This document shows, piece by piece, positions 1 to 42,217 of a DNA stretch of 42,217 nucleotides. The translations under genes were made by a program, and so were the position numbers. Each line of letters begins with the position of its first letter. Position 1 is the first letter of the stretch. Source of the stretch: a virus; the IMG/VR virus record IMGVR_UViG_3300032607_000889, positions 1-42,217 of that record, one strand, 5' to 3'. Below the pieces are notes generated by a model. The model had not been told where the DNA came from. It did not search any database and saw only the letters and a list, made by a program, of their open reading frames with translations.

Positions 1-6
1 AATTCT

Positions 7-522
7 TCAGGTAAGTTCTTGAGGATATTGTCTAAGAATTTCATCCATTGAGTCCAGTAAGGCTTTAAAACAATCTCTGGCAGGTTGAGTAACACCAGGA
101 GCTTCACGTAGTTGTGTTAAACACTTAAGTGCTTCTGGTCTACTTTCCCATAGCAAGTGCTCTGTGGGAAAACCATCAAGACGTCTGCGCATTATTTCGC
201 CGCCCATTAAATGAGCGCCTGTTAACACATACGCAGCGCCTGTAATAGCTACAGCATTTGTTAATGTTGCAGCATATTCTGCGGCTGCAAAAACTGGTTC
301 TACTGTAATACCAAGACTATCAATATCGCGCTGAATACGTGCCACACGATGCACCGTTGTTGGAAGGTGTTGGTCTACAACTTCATGAAGCTGTAACAGT
401 ACTTGCAACCAAGCACGATACCAAATTTTAGGTGGTTTGCCAACGGCCATTACTCCGCCAACTGGATGTTGTTCACAAGCATGGTGTAAATCACGGGTTG
501 CTTCCCATAAGGGGCTATTCAT
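7..522 (-). CDS. Heme-oxygenase-like protein (putative auxiliary metabolic gene)
   Basis: This 171-residue protein resembles the biliverdin-producing heme oxygenase family, which opens heme using O2 to give biliverdin, CO and iron. The N-terminus LWEATRDLHHACE (residues 5-17) lines up with the proximal helix of heme oxygenases, where LKEATKEVHTQAE carries the heme-ligating His; His13 would be the ligand. The distal-helix glycine motif is seen as YVLTGAHLMGGEIM (98-111). The position of the catalytic Asp of animal enzymes is His104 here, as in the AHSAGG motif of plant enzymes. The length is a little short for the family (about 190-240). It overlaps the upstream gene by 4 bp (ATGA), so the two are probably translationally coupled at the end of the tail operon. 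Family membership is inferred from motifs; activity is not shown. A heme-oxygenase fold without heme chemistry is the main alternative. Confidence 0.55.
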   Translation of the reverse strand: MNSPLWEATRDLHHACEQHPVGGVMAVGKPPKIWYRAWLQVLLQLHEVVDQHLPTTVHRVARIQRDIDSLGITVEPVFAAAEYAATLTNAVAITGAAYVLTGAHLMGGEIMRRRLDGFPTEHLLWESRPEALKCLTQLREAPGVTQPARDCFKALLDSMDEILRQYPQELT

Positions 523-1079
523 AGTGCATTTTCCTTTTCTATACTTTCTAGAAGTTCTTTTCGTTGTTTTTTAATATCTTGCATTTGCAAATACCTGTAA
601 TCTTCAAAGAAAATTTCGTCTATTTTATCTTGTGGTAAGTTAAGTACCTGTTTAAGTGATTTAATTAAATCACTTTTTCTGTACAACTCGGTTCCGTACT
701 CCCATTCAATTTGTAAACTTTGCGGTAATGTTTTAATAGCTTCAATAGTTTGAGTTAATAAATCTTGTTCTAGTAACCTAAGTCTTATTTCTTTTGCAGA
801 TATTACTTGTTTACCAGTAAACCTATCTTCTAGTTCTTGGTCGTATAGCTCGTTATATGCATCTTTTGATAAAACCTCTAGCACGCCGTCAATATTGGTA
901 TTCGCACCGTTGTTACAAGTACCAAAAAACTCAGGCACGCTAGTTGGAGTTTTATAACTTTTTGCCCATTCAAAACTTAAACCAAGAATTTTTGGAAATA
1001 CCGACTCATTTTGTACAGGAGTTGTAGCTACACTAATATTAGTTATGCTATCTACGTATGTAAATTTTATATATTTCAT
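519..1079 (-). CDS. Hypothetical protein downstream of tail fibre genes
   Basis: I do not recognise this 186-residue protein. The N-terminal part (about 1-60) is beta-rich and starts MKYIKFTYVDS. The C-terminal half (about 85-186) is helical and highly charged, with likely coiled-coil stretches ending QKKQR-like and KELLESIEKENAL. It follows the large fibre gene by 12 bp and overlaps the heme-oxygenase-like gene by 4 bp, so it is the penultimate visible gene of the tail transcript. Its place after a fibre gene suits a fibre-assembly chaperone or a small baseplate part, but that rests on position only. Confidence 0.6.
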   Translation of the reverse strand: MKYIKFTYVDSITNISVATTPVQNESVFPKILGLSFEWAKSYKTPTSVPEFFGTCNNGANTNIDGVLEVLSKDAYNELYDQELEDRFTGKQVISAKEIRLRLLEQDLLTQTIEAIKTLPQSLQIEWEYGTELYRKSDLIKSLKQVLNLPQDKIDEIFFEDYRYLQMQDIKKQRKELLESIEKENAL

Positions 1080-1091
1080 AAATTAGTTCCT

Positions 1092-4000
1092 TTAAGCCAA
1101 TTCTCTACGTATTAGTCTTGTATAAGATGATGAGTTTTCTCCAAGTACCACACCTTGTTTACCAAAAAAACTTAGATCAGCAGCAACATACATAGTAAAA
1201 ACTCTATGATTTTTAGCAGTATCAGTGGGCACAGTATCGGATGTTGATGTTGAAATCATAGTAAGATAACCTGCTTTTAACAGTGACTCTGTTCCATTAA
1301 AAGCAAATTTCTCTAAAGTAGTTTTTAAATATGGGGTAACATATCCTTTTGGAGGTACTTTTAAACTAAAAAAGCCTGCCTTAGTACCATTAGAGTTAAG
1401 GTCGTTGTACTTATAAGCATAAGCATGCACAATAGGTTTTGAGTTATTATTACTACCGTTAGCTGTACGTATTGTAGGAGAATATGTTAAATCAGTACTA
1501 TAGCTATCACTAATCTGACCATATACGCTTGCAGCAGAATTAAGTCTTAAAAACTGGCTAGAAACAGAGACACTAGTGTCATAATAAATTCCTCTAGTAG
1601 TAGATACTTGACCAGCAGTAGTGCTAGGCTCTGTTGGAGTAAGATTTCTAAAACAAACCTCTAGCTCATCCCTGCTTGGAGCATACCAGTCTGAAAAATA
1701 GTATTTAGTAGGGTCAGTATTGGCTTTTTTGGCTATATCCTCAACTTTATTAAATTCGTATACATAGTGTGCAAGCGGATATAAATTTTCTGGTAAATAT
1801 TTTGTATTTGCTCTCTCAACAGGGTCGCTAACTACTCCGGGAATTTGACTTAATGCATAAACTAACCAACTATGTCTCCACATTGCTTTTTGTATTAAAG
1901 ACCCGTCACTTAAACTTAAAAACTCGTCTGGCCAATCTATAAAAGTTGAACTAGAGCTAAAAGGGGTAAAATAATCAGGATCTTCTAATAAAGGTTTTTC
2001 TAAAAGGGCAAAATTCATAGTATTGGTGGCGTTAGTTCCCCAACCAGTACCGTTTCCTGAGTCTGGATAGTTGGTTCTTCCAGAAGTTACTGTTCTACCT
2101 CTAATAGTGGCATTAGTACCGCTAACTTCTCCTTTTGATTTATACGACAATATAATTCTGTATAAACTCATAACAACCCAAGTACTAATAATAATACTAT
2201 TAGCAGTGATAGAGCTGTCTTTAAATACGTTAGTAACTTCTATTGTAAGTTCATCAGCTGAAGCAATCCGTACAACTCCCTCTATTTGAATGTACCTTGG
2301 ATACTCTTGACTTCTTATTTGCACTTTTTGACCAAGATAAAACAGCGGTGCAAACTGCATATTTGGAACTTTAAAAAGAATTGGGACACCATTTTTTACT
2401 GTTGAAGGACCTCCTATAGTATATGCAGAGTTTGTTGCACTTGTGGCATAATGCCATATGTCACCAGCATAATAACCGCCGGCCGCCGGATATTCTTTTG
2501 CAATTTGTCTTGGTATTGGAGTGTAATTTAAGCTATGGTTATATGCATCAGGAGTTTTAAATAAATACGTGCTAGTATCGCTCCAATATGACTTACCTAC
2601 ATCACTATAGTACCTTACCCTAACATAGTACGCGGTATTTATTTTTAATTTATCTGTGGTCCATGTTGTTTTATGAATAGTGCTTTTACTAACAGAATCG
2701 ACATAGCCGCTTTGTGTAAAACCTGGATTAGTACTCATTTCCCAGTCACTATATAGGTGTTCAGCTTTTACAATGCCAGGGGATGTATACAAAGCAAGGT
2801 CGCTTGAGCTAAGATCAATTTTAGGGCCGTTAATTTGTGCTTCAGTTGGAGTTTTAATTACAGGAGTTTTAACAATATCAGGCTGAACATATGAGGAAAC
2901 ACTAGATTCTTTAGAAGTCACTGTTCCGCCTCTAGCTGTTTCTCCTATATACATAACTTTCCAGTTATAAGTTGTACCCTGTATTAACTCTGATGAATAT
3001 CCTAATAAACGTTCAAATTTATTAATGGTATTAGAGTCAGCACTTGATGTAATTATTATGTTTACGTCATCGGGGCCAGTTATTGTTATTACTGAAAATT
3101 TTGCTCTTACAAAGTACGCTGAGCTATACTGACTAGATATTAAACTAGACGTGTTACCTGTTGAAATTGCTTTTGGAGTATCAATCCAAGGTATTTGATA
3201 GTTTTCTGACTGAACCAGTGTGCTATAAGCACCGCGTTTATTTTTTTGCCTAGCAGTCCATTTAAACTGTTTACCTGGTTGTAATGAAGTTTCTGAATAA
3301 CTAAATACATCAAAAGTGTTACCAACTGTAGGTGTTGCAGGTACTAATACTTGATTAGTAGTTATATCATACAACACCCACTCTGTTGATTCATAAGGAT
3401 AAATTGTACTATACTCACTTTTAAAATCACTTATAGTAAGTGTTTTAGTATCTGCGTTTTTAACAGTTATAATTGCAGGAGTAACAAATTCCGGATACCT
3501 AACAAAAGTGTCAGTTGGAGAAAAATCTGAAGCTATATTATCGCTGTTTATATACCTAGCTTTCCAGTAGTATATAGTACTGCTATCTGCTAGTATTGCT
3601 GCAGGTAGTGTAAGTATATCTAAACTATCGCTGTTATTGGTAAGTTCAGGGCGTACTGTTTCAGCATTAGTTTGTAAAACTTCTAAATTTTCTAAAGAAT
3701 CTGCAACTAACCACTCAGTTCTTATTCTGGCTTTTTTTGTTACACTACTATAAGGCGATAACTTTAACCTGACCGTTTTTGCTGTAACACCTGGAACGTT
3801 TATAGTTGCTGGCGTAAGAACATCTTTTACTTGTACATTTATTCCTACAGGACTATAGGCAGAAACTTTTGAGCCGCCTGCGCTTGCTGGAGTACTGTAA
3901 TATCTGGCTTTCCAGTAGAAGGTAGTACCTGCTTCTCTAATAAATTTAAAAGTATCAAAAGGGTTTCCAGACGTAATATCAGTTTTAATACCTGGAAAAG

Positions 4001-4703
4001 ATGTTTTAAAGTTATCTAATGAAAGTAGCCACTCTATTTGAAAGGGCGGATATAAATTTTCAATTTCAAAAGGACTTTTGTATGGAGTTACTTCAATATA
4101 GTTCTGAACTTGACCTAAACCTGTACCAGTTTTAGGTGTAGGAGTATCAATAAGCTCTGGAAATTTTTGTTCAAAAATTTTAGAAAAGCCAGAAGCTTGG
4201 CCTGCGGTTGCAAGATATTTACCTCTCCAATAAAATGTTTTACCCGGTGTAAGATTTGGTATAGTATCTGTGGCAAGTAAGTTATACGAATTAACAGTAG
4301 GCCATTCAATATCATTACCTTGAGCGTTCTTTTTAGTAGTACTAAGTTCCTTTTGCATAATCAAAGGACTCATAGTAGGGCTCAAACTAACTTGAAAAAC
4401 AATACCTATTTGCTTAAACTGTAGGTCAGGTGAAGTACTACTGTTTAAAAAAGTGCTTAAAGTTAGTTGACGTTGAGCAGTAGTACTAGAAGGTGAAACT
4501 GCTGTAGGTGTTTTAACTGGAGGGTCTTCGGTAGTTCTCCATACCGAACCATTAGAAAAATACATTCTTCCATCTGCGCTATAAGCAAATGAACCCACGT
4601 AAGGCGCAGGATCTAAATCCGCTAGATCGTCTGCATGAACTATTGTTGGCCCCATTACTGCCGACTTATTTTGCAGTGTCTTTTGATCACTTAAATTTGC
4701 CAT
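1092..4703 (-). CDS. Large tail fibre / receptor-binding protein with fibronectin-III-like repeats
   Basis: This protein has 1203 residues from the ATG chosen here. That ATG overlaps the stop of the upstream gene as TAATG, so coupled re-initiation is likely; an in-frame alternative start 18 codons upstream is less likely. An N-terminal attachment segment (about 1-60, with SFAYSADGRMYFSNGSVWR) is followed by about six repeats near 100 residues apart. Each ends in a strand such as TFYWRGKY, TFYWKARY, IYYWKARY, TYNWKVMY or YYVRVRYYS, the G-strand pattern of fibronectin type III domains. A C-terminal region around residue 960 contains DWYAPSRDELEVCF, like the DUF1566-type carbohydrate- or receptor-contacting tips of other fibres. 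The role is probably host binding at the tail end, encoded late in the tail operon. Exact trimer or monomer organisation is unknown. Confidence 0.75.
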   Translation of the reverse strand: MANLSDQKTLQNKSAVMGPTIVHADDLADLDPAPYVGSFAYSADGRMYFSNGSVWRTTEDPPVKTPTAVSPSSTTAQRQLTLSTFLNSSTSPDLQFKQIGIVFQVSLSPTMSPLIMQKELSTTKKNAQGNDIEWPTVNSYNLLATDTIPNLTPGKTFYWRGKYLATAGQASGFSKIFEQKFPELIDTPTPKTGTGLGQVQNYIEVTPYKSPFEIENLYPPFQIEWLLSLDNFKTSFPGIKTDITSGNPFDTFKFIREAGTTFYWKARYYSTPASAGGSKVSAYSPVGINVQVKDVLTPATINVPGVTAKTVRLKLSPYSSVTKKARIRTEWLVADSLENLEVLQTNAETVRPELTNNSDSLDILTLPAAILADSSTIYYWKARYINSDNIASDFSPTDTFVRYPEFVTPAIITVKNADTKTLTISDFKSEYSTIYPYESTEWVLYDITTNQVLVPATPTVGNTFDVFSYSETSLQPGKQFKWTARQKNKRGAYSTLVQSENYQIPWIDTPKAISTGNTSSLISSQYSSAYFVRAKFSVITITGPDDVNIIITSSADSNTINKFERLLGYSSELIQGTTYNWKVMYIGETARGGTVTSKESSVSSYVQPDIVKTPVIKTPTEAQINGPKIDLSSSDLALYTSPGIVKAEHLYSDWEMSTNPGFTQSGYVDSVSKSTIHKTTWTTDKLKINTAYYVRVRYYSDVGKSYWSDTSTYLFKTPDAYNHSLNYTPIPRQIAKEYPAAGGYYAGDIWHYATSATNSAYTIGGPSTVKNGVPILFKVPNMQFAPLFYLGQKVQIRSQEYPRYIQIEGVVRIASADELTIEVTNVFKDSSITANSIIISTWVVMSLYRIILSYKSKGEVSGTNATIRGRTVTSGRTNYPDSGNGTGWGTNATNTMNFALLEKPLLEDPDYFTPFSSSSTFIDWPDEFLSLSDGSLIQKAMWRHSWLVYALSQIPGVVSDPVERANTKYLPENLYPLAHYVYEFNKVEDIAKKANTDPTKYYFSDWYAPSRDELEVCFRNLTPTEPSTTAGQVSTTRGIYYDTSVSVSSQFLRLNSAASVYGQISDSYSTDLTYSPTIRTANGSNNNSKPIVHAYAYKYNDLNSNGTKAGFFSLKVPPKGYVTPYLKTTLEKFAFNGTESLLKAGYLTMISTSTSDTVPTDTAKNHRVFTMYVAADLSFFGKQGVVLGENSSSYTRLIRRELA

Positions 4704-5215
4704 TAACTTATAACTCCAGTATGTTCCGCAGAAAGTTTTTCTTCGCCAGAACCCCACACATAAATAAAACCAGCCGCGCCAGTATTTGTTCTTAAGCGTA
4801 TTCTGTCACCAAACTCACTGTCTTTGTTTCGTTTTAATAAACTTCTACCCTGCACAGGAATCATTACCGTATCGCCAGCAGGTATTATCATTTTTCCAGG
4901 GCAAGGTATGCCAACAATAGTGCCCTCTAATACAAGCTCAGCATATACTTCAAACGAAGCGCTCTCACTAGTATTTCTAGCAAAAATAGGTGTCATAACA
5001 AAAGTTTCGCCGGGTCTAATAGCCCTACCATTGTCATCGGGGTCTCTAGCCGGATATATTAAACGAGTGTCTGGCACGGAGTAATCGGGGGCTTCCATTA
5101 TAGTAACCCATTCGCCTTCTAACAATGTTTGTGTAATTGTACCGTTATCTCTAGTACAAGACGTATAATTTTTTGTGTACCCTGTTGAGGGAACTTTACA
5201 TTTAATTCTGGACAA
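4703..5215 (-). CDS. Small beta-rich tail-associated protein, TTG start
   Basis: This 170-residue protein lies between two fibre genes. I recognise no named family; the sequence is almost entirely short beta strands (for example GETFVMTPIFARN, FEVYAELVLEG, GDTVMIPVQGR), fitting a jelly-roll or Ig-like adaptor. The start is TTG at 5215, directly after the TAA of the upstream gene, with a good AGGAG seven bases before it; no ATG with a ribosome site is available nearby in frame. It ends in TAATG shared with the Fn3 fibre gene. Three adjacent genes sharing stop-start junctions suggest fixed stoichiometry, so this may join the fibres to the tail tip. That function is inference from position. Confidence 0.7.
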   Translation of the reverse strand: MSRIKCKVPSTGYTKNYTSCTRDNGTITQTLLEGEWVTIMEAPDYSVPDTRLIYPARDPDDNGRAIRPGETFVMTPIFARNTSESASFEVYAELVLEGTIVGIPCPGKMIIPAGDTVMIPVQGRSLLKRNKDSEFGDRIRLRTNTGAAGFIYVWGSGEEKLSAEHTGVIS

Positions 5216-8200
5216 TTAAAAACTCCTAGAAATTGAGGCTCTGGTAGCTACCCTGCGTACTGCTTGATCAAACGGTGTACCGCCTAATTCCCCAGTATCT
5301 GCACTAATTTGTAATCCACCAACAAATAGTGCATTACCTTGATCGTCTTGTCCTGACGCAATAACAATGGCATCATTTTCTTCAACAATAGAATCTTGAA
5401 TACTTGCATTATTATTAGCTGGAGGTATTTTTGTAAGTGCAACACCACCCATTACAGAAGTCCAAGTGTGCCCAATAGCGGTAATGCGGCTTGGTTCTAT
5501 AATAAAACTCGGACTAAATATGTTGCTTTTCATAGTGCTAATTAATGTAGTGACAATTGTTTTATCTGCTGGTGTAAACGCATAGTCTGTGCTTGTATCC
5601 ATTAAATCAATTATTTTATTAGTTATAGTGTTGAATGAAAATGTAAAAGCATTTTTACCGCTAAATACATTGCTATATTTATTTATTGTTGCAAACATTA
5701 AATTAGATAAATTATCAACTAATGCTGCTATTTGCGGGTAGTTTTGTACTGTGCTAGGGTTAGTTTTAACTGCTTTAAGTATGTAGTTTAAACCAACAAT
5801 TGTAGCTTCAGCTTTACCTTCGCTGATTACAAACCTACCGGGTGAGGTAAATAAACCTTGTATAAATGTTTTTAATGCAGTATCGTTACCTGCATAAATA
5901 CTAGTTCTAATAGATGTCATTAAATTTTTTGCATCACGAATAGTAAGTTCTTTGTCAGTTGTTGACCAACCTGTGGTATATTTTGCAAAAGTTAACTCAT
6001 TCCACATATCTTCAGGAATAGTGTCATTTATAACAAGTACATCTGGGGTACCTGTATACCGCACAACTGGTATAGCTGTTGAAATTTCTACGCTAATTGA
6101 ACTATTTAAAGCCGCAAATAGTTGTGTTATATAAGCTCTAGCTGAAGCGGATGCGCTAATACTTGGTAAAGATAAAACTCTGTCTCGTATTGTTGTAAAA
6201 GAAAATTTAAACCCAGGTATTTTTTGGTCACTAAATACAAGCTCACCTTTATAGTTATATAGTGCAATAGCAAAATCCATCATATACTGTTCATTACCAG
6301 TATTTATAGTATTTTGTAGTGCTACCAGTAGTGTATTAGTGTCTCTGCGAGTATAAATTTGATCAATACCCGGAACCGCGTTTGTACCCCAATTCCAAGT
6401 AGAGGTATATCTACCAGAAACTAATGTATCACATACAGCATCAATAATACCTAGTTTATCACTATCATTAATTCTAACAGTAGAGTTTGGTGTATAAGTA
6501 ATATTTGTTTTTGTTGGTTTTGCTTTATTAAGTTTATATATTAGTGCAGTAAATAATGATTTTATTAATGCAACTGCTTGTGTACTAATACCAGGTAGCG
6601 CAACTATATAATCACGTATAAAATTAAATGAATATAGTGTTCCACCAAATTTACTATCACCAATTACAAGTGTACCTGTTGGTGTATATAACCCTTTTGC
6701 AAAGGTATGCATTGAAGATTCATCACCGTTTTGTAGTACTTGTTCTAGCGCATTTAGCAGCGTAAGAGTGTCTCTGCGAGTAAACGCTTTATCAGTTCCG
6801 TCACTACCGTCTGCATTAATCCAGTTCCACGTAGTAGTATACCCAGCAGACTGTAGTGCAACACACACAGCGTCAATAATTTGTGGTTCTGCATCATTAA
6901 TAATCATAGCAGCTGCATCTTGCACTGTAGGAGTAACTTCAGACTTACTTAATCCTAGGTATACAGGAGTGCTATTAGTATCAAACATACCTTTAGCAAA
7001 ATCAAGCATAGGCTGCTGATTTCCACTACCAACAGACCATACTAAACACTGTAATAGTAGTCTAGCGTCTGATCCTGTTTTTTCCTGCATTGTTGGGTCT
7101 AAATTTATGTCGTACTTTTTAGCAGTTAATTCATTTAATAGATGATATATAATTATATCAGTGTTTTTAAATATAATAGGGTTACCAAGAATATCGGTAG
7201 TAGAAGTAACATTGTCTTTGGTAATAAGCTCTACTATTTTTTGGTTTTTTATATTAAAAGAATCAGGTAACCTAACCGGACTAACCAAACTGCGTCCGCC
7301 ACTAGCAAATAGTGTGTAATCTCCGAACTGTGTGGAACAGCCGCTTAAAATTAATTGACCCCCACTAATTGCCATAAAGTGTTTGTGTGCCCAGATTGAG
7401 ACAGCATTAACAGCGTTAATTAGTGCACCATTTTTAGCACAGTAACCAATACCATTTGGTAATACTGGTGTAGCACCCCAAGTCATGATGTTTGGGAATA
7501 TACTATACTGCGAAATAACGGCGCCGTCTGCTAAACAAACACCTCCAGCACGTTTTACATAGGGATTTCCATTTGCTGCATCTAGTGGAGGAGGGATTAT
7601 ACCCCAATCAGGTGTTGCTCGAACAGCTATTTTATGTGCGTAAGGAACGCGCATAATTTTTGCACCAGGGCGAAAACTAACGGCAAAACCCTCTGTAGGA
7701 TTTTCAAAACTGTCTACTTGCCAGCCTTCAAACATTACACCTTCTAAAAAGCATCCGCTACCCATACGAAATACATTACGCTGTTCATAGCCTTTTTCCG
7801 GGCGTACAAAAACCGTACGGTGTACAGCTTTAACAACGCAATTATCGGGCATATCTAAATGCCCTTTTGTACGATAGTCGCTAAAAGGTCCAATTTCAAT
7901 TAGTGTATTGATGTTTAATTTTTGTAGCTCTGTGGCAACGGCCAATGCGTGCTCAATAGTAAGAAAAGCTGTTTTCCAACTACCTCCATCATAGGAATCG
8001 TTACCATTAGATTTAACATATAGTGTGTTACCTGTAGTGTACTCTAAACCAATAGCACTGGGGTATCGTTTTATTTCTTTTGCGGTGTTATTGTCATTAC
8101 GATAAAGTATTAAGTATTCCGAATCTATAGGGGACGGAACACTAAAATATTTATCATTAGTTGTGCCGTTTAATCCGGCAGCTATTGAGGAAAATATATT

Positions 8201-8512
8201 TGCGGAAATTACAGCAGCATCGCGAGCAGTTTCTGCTGCTGTTTTAGCTTCATTTGCCAATGTTACTTGCTGTTGTGCTAAAGCTACATTGGCAACAGTT
8301 TTGACAACATCTGCGGACGTTGCTATTGAGTTAGCACTAGTTAAATCTGCTAAATTTTTTGATAATGCAGCGCTTTTTAAGAAAAGATTTGTTTGATCGC
8401 TTGTAGCAACATTAATTGAAACAGAAGCATCTTCCGACATTAAATCAACTGGAGTTTTGGCTGCAATGGCTATATTATATGCTTGTTGTAGTTCTGTTGA
8501 TACTGTTGCCAT
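5216..8512 (-). CDS. Tail fibre with pectate-lyase-like beta-helix and internal repeats
   Basis: 1098 residues. Residues 1-130 are helical, Ala/Thr-rich and likely coiled coil (LANEAKTAAETARDAAV), typical of a fibre shaft or attachment region. Around 155-430 the pattern TLYVKSNGNDSYDGGSWKTAFLTIEHALA followed by short Gly-turn strands is that of a pectin-lyase-fold beta-helix, used by phages to bind or cut surface polysaccharide. From about 480 to 920 a unit recurs four times with the core GN-x-x-x-M-x-x-FA-x-GLY and, in most copies, a preceding YTTTWNW...RRDT and a following IRDxIxxLP. The gene has its own promoter and an AAGGG ribosome site. No catalytic residues can be assigned, so enzymatic activity is open. 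Confidence 0.75.
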   Translation of the reverse strand: MATVSTELQQAYNIAIAAKTPVDLMSEDASVSINVATSDQTNLFLKSAALSKNLADLTSANSIATSADVVKTVANVALAQQQVTLANEAKTAAETARDAAVISANIFSSIAAGLNGTTNDKYFSVPSPIDSEYLILYRNDNNTAKEIKRYPSAIGLEYTTGNTLYVKSNGNDSYDGGSWKTAFLTIEHALAVATELQKLNINTLIEIGPFSDYRTKGHLDMPDNCVVKAVHRTVFVRPEKGYEQRNVFRMGSGCFLEGVMFEGWQVDSFENPTEGFAVSFRPGAKIMRVPYAHKIAVRATPDWGIIPPPLDAANGNPYVKRAGGVCLADGAVISQYSIFPNIMTWGATPVLPNGIGYCAKNGALINAVNAVSIWAHKHFMAISGGQLILSGCSTQFGDYTLFASGGRSLVSPVRLPDSFNIKNQKIVELITKDNVTSTTDILGNPIIFKNTDIIIYHLLNELTAKKYDINLDPTMQEKTGSDARLLLQCLVWSVGSGNQQPMLDFAKGMFDTNSTPVYLGLSKSEVTPTVQDAAAMIINDAEPQIIDAVCVALQSAGYTTTWNWINADGSDGTDKAFTRRDTLTLLNALEQVLQNGDESSMHTFAKGLYTPTGTLVIGDSKFGGTLYSFNFIRDYIVALPGISTQAVALIKSLFTALIYKLNKAKPTKTNITYTPNSTVRINDSDKLGIIDAVCDTLVSGRYTSTWNWGTNAVPGIDQIYTRRDTNTLLVALQNTINTGNEQYMMDFAIALYNYKGELVFSDQKIPGFKFSFTTIRDRVLSLPSISASASARAYITQLFAALNSSISVEISTAIPVVRYTGTPDVLVINDTIPEDMWNELTFAKYTTGWSTTDKELTIRDAKNLMTSIRTSIYAGNDTALKTFIQGLFTSPGRFVISEGKAEATIVGLNYILKAVKTNPSTVQNYPQIAALVDNLSNLMFATINKYSNVFSGKNAFTFSFNTITNKIIDLMDTSTDYAFTPADKTIVTTLISTMKSNIFSPSFIIEPSRITAIGHTWTSVMGGVALTKIPPANNNASIQDSIVEENDAIVIASGQDDQGNALFVGGLQISADTGELGGTPFDQAVRRVATRASISRSF

Positions 8513-8539
8513 ACTTATACCCTTAATATTTTATTACCT

Positions 8540-8568
8540 ATTATATCACCTATACCTGTATAAAACAA
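8540..8568 (-). promoter_or_regulatory. Sigma-70-type promoter for the beta-helix fibre gene
   Basis: On the minus strand, TTGTTT (8563-8568), a 17-bp spacer and TATAAT (8540-8545) sit about 28 bp before the ATG at 8512. The -35 box is the lower arm of the intergenic hairpin, so termination and re-initiation occupy the same short gap. Confidence 0.65.
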
Positions 8569-8591
8569 GATAAAATTTTTTTATCTTGTTT
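8563..8591 (-). terminator. Intergenic hairpin after the tail tip gene
   Basis: A perfect 13-bp inverted repeat (arms 8563-8575 and 8579-8591, 3-base loop) lies 10 bp after the tail-tip stop. It is AT-rich and lacks a clean U-tract, so it may be an RNA-end stabiliser or weak terminator. Confidence 0.55.
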
Positions 8592-8600
8592 ATACCCACA

Positions 8601-11600
8601 TTATACAGAAATAGAAATAAACCTATTTTTTAAATCTATAACAAATTTATTATCACCGTCGTGCATATAAGAAGCAACTACTGTACCTCTAAAACTTGCG
8701 TCACCATTTGTATCAATAGCAAAAGTTTCTTTAGTAGTATTAACTCCATTAATACTTTCGGTTTTTCTACCCACTATTCCCCTAGCTGATATTAATACAC
8801 CGTTACCTCCGCTTGGTACATCAAAGTTTGGTGTTTGTATAGTAAACTCACCATCAGCTGGCAAAATATTAGCGGCTTGAGATTTAATAACTTTATCTGG
8901 AGCAATACTATTATCGGCTACATTTTTAATCTCACTAAGTATGTCGTCGGGGCAAGGGCTCCAGTCTGTTATTTTATTACCTTGCTCTAGCTGTACATAA
9001 GCAATATTTAACTGTGCGCTAATTATTGGTGAAAAAGAGAAACGACAGTATACAATACCACCAGTTCCATCGTCTGGCAGAGTAGTAAAAACTTGATAAA
9101 TTTGTTTCCAAGCTGTAGTAACGTCTGTATTAACTGCTGATAAAGAACCAGGACTTCTAGCCGTTGAGTTGCCGGTAGTCCAATTTTCTATATTAAGTAT
9201 TTTATTTACGCCGCCACTTATTGCTTTATTACCTTTAACTATAGCGCTAACAATATATTCGGTATCTGGCTTTAACTCCATTATTGTAGCACTTCTAATT
9301 CCCCCGGTAGTACCTAAACTTTCCTTAATTTGTAAAGTATTTTTTGTACCATATTTAATAGTATTGCTAATACTAACCAAACCACTGCCTGTTGTTTGCC
9401 AGCCTTCAGAATAATTAAAATTACCACCGTTACGTATTAGGTTAGTACCACCCACTACTATTTTTGAATTATCAACTACTACATTTGCTGTACCGATACC
9501 AGTTAGCGTACCTGTTCCGCTAACAGTAATTTTTTGATTGTTAACTACTACATTAGTAGCACCGGTACCTGTTAGTTTACCGTCACCATCAACATTAATT
9601 ATGCTGTTGTTAACTACCACACTTTCAGTACCTACGCCCTCTAGTACACCTGTTGTTTCATTTACTTTTATTATTTTGTTGTTAACAACTACATATTCAG
9701 TACCACCAATACCTCGTAATTCACCAACAGTGTTTATACTTATAGAACCGTTATTAACTACTACATTATCGGTACCTACTCCAGTTAATTTACCATTATC
9801 ATCAATTTTAATAATTTTGTTGTTAACTACTACATCTTTAGCACCAGTGCCTGTTAGTTTACCGTCACCATCAATAGTAATATCTTTGTTATCAATTGTG
9901 TTATCAAAAAACGCAAAAGTAAGTCCGTCAAAAACTACTGTGCCCGTAAATTTTCCGGAAGTAAACCCGCTCCAAGAGCCAATTATGAATACTTGAACTC
10001 CGTATATTTCTTGAGCTAAACCCACACGAGCAGTAAAAGGTACGCGCTGCCATGTGTTAGTAGCATTAGTTGGCTGTACAATTGTATCAACATAAGTATT
10101 TAATGCAGGATTATTTAAATCAACAACTTTAGTAAATAATCTAACAAGTATTCCAGGTAGTCCTCTAGTAACTGTTAATAAATTTACATCCATAGTGCCA
10201 GAAATAAACGTTCCTTTAGGCATTGGTTGTGTCCATGTGGTGCTACGCTCAATACCTAGTCCGGCTTCTCCACTTGCAATGTATTTTACTGCATTAGTAC
10301 CAAATCTAGTATCTGTAGTTTCTTTTACTGGAGCTGTTCCGCCCCATGAGTTCCACTTATCTGGATACGCCCCTGTCCATAATTCAAACGAAGGATTAAA
10401 GCCTAAGGTAGTTGTTGCGTCTGTAGCAAATATTTTATCATAAGGAATATTTATAGTCCCAGACCAAGTAGATGTAGTAGCTGCGCTAGCTGCTATACCA
10501 TTAGTTGCCAATGTTCCTCCAACAAAAGCCCACATTTCTTTGACACCTGTGGTTGCAGAAATTTTAGTAGCAAAACCAAAGCCGTCACCGCCTGCTTGTT
10601 CACACCACACAGCTTCTACTGTAGACCAACCTTTTGGAAAGTTAATTGTTACAGCAGTAGCTGCGCGCGCATTGCCGCTCTTAATTACTGATATACCGTT
10701 AACATAAAGATTATGCCCGTCGTCACCACTAACAGTAGTAGTCCATGTAGTAGCGGTTTCACAGTATACGTTAGAGGTTGCTACACCAATATAGTTACTA
10801 TAATCAGCGCCAAATATAGTACTGCCTGTTAAACTAGCTGCATCTGCAAAAGTAACTGTCTGTACGGGGGTAACGTTAGCAAAAAATGTGTATTCAGGAA
10901 TTGTGCCAGCTGTAGTACTTACTGAATAGCGGTTAACTACCCAGCTATTAATACCCATGTTGCTTTGAGTAGTATTTAAAACAGCAGTAGTTTTAACCGT
11001 AGTATCAATTGCTGCTGTAGTCACAGTTTGATATTGAATCGCATGGCCTAGACTAATATCCTCAAGATTAATGTCTTGAATTTCTACACGTCCGCCACCT
11101 GTGCCAGTACCATCTGGTGAATAACCTAATACAGTATGTACAATTACTTTTGATACGCCTGTATGTAAATCACCGGGACTAAAATAAGCATAGTAGCGTT
11201 TAAATTCTGTGGTTAAGTTGTTTACTGCAAACTTACCTGCTAAGTATCCGCCCCAGTCATACCGAGCCGTATTATTTGTATCAATTTCTAGCAAACCTAG
11301 GTGTACATCGCCTTTAACTGCTCCAGCTGTTCTGCGAATTAATGCAGATAACTGATAACGCTTTTTTGGGTCATAGTTAATGGTATACGCTTTGTTAATT
11401 GTAATACCTTCAAATAAATGTTCCCCATTACTGCCAGCTAATACCTTATTACCTGTAGTGCCATCAGTTATAGTAGCAATATTTTCACTATTCCACGCTG
11501 TTGTGTTAGAGCAGGTAGGGTCAAAATTAAGTGTAATACCTGCTGAAGCATTTACCGCATAGTTATTAATTTGTTGTTGTATACTCAGACCAGAATCTAA

Positions 11601-13100
11601 AATAGTGGTGTAAGTACCATCGCTGTTTCTTCTTTTAATTGATAAACCTGTGCCGTCAATTTGACCAGCAGTTAATTGCCCCCGAATATCTGCTGCTGCA
11701 AAATCAACAGAACCATCTGGAAATATTGCCCAGCCGTTTTGATTTGATCCACGTCTTGGCACGCCATTAGCATCAACTAAGTAATTATAGTTACCGCTTT
11801 TTAGTACTCCACCAATTGTACCGTCTCCGGCAGTAAGGTGTATAGCATCTAAGTTTAAGATTTTTGCGCTATCAATTGCAGCATCCGCAATTTTTGCATT
11901 GGTAATAAAACCATCAGTAATAAAAGCGGCTTTTGCATAAACACCGGCAGGAATAGTAATCTGTTGAGGAGTACCAAAAAACCTAACTTCGGGTGTTTTA
12001 ATTACCTCAAACTGCTTGTTGTTTTCGGCAAGAACTGCGTCAACAAGTGCTGTTGTATCTAGTGAACTAGAGGCTAGCACAGGTCCTGCCGTGTTGCCCT
12101 CAAAACCGTCAATAGTTACCCAAGACGCCCATACTAACCAAGTAGTGTCAGCAGCAGACTCAAAACTACCAATAGTTCCAGTAAACTCTGACTTAGGTGT
12201 AGCGTTAGCAAAAATTTGTTCTTCTGTTTCTGGGTATTGTTTTTTACTTAGTGCATATATCTTAGTTTTTGAGTGTCCGTGTCCTACAGTATAATCTGGA
12301 ACGCCAACTGAAACAAATATAAAAGATGTTCCGCCCGACACTTTAAGTCCTGTAGGGGTAGGGGCTACAGTGGGATCTACTCCAACACCGCCTTCTCTTA
12401 ACTTGTTTATAGTATAAGTAGACGAAAATGTAGTTAAACCAATAGTTGCTGTTAAAACAAAAGTTGCACTATCTTTATCCCATTTAGTAGACGTAGAAGC
12501 ATCGCTAAGAGATATTGCGCCAGTGTTTTTGTTTATGGTTAATGTTAACCCATCAACTGTTTTATAGTTAAGAACACTTTCTCCAAGTATTCCATAAACT
12601 ACATCTTTTGTTAGCTTAATACTACCATTATACAGTTCTAGAGTATTAGCGTCGGTTGGTAATATATAATTTTTGCCGTCCGAATCACTGCTTATAACAT
12701 CAAAAGTTCTGGTTAACCTTGTAGATAGGCTAGTATATCTTTTGGATATAACTACGGGGTTAGAGGTATATGTTGCACCATTAAAGTCTAGTGTGGCCTG
12801 TATGGTTATATAGTACCCAGCAAATTTACTGGGGTCTATTATTAGAGTATTGCCAACCTGCTCAAAAGTTGTGCCTTCTTTTAAACCATCAATAGGAGGG
12901 AACTCAACAACGCCTTGTAGATTACCTGCCAACTGAGCAGTTACGGTTATGCTTGTAGGAAAAGCTGTATCATTAATTCCTCCGTACACAAATTCTAGAT
13001 ACGGAGAAGCCAAAGATATAAAATTTGTGTTTAGCGATACTACTCGCTGCGGCAATGCTTGTAAAGCAGTGTCTTTGCTGTTAACAGGTGTTTTTAACAT
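8601..13100 (-). CDS. Tail tip / host-specificity protein (J-like C-terminal architecture)
   Basis: 1499 residues; the ATG overlaps the upstream stop as TAATG. The middle resembles the C-terminal part of lambda J-type tail tip proteins: an Fn3-like segment (about 250-350, APTPTGLKVSGGTSF), then FITNAKIADAAIDSAKILNLDAIH, an element common in phage tip proteins after the Fn3 domains. Residues about 1070-1215 hold seven copies of a 23-residue beta unit with VVVNN and GKLTGxG. Residues about 1215-1370 look like a carbohydrate-binding jelly roll of the type ending in a QLEQGNKITDWSPCPDD motif. The C-terminus (ETFAIDTNGDASFRGTVVASY) is a usual fibre tip. It lies directly after the hub gene, so it should sit at the distal tail end and choose the host. 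Confidence 0.75.
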   Translation of the reverse strand: MLKTPVNSKDTALQALPQRVVSLNTNFISLASPYLEFVYGGINDTAFPTSITVTAQLAGNLQGVVEFPPIDGLKEGTTFEQVGNTLIIDPSKFAGYYITIQATLDFNGATYTSNPVVISKRYTSLSTRLTRTFDVISSDSDGKNYILPTDANTLELYNGSIKLTKDVVYGILGESVLNYKTVDGLTLTINKNTGAISLSDASTSTKWDKDSATFVLTATIGLTTFSSTYTINKLREGGVGVDPTVAPTPTGLKVSGGTSFIFVSVGVPDYTVGHGHSKTKIYALSKKQYPETEEQIFANATPKSEFTGTIGSFESAADTTWLVWASWVTIDGFEGNTAGPVLASSSLDTTALVDAVLAENNKQFEVIKTPEVRFFGTPQQITIPAGVYAKAAFITDGFITNAKIADAAIDSAKILNLDAIHLTAGDGTIGGVLKSGNYNYLVDANGVPRRGSNQNGWAIFPDGSVDFAAADIRGQLTAGQIDGTGLSIKRRNSDGTYTTILDSGLSIQQQINNYAVNASAGITLNFDPTCSNTTAWNSENIATITDGTTGNKVLAGSNGEHLFEGITINKAYTINYDPKKRYQLSALIRRTAGAVKGDVHLGLLEIDTNNTARYDWGGYLAGKFAVNNLTTEFKRYYAYFSPGDLHTGVSKVIVHTVLGYSPDGTGTGGGRVEIQDINLEDISLGHAIQYQTVTTAAIDTTVKTTAVLNTTQSNMGINSWVVNRYSVSTTAGTIPEYTFFANVTPVQTVTFADAASLTGSTIFGADYSNYIGVATSNVYCETATTWTTTVSGDDGHNLYVNGISVIKSGNARAATAVTINFPKGWSTVEAVWCEQAGGDGFGFATKISATTGVKEMWAFVGGTLATNGIAASAATTSTWSGTINIPYDKIFATDATTTLGFNPSFELWTGAYPDKWNSWGGTAPVKETTDTRFGTNAVKYIASGEAGLGIERSTTWTQPMPKGTFISGTMDVNLLTVTRGLPGILVRLFTKVVDLNNPALNTYVDTIVQPTNATNTWQRVPFTARVGLAQEIYGVQVFIIGSWSGFTSGKFTGTVVFDGLTFAFFDNTIDNKDITIDGDGKLTGTGAKDVVVNNKIIKIDDNGKLTGVGTDNVVVNNGSISINTVGELRGIGGTEYVVVNNKIIKVNETTGVLEGVGTESVVVNNSIINVDGDGKLTGTGATNVVVNNQKITVSGTGTLTGIGTANVVVDNSKIVVGGTNLIRNGGNFNYSEGWQTTGSGLVSISNTIKYGTKNTLQIKESLGTTGGIRSATIMELKPDTEYIVSAIVKGNKAISGGVNKILNIENWTTGNSTARSPGSLSAVNTDVTTAWKQIYQVFTTLPDDGTGGIVYCRFSFSPIISAQLNIAYVQLEQGNKITDWSPCPDDILSEIKNVADNSIAPDKVIKSQAANILPADGEFTIQTPNFDVPSGGNGVLISARGIVGRKTESINGVNTTKETFAIDTNGDASFRGTVVASYMHDGDNKFVIDLKNRFISISV
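9455..9895 (-). repeat. In-frame tandem repeat encoding seven 23-residue beta units
   Basis: Within the tip gene a roughly 69-bp unit is repeated about seven times. The protein core is VVVNN-x-x-I-x-(V/I)-x-x-x-G-(K/T)-L-x-G-x-G. The first copy is diverged (DNKDITIDGDGKLTG). In-frame repeats of this size can expand or contract by slippage and change the length of the protruding tip. Confidence 0.8.
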
Positions 13101-14599
13101 TAAATTAATACTCCAATTTGTACCATACCAGTTACCCAGTCTCTTTGAATCGAAAACACAATACCCGGTTTTGCTGTAGTTAAATTAAATCTACTTGATT
13201 GTATACTTACTCTGTCACCTAATTGCACAAAAATAAACTCAGGAAAATATATTGCTGTTACTAAAAATCGCTGTTTTGACCACAGCAGTAGCCTGTTGGC
13301 AGCTTCTTCTTCTGCTTCTGATTCTACTAGTAATAATGTAGGTTCTTCTGTAGCAGTACCGCTATCATTGTACAGTATTTGTTTTGCATCATCTTTAGCC
13401 GTTACATAGGAATACTCATAAGAAAAATTTACGGCCGGATTTACTCCTTCAGCTACTGTTGCTTGTACAGTATAATTTTTACAATATGATAACTTTATAA
13501 TAGGACGAACTGGAAATGTTTGAGAAATTGCTAAACTGCCTTCAACCATAGACGCATCAGTAAACTTAAATTTATACTCAGAGTCCGCAAGAATCTTAGG
13601 GGCAGTTAGTTCAATTAGTTTTAGTTTACTGGCACTAACAGTATCATTTGCAATAGTTATACTAGGGCAGATTAACCCAGCATTAACACTTTTAGCAAGC
13701 TGCGAGCATACGTCTAGTATATTAATCCTGTCTTTTATAAATATACCTACTTTTTTGGTGTTAGTAAAATCCTCAAAAGCAATATCTGAATCTGTAAATT
13801 TATTATGGTTGGCACCATAGTTTTTAACAATAGCAGCTATAATTCCTGCTACAGTATTAGTATAGGGTGCGTATCCTTGTGCGCTGCAAGTTACAGTACC
13901 TCTTGGGTCAGATATTAAAGAAAAAGTACCTTCAGTTATATCTTCTACTACTTCAACAGGTATACCGTTGTCACGTACTTCAATTAAACCACTAGTACCG
14001 CCCCCAGTTTTTACACCATCGTGGTACATGTATACATTACGAATATCTTTGGTATTGTCGGTGCCTACAAACAATGGCTGAACATTAAAGCACTCTCCGA
14101 ATAGTAGGGGCAATATTGTGTTTTGAGTATTTTGAGAATAGCTGGTATTTAGCAGTGTTTTTTCTGTAATATTATCATTTAGTTTTTGTAGTTTATCAAA
14201 TATTGATATAGTTAAACTACTTTCGCTATCACAAGTTAAATCCTCTACTAAACCATCAAATATTAACACAAAGTCACTTTTTGGCCAAGAAGGATCACCT
14301 AAATAAATTTTTACTCTTCTGCGTTTCCACACATAGTCTAACAAGTAATCATATTCACCATTAAAGTTAACTAGCTCTAAGCTGCCAAAACTTGAGGATA
14401 CAGAGCCGTCCACAGATAGGCTTTCGGTAAAAATTAAGCCGCCGTTAATTATAGGCCAGTAATTTATTGTGCTATTATATGCTACACTAGATAAGTAAAA
14501 AGAATCGGTCGTGCCGCCTACTCCTACTATGTCCACAAGCGTACATTTTATATGATCTGGTGTATTTAACCAATTTATTAATTCACTTACTTTTTTCAT
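13100..14599 (-). CDS. Tail hub / distal tail baseplate protein
   Basis: 499 residues. No named motif is certain, but position (after the distal tail protein, before the tip protein) and pattern fit a siphophage tail hub. The N-terminal half describes local surface and element terms (GSLELVNFNGEYDYLLDYVWKRRRVKIYLGD) as in hub domains, and the C-terminus has LGDRVSIQS...GIVFSIQRDWVTGMVQIGVLI, the strand-turn pattern of the hub C-terminal barrel. It starts 4 bp after the end of the 14604-15425 gene and ends in TAATG shared with the tip gene. It should close the tail tube and hold the tip. Confidence 0.6.
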   Translation of the reverse strand: MKKVSELINWLNTPDHIKCTLVDIVGVGGTTDSFYLSSVAYNSTINYWPIINGGLIFTESLSVDGSVSSSFGSLELVNFNGEYDYLLDYVWKRRRVKIYLGDPSWPKSDFVLIFDGLVEDLTCDSESSLTISIFDKLQKLNDNITEKTLLNTSYSQNTQNTILPLLFGECFNVQPLFVGTDNTKDIRNVYMYHDGVKTGGGTSGLIEVRDNGIPVEVVEDITEGTFSLISDPRGTVTCSAQGYAPYTNTVAGIIAAIVKNYGANHNKFTDSDIAFEDFTNTKKVGIFIKDRINILDVCSQLAKSVNAGLICPSITIANDTVSASKLKLIELTAPKILADSEYKFKFTDASMVEGSLAISQTFPVRPIIKLSYCKNYTVQATVAEGVNPAVNFSYEYSYVTAKDDAKQILYNDSGTATEEPTLLLVESEAEEEAANRLLLWSKQRFLVTAIYFPEFIFVQLGDRVSIQSSRFNLTTAKPGIVFSIQRDWVTGMVQIGVLI

Positions 14600-14603
14600 T
14601 TAT

Positions 14604-15425
14604 TTACCAACTGTTTATAGTCATACTACTGTTATACAAACTAAATAAAACATACTCTAAGTTATTATCTTGACTTCTTCCATATATTGAATAAGCCTGA
14701 GTGACTTCAGGATTTGTATTATCTGGAAATACGCATGCAAACAGTAACCCGTTTGAGCCATAAGCATTCATAATTTGTTGAAGTTTACGTCTATCTGTGT
14801 CGCTTAAGTACTGTAGCTGAAACTGCATTGTTTCTTGCTTAGGTCTACGGTCTGCGTATACATCGCCAGCCCTACTAGTAGTTATTACACTATTGTCTGT
14901 AATACCAAGTGTAATGCCGTTACTTACTTGCCTACTGCTTTCCCAGTAAGTTCCGCATACTATTCTTGCGCAATCAACAGGGGCTCCGCTAACAACAGAT
15001 ATAATTATTTTTTCTACAAGATATTCCGCATTAAACCACACACTAGTTTTAGTAGCCCCGTTATACGCAAAAACATTACTATCATAAGTACCGTTACGGG
15101 GTATTAATATTGTTCTATCTTTTGCTGCGGTTAATGTACCGCTATCAGCTCTAGCTGTGGTATCGTTAACCCCTGTGTATAGCTTTACACTTATACTTGC
15201 ACCATCTAATAAATTTGTAGCTGGCAGTGCTATTGCACTTACTTTTTGTGGGTTACCTTCCCATTTTAGTTCATAATTTACTGTACTAGCTAAGCTTCTA
15301 TGTACACTAGTTTTTTTAGTATTTTGTACATTTTTTATATCAAACCCTGCGGCTGTGTTGTTAATGCCAACACTTATTGTTGCCAAATCTGCAACGTTAG
15401 TATGTATTACTCTTAAATTTGCCAT
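14604..15425 (-). CDS. Distal/minor tail protein
   Basis: 273 residues, directly after the tape measure and before the hub gene, the usual place for a distal tail (Dit-like or lambda M/L-like) protein. The sequence has a beta-sandwich N-terminal part with WEGNPQKVSAIALPATNL, like the galactose-binding folds seen in such proteins, and a C-terminal part with YADRRPKQETMQFQLQYLS and GSNGLLFACVFPDN typical of tail-tube-like adaptors. The ribosome site is AAGGAT. It follows a strong hairpin after the tape measure gene, which could lower its level relative to the tape measure. The exact family is not certain. Confidence 0.6.
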   Translation of the reverse strand: MANLRVIHTNVADLATISVGINNTAAGFDIKNVQNTKKTSVHRSLASTVNYELKWEGNPQKVSAIALPATNLLDGASISVKLYTGVNDTTARADSGTLTAAKDRTILIPRNGTYDSNVFAYNGATKTSVWFNAEYLVEKIIISVVSGAPVDCARIVCGTYWESSRQVSNGITLGITDNSVITTSRAGDVYADRRPKQETMQFQLQYLSDTDRRKLQQIMNAYGSNGLLFACVFPDNTNPEVTQAYSIYGRSQDNNLEYVLFSLYNSSMTINSW

Positions 15426-15448
15426 TTTGTTATCCTTATAAAGGTAAT

Positions 15449-15478
15449 AAATAGGGGTCTAATTAAAGACCCCTATTT
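15449..15478 (-). terminator. Hairpin between tape measure and distal tail genes
   Basis: A 12-bp perfect stem (AAATAGGGGTCT / AGACCCCTATTT) with a 6-base loop follows the tape-measure stop by 3 bp. On the minus strand it runs into ATTTATTA, so it could be a partial intrinsic terminator. Confidence 0.7.
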
Positions 15479-15481
15479 TAC

Positions 15482-18400
15482 TTACTTAATGCCGGCTTTA
15501 GCCTGTAAGCGGTTAGATTGAATTGCCTTATCATTAGCACTAGAAATAACTTTAGTAATTTCTTGTGTGTTACGATCGGTAGCCTTAGCGTTAAGGATAG
15601 CCCCATCAGCTACTACTGCAGCCAACTCTTCTACCTGCTTTGTTAAGTTAACAATTTGATTTACTAGTTGTTGTGTTTGTGCGTTATTGTTTTTGGAATT
15701 TTGCATTAACATTGCGTTATCAGCGGCAGGAATAATTCGTTCACCTTGGTGAATTTGTGCAATCATATCCTGTGGAACATAGTTAGTACCTACAGCAAAA
15801 CTAGAAGCAGTGCTAATTGATACGCCACCTGCTTTTAAATATGCGCCTAAATACTCACTAGTTGTTTTTGTTGCTGTGCTAATTTCTTGTAAAAAGGTAT
15901 TAGACTCGGTTAATTTTTCTAGCTGTTTTTCAGTATCAGTTAACTGGCTTTCTAATGCACTAGTAGTTGATTGAACAGCAGAACGTATTGAGTTAAAATC
16001 GCTAAGATACTGAGGACCACTTGCAAAAAGTGTACTAGATAATTTTAAGAAAGTATCAGAAGCACCAGTAAATGAGCTAATTGCGTCGTTGCGGGTTTTT
16101 ACTTCTTCTGGTGTATTTGCGGCACCTTGTATAATTCCTTGCAGTCTGGCAACTTGATCTTTTGCTATTCCGTACTGATCTTTTGCACTTAGAGCCGATT
16201 GTGAACCTAGTAGTAAATTAGTGTTATAATCTTTTAATGTTTTAATTTGTGATTTTAGCGTATCTGATGTAGTTTTTAAGCTGTTGCTTAGTGAAAGCGT
16301 TACTTTTTCAAAACTTTCAGCAGAGTTGTAATAGGTGTCTAGCGCGCTTGAAATATCTAGTATAGCGTCGGCAGTATCAGGAGCACTTCTACGCAGTGTT
16401 TCTAGTAGCTCAAATAACTGTGCTTTAGTTTTTGGTATTTGTATACCAAACTTACTAAATACAGTAGTAATTTCACCAGTATTTTTACTTGCTTTAGCAC
16501 TTGCACTAGCGAACTTATCAAAGAAACTATTCCAGCTGTCTGTACGAGCCTTTAATGCTTTTTCTTCTGCATCTCTTATTGCAAGAAATCCTGCTTGAAT
16601 ATTCATTAATGACTGAAAGTCTTCTTTTGAAATACTTGCGCTTTGTACTAGTGCTTTAAATTCTTCGCGCGTGTCAACACTTGCATAACCAAGCCTGTTC
16701 ATTTCATCTGTAACTGCTTTTTGTTTAGGAACTAAACGCTCAGCTTCAGTTAAAAAATTGTCAGAAAAAGCTTTTATTTGATCTGCAAAAACATCTAAGC
16801 CGCCTGCTTCTTTTAAAATGTCGTCTGCAGCTCTGAATCCGGAAAGCCCTTCACCAATTGAACCGGCTTTTGCTGATCCAATAGAATTTAAGCCTATTCT
16901 TACTTGTTTTGTATTTTGTAAAACACGAACAGCGGTAGTACCGTAATCTTCGCCTGCAGTTTCAAATTCTTTAAATTCTGGAAACAGCGCTTTTATTGCA
17001 ATATTGTTTATTTTGCTAAAGTATGCTTCTAATTCTGTTTTAAGTTCGTCACCTTTAAGTCCGGTATAATCAAACTTAAGAGGGTTGCCTTTGGGGCCTC
17101 TTAATTCTACGGTTTTTAGTTTATCAGTAACAAAAGTAAACGAATCTTTATTACCCATCATTTTAGCTATTTCTTGGTAGCCTTGCTCAAGATTATCAAA
17201 AATGCTAGTAAATGCTTCTTTTATGTCATCAGGAACTGTACCTGTTATTGGTTTAATATAACTACCTGAGTCGTCACTTCCAAACCACCCACCATCTTCT
17301 TCCCATTTAACTAACACGTCAGTTACTTGGCTTAACCCACTTTCTATATCTTTAGATACGTTATAAAAAGTTCCGCTAAGCTCTAGTCTTTGGCTGTTAA
17401 TACTGCTTGACTCTGAGCGATCTCCTCCAAATATCCCGCTTATAATACCCCCTAAAATAGGTATACTTGAACCAAAACCGCCTTCTTTTTTAGGTGACAT
17501 AATTTCAAGTATTTCACTAGTTACAGTTCTTAGCCCTGAAGTTAGTACTGTGTTAGTAGCTTTACCTATTGCGCCAGCTACATTTTCAAAACTGCGTAGC
17601 AGCTTATTGTCGTAGTCCAGGCCTTCAAAAGAGTTTTCTTTTAGTATTTCTAAAGAATTAACTATAGAGTTAGCTTTTGCCTCGTCATCACCAAGAATAC
17701 CGCCTATGTCCGAAACTTTGTTACCTTTTGAGTCATAGGTCATTCCCGTACCTTGGGTTTCCTGTATTTGTTCGGAGTTAGCGCTAAATGTAGGAACACT
17801 GCCGCCACCACCGCCACCAAATGCCCCAAGTTTACTGGCAATAAATACCCCTGCTGCTGCTGCCATCCAGGGACCCATAGCACCCCAGCTAGCATAAATT
17901 TCTGCAATATAAGCAGGTAGTCTTGCTGCAACGCCTGCAAAGGTTATTCCCGTACTTGCTGCCTCTGCTCCTGCTTTGGCTGTAACACCCATTATTGCGT
18001 TACCAACTTTAAAAGCTAGTTCTTTTGCATCCATAGCCATTCTATACAAATGCATTGTTTTTTCAACTTTATCTAGTGCTTTGTAAGTAGCAGTTTTTTC
18101 GTTAAACATAGTTTTAGCTGAAGATACTAGCTTTATGTTTCCGCTTAACTCATCTTTTTGTGACTTGCGTTTTTGTGCATTATACGCTAAATCAGCATCG
18201 GCTATTTTGTCAACATCTTTACTATCGTAAGCTTCTTTTTTAGCTTTAGTGGCTTTTTCAAGTGCTTTAGTATTTCTTTCATTTTGTATTGTTACTTCAG
18301 TTAAAGATGTAACAAAACCACCAATAGCTGCACCTACTTCGCCAAATGCACCTTTTAACGACTCAGCAAATGTTACGCTACTTTCAAGTAATTGATTGTA

Positions 18401-21400
18401 TCGTTCTTGTTCTAGGTTTATTTCTTTTGTTTTATTTAGTACTGCTATTTTACTATTATACTGTACGGATAAACCTGAAATAGTATTTTTAGTTAAGGTT
18501 TCTTGCCTAGCTATTTCTGCAAGAATAGCTTCAGCTTGAGCCGATGTTCTGCTGCCTCCAAGTTCGGCTATTCGCAACTCGCCGTCTTCACGCTTTTTGT
18601 TAAGCACGTCTTGAACTTGCTGCATAGTAATGCTAGTCTCTACTAGTGCCCTTTCTTTATCTAACTGCGTTTGTTTAACAATAGCATACTCTTTTGTTAT
18701 ATCATACGCCGAAGATAGTAGTGATAGCTCCTGAGAGTCATAATCTAATTTGGTTAAAGCCGTGGTTTTTTGTAGTTCGGCATTAGAGGCAATAAGTTCA
18801 TACTGTTGGCTAATTTTATCTAATTCTAAATTTAGTAATTTTTGTCTAACTACTAAACCGGCATTATCCTTTTCTAGTTTTTGCCGTTCTTGTATACTTG
18901 TTTTTTCTTTATCTAGCTTGTTTATTTCTTTTTCGTCTGAACCAGCTTTAACCATACGAGACTGTATATCTTCTAACTCTAGACTCTGTTTTTTCTCTAA
19001 TAAACTATTATCTAGTTTTTGTTGGCTTAATATAGCTTCTTGACTTGTTACACCTGCAATAGAGTCAAGAATTGATTTTTGCTGTATTTTTGCAGATAGA
19101 ATTTGTTGTTCTTGTTGACTAATTTTAGCTAAATCACCAAAACGTCCAGACTCAATATTTTGTCTATCTGTTTCACCTTGTGCACGAGCTTTACCTTTAG
19201 TGGTTTCTTTAGCAGCCTCTTGTCCTGCTAAAGCAGAAGATAACTTTCCTGCTAACGACTTAAATAAAGCTGTTGCAAAACTGTCTAGACCTTTTCCAGT
19301 AGCATAACTTTCTATGCTTTTTTGACTAGTATTAGCCTTATTGGAAGTTACATCACCTACAAAAGATTTATATGCTTGTGCTGCCGCCACGGAAGATTGT
19401 GCTTGATCTTTTGCTGTTTGAGGAAGATCTGCATTTTTACCTACAATTGCTGCATTTGCAAGAGCGTTTGCTTCATTAATTGTTGCTGCTAAATCTTCTT
19501 GAGATTTAATTAGACTTATATTTGTATTAATAAGCTGTATCTGTAACTCAGCATCTTTTTGATTAATTTGGGCTATTTTTGTTGCTTGATTTTCACCACT
19601 TAAACCACCTGCTTGAGCTCTTGCAAAGTCCAATGCATTTTTTTCTTTTACTTGGCCCAGAGCTTTAGTTATATACTCTGCACCTGATTTAAAAGCAGTA
19701 TTTAATCCATCGGTAAATAATAAAGTAGCCTTTTTAAATACGTCGCTATATTTTTCAGAACCCGCGCTAACAGCCTTATTAAGTTCACGCCTATCGCTTT
19801 GTAAACGCTCTGTTTCTTTTTTAGCAGTGTCAGCAGAAAATGAATCTATAAATTGTCCTACACTGGACGTCGCTTTTAGTTCTACTGGTGTTGTACCATA
19901 AGTTTTATTAAATTTATCAACAATTTTTTGCTGTTTATCTAATTCTAGTGTATTATCGGCTAGTGCATCTTGTACACCTTTTACCTCTTTTGTAGCCTGA
20001 GCAAACTCAGTTCTTACACTCACTATTCCTTCTACAAATTTTGGACCAAATAATGCAGCTTTTTCAGTATTTTTTACCAAATCATCCATTGCAGCTAACA
20101 TCTTTGAAGGATCGTTAGACGTAAATATTTCTGTCATGCTTAAGCCAACAGTTTGTAAACTTTGACCAAGCTTTAATAGTGGATTATTTACTGCTGTTGA
20201 CTGTATAAATTCTTGAAGAGATTTATATGCAGTATCTGTACTTGTTTTAAAATTAGTTAATTTCTGTGAAGTAGTATTTAATTCATTACTAAATTCTTTT
20301 AAGTAAGCAACTATTTTTCCTTTGGAAACGTCGTCTAATTTTTTAAATGCTTGACTAGCAGATTCAGCATCCAGGCTAGTAATACCTAACATTCCTTTTA
20401 GTTTGGAAGTTGCAGTACCTCCTCCACTTACTCTAGCCATTATTTTAGAAGCATTTTCTATTTGAGCACCTAAAGCATCCGCTTCTTTGTTTGCAATATC
20501 TCCACCTATTAATTTTTTAATACTATTAGCAGCCTTATCCCACCAAGAAAAGTCTAAAGATTTTTGGGCTTTGGCAGCCGCATCTGTAGCTGTTTTTGCG
20601 GAATCTGCTAATTCAGTAAAAGCATTAGACATTGCATTAATGCCGTCAATTGTACCGCTTGCAAAGCCACCTTTTTTATTTAGCGCATCTATAGTTCTGC
20701 TCACATTGTCGGCACTATCTTTAGCTGTTTCAGCAGCTTTGGAAAATGCTTCCATTTCCTTAGCATTTTTACTAAAAACAGCGGCGCCAAGATCTAATAG
20801 TAAAGTTAAAGCTGCCCAAGCTATTGTAACCATATTTAAACCAGATAACATTTTACCTAGTCCACCTAATAGTGCGCTACCAATAAATTTTCCTATTTCT
20901 ACAAACTTTGTGCCCGTAGTAGTGCCCAACTCTTTTAAACCTTTGTTTAAAATACCTACAGAAGAAAATATACCTAAAAAGCCTTTTTCTTGTAGATTGT
21001 TTGCAGCGGCTAATTTAGCGTTACTTAAAGCTGCTGCAGCTTGTGCGGCTTGCATTTCTTTTTCTATAACAATTAATCTTTGTTTAGATTGTGCTAGTTT
21101 ATCCGTAGCTGCTTTTGCTGCCTCGGTTGAAACAGATTCTTTTGTTAACTCTAATTGATATGCAGATATTGCAGTAGCCAAAGATCTATACGATTCTGCA
21201 GCTTTTTTGTTTTTTCCATCAAATTTTTGTGCTTGTTGTTCTAAGGCCGCTAACTGTGATTTGCTAACGTCTGCATAATCCGTTTGCGGTCCAAGTATTT
21301 CGTCTAATTTTGCTGATCTACTTTTGCTCTGCTTAATTTTTGATGCTGCTGTGTCGGCTGCATCAGCTTCTGCTAATCTGCGATCAGCATTTATAGCAGC

Positions 21401-22501
21401 TGATTTAGCCATTGCTTCCGCTGCGGCTTTTTCTTGTAGTAGTTGTGCTTGTAGCTTTTTTGAGCTTTCCAAAGATTTAGTTTGAGTTTCTAGAGCTTTT
21501 TCATTTGCTGCTTGTATTCTGGTGTAGTCACCCAGTAAATCAGGTATAGCTCTTTTTAAAAGTGTTGCTGCTATCCCGATAGTACTAGCAGCTACAATTA
21601 AAGGATTGTTGGCTAAAAACTTAGCTATTGGTTCTAATATTACATTAATGCTGCTAAGAATTTCTTGGCCTGCATTTTTTACTGTAGCCAGCAACTTATC
21701 ATACGCATTAGCTGAAGAAGAACTTAAGCTATTAAACTTAGTTTCACCTTCTTCTAGTACTGCATTTGCAAATGCTTGACGTCTTTCTAAGTCACTAAGC
21801 TGCGAGGCTGTTTTACCTATTTGTAAAGCATATTTTTCTGTAGCAGGACCTATTTTAGTAAATATTCCTAATTCATCTAGTAATTCTGGTTCTAACTTAG
21901 TAATACCACGACTTAAACGACTTAAGGCATCTGACATAGATACACCTAAAGCAGTACTAGCATTTTTTGCTACCACTGCTAAACGTTCTAAGTTTTTAGA
22001 TGACATACCTGCTGAGGACGCTTGTGCTGTAGCTGTCATAGCATCTCTTAGTGAAATAGCCCCATCAGTAGCTTCCACTAGTCGTTTGCTTAAAGTTCCA
22101 AGGCTTATACCGGCTGTTGCACCAAGTGTGTTTAACCCTTTTACTAAATTATCTGTTTGTGCTGCATCTCTTAGTGCTGTAAATGCTGCGCTTACAGCAA
22201 AAATATTAGCAGCAAAAGTAGCATATGCACGAACTAATCCACCTAGACCCCTAGCCTCATCTGCAAAGTCTCTGGCGCTTGTTCCACCAACACCTTTTGA
22301 TATATTGTATTGAGCACCAGTCATGCCGGGTCCACTAGGAGCCGCTTTAGCAGAAACTGCGCGAGAACCTGCAGTACCGCCTGTGTTACCTGCAGCTCGA
22401 TTTGCGTCTTCAAACGCCTTTTTTAGTTTTATAGCTTTGGCAGTTTCTGCATCTGTATTAGATACAACGTCTATACCAATCTTAATATTTTCTGTTGCCA
22501 T
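15482..22501 (-). CDS. Tail tape measure protein
   Basis: The largest gene: 2339 residues from the ATG at 22501, which has AAGGA before it. A GTG 16 codons upstream is possible but has no ribosome site. It sits after the frameshifted tail chaperones and before the distal tail gene, as tape measures do. The protein is mostly long helices rich in Ala, Lys and Gln with coiled-coil heptads; hydrophobic segments (about residues 80-110 and a Gly-rich stretch near 1590-1610, with GAFGGGGGGSVP) may help membrane passage at injection. Tape measures set tail length at about 0.15 nm per residue, which predicts a tail near 350 nm, long for a siphovirus. Transcription starts at the perfect promoter 70 bp upstream. 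Confidence 0.92.
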   Translation of the reverse strand: MATENIKIGIDVVSNTDAETAKAIKLKKAFEDANRAAGNTGGTAGSRAVSAKAAPSGPGMTGAQYNISKGVGGTSARDFADEARGLGGLVRAYATFAANIFAVSAAFTALRDAAQTDNLVKGLNTLGATAGISLGTLSKRLVEATDGAISLRDAMTATAQASSAGMSSKNLERLAVVAKNASTALGVSMSDALSRLSRGITKLEPELLDELGIFTKIGPATEKYALQIGKTASQLSDLERRQAFANAVLEEGETKFNSLSSSSANAYDKLLATVKNAGQEILSSINVILEPIAKFLANNPLIVAASTIGIAATLLKRAIPDLLGDYTRIQAANEKALETQTKSLESSKKLQAQLLQEKAAAEAMAKSAAINADRRLAEADAADTAASKIKQSKSRSAKLDEILGPQTDYADVSKSQLAALEQQAQKFDGKNKKAAESYRSLATAISAYQLELTKESVSTEAAKAATDKLAQSKQRLIVIEKEMQAAQAAAALSNAKLAAANNLQEKGFLGIFSSVGILNKGLKELGTTTGTKFVEIGKFIGSALLGGLGKMLSGLNMVTIAWAALTLLLDLGAAVFSKNAKEMEAFSKAAETAKDSADNVSRTIDALNKKGGFASGTIDGINAMSNAFTELADSAKTATDAAAKAQKSLDFSWWDKAANSIKKLIGGDIANKEADALGAQIENASKIMARVSGGGTATSKLKGMLGITSLDAESASQAFKKLDDVSKGKIVAYLKEFSNELNTTSQKLTNFKTSTDTAYKSLQEFIQSTAVNNPLLKLGQSLQTVGLSMTEIFTSNDPSKMLAAMDDLVKNTEKAALFGPKFVEGIVSVRTEFAQATKEVKGVQDALADNTLELDKQQKIVDKFNKTYGTTPVELKATSSVGQFIDSFSADTAKKETERLQSDRRELNKAVSAGSEKYSDVFKKATLLFTDGLNTAFKSGAEYITKALGQVKEKNALDFARAQAGGLSGENQATKIAQINQKDAELQIQLINTNISLIKSQEDLAATINEANALANAAIVGKNADLPQTAKDQAQSSVAAAQAYKSFVGDVTSNKANTSQKSIESYATGKGLDSFATALFKSLAGKLSSALAGQEAAKETTKGKARAQGETDRQNIESGRFGDLAKISQQEQQILSAKIQQKSILDSIAGVTSQEAILSQQKLDNSLLEKKQSLELEDIQSRMVKAGSDEKEINKLDKEKTSIQERQKLEKDNAGLVVRQKLLNLELDKISQQYELIASNAELQKTTALTKLDYDSQELSLLSSAYDITKEYAIVKQTQLDKERALVETSITMQQVQDVLNKKREDGELRIAELGGSRTSAQAEAILAEIARQETLTKNTISGLSVQYNSKIAVLNKTKEINLEQERYNQLLESSVTFAESLKGAFGEVGAAIGGFVTSLTEVTIQNERNTKALEKATKAKKEAYDSKDVDKIADADLAYNAQKRKSQKDELSGNIKLVSSAKTMFNEKTATYKALDKVEKTMHLYRMAMDAKELAFKVGNAIMGVTAKAGAEAASTGITFAGVAARLPAYIAEIYASWGAMGPWMAAAAGVFIASKLGAFGGGGGGSVPTFSANSEQIQETQGTGMTYDSKGNKVSDIGGILGDDEAKANSIVNSLEILKENSFEGLDYDNKLLRSFENVAGAIGKATNTVLTSGLRTVTSEILEIMSPKKEGGFGSSIPILGGIISGIFGGDRSESSSINSQRLELSGTFYNVSKDIESGLSQVTDVLVKWEEDGGWFGSDDSGSYIKPITGTVPDDIKEAFTSIFDNLEQGYQEIAKMMGNKDSFTFVTDKLKTVELRGPKGNPLKFDYTGLKGDELKTELEAYFSKINNIAIKALFPEFKEFETAGEDYGTTAVRVLQNTKQVRIGLNSIGSAKAGSIGEGLSGFRAADDILKEAGGLDVFADQIKAFSDNFLTEAERLVPKQKAVTDEMNRLGYASVDTREEFKALVQSASISKEDFQSLMNIQAGFLAIRDAEEKALKARTDSWNSFFDKFASASAKASKNTGEITTVFSKFGIQIPKTKAQLFELLETLRRSAPDTADAILDISSALDTYYNSAESFEKVTLSLSNSLKTTSDTLKSQIKTLKDYNTNLLLGSQSALSAKDQYGIAKDQVARLQGIIQGAANTPEEVKTRNDAISSFTGASDTFLKLSSTLFASGPQYLSDFNSIRSAVQSTTSALESQLTDTEKQLEKLTESNTFLQEISTATKTTSEYLGAYLKAGGVSISTASSFAVGTNYVPQDMIAQIHQGERIIPAADNAMLMQNSKNNNAQTQQLVNQIVNLTKQVEELAAVVADGAILNAKATDRNTQEITKVISSANDKAIQSNRLQAKAGIK

Positions 22502-22576
22502 AGGTTTCCTTCTATTAGCCGTATTTATAAGCAGATATAATTTATCCACTTGCTACAATTTTCATTTAATCACCAT

Positions 22577-22605
22577 ATTATAGCATAACAGCCCTTGTGT
22601 GTCAA
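22577..22605 (-). promoter_or_regulatory. Perfect consensus sigma-70 promoter for the tail operon
   Basis: TTGACA (22600-22605), a 17-bp spacer and TATAAT (22577-22582) match the consensus exactly. It lies between the chaperone terminator and the tape-measure ATG, with an expected start near 22570. Confidence 0.9.
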
Positions 22606-22627
22606 TGCATAAATTTTTTAACCAAAC

Positions 22628-22663
22628 AAAAAAGCCCTGTAAATTTTCATCTACAGGGCTTTT
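22628..22663 (-). terminator. Intrinsic terminator after the tail chaperone genes
   Basis: A 12-bp stem (AAAAGCCCTGTA / TACAGGGCTTTT) runs on the minus strand into TTTTTTG. It lies just after the stop of the chaperone frame and just before the tail-operon promoter. Confidence 0.9.
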
Positions 22664-22673
22664 ATCTTTTTGT

Positions 22674-23015
22674 TTACTTACTAGGGCGATTAGCTGCAAG
22701 TATCTTTGATCTAGCAGCATCAATAACCGAGAACCATTCCATATAAAACTTTCGGTCTATTTTTTCTACTTCGTAAATTTCTAAAGTATCGAGTATACCA
22801 GAATAGTTTTTACCTAAGTAAATTCCATTCATAGTATCCCAGTCGTCTCGTAGCTTATAATAAAGAGAAAAAACGTCTTGTATTTCATCTGGAAAATCCA
22901 TTAATTCCACAGGAATTTCTGAATCATTTGGCTCGTTACCAAATGCTTCACACATTTCAAAATAAAGTTCTTTTGTCATCGACACTTGACTATTTTGAAA
23001 GTATGAAGTAATCAT
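22674..23015 (-). CDS. Tail assembly chaperone, second frame (gpT-like), made by -1 frameshift
   Basis: 113 residues from the first ATG, but no ribosome site precedes it (AAATAAGTGAA). Its frame is -1 relative to the upstream chaperone and stays open back to the slippery site at 23048-23054. The fused product would have 131 residues of the first protein, then LSEQQRKEISEM, then this sequence, about 255 residues in all. In siphoviruses such G-T pairs coat the tape measure during tail assembly and are absent from the virion. The segment is acidic and helical, as expected. Independent expression cannot be excluded but looks weak. Confidence 0.85.
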   Translation of the reverse strand: MITSYFQNSQVSMTKELYFEMCEAFGNEPNDSEIPVELMDFPDEIQDVFSLYYKLRDDWDTMNGIYLGKNYSGILDTLEIYEVEKIDRKFYMEWFSVIDAARSKILAANRPSK

Positions 23016-23020
23016 TTCAC

Positions 23021-23440
23021 TTATTTCTTTTCGCTGCTGCTCTGAAAGTTTCCCAAGTCAGTAACCGTTTCTGAAATAAACGCGTCAAAGTTTGAGGAAT
23101 TCTTCATCAAGAAAAGAGCATTTTCTTCTGAGAACTCAAGTTCACTTTCTAACTTTTGTCCCGTTAAGTCTACTGGCGCTAGCTGCTCTAAATAGCTAAG
23201 CTTAAGTCCTGACCAACTTTTTACAGAGGCTTGAACGTATAGTTGTAAAAATAAATCATCGTTTAATTCTTCAACTGGTTGACGATTTTTAAAAGCTGTT
23301 TTTGTAGCTTTCTTGCGAATACCTACAAGTGTTTCGCGTGATAAAAATGCTACTGAAATCTTGAATCCAGGCATTCCTGGGTACTCAATGTCAACATTTT
23401 TTGAAGGTACTAAAAGAGATTTAAGTGATAGATTTGTCAT
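23021..23440 (-). CDS. Tail assembly chaperone, first frame (gpG-like)
   Basis: 139 residues, lying between the tail tube gene and the tape measure. It is short, helical and acidic, with a beta start (VDIEYPGMPGFKISVAFLSRETLVGIRKKA), and matches the gpG-type chaperone in size and place. It ends SSSEKK in its own frame; a slippery GGGAAAC 27 bp before the stop lets a fraction of ribosomes continue in the next frame. It is made more abundantly than the fusion in known systems. The gene has an upstream AGGA. Confidence 0.85.
   Translation of the reverse strand: MTNLSLKSLLVPSKNVDIEYPGMPGFKISVAFLSRETLVGIRKKATKTAFKNRQPVEELNDDLFLQLYVQASVKSWSGLKLSYLEQLAPVDLTGQKLESELEFSEENALFLMKNSSNFDAFISETVTDLGNFQSSSEKK
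23048..23054 (-). other. -1 programmed frameshift site GGGAAAC
   Basis: Read on the minus strand in the chaperone frame as G GGA AAC, a canonical X-XXY-YYZ heptamer and one base different from the lambda G-T site GGGAAAG. After slippage the new frame reads CTT TCA GAG CAG without a stop into the second chaperone. Confidence 0.9.
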
Positions 23441-23473
23441 TTGGAGTTATATCCTATTTTAATAAAGAAAAAT

Positions 23474-23497
23474 AGGGGTGGTGATCAAGCCACCCCT
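23474..23497 (-). terminator. Terminator after the tail tube gene
   Basis: An 8-bp GC-rich stem (AGGGGTGG / CCACCCCT) with an 8-base loop is followed on the minus strand by ATTTTTC. It sits between the abundant tube protein and the chaperones, so it should reduce downstream expression. Confidence 0.85.
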
Positions 23498-23518
23498 TTG
23501 TGTAAAAACTACACTAAA

Positions 23519-24661
23519 TTAAGTTGCGTAGTACTTAACAGATAGTTCGTTTGCAGCGTCAATGTCATAGCTGCTACCAGCATTACCGGTTGCAGAACCT
23601 TGAGCAGTAAAGTTAATTGTAGTAGAAACAACTTGTTGTACATCAATTGTTGGAATTGTCAACATAGTTGTAGGCATGCTTAACTCTACCTTAACAGCGC
23701 CTGTACTTCCACCAATTGCAACCTGTACGTTAAAATTAGGCTCAACGTTACTTGTGTCTGACAGCATGCTAGCAAGTAGCGCGCCGGTGTCGGTTGTACC
23801 GCCTGTTTTTAAGTAAGCATTTAAGCTACCGCTAATAGCACGAGTACCTGTGAAATAAGTAGCTGGTTGGTTAACAACAGCTAAGTTAGCTGGTACTAAA
23901 TAAGTAACGTTGTTGTTAATAGTTATGGAACCGCCAGTAATAGCTACTTCATAAGCAGTACCTGTGCCTTTGGCAACTGTAGCAGTACTCAATTTATTAG
24001 CAATAAAAGGTGCATCAATAGTTTTTGGAGTATAACTACCAGCTAAACCACCACTAAACGTAGGTACACCTTCAACTAAACTAGTTGTGCCGTTTGATTC
24101 TAACTTACGAAGAGTTTTACCTTGACCAGTCCATGCAATTGTAGAAATAGCGTCAATACCAAAGTCAATTGTTGCTTGTGTTAGTACACAGTCATCAATA
24201 ACATAAGTAACGTTATCTAAGATAATAATTAAACCAAACTTTTGAAGCTGGTTAGCGTTAGATTTGTTAAACTTAAGCTCAGAGCTTATGGCACCTGCGG
24301 TCCAACCGTCACCACTTACGCTTGATAGCGCATTCCATAGTACACTTTCTTCTGCGTCAATGGTTACAAGTGCAGGCGTACCCGTAGTTGTGGTTTTGCG
24401 CGGACGAATATAAGTGCTCATTGAAAAGTCTACAGGAGCTAAACTAACGTTAAAGCTACGCTGTCCACGAACTGGTGACGAGCCTGCTTCGTTAATGGTT
24501 ACTGTTTCTTGGTTGGTGTTTTGTGAAAAAGTAAGTCCGTCTAGAACTTGAATTTCAAATGTTTTTGCTGCTTCTAAAGCAGCAGTGTCTACTACACCTG
24601 TGGTAGCGTTAACATCTGTAGTAAAGAATACTCTACTGTTACGTACTAAATTTAATGCCAT
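23519..24661 (-). CDS. Major tail (tube) protein
   Basis: 380 residues. Position just before the G/GT chaperones and a strong ribosome site (AAGGA six bases from the ATG) identify the tube protein, the most abundant tail component. The first half reads as a tube beta-sandwich (FEIQVLDGLTFSQNTNQETVTINEAG; IDDCVLTQATIDFGIDAISTIAWTGQGKTL). The C-terminal part (about 200-380) is Thr/Ser/Gly-rich beta, perhaps an extra Ig-like decoration domain; 380 residues is longer than a minimal tube protein of about 200-250. It is followed by a strong terminator. Confidence 0.8.
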   Translation of the reverse strand: MALNLVRNSRVFFTTDVNATTGVVDTAALEAAKTFEIQVLDGLTFSQNTNQETVTINEAGSSPVRGQRSFNVSLAPVDFSMSTYIRPRKTTTTGTPALVTIDAEESVLWNALSSVSGDGWTAGAISSELKFNKSNANQLQKFGLIIILDNVTYVIDDCVLTQATIDFGIDAISTIAWTGQGKTLRKLESNGTTSLVEGVPTFSGGLAGSYTPKTIDAPFIANKLSTATVAKGTGTAYEVAITGGSITINNNVTYLVPANLAVVNQPATYFTGTRAISGSLNAYLKTGGTTDTGALLASMLSDTSNVEPNFNVQVAIGGSTGAVKVELSMPTTMLTIPTIDVQQVVSTTINFTAQGSATGNAGSSYDIDAANELSVKYYAT

Positions 24662-24744
24662 AATCTTTCCTTTTTGTGATTATTTGACACACTAAAACAT
24701 TTTGACTAGACTTTTATCTGTATTAATGTTTGTGCGTTGATTGA

Positions 24745-25182
24745 TTACATAAGCGCATAACGCACTTGTAAATTAATTTCACCGACTGCATAAGGCGCTA
24801 ATAGCCCTTCGTCAGTTGTTATCGAAACTACCAATATCTCGGTAGTTTCATAATTTTTTTCTGCATCGTATTGTAAAACACGATTATCATGAACAACAGC
24901 TTCAATGTCTTCTAGTAAGTACTCTAGTTGCTGTTGAGCGTCTTCGCCTTTGCAGTACACTTTTAGTGAAACGCCAAGCCAAGCCCAAGTAAAGTCTGAG
25001 CCTAAATACTCACGAGTTTCACTTCCAGGAGTGGCGTATACACAAGGAAAGTCATTTACTTCGTCCCAAAACTTTAGCTTAGGATAAGCGTTGTTGAAAA
25101 GGTTAATTTGATAAGGCGTATTGCCGTCTATTAATTTAAGCTTCTCTGTTAGTGCTTTTAAAATTGATGTTCTACGACTCAT
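24745..25182 (-). CDS. Tail terminator / tail completion protein (gpU-like)
   Basis: 145 residues, between the neck protein gene and the tail tube gene, where siphoviruses encode the protein that caps the finished tube. It has the expected mix: an N-terminal helix (SILKALTEKLKLI), a central beta sheet with AWLGVSLKVYCKGED, and a closing strand AVGEINLQVRYALM. The start overlaps the upstream stop by 4 bp (ATGA), implying coupled translation. Assignment is by position and fold pattern, not by a signature motif. Confidence 0.65.
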   Translation of the reverse strand: MSRRTSILKALTEKLKLIDGNTPYQINLFNNAYPKLKFWDEVNDFPCVYATPGSETREYLGSDFTWAWLGVSLKVYCKGEDAQQQLEYLLEDIEAVVHDNRVLQYDAEKNYETTEILVVSITTDEGLLAPYAVGEINLQVRYALM

Positions 25183-26813
25183 ATCGAAACAGCTCTCATT
25201 CTATTTGTTACACGTGTTTCTGCAATTTCACGAATTGACTTAGCAATCAGCAGTTTAGGGTCACGTGTTTTTGGAGTGCCTTGACGAAATCCAGGCTCAA
25301 AAGTTTGATACGGACTTTTCATATATGAGTAAAAAGCGGTAATCATACCTTCACGGCTTTCACTCATTCTTTCTACTTTAACTGATTCTGCAAATCGGCC
25401 GGTACGATAGTTTAGTACGCTACGCTGAGTGCCGTTGCCCATGTTAGCCGAAACTACGCTTTGTAAGTGCTGATTAATCAAATTTTGCAAGTTAGTTAAA
25501 TTTACTTGATTTGATTCTACACGTTTGGGTTTGACAGCAGTTGCATGCTGTAGTCGCTTAGCGTTTTCTAATTCTTTTTTAGTTTGTGCTACTAGCTTTT
25601 TAACATCTGTTTTTACAGACGCTATTTTTGCTGGCATTATATTACTGTTGGCTGCAAGTACATTATTATGTCTAACTTTTAAAACAGGGGCAGCAACTCC
25701 TTTTAGGGGAGCTACAATACGTTTTTTTAACTGTTCTTTAAAAGTATCTGATGACTTTAAGTCTAGTATATATTTTTCAGGGTTTTCTATATATCCTGCC
25801 AATACTTTTGTAATGTATTCTTCTTGCTTTTCTAATTTCTTTAACAGATTATCCATCTGTTTTGCAGCATTTTTTAAATTGGTAGCTATAGGAATTGATA
25901 ACAAAGAGCCTCTAGACGATAGTTTTATATTATCTAGCAAATTATACAGCGTAGATATAATACGTAAACCTCGGGTAATATCGGCACTATCCTGGTTACC
26001 TGTTCCAGTTTCATTACGAATTAGCTGAAACTCAATATTCATAAACATTCTATTGCCAGAAAAGTCTTTGTTAACTGACGATAGTATTTTTGCGTATTTT
26101 GGATTACTAAGAGAAGACGAAGCAATATCTAGATCAGCGCTTAATTGTACAATTTTATCTAGTACTGTATTTTCGTCTGATATATTTCCAATAGATACTT
26201 GCTGTCTACCTGTAGTAGTAGCAATTATATGTCCTCGCTCATAAATTCGTGAAATTGCTTCTTGTACTTCTTTTAAGGTTAAACCAGCAATGTTACTTGG
26301 CTTAGCATACATTAAAAATTCCGCCATATGTTTTAGCGTATTTTCATGAGAAAAATTTAATCCGCGAATTGCTATTACAGACTTGCCTGCCATTGACTTT
26401 ACGTATTCCCCAAGAGGCGTCCTAATTTTTGCGCCAGGCAGTATATCGCCAGAGGGGGTATAAAATTCAAAATGCGACGCTCTGTATTTTTGACCGTAAG
26501 TATTAGACAAAAACTCCATATACATCTGTATAGCTTCTTCTTCTGATACTGTGCTAAGTCCGAATTGATCTAATAATTGTTTTAATGTATCTTCAGTTAC
26601 AATTAATCTAGTCCTGCCTTGCTTAGAACCTAACTCTCTAAATCCTTTAGAGTCTTCTGCTAAAATAGAGGCGGAACGTCTCATAGAGCTAGTAGACGTA
26701 TATGCACCAGTAGTCTGTTTTGCTAAACGATCTAATAAATCTTTTGCTTGCTTAGTGGCGGCACTGTTACTGGCTTTATCTCTTAAAGCTGAGGTAAACT
26801 CTAATATACTCAT
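25179..26813 (-). CDS. Neck / head-tail joining protein, long HK97-gp10-like
   Basis: 544 residues. The C-terminal 100 residues (SVLNYRTGRFAESVKVERMSESREGMITAFYSYMKSPYQTFEPGF) have the RTGRL-type pattern of HK97 gp10-like neck proteins, which normally have only about 110-160 residues. About 440 residues of mainly helical unknown sequence precede it, so this is an enlarged or fused version. It begins 2 bp after the connector gene and overlaps the tail terminator gene by 4 bp. The extra domain has no recognised motif; it could be a separate virion function fused to the neck protein. Confidence 0.6.
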   Translation of the reverse strand: MSILEFTSALRDKASNSAATKQAKDLLDRLAKQTTGAYTSTSSMRRSASILAEDSKGFRELGSKQGRTRLIVTEDTLKQLLDQFGLSTVSEEEAIQMYMEFLSNTYGQKYRASHFEFYTPSGDILPGAKIRTPLGEYVKSMAGKSVIAIRGLNFSHENTLKHMAEFLMYAKPSNIAGLTLKEVQEAISRIYERGHIIATTTGRQQVSIGNISDENTVLDKIVQLSADLDIASSSLSNPKYAKILSSVNKDFSGNRMFMNIEFQLIRNETGTGNQDSADITRGLRIISTLYNLLDNIKLSSRGSLLSIPIATNLKNAAKQMDNLLKKLEKQEEYITKVLAGYIENPEKYILDLKSSDTFKEQLKKRIVAPLKGVAAPVLKVRHNNVLAANSNIMPAKIASVKTDVKKLVAQTKKELENAKRLQHATAVKPKRVESNQVNLTNLQNLINQHLQSVVSANMGNGTQRSVLNYRTGRFAESVKVERMSESREGMITAFYSYMKSPYQTFEPGFRQGTPKTRDPKLLIAKSIREIAETRVTNRMRAVSI

Positions 26814-26815
26814 AT

Positions 26816-27394
26816 TTAGTCGTAACTCTCAGTATACAGATCTAAAATACGTTTAATATGTGCAGGTAGATTAGTAGAACTAATGTACTCAATTTGAGTA
26901 GTGTTTGGACTAACAGAGCCGTGGCTATGTACTGCTGAGTCATTACGTAAGTAGTACTGAACTAAGTCTAGTATTGCCATTTTTAAATCTTGCGGTATTG
27001 TTTCGTAACCAGCATTATAAGTTACACGAAAAGCATTAACTCTTGAGTAGTCTACATATGGATAAGCAATAACTTCAACTGCGCCGGCTTCTGTGTCAAC
27101 GACATAATCTTGGTATTCTACCAATGTTGAGTACGTTTTACCAAAATCGTCAGAAAACTCTACTGCACTAACACTAATAACCGGAGTCTCGCGGGCAAAA
27201 AATTGATTGTTAGTTAAACTACGTTTTGTTTCCGTTTTAAAGTCATCTACGTAGTCAACAAAAGTTCTGCGGCAAATATTTTTTACTAGCTCACTAACTT
27301 TAGGAATTAACGCAGTAATTTGTGCGTCCTGATTTGTACTTGAAATTCCTGAATAGGACTTATATTCAGCAACTGTAATTAGATTTTGTGTCAT
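26816..27394 (-). CDS. Head-tail connector (HK97 gp6-like adaptor)
   Basis: 192 residues with the layout of the gp6/gp15-type adaptor that binds beneath the portal: an N-terminal helical pair (TVAEYKSYSGISSTNQDAQITALIPKVSELVKNICRRTF), then the beta segment TPVISVSAVEFS, a YNAGYETIPQDLKMAILDLVQYYLRN helix and a C-terminal tail. The motif YNAG(Y/F)xxIPxDLxxA is typical of the family. It follows the capsid gene and its terminator, with AAAGGA before the ATG. Confidence 0.85.
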   Translation of the reverse strand: MTQNLITVAEYKSYSGISSTNQDAQITALIPKVSELVKNICRRTFVDYVDDFKTETKRSLTNNQFFARETPVISVSAVEFSDDFGKTYSTLVEYQDYVVDTEAGAVEVIAYPYVDYSRVNAFRVTYNAGYETIPQDLKMAILDLVQYYLRNDSAVHSHGSVSPNTTQIEYISSTNLPAHIKRILDLYTESYD

Positions 27395-27408
27395 TGAATA
27401 TCCTTTGT

Positions 27409-27463
27409 GATCTTTTAAAAGAGCACTGTATGCCCTTTTAAAAGATCGGGAACCGAAGTTCCC
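27409..27463 (-). terminator. Double hairpin after the capsid gene
   Basis: On the minus strand a GGGAAC-TTCG-GTTCCC hairpin (27448-27463, UUCG tetraloop) is followed by GATCTTTT, then by a second 13-bp inverted repeat (arms 27409-27421 and 27435-27447). Together they should stop or protect the abundant capsid transcript. Confidence 0.8.
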
Positions 27464-27484
27464 AATCTTTAACTTAACTTAAAA

Positions 27485-29503
27485 TTAAGCTGCCCAAACT
27501 AGCTTGCTAGCGCCGGAACCTTGGTTGCCGGTAACTTGAGTCATACCAGTGCGTAGGGACGCAACTAGAACACGACGCTGAGTTTCGACCAACTCTTGAG
27601 TATCCATACGTAGACCACGTTGGTTACCAGCTAAGAAGTTACCTGGAGCAAATGCAATAGCACCTGTCTTAGTAGCACCTTTAGTATCAAACTCTGCTGA
27701 TACTAGCACTGGAGAACCACCAACTTGACCGATTTGACCGGTTAGTTGTGTAGCTTGCGCACCAACTTTGCTCATGTCTTGGAAAGTGCTGTCATCTAGC
27801 AAGTCGTAATATACGTCTTGAGAAACTACAAACACTACTTCTGCTGGGTCTAGTCCCCATGCACCCAAGTTTTTACGCATTGCGCGTAGGGCTGCAACTG
27901 AACCGTAGCTAGCTGCTGCTGCGCTTGGTGTAGCACCGCTTGTAGCGTATGCATTCAAGCCGCTGAACGGAGCAATAGCGCCGGCATCGCCAAGCAAGTA
28001 TGCACGATCAACTGTACGAGCTAAACGACGAATCATTGCGTCACGAACGATTGGAAGAATAACAAGAATGCTATCTTCTTCTTCTTCGTATGCTAGGTAT
28101 TCGTTAGTTGCTACTTTGTAAGCATTTAACGTTACTTCTTTTAGCTTGTGTGGTGAGCCAACGCCAGGTACAAAACCAGTTGTTGCAGTAGCACCACCGC
28201 GGCTGCCAGCAGCGCCGAAGTCTGCATTAGCAACCCAAGTAGCTAAACCAGCTTCTGGGTTCAGAGGCATAGTCATAACGTTGGTTTGCATTGAAATTGC
28301 GCGGAACAGTGGAGCAACCACTAAACGACGACGAACTTCAGATTCCATGTTTGTGGAAACTTCTAGTTCCCAGATACCAGATGCCATGTGAGCACCAGTT
28401 GTACCAATTTGACCAGTTGTAGTACCTAGTGGTGTGCTTACATTGTATGTAGCAGCTTTTTCCATTAGTTCACGGCCAAACTTTGTGTTTTCAATTGACT
28501 TGCCAGCAACTTTAGCCAGTAGAACAGCCTTTTCACGATCACCGTAGCTGACAGCTTCGCCAGTTTGCTTGTCGTTGAAAGACATTTTTGAACGTTGAAT
28601 AGCCGACAGCTCAGCAGCCTTTTCTTTGATAGAGGCTTCTAGGCCTTCTAGAGCACTTTTGCTTGAAGCAGTTTGCTCGTCTAGGCGCTTTGTCATTTCA
28701 GCTAACAGACGTTCAGCACCGCTGTCGCCCATTTGAATCTGTACAGCAGCTTTAACTTTAGCGTCAAATTCAGCAGCAGCTTTTTGAGCAGCAGCCTTTT
28801 CTTGAGCAGCAGCTTCTTGAGCGGCTACCATTGATTTAGTGGCTTGTTCAGCAGCACTTTTAGCAGCATTAGCTACCATTTGTTCTAATTCTTTTGGATC
28901 CATTTTCCATTTTCCTTGTGATGTGCTGTTTACTTCCGTAGTGGATTCTAGCCCTTTAGCTGAGTTGCCGTTGGGGGTAAACTGCTGTTTAAACTCTGTG
29001 TATTCGTGTGCATCCGAGAATGCTTTAGAAAGGTCAAAAACCGTATTCTGATTGCAAGGTACCGAAACTACCGAAATTTCGACTAGTTCTAGTTCCTTTA
29101 TTAAAAATACTTCCGCAGCACTGTTGTATTCTGCATCAAGAACCTTGAAGCCAATACTAAACGCTGTAAGTATTTTATCTTTGATAAGGCCGTAACATTC
29201 TTCGGCCGCTGATGAAATTCTTGCTTTTACCCATAAACCCTTATCATCAATCTTGTAGTCAACCATACGACCAATTGGGTCGTCATAATCATGTTGAGCT
29301 AGTATAATTGGATTTTTAAGGTAGTTTTGAATACCTGCTTCCCATACTGATTTTGGTACAACGTCGCCTTGTCTGTCAATGTCAATGGTACTTGCGTAGC
29401 CTTCGATAAAGATTGATTCAATTGAGCTACTACCAGCTTGAGGCAGGATATCTTGTTTAACAGTAAAAGCACTATTTAAGTGTAGTACTTTATCTTTTAA
29501 CAT
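27485..29503 (-). CDS. Fused prohead protease - scaffold - major capsid protein
   Basis: 672 residues in one frame. Residues 1-155 are an HK97-type (U35) prohead protease: His71 in AQHD, Ser116 in AFSIGF and Glu142 in LVEISVV match its catalytic triad, and VVSVPCNQN follows as usual. Residues about 200-300 are an Ala/Lys/Glu-rich coiled coil acting as scaffold or delta domain. Residues about 330-672 are the HK97-fold capsid protein (ENTKFGRELMEKAATYNVSTPLG...; FVVSQDVYYDLLDD). Protease and capsid are normally separate genes; here maturation would require self-release. An internal ATG (residue 201) with its own AAGGA could also make the 472-residue scaffold-capsid part alone and so fix the ratio. 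No stop or frameshift separates the parts. Confidence 0.9.
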   Translation of the reverse strand: MLKDKVLHLNSAFTVKQDILPQAGSSSIESIFIEGYASTIDIDRQGDVVPKSVWEAGIQNYLKNPIILAQHDYDDPIGRMVDYKIDDKGLWVKARISSAAEECYGLIKDKILTAFSIGFKVLDAEYNSAAEVFLIKELELVEISVVSVPCNQNTVFDLSKAFSDAHEYTEFKQQFTPNGNSAKGLESTTEVNSTSQGKWKMDPKELEQMVANAAKSAAEQATKSMVAAQEAAAQEKAAAQKAAAEFDAKVKAAVQIQMGDSGAERLLAEMTKRLDEQTASSKSALEGLEASIKEKAAELSAIQRSKMSFNDKQTGEAVSYGDREKAVLLAKVAGKSIENTKFGRELMEKAATYNVSTPLGTTTGQIGTTGAHMASGIWELEVSTNMESEVRRRLVVAPLFRAISMQTNVMTMPLNPEAGLATWVANADFGAAGSRGGATATTGFVPGVGSPHKLKEVTLNAYKVATNEYLAYEEEEDSILVILPIVRDAMIRRLARTVDRAYLLGDAGAIAPFSGLNAYATSGATPSAAAASYGSVAALRAMRKNLGAWGLDPAEVVFVVSQDVYYDLLDDSTFQDMSKVGAQATQLTGQIGQVGGSPVLVSAEFDTKGATKTGAIAFAPGNFLAGNQRGLRMDTQELVETQRRVLVASLRTGMTQVTGNQGSGASKLVWAA
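28901..28917 (-). promoter_or_regulatory. Internal ribosome site and start inside the protease-capsid fusion
   Basis: AAGGA (28913-28917) lies nine bases before an in-frame ATG (28901-28903) reading MDPKELEQ, exactly at the junction between protease linker and scaffold coiled coil. It would yield a 472-residue scaffold-capsid protein without the protease. Confidence 0.6.
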
Positions 29504-29515
29504 TTGATTCCTTGG

Positions 29516-30724
29516 TTAATTTTGTGGCGCTGGCTTAGTTCCGGAATCCGGCTTTTTAGGTGCACCACCAACGCTAGGGTTTGATGCGCTTCCGGCAATA
29601 TTTGCTGGTATACGTAAGTCATCATTGCCCGCTTTAGGTTCATAACGTAGCCCTTCTCTTGCTTCATTTGGAGATAAAACTCCGCCGTTTACAAGAGTGG
29701 TATAGTAGGCAGCTACATCTTTCATTTCTGGTTGTAGTGCACTAACAGTACTAGTTATTGGTTCAACATCATATCCAAAGAAACGTTCAAGTCCACTTAC
29801 TAATTTAGTAGCAATTGGAATAACTGTTTCTAAATAGAATAATCGTAGGTTAGGAGAAATGTTAGCATTGTTTCCACCCTCTAACAAGATTGGTGGAACA
29901 CCTAAAGAATTTAAGATCTTTGAGTTATGTGTTTTAATTGAGGTATCAAAATCCATTTCTTTGAATGAATCAGATAAGCTTGCAAATGGTTTTAATCCGG
30001 AATCCAAAATCATTGGGCGTTTAGCCCCGTTTTTTGGTGAGTATCGGCTTTGCCAGTTAGCAATAGTCTTGTCTTTGGCTACTTGCGACAGTGTGTTTTC
30101 ACTTGTAAAAATCAAACCAGTAACAGCACCATTTTCAAAAAACTGCTCCTGAAAAGTTTGCATCTTGTAAAGAATCTTAATGTTTCTGTCTGCGCTGGCT
30201 AAACGACTGGTGCCGCGATAGATAGAACTTGAACTTAAGTCTTTGATGTGTATAACTTCGTCTGGCTTAAAAATTGTGGTTGTATTATAACGATACGCAG
30301 CCACAAACGTTTTAGGGTCAGTTTCAATTTGCGTGCGCGAAGCAGGCAAGTGGTATAGGTGAGCGCCATCGTAGTAAAGAAATATATTGCCTTCTAGGAT
30401 AAAGTCAGTAAATATATTGTTACGAAACTCTTGTGCTGATTGATACGGATTAGGCGCGTAGTTTAGGAGCGTATGCAATGTTTTTTGACGCACACCATTT
30501 ACTTGCCCGTCCATTTTTTTATCTTTGACGTCGTAGTCAAGGCTTGCACAGCCTGATACGATCATACTAACACCACGATTTACAGTCTCTAATTTATCAA
30601 ATGCTTGATTATAAGATATTGCAGAATCTGAGTTAATAAAAACGCCTTGTTCACGAGAAATCAACCCTTGAGCAGGATTAAACTTTTCTCGCATCCACTG
30701 AGCTGGACTATTGTACCATGCCAT
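29516..30724 (-). CDS. Portal protein (HK97 family)
   Basis: 402 residues. It matches the HK97-type portal: N-terminal tryptophans (MAWYNSPAQWM), NRGVSMIVSGCASLDYDV, APNPYQSAQEFRNNIFTDFILEGNIFLYY (wing), FKPDEVIHIKDLS, and the clip/stem part with NSKILNSLGVPPILLEGG. It ends in a Pro/Gly-rich tail after NGGVLSPNEAREGLRYEP. The portal forms the dodecameric DNA gate at the capsid vertex and docks the terminase. The start has AAGGA six bases upstream; the capsid fusion gene follows 12 bp later. Confidence 0.92.
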   Translation of the reverse strand: MAWYNSPAQWMREKFNPAQGLISREQGVFINSDSAISYNQAFDKLETVNRGVSMIVSGCASLDYDVKDKKMDGQVNGVRQKTLHTLLNYAPNPYQSAQEFRNNIFTDFILEGNIFLYYDGAHLYHLPASRTQIETDPKTFVAAYRYNTTTIFKPDEVIHIKDLSSSSIYRGTSRLASADRNIKILYKMQTFQEQFFENGAVTGLIFTSENTLSQVAKDKTIANWQSRYSPKNGAKRPMILDSGLKPFASLSDSFKEMDFDTSIKTHNSKILNSLGVPPILLEGGNNANISPNLRLFYLETVIPIATKLVSGLERFFGYDVEPITSTVSALQPEMKDVAAYYTTLVNGGVLSPNEAREGLRYEPKAGNDDLRIPANIAGSASNPSVGGAPKKPDSGTKPAPQN

Positions 30725-30733
30725 TCTTATTCC

Positions 30734-31165
30734 TTAAATAAACTCCGAGAAAAACGAGCCGGAACTAGTAGCGGGTATGCTGGTACCACCGTTAAGGAAC
30801 TTTTCGCGCTGTATCCCAATCCATCGGGCCTGTTTGTTTTCACTTCCAGGAGCGGGGGCTTTACCGTAAACACCATGAAGCGCTACATGATGCCGATTAC
30901 ATAAAGTGTAAACTTGCTCATATAACTCACAATGGTGCTCAGAGATAAAGTCGTCTCGCACAGCTAAAATTCCCTCATCAGAGGATATATCATGCCCGTT
31001 TTGTTCTGCCCAATTCTTTAACAGAATTGTTACTGAGTGTAGATGATGTAGCTCAAGGTCTTGAGGTGTATCGCAAATAAAACAATGCGATTTTTTCTCA
31101 TAAGCAGCCTTGGCTTTGTCTCGAACCCACTTTACAGGTATTCGATTATTTGTGTTTTTTGCCAT
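30734..31165 (-). CDS. HNH endonuclease beside the terminase
   Basis: 143 residues with a Cys-x-x-Cys pair (CFICD) and the HNH core LELHHLH followed by LCNRHHVALHG. In HK97-like cos phages an HNH protein encoded next to TerL stimulates specific cutting of the packaging site, and the order TerS-TerL-HNH-portal seen here supports that role over a homing nuclease. The gene is first on the transcript from the perfect promoter at 31215-31243 and has no obvious Shine-Dalgarno sequence. Confidence 0.8.
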   Translation of the reverse strand: MAKNTNNRIPVKWVRDKAKAAYEKKSHCFICDTPQDLELHHLHSVTILLKNWAEQNGHDISSDEGILAVRDDFISEHHCELYEQVYTLCNRHHVALHGVYGKAPAPGSENKQARWIGIQREKFLNGGTSIPATSSGSFFSEFI

Positions 31166-31214
31166 AATTTTTTAAACTACAAAATTTTATTACGTAGCTT
31201 TGTACAATACTAGT

Positions 31215-31243
31215 ATTATACACCCAGGACATAATATTGTCAA
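31215..31243 (-). promoter_or_regulatory. Perfect consensus sigma-70 promoter for the head operon
   Basis: TTGACA (31238-31243), a 17-bp spacer and TATAAT (31215-31220) match the consensus exactly, with a start near 31208 and a leader of about 43 nt to the HNH gene. Confidence 0.9.
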
Positions 31244-31278
31244 TAGTAAAATTTTTGGTGCAGGTTAAATAAACAAAC

Positions 31279-31307
31279 TTGCTTTTGTTATTGCCTGATG
31301 TTATAAT
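31279..31307 (+). promoter_or_regulatory. Possible promoter antisense to large terminase
   Basis: TTGCTT, a 17-bp spacer and TATAAT on the plus strand point into the 3' end of the terminase gene. It may be chance in AT-rich DNA. Confidence 0.3.
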
Positions 31308-31338
31308 ACTATTTTAAAGGCTATTATATAATCAATAA

Positions 31339-32625
31339 TTAAAGGGTGTATGTATAAAGAGCATAGCGAATTGCATCAGCCATATGAGAGTACTCATCGT
31401 GTTTTGGACGTTCACGCTGTAAACCTTCTTTGGTATCCCAACGATACTGGTCGAACACTGCTCGTGAGTGTGTACAGTGCGGCGCTACTTTTAAACGACC
31501 CTGTGCTACTAGAGTTTGCACATAAGCAATGCCGGGTAAGACGTCTTTTTTAGCTTTAACAGACGCTAAATCATACATATAAGCCAAGTCCGAGGCAAAC
31601 TGTGCAGCAGCTGAGTCAATAAAAATTGATTCTACACCCCACTTGGTACACAGTTCCTGAAACTTTTCAGCGTGTGCTTGTGTAGTTGCCTCCGACTCTA
31701 AGTACTCGTCTACAATCCAGAACCAGTTGGTAACCTCATCGTATACTAGTACACAAAATGCTGTTGCATCGCGGTATCCAGGGTCACAGCCAGCAATGGC
31801 TTCTCCCACCAAGTCACTAGGAGGTTCTAAAACATCAGCTTCACTTAACGAATAAATTTGGCCCTCAAACACTGTGAAACTGGCAAGGTATTCTTGCTCA
31901 AACTCAGCTTTAGACATAGACCTGCGGGCTTCGGCTACATCCGACTCAGCCATACGCAAGTTCTCTGAATAGTCTGCTTGTAAGGAAACCCACTCTGGAA
32001 AGTTAGGGTCAAATCCGCGATTCCAGAACTGTGAAAACCAGTTGTTGCGACCACGAGGAGTTGAAATAAAGATAGCTTTTGAATTAGGTTTGTCTAGGGT
32101 AGGCCTTAGGGCAACGTTAAACGCAGCTTCTCCACCTTCACCTAAGGCAGCCTCGTCAAAAATAATTAAATCGTACGATCTACCAACAGTGGAGTCAACT
32201 GTTGATAAGGAACCCATTCTGATAGTTGATCCGTTTGAGAGCTCAATGATCTTGTCTTTTAAGTTGTCTCTGGAAACTTCTAGGTCAAAGTGCTTGATTA
32301 GTTTACGTTGTAGTTCAAACGAGATTGACGAGAGGTTGTAGTTAGGCGAAATAATTAAAACGTTACAGCCTGGAACTAATGTAACCAGTTGCCCTACTAC
32401 ATTAGCAATATAAGTTTTACCGAGTCTACGTGCAAGGGCAGCACACACAAAACGGTACTTAGGATCGTTGACAGCGTTGATTAAGGCGATTTGGGGTCGG
32501 TTAATGGTATCGTAAATATCTAGAAGTTTTAGATAGTTTACAATCGGTAGTTTAATAAAACGTTTATCAGCTGGAAACTCTTGAATAACATCGCAGTTAA
32601 CGTCTGGTCGTGAAATAGTTAGCAT
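31339..32625 (-). CDS. terL: Terminase large subunit (packaging ATPase/nuclease)
   Basis: 428 residues from the ATG that overlaps the end of the upstream gene (ATGCTAA), with AGGA before it; an earlier in-frame start would add 13 residues without a ribosome site. The ATPase half has a Walker A variant ALARRLGKTY and Walker B DLIIFDEAA, and the coupling motif FISTPRG. The nuclease half has the three acidic positions of the RNase H-like fold: AGCDPGYRD, IFIDSAAAQ and DEYSHMADAIRYAL. It pumps DNA through the portal and cuts it. It lies in the TerS - unknown - TerL transcript. No missing key residue. Confidence 0.95.
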   Translation of the reverse strand: MLTISRPDVNCDVIQEFPADKRFIKLPIVNYLKLLDIYDTINRPQIALINAVNDPKYRFVCAALARRLGKTYIANVVGQLVTLVPGCNVLIISPNYNLSSISFELQRKLIKHFDLEVSRDNLKDKIIELSNGSTIRMGSLSTVDSTVGRSYDLIIFDEAALGEGGEAAFNVALRPTLDKPNSKAIFISTPRGRNNWFSQFWNRGFDPNFPEWVSLQADYSENLRMAESDVAEARRSMSKAEFEQEYLASFTVFEGQIYSLSEADVLEPPSDLVGEAIAGCDPGYRDATAFCVLVYDEVTNWFWIVDEYLESEATTQAHAEKFQELCTKWGVESIFIDSAAAQFASDLAYMYDLASVKAKKDVLPGIAYVQTLVAQGRLKVAPHCTHSRAVFDQYRWDTKEGLQRERPKHDEYSHMADAIRYALYTYTL

Positions 32626-33194
32626 GCAACATCCTTTAGTATAAACCCTAGTCGATCGCCGCACGTACTTTGATAAAATTCGTCACGCCACACAGGTACT
32701 ATGGTGTTGGCTGTGTGATTATGGAAGTCATCGTTGTAGCGAAAGTGCACTTCAATTATGTGATCACCAACTACTTCCACATTAAAATGTGCGTACCGCT
32801 CGGCCACCGCTTGCAGTTGTGCGGGTAACACAAATTGATCGGGTACCCGAGTCCAGTGTGAAAATCTGTCTAATCGCTGGCTGTTTCGAAAACCTTCTAC
32901 TGCCAGAGTCTGGTGTCCGTGGCAGTAGTCAAAGCTTAAGTGTCGGCCTGAAAATACTTCACACCAAAAGTATCCGTCAGGAATTGAGTCTGAATCCAAA
33001 TACTCTAGGGCGGCACCCCGACTCATCATGCGCAAGTTCATTAGTGGGCGTACAATATACTTGCCAGGTTTGGGCGCAATGCCACAAGGACCACAGTAGT
33101 ATCCTAGCTTTTTGGAGAGTATAAGTTTGTCACAACACCAAAGATCACTTATGTCAATGGTGTCGAACACATCACTGTCGCTGACCAAGATCAT
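32619..33194 (-). CDS. Hypothetical protein between the terminase subunits
   Basis: I do not recognise this 191-residue protein. It overlaps TerS by 4 bp and TerL by 7 bp, so all three are coupled. It is rich in aromatic residues and has several Cys and His (LWCCDK, YYCGPCG, FDYCHGH), which could bind a metal, but no standard zinc motif is evident. The middle has IVRPLMNLRMMSRGAALEYL. Location inside the packaging operon suggests a role in DNA packaging or in termini processing; that is inference only. Confidence 0.7.
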   Translation of the reverse strand: MILVSDSDVFDTIDISDLWCCDKLILSKKLGYYCGPCGIAPKPGKYIVRPLMNLRMMSRGAALEYLDSDSIPDGYFWCEVFSGRHLSFDYCHGHQTLAVEGFRNSQRLDRFSHWTRVPDQFVLPAQLQAVAERYAHFNVEVVGDHIIEVHFRYNDDFHNHTANTIVPVWRDEFYQSTCGDRLGFILKDVAC

Positions 33195-33664
33195 ACACCT
33201 TCTCCCGAAATCAGCTTATGCACCAGCTGTGAGTACTTGGAGTCACCTAAACCATCATTGATTTGTACATTGACCTGCCGCTGCGGGCCAGTTCCTGAAC
33301 GGATCTTTTCCAGCTGAATTTCACGGTCTAAGAGATCCATGGCCATTTTATGTGACATCATTAACAGCTCTGAAATGTCCTTGGAGCTGCCGGCTTGAGC
33401 CTCCTCTAGTTCCTGAAACTTTTGCTTGATTACGGCATCCATGGCACGACGCATTAAAAAGCGGTTGTTGTAACCGGTATCAAAAAATACGGAGTCAATA
33501 TAAGTTTTGACCTCGCGGCGTTTTAAGATTTCGGCGACGGTGTCCACGGGTAAATCGAGTTCGTGTGCAACTTTTTGAGGGCAGTTTAATTGCAAGTAGC
33601 AGTTGGCAACTTCCAAAAATTCCGGCGCTACACGGACTGTTTCAGCAGGTAAATTTTGGGTCAT
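33191..33664 (-). CDS. terS: Terminase small subunit
   Basis: 157 residues. The N-terminal part has a helix-turn-helix pattern (NCYLQLNCPQKVAHELDLPVDTVAEILKRREVKTYI), the central part is a long helix for oligomerisation, and the C-terminus is a flexible tail. This is the usual layout of TerS, which binds the packaging site and hands DNA to TerL. It is first in the packaging operon, has AAAGGA before its ATG, and starts 20 bp after a promoter -10 box. HTH-type TerS binding sites usually lie in or near the gene, so the gap upstream is a candidate pac/cos region. Confidence 0.8.
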   Translation of the reverse strand: MTQNLPAETVRVAPEFLEVANCYLQLNCPQKVAHELDLPVDTVAEILKRREVKTYIDSVFFDTGYNNRFLMRRAMDAVIKQKFQELEEAQAGSSKDISELLMMSHKMAMDLLDREIQLEKIRSGTGPQRQVNVQINDGLGDSKYSQLVHKLISGEGV

Positions 33665-33683
33665 GGGAATATCCTTTTGTAAA

Positions 33684-33713
33684 AGTATAACACTATAGAC
33701 AACAACATGTCCA
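33684..33713 (-). promoter_or_regulatory. Promoter for the packaging genes
   Basis: TGGACA (33708-33713), an 18-bp spacer and TATACT (33684-33689) precede the TerS ATG by 20 bp. Confidence 0.6.
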
Positions 33714-33907
33714 GGGTAAATTTTCTATGGTAGGGTCAATTGTGGGCAGTTTGGGCTGTACTGCGGCACCTGCTGGGTTTTGAAATATTTAGTGTGGTTT
33801 ACGTGTGGGTGGGCCGCCAGGCCTGGGCGATAGCGTGAGTCTATTAACCCCCCCTAGCCCATAGTCAAATACAATCGCGATTGTTAGCACATGAGCGATT
33901 TTTCGGT
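33714..33907. other. Divergent intergenic region; possible packaging-site area
   Basis: About 195 bp without a gene between the leftward packaging genes and the rightward accessory genes. It is more GC-rich than its surroundings, with a C7 run (AACCCCCCCTAG) and a perfect 14-bp palindrome ACAATCGCGATTGT at 33871-33884. Its location beside TerS makes it a candidate cos or pac site, but no direct proof is visible. Confidence 0.3.
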
Positions 33908-33913
33908 TATAAT
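33908..33913 (+). promoter_or_regulatory. -10 box of a leaderless promoter
   Basis: TATAAT ends six bases before the ATG at 33920, so transcription should start at the start codon. No strong -35 box is seen at the usual spacing. Confidence 0.55.
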
Positions 33914-33919
33914 CTATTC

Positions 33920-34003
33920 ATGGACACAAACACTATCATCATCACGGTTCTGGTTGTTGCAATTATTTTTGCAATTAAATGCTGGATTCTTTTTAAAATC
34001 TGA
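33920..34003 (+). CDS. 27-residue membrane peptide, leaderless
   Basis: Reads MDTNTIIITVLVVAIIFAIK and ends CWILFKI: a short polar start and one transmembrane helix. No Shine-Dalgarno sequence is present; the -10 box ends six bases before the ATG. The stop codon is immediately followed by the -10 box of the next small gene. Function unknown; a small membrane effector of infection is possible. Too short for composition statistics, so support comes from the promoter geometry and hydrophobic pattern. Confidence 0.5.
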   Translation: MDTNTIIITVLVVAIIFAIKCWILFKI

Positions 34004-34009
34004 TATAAT
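34004..34009 (+). promoter_or_regulatory. Extended -10 box of a leaderless promoter
   Basis: TGATATAAT at 34001-34009 overlaps the stop codon of the previous peptide; six bases separate it from the ATG at 34016. Confidence 0.6.
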
Positions 34010-34015
34010 AACATC

Positions 34016-34111
34016 ATGAAAAAATTTATTGTTGAAATGGCTGGTTGTGTGTTGTGTGCTACATTGATTGGTTTTCCATTCATTGTTTACTTCTACAACA
34101 TGAAACCGTGA
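34016..34111 (+). CDS. 31-residue membrane peptide, leaderless
   Basis: Starts MKKFIVEMAGCVLCATLIGF and continues PFIVYFYNMKP: a basic start and one transmembrane helix. It has the same arrangement as the preceding peptide, with an extended -10 box six bases before the ATG and no ribosome site. Its stop overlaps the extended -10 box (TGATATAAT, 34109-34117) of the helix-turn-helix gene. Function unknown. Confidence 0.5.
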   Translation: MKKFIVEMAGCVLCATLIGFPFIVYFYNMKP

Positions 34112-34117
34112 TATAAT
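34109..34117 (+). promoter_or_regulatory. Extended -10 promoter for the first helix-turn-helix gene
   Basis: TGA followed by TATAAT; this one leaves a 30-nt leader with AAAGGA before the ATG at 34148. Confidence 0.55.
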
Positions 34118-34147
34118 CTAATCTTAATTAACTCAAAGGAAAATTCC

Positions 34148-34471
34148 ATGACTGCAAAAATCGTAAACTATACCCCTGAGCAAACCCTGAAACTGGTTGC
34201 TGACTACACCAACGGCGTGACTGTTGACGCTATCGCGGCTGAACTGGGTAAATCTGTTCGCTCTATCGTTGCCAAGCTCTCGCGTGAGAAGGTGTACGTT
34301 GCCAAGACTTATGCGACCAAGACGGGCGAGGCTGTGATTAAAAAGGACACTGTAGCCGACTATATCGGCGAATCCTTGGGCTTGTCGGAGGCTGATACTG
34401 AATCGCTGACCAAGGCCAATAAGGTTGCACTTAAAGCAATCGCTGATTTTATCAGGGCTGAAAAGACCTGA
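34148..34471 (+). CDS. Small helix-turn-helix DNA-binding protein, paralogue A
   Basis: 107 residues. Residues about 7-50 (NYTPEQTLKLVADY then GVTVDAIAAELGKSVRSIVAKLSREKVY) form a three-helix HTH unit resembling the N-terminal domain of GcrA/SANT-like regulators (TxExxxxL...G.S...IA..LG...R..V..KL.R). The C-terminal motif ESLTKANKVALKAIADFI is shared with three other proteins in this window (38667-38993, 40162-40476, 41583-41900). A is closest to B. The family probably binds DNA and may act on the palindromes between these genes; that is inference. Good AAGGA ribosome site, unlike the leaderless neighbours. Confidence 0.75.
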   Translation: MTAKIVNYTPEQTLKLVADYTNGVTVDAIAAELGKSVRSIVAKLSREKVYVAKTYATKTGEAVIKKDTVADYIGESLGLSEADTESLTKANKVALKAIADFIRAEKT

Positions 34472-34476
34472 TTGAT

Positions 34477-34497
34477 TGTAGGGGCTTAGCCCCTACA
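34477..34497 (+). terminator. Hairpin after paralogue A
   Basis: A 9-bp stem (TGTAGGGGC / GCCCCTACA) with a TTA loop follows the stop codon by 5 bp. There is no U-tract on either strand, so termination efficiency is uncertain. Confidence 0.6.
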
Positions 34498-34502
34498 CTC
34501 TG

Positions 34503-34525
34503 CAAATGCGAATCATTCGCATTTG
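34503..34525. repeat. Palindrome A, copy 1
   Basis: Arms CAAATGCGAAT and ATTCGCATTTG around one C. It occupies about +4 to +26 of the leftward transcript from the adjacent promoter. One GANTC site is at its centre. Confidence 0.9.
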
Positions 34526-34534
34526 GAGGCGCCA

Positions 34535-34564
34535 ATTATATCACGTATAATTGGCCCGTGTCAA
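34535..34564 (-). promoter_or_regulatory. Leftward module promoter 1
   Basis: TTGACA (34559-34564), 18-bp spacer, TATAAT (34535-34540) with an extended TGA. A 10-bp inverted repeat, GCCAATTATA / TATAATTGGC (34531-34555), covers the -10 region. The arms differ from the other copies on both sides, so symmetry is conserved. Confidence 0.75.
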
Positions 34565-34632
34565 GGATTATTTTAATACCTTATTTTTTGTAGGTTTATT
34601 CTTTTTAGGCTTTTTTGATATATAATTAACTC

Positions 34633-34767
34633 ATGAACAAACAATACACTGAACAACAACTGTCCCGCTTTGATCGCTTCTGTGATCGTCACGGCCTGCA
34701 ATTTAATAACTTGGCCGAATATCGCGGCGCACTGGATCAATTTTTTCTTGAGGATGACGCAGAATGA
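34633..34767 (+). CDS. 44-residue acidic protein, leaderless
   Basis: Starts MNKQYTEQQLSRFDRFCDR and ends DQFFLEDDAE. The -10 box TATAAT (34621-34626) ends six bases before the ATG and there is no ribosome site. The stretch TATAATTAACTCATGAACAA is repeated at the start of the 35485 gene, so the promoter-start unit has been copied. Its stop overlaps the next gene by ATGA. Function unknown. Confidence 0.6.
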   Translation: MNKQYTEQQLSRFDRFCDRHGLQFNNLAEYRGALDQFFLEDDAE

Positions 34768-34970
34768 TAGATAATAAATTGCTTGACTTGCAACGTGAAT
34801 TGTGGGACTTATACAAGGAGGTTAACGGTGTGCGTCCCCGATACTGGGAGCAGGAGGAATGGGATTCTGTAGAATTTTTGGAAGAACAACGTGCGATACT
34901 ACTTGACATTGTAGATAAATTCACGCCACTAAAGGCTGCCTTTGAAGGCTGGGATAAAGTCGAAGCGTAA
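34764..34970 (+). CDS. Hypothetical 68-residue protein
   Basis: A helical, acidic protein (MIDNKLLDLQRELWDLYKE) with NGVRPRYW in the middle. It overlaps the upstream gene by 4 bp and should be translated by coupling. A GGAG lies inside but no independent start site is evident. Not recognised; the WDLY...NGxRPR pattern is the most likely conserved feature. Confidence 0.6.
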   Translation: MIDNKLLDLQRELWDLYKEVNGVRPRYWEQEEWDSVEFLEEQRAILLDIVDKFTPLKAAFEGWDKVEA

Positions 34971-34974
34971 TACT

Positions 34975-34998
34975 AATACCCGGCATAATCCGGGTATT
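34975..34998 (+). terminator. Hairpin after the 34764-34970 gene
   Basis: A 9-bp stem (AATACCCGG / CCGGGTATT) with the loop CATAAT lies directly after the stop. Confidence 0.7.
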
Positions 34999-35024
34999 AT
35001 CTGTAATATTAACTAAGGGTATAT

Positions 35025-35324
35025 ATGAATAAAGTTATTAAGGCACTGATGGTATTGGGCGAATGGGAGATGACCAGCATTAACACTGTTGCAGACATTA
35101 CCCTGTATATTGGCATTACTGCCGACACTGCACGTATTCTGGTTGATGTTGATGGTATTGATTTCTTTTATACTAAAGACACAAAAGATATTGCAGCGGT
35201 TCGGGCTGCACATAAACTGTTTTGCTATGGTGAGGATAATGTAACTCAGGCAGAATATGCACTGGCTGAGACACTGCAGCCTGTTATTGGCGATGGCTGT
35301 AAGTTGCATCGCTTTATACCATAA
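35025..35324 (+). CDS. Hypothetical 99-residue protein
   Basis: Reads MNKVIKALMVLGEWEMTSIN at the start, then VADITLYIGITADTARILVDVDGIDFFYTKDTKDIAAVR. The first 60 residues look like a winged-helix unit (helix, helix, IGITADTARILVD recognition-type helix), so DNA binding is possible but unproven. AAGGG precedes the ATG. A GC-rich stretch with parS follows within 10 bp. Confidence 0.6.
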   Translation: MNKVIKALMVLGEWEMTSINTVADITLYIGITADTARILVDVDGIDFFYTKDTKDIAAVRAAHKLFCYGEDNVTQAEYALAETLQPVIGDGCKLHRFIP

Positions 35325-35333
35325 TAGCCCCGG

Positions 35334-35349
35334 TGTTTCACGTGAAACA
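35334..35349. promoter_or_regulatory. parS site 1 (exact)
   Basis: TGTTTCACGTGAAACA, identical to the widely conserved chromosomal ParB-binding site. It is embedded in a longer 20-bp palindrome (35332-35351). Confidence 0.85.
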
Positions 35350-35352
35350 CCT

Positions 35353-35375
35353 CAAACGCGAATCATTCGCGTTTG
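35353..35375. repeat. Palindrome A, copy 2 (compensated variant)
   Basis: Arms CAAACGCGAAT and ATTCGCGTTTG. The T-to-C change in one arm is matched by A-to-G in the other, which keeps the pairing. Confidence 0.9.
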
Positions 35376-35386
35376 GAGGCGCCAAA

Positions 35387-35416
35387 ATTATACCATATAA
35401 TTTTGGCCCGTGTCAA
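35387..35416 (-). promoter_or_regulatory. Leftward module promoter 2
   Basis: TTGACA (35411-35416), 18-bp spacer, TATAAT (35387-35392) with TGG before the -10. A 12-bp inverted repeat (35381-35407) spans spacer and -10. Palindrome A follows at about +6 and parS at about +32. Confidence 0.8.
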
Positions 35417-35472
35417 TGATTTTTGTGAAAATATATTTTTATTTTGTGCGAAAAAACCACGCTTTTTTGTTG

Positions 35473-35478
35473 TATAAT
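35473..35478 (+). promoter_or_regulatory. -10 box of a leaderless promoter
   Basis: TATAAT with TTAACTC-type spacing; six bases to the ATG at 35485. Nearly identical to the unit at 34621. Confidence 0.6.
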
Positions 35479-35484
35479 TAACTC

Positions 35485-35610
35485 ATGAACAAATTTGTTG
35501 CCTTTGGTATCCTAACAATCTCTGTGCCAGTCTTGGCATTTGCTGGTTTAATTGTTGGCCCTGATTTTATTTTTTGGCCCCTGACAAAATTCGTATTTTC
35601 TTTGGTATAA
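35485..35610 (+). CDS. 41-residue membrane protein, leaderless
   Basis: Begins MNKFVAFGILTISVPVLAFA and ends LTKFVFSLV, with one long or two short hydrophobic helices. It has no ribosome site and the -10 box is six bases from the ATG. Its stop codon lies inside the -10 box of the SprT-like gene (TGGTATAAT). Function unknown. Confidence 0.5.
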   Translation: MNKFVAFGILTISVPVLAFAGLIVGPDFIFWPLTKFVFSLV

Positions 35611-35611
35611 T
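35606..35611 (+). promoter_or_regulatory. -10 box of the SprT-like gene
   Basis: Extended TGGTATAAT, seven bases before the ATG at 35619, so the mRNA should have no leader. Confidence 0.55.
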
Positions 35612-35618
35612 TTAACTT

Positions 35619-35975
35619 ATGCGAACACTACAACAAACCCTCGATATTGTAACCAACTCTGTTTGGCAGGGGCTGGCTGAAACATATCCAAAATTGCTGC
35701 GATTTGACCCGCCTAAAATTATCTTGTGCAATCGGCTTACAAAAACAGCGGGAAAAAATTATCAGACCTTAAACAAGGTTCACATGGCAAATAAATTTTT
35801 TGCCCGTAATTATCAGGAAATGTTACACGTTATTTTGCCGCATGAATTGGCGCATCAAGCCGACTATAATTTATTTGGAGAATCAGAAAAAAAATGTGGT
35901 CACGGCGTGCGCTGGGCTGAAATTATGCTACAATTAGGGCTTCCCGCAAACAAATATCATTCACTGGAAATTTAA
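35619..35975 (+). CDS. SprT-like zinc metalloprotease
   Basis: 118 residues. The zinc site is seen as HELAHQADY (HExxH) near residue 76, followed by HGVRWAEIMLQLG near 95, the third-ligand region of the SprT/Spartan family. In cells such domains cut proteins crosslinked to or stalled on DNA. The first part (PKIILCNRLTKTAGKNYQTLNKVHMANKFF) matches the family's beta-sheet edge. The C-terminal zinc ribbon of full-length SprT is missing, so this is a minimal protease domain. It is probably translated from a leaderless mRNA. Substrate unknown; host DNA-bound proteins are possible. Confidence 0.75.
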   Translation: MRTLQQTLDIVTNSVWQGLAETYPKLLRFDPPKIILCNRLTKTAGKNYQTLNKVHMANKFFARNYQEMLHVILPHELAHQADYNLFGESEKKCGHGVRWAEIMLQLGLPANKYHSLEI

Positions 35976-35976
35976 C

Positions 35977-36189
35977 ATGACAAAAGTTTTTGAAACCCTT
36001 GGAACCATTGCCGGAATTATTGGGGCTTTTTTGGTTGCGTTTAAATTTGCACAATATGGATACCCTTTTTTCTTTTTGTCTTCTGTTTGTTTACTGATTT
36101 CTGCAATACGTTTAAAGCAAAAGAATTACATTGCGTTACAAGGTGTTTTCTTTTTGGCAAATGTTGTGGGGCTTGTAAACTACGTTTGA
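35977..36189 (+). CDS. Small membrane protein, three predicted helices
   Basis: 70 residues starting one base after the SprT-like stop. Hydrophobic segments lie at about 9-24, 28-44 and 52-70 (GTIAGIIGAFLVAFKFA; PFFFLSSVCLLISAI; ALQGVFFLANVVGLVNY), with the N(A)xGLxNY ending common in small PnuC-like or CBU_0592-like membrane proteins. It probably needs coupling with the upstream gene for translation, as no ribosome site is seen. Function unknown. Confidence 0.6.
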   Translation: MTKVFETLGTIAGIIGAFLVAFKFAQYGYPFFFLSSVCLLISAIRLKQKNYIALQGVFFLANVVGLVNYV

Positions 36190-36193
36190 AACC

Positions 36194-36217
36194 GTGAAAC
36201 AGTTTATACTGTTTCAC
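36194..36217 (+). terminator. Hairpin overlapping parS 2
   Basis: A 10-bp stem (GTGAAACAGT / ACTGTTTCAC) with the loop TTAT; its right arm is half of parS 2. The two structures exclude each other as RNA or cruciform. Confidence 0.55.
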
Positions 36218-36225
36218 GTGAAACA
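36210..36225. promoter_or_regulatory. parS site 2 (exact)
   Basis: TGTTTCACGTGAAACA, exact match to the chromosomal ParB site. Confidence 0.85.
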
Positions 36226-36252
36226 CACAAATGCGAATGATTCGCATTTGTG
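36226..36252. repeat. Palindrome A, copy 3
   Basis: Arms extended to 13 bp (CACAAATGCGAAT / ATTCGCATTTGTG) around one G. Confidence 0.9.
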
Positions 36253-36261
36253 GGCGCCAAA

Positions 36262-36291
36262 ATTATACCACATAATTTTGGCCCGTGTCAA
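36262..36291 (-). promoter_or_regulatory. Leftward module promoter 3
   Basis: TTGACA (36286-36291), 18-bp spacer, TGG plus TATAAT (36262-36267); inverted repeat 36256-36282. Confidence 0.8.
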
Positions 36292-36295
36292 GCTT

Positions 36296-36346
36296 TTTGC
36301 GATTGATTTTTACTATCGGGTCGATAGGAAAAGACAATGACGATTT
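36296..36346 (+). repeat. Direct repeat C, copy 1
   Basis: Shares GCGATTGATTTTT, CTAT and AAAAGACAATGACGATTT with 37048-37104. Both copies sit just upstream of a rightward promoter for an enzyme gene. Confidence 0.75.
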
Positions 36347-36357
36347 TTTATAAAAAC

Positions 36358-36386
36358 TTGCACAAACCACAAAAACCCGCTATAAT
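36358..36386 (+). promoter_or_regulatory. Promoter of the HAD phosphatase gene
   Basis: TTGCAC (36358-36363), 17-bp spacer, TATAAT (36381-36386); leader of about 26 nt with AAGGA before the ATG. Confidence 0.75.
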
Positions 36387-36418
36387 AAACACATACCAAG
36401 CAAACAAGGAAACACAAA

Positions 36419-36895
36419 ATGGCTAAAATTAATCGGGTTGCAATTTACGACATGGACGGCACAATCGTTGACTCAAGCGCGCGTTATCGCACAATCGTTG
36501 ACGAATCCGGCGAACGTATCGATCTTGATTACTGGAGAGAAAATCAAGGCTTGGCAATGCAAGATAAACTGTTGCCATTATACACACAATATCAGGCTGA
36601 TTTGGCTGATAACTCATGCTATGTTATTATTGCCACTGCGCGGGTAATGAATGAGCCAGATTGGGAATTTGTTGACGATATTTTAGGCGCTCCTGATTAT
36701 TTTATTTCACGCAAAGACGGTGATACACAATCAGGCAAAACACTTAAAATTAACGGTTTGGCAAAGTTTTTTAATCTAAATAATTTCAAAAATGCTGATT
36801 TTGTTTTTTACGAAGATAATGTTAGTTATTTAAAAGCGGTTTGTGACCGTTTTAATATTCGTGGTGTTTACATTCCAAGCAAACAAGGTCACTAA
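36419..36895 (+). CDS. HAD-superfamily phosphatase
   Basis: 158 residues with all HAD motifs: DMDGT (11-15, the nucleophile Asp11 and acid Asp13), IATAR (motif II, near 71), Lys in KTLKINGL (motif III) and YEDN (motif IV, near 137). The small cap region fits phage HAD proteins acting on nucleotides or on DNA/RNA 3' phosphates. It neighbours a DEDDh exonuclease with a nearly identical upstream sequence, suggesting joint control in nucleic acid metabolism. The true substrate cannot be read from sequence. Confidence 0.8.
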   Translation: MAKINRVAIYDMDGTIVDSSARYRTIVDESGERIDLDYWRENQGLAMQDKLLPLYTQYQADLADNSCYVIIATARVMNEPDWEFVDDILGAPDYFISRKDGDTQSGKTLKINGLAKFFNLNNFKNADFVFYEDNVSYLKAVCDRFNIRGVYIPSKQGH

Positions 36896-36927
36896 AATAT
36901 AAAGCCGGGTTTACCCGGCTTTATATT
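36896..36927 (+). terminator. Bidirectional terminator after the HAD gene
   Basis: A 14-bp stem (arms 36896-36909 and 36914-36927, GC-rich inner part AAAGCCGGG) with the loop TTTA. T-rich sequence follows on both strands, so it could stop the HAD transcript and the leftward transcript from module 4. Confidence 0.85.
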
Positions 36928-36940
36928 TTCACGTGAAACA
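36925..36940. promoter_or_regulatory. Near-parS site (14 of 16)
   Basis: ATTTTCACGTGAAACA differs from parS only in the first two bases; the right half is perfect. It lies 13 bp from parS 3. Confidence 0.55.
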
Positions 36941-36952
36941 TTTGCGCTTGAA

Positions 36953-36968
36953 TGTTTCACGTGAAACA
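36953..36968. promoter_or_regulatory. parS site 3 (exact)
   Basis: TGTTTCACGTGAAACA within a 20-bp palindrome (36951-36970). Confidence 0.85.
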
Positions 36969-36978
36969 TTCCAGAACC

Positions 36979-37001
36979 CAAATGCGAATCATTCGCATTT
37001 G
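36979..37001. repeat. Palindrome A, copy 4
   Basis: Arms CAAATGCGAAT and ATTCGCATTTG around C, at about +6 to +28 from module promoter 4. Confidence 0.9.
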
Positions 37002-37012
37002 GCGGCGCCAAA

Positions 37013-37042
37013 ATTATACCATATAATTTTGGCCCGTGTCAA
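37013..37042 (-). promoter_or_regulatory. Leftward module promoter 4
   Basis: TTGACA (37037-37042), 18-bp spacer, TGG plus TATAAT (37013-37018); inverted repeat 37007-37033. Confidence 0.8.
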
Positions 37043-37047
37043 GGGCC

Positions 37048-37104
37048 GGGCGATTGATTTTTTCTATGGTTAGGGCGGGCGTGATAGTAAAAGACAATGA
37101 CGAT
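37048..37104 (+). repeat. Direct repeat C, copy 2
   Basis: Counterpart of 36296-36346, with a longer middle part. Ends AAAAGACAATGACGATTT as copy 1 does. Confidence 0.75.
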
Positions 37105-37119
37105 TTATTTAAAAATACT

Positions 37120-37147
37120 TTGACAAAGGCCAAAACTACGCTATAAT
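37120..37147 (+). promoter_or_regulatory. Promoter of the exonuclease gene
   Basis: TTGACA (37120-37125), 16-bp spacer, TATAAT (37142-37147). Transcription should begin at the ATG of a 16-codon mini-gene. Confidence 0.8.
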
Positions 37148-37153
37148 CTATAC

Positions 37154-37204
37154 ATGGCAGCAAAGAGCTACCATCCGCGATTATCCGGCGGTTCCGGTTT
37201 ATAA
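37154..37204 (+). CDS. 16-codon leader mini-gene
   Basis: Reads MAAKSYHPRLSGGSGL and stops six bases before the AAGG-type site of the exonuclease gene. Its ATG is six bases after the -10 box, as in the leaderless genes here. It may be a leader peptide that tunes exonuclease translation, or merely the transcript start. No independent support. Confidence 0.35.
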   Translation: MAAKSYHPRLSGGSGL

Positions 37205-37213
37205 GGTTACAAA

Positions 37214-37912
37214 ATGGCAAAAAAGCAATTCTTCGCAATTCTCGATACAGAAACCACAATGGCTGATACTGTTGCCGATTTTGCAATTATTATCGTTGAC
37301 CGTGAAGGCAAGATTTATAATCAATGCGCGGTTCTGGTTGCTGGACATTATAGCACGCATGAGCTTTTTCACGATAAAGCTGCAAACGACATTTGGGGTT
37401 ATTCTGGTTTGGAAAAACGCAAAGCAAATTATGCTGCAATGCTTGATTCTGGAACTCGCATGGTTGCTTCTGTTGCTGCAATTAATAAATGGATTAATCA
37501 AGCCATTGGCAAATATAATCCTGATTTGACTGCTTATAATCTGGCGTTCGATAAGTCAAAATGCCTTAATACTGGAATTGATTTGTCCGGTTTTAATTCC
37601 GAGTTTTGTTTGTGGTCTGCTTCTGTTGGTAATATCTGCAACAAAAAAGATTTTCGACAATTTGCTCTTGATAATCACGCGTTCAATAAGCCTACGGCGC
37701 AAGGTAATATGACCTTTCAAACTAATGCCGAAATTGTTTGTGGCTTTATTAATGGCGAGTTTGTAAAAGAGCCGCATACTGCCCTTGAAGATGCGCGAGA
37801 TTTTGAGTTGCCTATTCTCAAAGCCATTATCAAAAAGCGTAACTGGAAAGATAATATCAAGCCTTATAACTGGCGCGATTTTCAAGCCAAAAACTGGTTT
37901 ACTGCTAAATAA
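37214..37912 (+). CDS. DEDDh 3'-5' exonuclease (DnaQ/RNase T-like)
   Basis: 232 residues. The DEDD acidic positions are seen: LDTETT (Asp10, Glu12) as Exo I, TAYNLAFDKSKC (Asp near 114) as Exo II, and HTALEDARDFELPIL (His and Asp near 188-193) as Exo III of the h type. The middle carries several Cys and an insertion (FCLWSASVGNICNKKDFRQFALDNHAFN). The protein would remove nucleotides from DNA or RNA 3' ends; it may recycle host DNA or proofread. AAGG lies before the ATG. It is monocistronic, between a promoter and a UUCG terminator. Confidence 0.85.
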   Translation: MAKKQFFAILDTETTMADTVADFAIIIVDREGKIYNQCAVLVAGHYSTHELFHDKAANDIWGYSGLEKRKANYAAMLDSGTRMVASVAAINKWINQAIGKYNPDLTAYNLAFDKSKCLNTGIDLSGFNSEFCLWSASVGNICNKKDFRQFALDNHAFNKPTAQGNMTFQTNAEIVCGFINGEFVKEPHTALEDARDFELPILKAIIKKRNWKDNIKPYNWRDFQAKNWFTAK

Positions 37913-37918
37913 ATAATA

Positions 37919-37936
37919 TAAGCCCTTCGGGGCTTA
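37919..37936 (+). terminator. UUCG hairpin after the exonuclease gene
   Basis: TAAGCCC-TTCG-GGGCTTA with further partial AT pairing outside. Confidence 0.75.
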
Positions 37937-37966
37937 TTATCCCGATTATTAATAAAGGAATATAAA

Positions 37967-38110
37967 ATGGCTAATGAATTTGATTTGGTTGATGAAATGA
38001 TGTGGGAAGATTTAACCGAGTTTTTAACGCTGGAAGAGGCAGGGCTTGAAAATTCTGATTATGATACTGTTACTGCTAAAATGAAACCATACTTTGATGA
38101 GGAACTATAA
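37967..38110 (+). CDS. 47-residue very acidic protein
   Basis: Starts MANEFDLVDEMMWEDLTEFL and ends MKPYFDEEL. It has many Asp and Glu and few basic residues, as in DNA mimics or small inhibitors, but nothing more specific can be seen. AAAGGA precedes the ATG. The stop overlaps the next start as TAATG, so the two are coupled. Confidence 0.65.
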   Translation: MANEFDLVDEMMWEDLTEFLTLEEAGLENSDYDTVTAKMKPYFDEEL

Positions 38111-38295
38111 TGGCTGGAATGATTTTGAATTATACTTTTCGCGATGATGCCCTTATTCAATTGGACGGCCCGGACGTAGTATACTGGCCCGGTATGGGTA
38201 AACCGGAATTTATGGGTAAACTGAATGATTATGCTGAAATATATCCGGCTAGAATAACCGAACTGGTTGCCGAGGGTATTATCACTGCAAAATAA
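38110..38295 (+). CDS. Hypothetical 61-residue protein
   Basis: Reads MAGMILNYTFRDDALIQLDG, then PDVVYWPGMGKPEFMGKLNDYAEIYPARITELVAEGIITAK. It has a beta start and a helical end. It is coupled to the acidic protein by TAATG. Not recognised. Confidence 0.6.
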   Translation: MAGMILNYTFRDDALIQLDGPDVVYWPGMGKPEFMGKLNDYAEIYPARITELVAEGIITAK

Positions 38296-38297
38296 AT

Positions 38298-38329
38298 AAT
38301 AACCGATAATCGCAAGATTATCGGTTATT
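38298..38329 (+). terminator. Bidirectional hairpin after the 38110-38295 gene
   Basis: A 13-bp stem (AATAACCGATAAT / ATTATCGGTTATT) with the loop CGCAAG. On the minus strand it runs into TATTTATTTT, so it can also stop the leftward transcript from module 5. Its last base is the first base of parS 4. Confidence 0.8.
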
Positions 38330-38344
38330 GTTTCACGTGAAACA
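38329..38344. promoter_or_regulatory. parS site 4 (exact)
   Basis: TGTTTCACGTGAAACA. Confidence 0.85.
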
Positions 38345-38353
38345 ACTCAGATG

Positions 38354-38376
38354 CAAATGCGAATGATTCGCATTTG
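38354..38376. repeat. Palindrome A, copy 5
   Basis: Arms CAAATGCGAAT and ATTCGCATTTG around G. Confidence 0.9.
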
Positions 38377-38387
38377 GGGGCGCCAAA

Positions 38388-38417
38388 ATTATAACATATA
38401 ATTTTGGCACGTGTCAA
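38388..38417 (-). promoter_or_regulatory. Leftward module promoter 5
   Basis: TTGACA (38412-38417), 18-bp spacer, TGT plus TATAAT (38388-38393); inverted repeat 38382-38408. Confidence 0.8.
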
Positions 38418-38430
38418 GCGTTTTTTTGGG

Positions 38431-38450
38431 TATTTTACGTTTGTTACACA
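38431..38450 (+). repeat. Direct repeat D, copy 1
   Basis: TATTTTACGTTTGTTACACA, repeated exactly at 39472-39491. Each copy lies between two leftward module promoters. Confidence 0.85.
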
Positions 38451-38459
38451 CATTCTTTT

Positions 38460-38476
38460 GCTATCATAACGATAGC
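38460..38476. repeat. Alternative hairpin at a leftward start, copy 1
   Basis: GCTATC and GATAGC around ATAAC. It takes the place of palindrome A at about +9 of the next promoter; the related copy at 39501 has the inverted loop GTTAT. Confidence 0.75.
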
Positions 38477-38490
38477 GCAAAGGCACCAAA

Positions 38491-38520
38491 ATTATACCAC
38501 ATAATTTTGCCCCGCGTCAA
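38491..38520 (-). promoter_or_regulatory. Leftward module promoter 6
   Basis: TTGACG (38515-38520), 18-bp spacer, TGG plus TATAAT (38491-38496). It has the same repeat over the -10 but a different downstream hairpin. Confidence 0.7.
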
Positions 38521-38572
38521 GGGTTTTCGCCAAAATACAACACAATTTAATTTCAAGTTATTTAATTTAAAC

Positions 38573-38602
38573 TTGCAGAAAGGCCCGTTTTTCCTTTATA
38601 AT
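38573..38602 (+). promoter_or_regulatory. Promoter of helix-turn-helix paralogue B
   Basis: TTGCAG (38573-38578), 18-bp spacer, TATAAT (38597-38602), leader of about 58 nt with a CCGGG...CCCGG hairpin before AAAGGA. Confidence 0.7.
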
Positions 38603-38666
38603 AGAGTCTTAGCAGGCAGTAACCGGGAACTGATAAAAACCCGGAATTCTCCAAAGGACTATCCAA

Positions 38667-38993
38667 ATGACCGCAAAAACCGTAAACTACACTCCAGAGC
38701 AAACCGTTCAAATCGTGGCTGATTATACCGCAGGTGTGACCGTCGAGCAAATTGCCGAAAACTTGGGCAAGTCGGTTCGCTCTGTTGTGGCTAAACTGTC
38801 ACGCGAAAAAGTGTATGTTGCAAAAACTTACGTTTCCAAAACTGGCGAAGCTGTCCAGAAAAAAGATGCCGTGGCTGATGCTATTGGCGCTGTGCTGATG
38901 ATGACGGAATCAGAAATCGAATCGCTGACCAAAGCCAACAAAACGGCATTGGCTAAAATCTTCTCGGCATTGGCTAATTCTCGGCCACTGTAA
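38667..38993 (+). CDS. Small helix-turn-helix DNA-binding protein, paralogue B
   Basis: 108 residues, very close to paralogue A (shared NYTPEQT, VADYT, GVTV, LGKSVRS, AKLSREKVYVAKTY). The HTH region is about residues 7-50, with the C-terminal ESLTKANKTALAKIF motif. Divergence from A is mainly at helix 2 (VEQIAEN versus VDAIAAE) and in the C-terminal half, so target preference may be similar. It has its own promoter, ribosome site (AAAGGA) and terminator, hence a complete stand-alone transcription unit between repeat modules. Confidence 0.75.
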   Translation: MTAKTVNYTPEQTVQIVADYTAGVTVEQIAENLGKSVRSVVAKLSREKVYVAKTYVSKTGEAVQKKDAVADAIGAVLMMTESEIESLTKANKTALAKIFSALANSRPL

Positions 38994-38995
38994 AT

Positions 38996-39017
38996 AAATG
39001 GGGCGCAAGCCCCATTT
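38996..39017 (+). terminator. Terminator after paralogue B
   Basis: AAATGGGGC-GCAA-GCCCCATTT, a 9-bp stem with a GNRA-type loop. Confidence 0.8.
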
Positions 39018-39019
39018 AA

Positions 39020-39028
39020 TGATATAAT
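39020..39028 (+). promoter_or_regulatory. Extended -10 promoter for the 39050 gene
   Basis: TGATATAAT directly after the terminator; AAAGGA precedes the ATG at 39050. Confidence 0.5.
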
Positions 39029-39049
39029 ATAATTTTAAAGGAAACTAAA

Positions 39050-39337
39050 ATGCAATCAAACTCCAAGCTCAATATGTTCGAAAAAGCTTTGCTCAAAGAT
39101 TTGCGCGCAGCATATAATAACGTGCGCTTTGCTCAAATGGGCAAAACCACTGTTGCATTTGCCCGCGTAGGTAATCTGGTTGAGTTTTCCACTGCAATTT
39201 GTGCAGATAATGAAAAGAAAAACCGGCCAAAGGTAGGTAAATTTTATGCGCTTACCCGCTTTGATAATAAACAAACTGTTAAAATGCAGGAATATGATTT
39301 TGATTGCATGATTGCCGAAATGTATATGCAAGACTAA
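39050..39337 (+). CDS. Hypothetical 95-residue basic protein
   Basis: Starts MQSNSKLNMFEKALLKDLRA. It has an N-terminal helix, then a beta hairpin region (NVRFAQMGKTTVAFARVGNLVEFST) and a basic middle (NEKKNRPKVGKFYALTRFDN). A small beta-rich nucleic-acid-binding fold would fit, but no family is recognised. It has its own promoter, ribosome site and strong terminator. Confidence 0.65.
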   Translation: MQSNSKLNMFEKALLKDLRAAYNNVRFAQMGKTTVAFARVGNLVEFSTAICADNEKKNRPKVGKFYALTRFDNKQTVKMQEYDFDCMIAEMYMQD

Positions 39338-39352
39338 TAATTAATATATAAT

Positions 39353-39377
39353 AAACCCGCGCAAGCGGGTTTTTTTG
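39353..39377 (+). terminator. Strong intrinsic terminator
   Basis: AAACCCGC-GCAA-GCGGGTTT followed by TTTTT; a textbook rightward terminator. Confidence 0.92.
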
Positions 39378-39387
39378 TATCTTTTTC

Positions 39388-39416
39388 CAAATGCGAATGA
39401 TTCTCATTCGCATTTG
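39388..39416. repeat. Palindrome A, copy 6 (long-arm variant)
   Basis: Arms of 13 bp, CAAATGCGAATGA and TCATTCGCATTTG, around TTC. The loop is changed but pairing is perfect. Confidence 0.9.
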
Positions 39417-39429
39417 GGGCTGCGCCAAA

Positions 39430-39459
39430 ATTATACCATATAATTTTGGCGCGTGTCAA
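39430..39459 (-). promoter_or_regulatory. Leftward module promoter 7
   Basis: TTGACA (39454-39459), 18-bp spacer, TGG plus TATAAT (39430-39435); inverted repeat 39424-39450. Confidence 0.8.
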
Positions 39460-39471
39460 GGGTTTATTGAG

Positions 39472-39491
39472 TATTTTACGTTTGTTACACA
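39472..39491 (+). repeat. Direct repeat D, copy 2
   Basis: Exact copy of 38431-38450, between module promoters 7 and 8. Confidence 0.85.
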
Positions 39492-39500
39492 TTAATTTTT

Positions 39501-39519
39501 TGCTATCGTTATGATAGCA
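39501..39519. repeat. Alternative hairpin at a leftward start, copy 2
   Basis: TGCTATC and GATAGCA around GTTAT, at about +6 of module promoter 8. Confidence 0.8.
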
Positions 39520-39530
39520 AAGGCGCCAAA

Positions 39531-39560
39531 ATTATACCATATAATTTTGGCCGGTGTCAA
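39531..39560 (-). promoter_or_regulatory. Leftward module promoter 8
   Basis: TTGACA (39555-39560), 18-bp spacer, TGG plus TATAAT (39531-39536); inverted repeat 39525-39551. Confidence 0.8.
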
Positions 39561-39632
39561 GGGTTTTTGCAAGTTTATTTTTATTGTTGTTTTTTTGCAC
39601 CTGGCACGATTTTTGCCTGCTGTCATAATTGG

Positions 39633-39680
39633 TGTGACCGTTTTGTGACAACCATTTTTAATTGTGACCGTTTTGTGACA
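39633..39680 (+). repeat. Two 18-bp direct repeats (iteron-like)
   Basis: TGTGACCGTTTTGTGACA at 39633-39650 and again at 39663-39680. Each contains two TGTGAC steps 11 bp apart, so four steps lie on nearly the same DNA face. A GGTGCATGCACC palindrome (39696-39707) follows. No gene lies here. Confidence 0.85.
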
Positions 39681-39731
39681 GAACTGCACTGTTTTGGTGC
39701 ATGCACCACTTTGGTGCAGCCAAAAGCGCGC

Positions 39732-39925
39732 TGCGCCAGTGCAAAACCTTCAAGTCCAAATTCTTGAGGGTTCCGCGCCTGCTTGCGCCAGTGCCAAGTC
39801 AAGTGCAAATTCTTGCGGGTTATCCGCGCCTCAGTGCCAAGTCAAGTGCAAAATCTTGCATGTGCCGCTGCGCCAATTGTACAGTGCCAAAACAATATGT
39901 GTCAAGTGTAAATTTACTTACTTGA
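39732..39925. repeat. Degenerate tandem repeat array
   Basis: Four diverged units start near 39732, 39784, 39831 and 39869 and share GCGCC, AGTGC(C)AA, TCAAGTGCAAA and (in three) TTCTTG or ATCTTG. The elements read on the minus strand as TTTTGCACTTG and GGCGC, words also found at the 41.45-kb promoter. The array is gene-free and could be an origin or a decayed cluster of leftward promoters. Confidence 0.7.
39876..39905 (-). promoter_or_regulatory. Leftward promoter 9 (diverged module)
   Basis: TTGACA (39900-39905), 18-bp spacer, TACAAT (39876-39881), then TGGCGC as in the other modules. The inverted repeat over the -10 is lost. Confidence 0.6.
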
Positions 39926-39950
39926 AAACCCCCGCCGCTTGGCGTATAAT
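39922..39950 (+). promoter_or_regulatory. Promoter of the 39978 gene
   Basis: TTGAAA (39922-39927), 17-bp spacer, TATAAT (39945-39950). Confidence 0.8.
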
Positions 39951-39977
39951 ATTATTATTGACAACAGGGAAACCAAC

Positions 39978-40112
39978 ATGACAGACAGCGATTTTTTCAG
40001 GCTAGATCAGACGCAATGGTTCTATGAGTTTGTGGAAGCCGAACTACCAGAAAATTTTGACAGTACTACCACACACGACGAAAAATTTACATTTGAAGAT
40101 GTTCCGTTTTAA
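39978..40112 (+). CDS. 44-residue acidic protein
   Basis: Starts MTDSDFFRLDQTQWFYEFVE and ends EKFTFEDVPF. Strongly acidic, with aromatic residues throughout. An AGGGA lies before the ATG. The promoter of the next gene is inside its last codons. It could be a small inhibitor or adaptor; function unknown. Confidence 0.65.
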   Translation: MTDSDFFRLDQTQWFYEFVEAELPENFDSTTTHDEKFTFEDVPF

Positions 40113-40121
40113 CGGTATAAT
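40093..40121 (+). promoter_or_regulatory. Promoter of helix-turn-helix paralogue C
   Basis: TTGAAG (40093-40098), 17-bp spacer, TATAAT (40116-40121); leader of about 34 nt with AAAGGA. Confidence 0.75.
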
Positions 40122-40161
40122 AATATCTTAAACAGCAAATAACCCACACAAAGGACACTAA

Positions 40162-40476
40162 ATGACCGCTACCGCAAAACCACAGAACTATACTCCAGAG
40201 CAAACCACCCTGCTGGTCGAGGCTTATAAAGCAGGAACCTCAATCGAGCAAATCGCCAGCGAGCTGGGTAAGTCGACCCGCAGCATCGTGGCCAAGCTCT
40301 CTCGCGAAGGTGTGTACCAGCCTAAATCTAAAAGCAAAGGCGAAACGCGAGTTAAAAAAGCTGAGCTGGTGGATCGACTTGCTGCACTGTGCGAAGTTGC
40401 TCCAGAAGTATTTGAGTCGCTGGAAAAGGCTAACTACGAAGTACTTGAGCTCCTCCTGCAAAAACTTTGTGCCTAA
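40162..40476 (+). CDS. Small helix-turn-helix DNA-binding protein, paralogue C
   Basis: 104 residues. It shares NYTPEQT, the G-(T/S)-(S/V)-(I/V)EQIA turn, ELGKSTRSIVAKLSRE and GVY with A and B, but the linker is different (QPKSKSKGETRVKKAELVDRL) and it lacks the VAKTY motif. The C-terminal SLEKANYEVLELLLQKL matches the family. More diverged than A and B, so possibly a different target. It is the last rightward gene before the large RNA and has its own promoter. Confidence 0.75.
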   Translation: MTATAKPQNYTPEQTTLLVEAYKAGTSIEQIASELGKSTRSIVAKLSREGVYQPKSKSKGETRVKKAELVDRLAALCEVAPEVFESLEKANYEVLELLLQKLCA

Positions 40477-40503
40477 CCCAATTTAGGGTCAAAGAATTTT
40501 GAC

Positions 40504-40532
40504 TTGAACATGGGGGCTGATCGCTGTATAAT
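40504..40532 (+). promoter_or_regulatory. Upstream promoter of the large RNA
   Basis: TTGAAC (40504-40509), 17-bp spacer, TATAAT (40527-40532); expected start near 40539. Confidence 0.75.
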
Positions 40533-40587
40533 ATATACTTAACGCAGCAAACAAAGCAAAGCGGTTGCAAGCAGTAAAAATATTGAT

Positions 40588-40617
40588 TTGCGCAAGTTAT
40601 GTGTTTTATAGTATAAT
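40588..40617 (+). promoter_or_regulatory. Proximal promoter of the large RNA
   Basis: TTGCGC (40588-40593), 18-bp spacer, TATAAT (40612-40617); expected start near 40624, at an ATG. Confidence 0.6.
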
Positions 40618-40623
40618 AGTTAT

Positions 40624-41411
40624 ATGGAATTTATTGGGTGGAAAGCGGGTGGAAAGCGGGTGCAATTCACGGCACGCTTCCTTAATAGCAGAGAACGACG
40701 TTCCCGACCTGCTGCCCTTAGCTCTTATAAATTAGTAGACCAGCTGTTTGCTGGCAGTAAAAGTTCAAAGTTCAATACAAGTATTTATGTGCAGGCTCTG
40801 AGGCCTGGGTCCAAGTAATGAACAGACAGCAATCTGGATCATGAACGCGCTCGCCAGCCCACCTTGACCATGAATATTTTGCGAACAGCTACTTTGCAGG
40901 TCTACTAACTTATGGGTGTTATGAGTGCAAAGATACCTGCATAACAACTTAATGACAACCGAAAGAAATCTCTAGTTGTCGCCTATTCCAATCTGGTAGC
41001 CCTCTGATGATGGTCTGACCCTAAACTGCAGCCCGCAGTTTTAAATGTGACCGAAACCCCCACAGTAGTGTGATTGCTGGCAACTGCTGCAATTTTCACG
41101 GTTGGGGGTCAGGATAAAACTTGGCGGCTGAGTTCCCGCCTCAAGCCAGGCGGATATCCTAGGCAGCATATGTCTATAGCCCATGCCGAGACGGAGCCTG
41201 CGATAGGGGCTTACACTGAGGAAACCAGGCTGCTGTGATGCAGCACTACGCGAACCGTACTAAACTAGCAATGCAAGGGATACCGCCCGGCCAGTACCCA
41301 GGACTGAACCTTCTGCTAATCTGGTGCGTAGAGTGTGCTTGTGCAGGTGGATTGTTCAACCACTGCGAGTTCTGAGCCCCACAAGGAGTCATGACCTTGT
41401 GGGGCTTTTTT
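40624..41411 (+). ncRNA. Large structured non-coding RNA, GOLLD/ROOL-like candidate
   Basis: About 790 nt bounded by tandem promoters and an intrinsic terminator, without a convincing gene. Perfect helices include 40732-40741 with 40899-40908 (TTAGTAGACC / GGTCTACTAA, closing a 157-nt domain), 40917-40923 with 40940-40946, 40954-40959 with 40975-40980, 41023-41029 with 41035-41041, 41056-41062 with 41103-41109, 41111-41116 with 41155-41160 enclosing 41123-41127 with 41136-41140, and 41229-41233 with 41240-41244. Composition is more GC-rich than the genes around it. Size, phage context and aquatic-type genome fit GOLLD, a phage-borne ornate RNA made during lysis; I cannot confirm the family by eye. 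RNase P, tmRNA and group I/II introns do not fit. Confidence 0.65.
41375..41411 (+). terminator. Terminator of the large RNA
   Basis: A 12-bp stem (AGCCCCACAAGG / CCTTGTGGGGCT) with an 8-base loop, followed by TTTTTT. Confidence 0.92.
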
Positions 41412-41440
41412 ACGTCCAAACACAATTGCTTGGGCGCCAA

Positions 41441-41470
41441 ATTATACAAGTGCAAAACCTCCAGTGTCAA
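41441..41470 (-). promoter_or_regulatory. Leftward promoter 10, antisense to the large RNA
   Basis: TTGACA (41465-41470), 18-bp spacer, TATAAT (41441-41446) followed by TTGGCGCC. Spacer sequence unlike modules 1-8, but the boxes, the spacing and the GGCGCC are kept. It would transcribe into the 3' end of the large RNA. Confidence 0.65.
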
Positions 41471-41530
41471 GTGCATTTTCCGACAACTCCGACCCCCAAC
41501 TGCAACAACCGGGGCACTCACAGCCAACGC

Positions 41531-41565
41531 AAAAAAGCCCCCACAAAGTCAAATTTGTGGGGGCT
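41531..41565 (-). terminator. Terminator of the leftward 41.6-kb genes
   Basis: A 12-bp stem (AGCCCCCACAAA / TTTGTGGGGGCT) with the loop GTCAAA; on the minus strand it runs into TTTTTT. Confidence 0.92.
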
Positions 41566-41582
41566 TCGTCATTTAAGTAGAA

Positions 41583-41900
41583 TTATGTCGGATTAACTCG
41601 ACTTAGGGTCAAGTTTGTGGCCAGCAACTGTAAAACAGTTTTATTTACCTTTTCCAGTGACTCCAATTGATCTGGTGGCACCTGCAGCAATTCTGCTAAT
41701 TCTAAAATTTGTTGGGATTTTTTTATGGGTGGCTCACCACGCTTATTTAGGTAAGGTTTTTTGTTGTAAACACCTAAACTCGATAATTTTGCAATTATTG
41801 AACGTTCTGGTACCTCTAGCTGCTTTGCTATCTGTTCAACAGGCACCTGCTGTGAATACTGCTGGACCATACGGTCAGTGATTTCTTGTGTATAGCGCAT
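41583..41900 (-). CDS. Small helix-turn-helix DNA-binding protein, paralogue D
   Basis: 105 residues from the ATG two bases after the upstream stop; a TTG start five codons earlier would overlap it. It is the only copy on the minus strand. The HTH reads YTQEITDRMVQQYSQQVPVEQIAKQLEVPERSIIAKLSSLGVYNKK and the C-terminal motif ESLEKVNKTVLQLLA matches the family. LGKS is replaced by LEVPE, so it is the most diverged in the turn region. Being encoded with the 41903-42217 gene, it belongs to a different transcript from A-C and may be expressed at another time. Confidence 0.75.
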   Translation of the reverse strand: MRYTQEITDRMVQQYSQQVPVEQIAKQLEVPERSIIAKLSSLGVYNKKPYLNKRGEPPIKKSQQILELAELLQVPPDQLESLEKVNKTVLQLLATNLTLSRVNPT

Positions 41901-41902
41901 AG

Positions 41903-42217
41903 TTATAGGTCCCAAGGCATTTCAACGTGCTCACGAGGCTTCTGCGCTTTGTCTGGCGTAGCTTTCCATACTTGGTGATCAATTAGTGCTTGTGGCACCG
42001 TGTCCCAGGCATTAGGGTCTAAGACCATATACTCGGTGCGTAGGGTAGGGTGTGCGACCCAAACTTGTGCAAGCATTGTGGTTACCAGTTTAGGTGCTGT
42101 TTCCAGAACTGTTCCTCGCATACCACGCAAACACCACGACGATGTAGGGGCTTGTACAGTGCCTGCACGTGCTCCAGTTTTAACAGTTAAACCCTGCGTG
42201 CGAAGCTCTAGGAGTTC
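41903..42217 (-). CDS. Hypothetical protein, 5' part beyond the window
   Basis: The frame is open to the window edge; 104 C-terminal residues are visible. It contains GLTVKTGARAGTVQAPTSSWCLRGMRGTVL, then VTTMLAQVWVAHPTLRTEYMVLDPNAWDTVP, and ends HVEMPWDL. The ordered Trp/Pro pattern and lack of low complexity suggest a real folded protein. I do not recognise the family. It is translated two bases before paralogue D starts, so the pair are in one transcript. Confidence 0.7.
   Translation of the reverse strand, partial: ELLELRTQGLTVKTGARAGTVQAPTSSWCLRGMRGTVLETAPKLVTTMLAQVWVAHPTLRTEYMVLDPNAWDTVPQALIDHQVWKATPDKAQKPREHVEMPWDL

Follow-up and report, generated by a model that had tools for sequence, protein, structure and literature searches.

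Chromosomal-type parS sites in the predicted pre-early block of T5-like phages suggest recruitment of host ParB

A T5-like virus probably captures the chromosome-sorting protein of its host at the start of infection, since relatives of the phage keep the corresponding centromere sites, parS, letter for letter. The DNA analysed here (the window, 42,217 nucleotides) is a fragment of a T5-like phage in which no end repeats are assembled, and it carries four exact copies of the 16-mer TGTTTCACGTGAAACA within 3 kb. Reading from the sequence, we hold it slightly better than an even chance, as one joint claim, that these are real host-type parS centromeres and that the phage recruits host ParB through them to its pre-early DNA, with an effect in cis on that region in which ParB represses or times pre-early genes. 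Regulation of the pre-early region is the most likely purpose of the recruitment, and tethering is possibly another.

A recount bore out the preliminary description, which had listed four exact 16-mers and one 14/16 copy (ATTTTCACGTGAAACA), all intergenic and within 3 kb (Table 1); the five sites are intergenic relative to the likely plus-strand genes. A mechanical minus-strand ORF of 68 aa (36041-36247) overlaps the site at 36210 and was not counted as a gene. The number of exact copies expected by chance from base composition is 1.6e-5, in keeping with the earlier statement that a chance origin is practically excluded, and six parS-like matches with up to three mismatches were observed, compared to 0.26 in shuffles. 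The 16-mer is identical to chromosomal parS1 and, as is typical of chromosomal-type sites, is a 16-bp palindrome with several copies clustered within kilobases, although here it stands on phage DNA in which no parAB was found. Averaged over pairs, the four exact copies share 100% identity in the core, against 21% over the 16 upstream bases and 35% over the 16 downstream ones, and these unrelated flanks rule out the 16-mers as mere parts of a longer duplication.

Table 1 Features of the parS-bearing block and its surroundings (window positions)
Feature	Position	Strand	Basis or context
Terminase large subunit	31339..32664	-	Pre-early block just past it, in opposite orientation; placement compared to that in T5 and JSF10
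Small HTH protein, A2/D5-like family	34148..34471	+	PHROGs 1725 and 323
Exact parS site 1	35334..35349	.	3' of gene 35025-35324; also exact in sister contig L005
Module 1: palindrome CAAACGCGAATCATTCGCGTTTG and reverse-strand sigma70-type promoter (TTGACA-18-TATAAT)	35350..35416	-	parS at ~+32..+47 from inferred start
SprT-like gene	35619..35975	+	PF10263, above cut-off
Exact parS site 2	36210..36225	.	Upstream of dmp homologue; orthologous site exact in L235
Module 2, layout as module 1	36226..36291	-	parS at ~+31..+46
Homologue of T5 dmp (deoxynucleoside-5'-monophosphatase; pre-early gene)	36419..36895	+	phmmer T5 dmp 41 bits; PHROG 415
parS near copy, 14/16 (2 mismatches)	36925..36940	.	Abuts dmp terminator; not in sister L005
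Exact parS site 3	36953..36968	.	Downstream of dmp
Module 3, layout as module 1	36969..37042	-	parS at ~+39..+54; near copy at +67..+82
Exonuclease-like gene (DnaQ-like by inspection)	37214..37912	+	PHROG 20187 (function unknown), kept in relatives
Exact parS site 4	38329..38344	.	Downstream of gene 38110-38295
Module 4, layout as module 1	38345..38417	-	parS at ~+38..+53
Paralogous HTH protein, A2/D5-like	38667..38993	+	GcrA-like match below cut-off
Paralogous HTH protein, A2/D5-like	40162..40476	+	One of four HTH paralogues in the block
Fourth A2/D5-like HTH paralogue	41583..41915	-	Also in the block

The region had been described as accessory, and the sites do lie there, but it is more than that: the presence of a dmp homologue and of A2-family genes marks it, by gene content, as the T5 pre-early block of a T5-like phage. 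The dmp homologue matches the PHROG family that holds both T5 dmp and the dmp of Vibrio phage phi 3, its best tblastn matches are annotated dmp, and it has parS on both sides. The A2-family genes are identified through PHROG 1725 matches of moderate strength. With dmp, A2-family genes and inverted repeats, the block resembles the first-step-transfer region of T5. A T5 A1 query found no match in the window clade in a search run without a positive control, and a diverged A1 is possible. An Rfam search of the block gave sub-threshold matches only.

Relatives were compared with the window to follow the sites through divergence. Seven further family contigs, which a later scan for parS patterns next to the module added to a first set collected by portal alone, have exact parS in the pre-early block (exact copies lie in the same block in L235-L241), while nearby hairpins have been replaced and nearby proteins have diverged. 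At an orthologous slot shared by the window and L235, the hairpin has been swapped for an unrelated one with parS unchanged, and the sister contig L005 has one exact parS at a rearranged dmp-downstream junction where the window has the near copy and exact site 3. That the palindromes are terminator or RNA hairpins, or duplicated copies of a repeat module, with no protein binding them, was already disfavoured and appears highly improbable; the sites do adjoin terminators and sit in repeat modules, but the four copies have unrelated flanks and the 16-mer stays exact while hairpins change. The preliminary description would have read palindromes drifting freely among relatives as such hairpins, and this comparison did not find them drifting. 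About 22 family relatives have the same block without parS, and parS is therefore dispensable or host-specific, which counts against the favoured reading. A view of parS as species-specific, formed on the portal-found relatives, was dropped after the seven additional contigs turned up.

No match to ParB_N (PF02195) or ParA (PF13614) was found in the 42-kb window, which is a fragment, confirming an earlier remark that neither parA nor parB is visible in it, and none was found in the records of large relatives, the largest of 112 kb and their completeness not stated. Since neither protein was found in the window or the large relatives, host ParB is the likely binder of the phage sites. The remainder of the phage, beyond the fragment, could encode a diverged ParB, which counts against host ParB. 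A portal search of genome contigs yielded no host assignment; the ParB of the host is thus assumed, which also counts against the reading.

If host ParB is recruited, its dimers would bind phage parS and close as CTP-dependent clamps, which would slide into the flanking DNA and form a patch over the small pre-early genes (dmp and those for A2-like DNA-binding proteins) as well as the back-to-back promoters of the block. The block presumably enters the cell early, as in T5, and the patch would then repress or time its genes. Native ParB of Pseudomonas aeruginosa represses genes adjoining the intergenic sites parS3 and parS4 (PMC5521831). Silencing by ParB is not automatic, however, since a Bacillus subtilis spo0J null, as quoted in PMC5521831, showed no significant change in expression.

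Vibrio phages of the T5-like type have comparable sites. In Vibrio phage phi 3, parS occurs only in the terminal repeats, with copies in the right repeat too; the site at 821 precedes the start of dmp by 59 bp, and that at 2934 lies between A1 and A2. Phage JSF10 has the same C-to-T change at both phi 3 sites, with loss of the canonical core at both; restriction avoidance as the cause of this CACGTG loss was ruled out, as five other CACGTG sites remain in JSF10. A second motif, TTTACANTGTAAA, is carried by seven of seven Vibrio T5-like records tested and lies, where its position could be checked, in the A1/A2 region or the terminal repeats. By its sequence, it fits the description of parS2, the centromere motif of Vibrio chromosome II, although again on phage DNA in which no parAB was found. 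In V. cholerae, parS2 is a 15-bp inverted repeat with a TGTAAA half-site conserved in ten of ten sites (PMC3688505), and parS2 is restricted to Vibrio and Photobacterium (PMC3141006). There were zero copies of TTTACANTGTAAA in T5, Aeromonas phage AhSzw-1 and the window clade, and AhSzw-1 has no parS either; like the loss of the core in JSF10, this weighs against recruitment. The idea that all parS2-type matches in 161 Vibrio records are functional was rejected, some being coding-sequence matches common to near-identical genomes (e.g. D270). Taken as sequence patterns, these results suggest convergent, host-matched ParB recruitment at the start of infection.

The same motifs bear on whether a phage regulator, such as the A2/D5-like HTH proteins, uses the palindromes as operators, their resemblance to parS being convergent. 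Four HTH paralogues are encoded within the block, the sites fall at +31..+54 of strong reverse promoters, and the Vibrio motif adjoins A2, all of which would suit an operator. We nevertheless consider this very unlikely: the HTH paralogues also occur in relatives without parS, TTTACANTGTAAA is absent from T5 even though T5 has A2, and two motifs matching two host ParB specificities would require a double coincidence.

The next best reading after cis regulation is tethering of the block through ParA/SMC. In this form of partition or anchoring, host ParB with ParA (and SMC) would keep or position the phage genome close to the origin or nucleoid of the host, or allow inheritance in slow-growing cells, as with phi29 and Spo0J in sporulating Bacillus. 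For phi29, Spo0J has been reported to act on the viral genome (Meijer et al. 2005, as cited in PMC9437464), parS mimics of SGI1 stabilise that element via plasmid ParABS (PMC10954446), and other phages also have exact parS without a ParB_N match. A single site would suffice for anchoring, however, and repeated sites in the promoter-bearing gaps of the pre-early block are not required. Being lytic, and with T5 destroying the DNA of its host early, phages of this type seem to have little use for inheritance, and we regard partition or anchoring as rather unlikely. Titration, in which replicated phage parS would pull ParB off the host origin and disturb segregation or division, had been offered earlier as an option; four sites per genome would outnumber host sites once replicated, and SGI1 copy number has such an effect on its helper plasmid (PMC10954446). 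It looks less likely than a role in cis, the sites being restricted to the block, and in phi 3 to the terminal repeats, rather than spread, and it would bring little gain to a phage that degrades host DNA; we judge it decidedly unlikely.

The hijacking of parS is already reported for phi29/Spo0J and SGI1, and what is new here is location, host matching and recurrence. Phage phi29 and its relatives are likewise lytic, and B103 has a host-type parS with no ParB_N found, but their case is a sporulation-linked trapping in Bacillus and in B103 the exact copy falls within a late gene, in contrast to the pre-early sites of the window. SGI1 mimics of IncC plasmid parS likewise place parS alone on a mobile element that borrows the ParAB of another replicon (PMC10954446), but SGI1 is an integrative element using plasmid ParABS, for stable inheritance and helper displacement. 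The T5-like family of the window appears to keep exact centromeres of the host type within its pre-early block, and Vibrio T5-like phages bear the chromosome-II motif of their own hosts at an equivalent place; this touches the unsolved question of how such phages control two-step DNA entry and pre-early shut-off. Exact parS was found in well over 100 phage records, suggesting wider use of the trick, and the proposal is testable in laboratory phages, with phi 3 or JSF10 and Vibrio ParB1/ParB2.

Host-protein sites (DnaA boxes) have been described at the T5 injection stop signal (PMC13250531). T5 differs in having neither parS nor parS2, and in phi 3 and the window the sites are next to dmp, A1 (in phi 3) or A2, away from the stop signal; a placement of parS at a T5-type stop signal is not supported, the phi 3 sites being at 0.8 and 2.9 kb rather than at the end of the repeat of 7.8 kb. 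A broader and, to us, unlikely proposal is that T5-like phages furnish the DNA that enters first with host-matched replication and segregation signals (parS1, Vibrio parS2 and DnaA arrays), and that ParB freed by destruction of the host chromosome would load on phage parS and shut pre-early genes as a timing signal. The window block has one strict DnaA box, at 36578 within the dmp gene, and about 11 DnaA-type boxes lie in the pre-early block of relative L061.

The preliminary description of the window, a virus record of 42,217 bases with no end repeats noted and no completeness estimate, had reported four exact copies of the parS 16-mer TGTTTCACGTGAAACA and one near copy, and pattern matching found all five in place. 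Base composition predicts 1.6e-5 exact copies in the window, which agrees with the earlier claim that a chance origin is practically excluded. The four copies are identical in 16/16 bases, with a mean flank identity of 21% upstream and 35% downstream; because the flanks are nearly unrelated, the copies are not simply a longer duplicated unit.

By PHROGs and tblastn, the late genes of the window group with T5-like phages: the portal has 40% identity to Demerecviridae members, the T5 tail completion protein p143 has a match, and the major tail and terminase matches are also T5-like. No DNA-level match to a cultured relative was obtained for positions 1-25000; eighty IMG/VR relatives were retrieved through the portal. 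Past the terminase, gene orientation switches to the + strand. The region includes a dmp homologue, in a PHROG common to T5 dmp and phi 3 dmp and with top phage matches annotated as dmp, and four small HTH genes that match, at moderate strength, PHROG 1725, the family that takes in A2 of T5 and of phi 3. In T5, dmp and A2 are pre-early genes within the terminal repeat that enters first, and by this homology the region, initially described as accessory, is here termed a pre-early block. A1 was not found in the window clade.

Features of the window and of two Vibrio T5-like phages
Record	Feature	Position	Strand	Basis or remark
Window	Exact parS TGTTTCACGTGAAACA	35334		Pattern match
Window	Exact parS TGTTTCACGTGAAACA	36210		Pattern match
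Window	Exact parS TGTTTCACGTGAAACA	36953		Pattern match
Window	Exact parS TGTTTCACGTGAAACA	38329		Pattern match
Window	Near copy ATTTTCACGTGAAACA	36925		Pattern match
Window	dmp homologue	36419-36895	+	T5 dmp match, 41 bits
Window	Small HTH gene	34148		PHROG 1725, moderate strength
Window	Small HTH gene	38667		PHROG 1725, moderate strength
Window	Small HTH gene	40162		PHROG 1725, moderate strength
Window	Small HTH gene	41583		PHROG 1725, moderate strength
Window	Nine reverse promoters	34564, 35416, 36291, 37042, 38417, 38520, 39459, 39560, 41470	reverse	Near-consensus sigma70-type
phi 3 (L222)	parS-type site TGTTTCACGTGGAACA	821		59 bp upstream of dmp start
phi 3 (L222)	Exact parS	2934		Between A1 and A2
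phi 3 (L222), JSF10 (L230)	parS-type sites with C-to-T change between phages	L222 821, 2934; L230 4222, 6370		

A module recurs in the gaps between the + strand genes: a promoter on the reverse strand (TTGACA-18-TATAAT, most copies also having a TG element), after which comes a perfect palindrome, placed where the start is inferred. All nine reverse promoters point towards the 3′ ends of genes on the + strand; most are followed by a palindrome or hairpin, and, judged from sequence, they may drive transcription. They are conserved family-wide and cluster near the terminase; a promoter-like module was present in 10 of the 11 family records searched, adjoining the terminase wherever the relative position is known. 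Four of the nine promoters have parS at about +31 to +54, and the near copy occupies +67 to +82 of one of these.

The sister contig L005, 99.8% identical to the window across 8.2 kb, keeps three exact parS sites, one of them at a junction where the window has the near copy plus an exact one and L005 a single exact copy in a different arrangement. Searching for parS next to the module yielded seven further contigs (L235 to L241) in which parS is exact at dmp identities of 59-91% (where the contig includes dmp) and terminase identities of 73-95%. In the gap orthologous between the window and L235, an unrelated palindrome has been swapped in and parS is unaltered, a pattern unlike that of a hairpin or terminator; the free drift that the preliminary description would have expected of terminator hairpins was not seen. 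In about 22 relatives the block is present but parS is missing (closest match with 3 or more mismatches), and the trait requires at least three changes on the dmp tree. A functional, host-dependent protein site would behave in this way.

A convergent case comes from the T5-like V. cholerae phage phi 3, whose parS-type sites are confined to the terminal repeats and recur at the right end. JSF10 differs from phi 3 by the same C-to-T change at both parS1 sites and keeps five other CACGTG sites, which suggests that both sites answer to one factor. Both phi 3 gaps with parS-type sites also carry TTTACANTGTAAA, found in 7/7 Vibrio T5-like records tested, in the terminal repeats or A1/A2 region wherever coordinates were checkable and mostly paired in the A1/A2 region of phi 3, JSF10 and two further records (L231, L233); T5, Aeromonas AhSzw-1 and the window clade all lack it. 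The full parS2 consensus of Yamaichi et al. 2007 is reportedly NTTTACANTGTAAAN. TTTACANTGTAAA fits the description of this chromosome II site, an AT-rich 15-bp inverted repeat in V. cholerae with a TGTAAA half-site conserved in 10/10 sites (PMC3688505) and confined to vibrios and photobacteria (PMC3141006). A paired-motif query matched 183 phage records; Vibrio phages account for 161, and some of the matches lie inside coding sequence.

As first remarked, no parA or parB is visible in the window: neither ParB_N nor ParA-type AAA_31 was detected in it or in the large relatives searched. ParB_N was likewise absent from 20 further viral records that carry multiple parS or parS-like sites; these negatives are limited by fragmentary records. 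As for ParB_N in phi 3, this phage gave a single sub-threshold match (E 0.01). It is quite likely that host ParB binds the window sites. Loaded there, it would spread across the pre-early block and exert a regulatory effect in cis, a full statement to which we give slightly better than even chances. Tethering or partition through host ParB is the main rival, with titration of host ParB behind it; the cis effect is favoured because parS lies in promoter-bearing gaps of the block and because native P. aeruginosa ParB represses genes beside intergenic parS3/parS4 (PMC5521831).

Precedents exist in phi29, which uses host ParB, and in SGI1, which mimics parS; the open-access papers searched contained no report of a pre-early parS location in T5-like phages, of parS conservation against replaced surroundings, or of host-matched parS1/parS2 use in Vibrio T5-like phages. 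Well over 100 phage records contain exact parS, and the hosts of these phages include Gordonia, Arthrobacter, Listeria, Lactobacillus and Bacillus; in the Arthrobacter phage Atuin there are two such sites, the pair repeated at a 176,888-base offset as expected for terminal repeats. Two GC-rich viral contigs, both without ParB_N, carry clusters, one exact and ten 1-mismatch copies over about 5 kb (L170) and one exact, one 1-mismatch and four 2-mismatch copies over about 2 kb (L199).

Positions 40520-41420 of the window (~900 nt) are GC-richer, lack a convincing gene and end in a strong terminator; its folding beats that of shuffles by 5.2 SD, relatives match it in part, and no Rfam match reaches its family's gathering score. 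The stretch is a candidate large structured RNA. In the pre-early gaps of four other contigs (L009, L015, L020, L070), another repeated motif, about AAACAAAAGTATT, sits beside reverse promoters in the slot taken by parS in the window. In the same block of L061, a relative of the window, about 11 DnaA-type boxes (ACCTGTGGATA repeats) form an array at ~5500-5650; the T5 injection stop signal has been described with DnaA boxes (PMC13250531).
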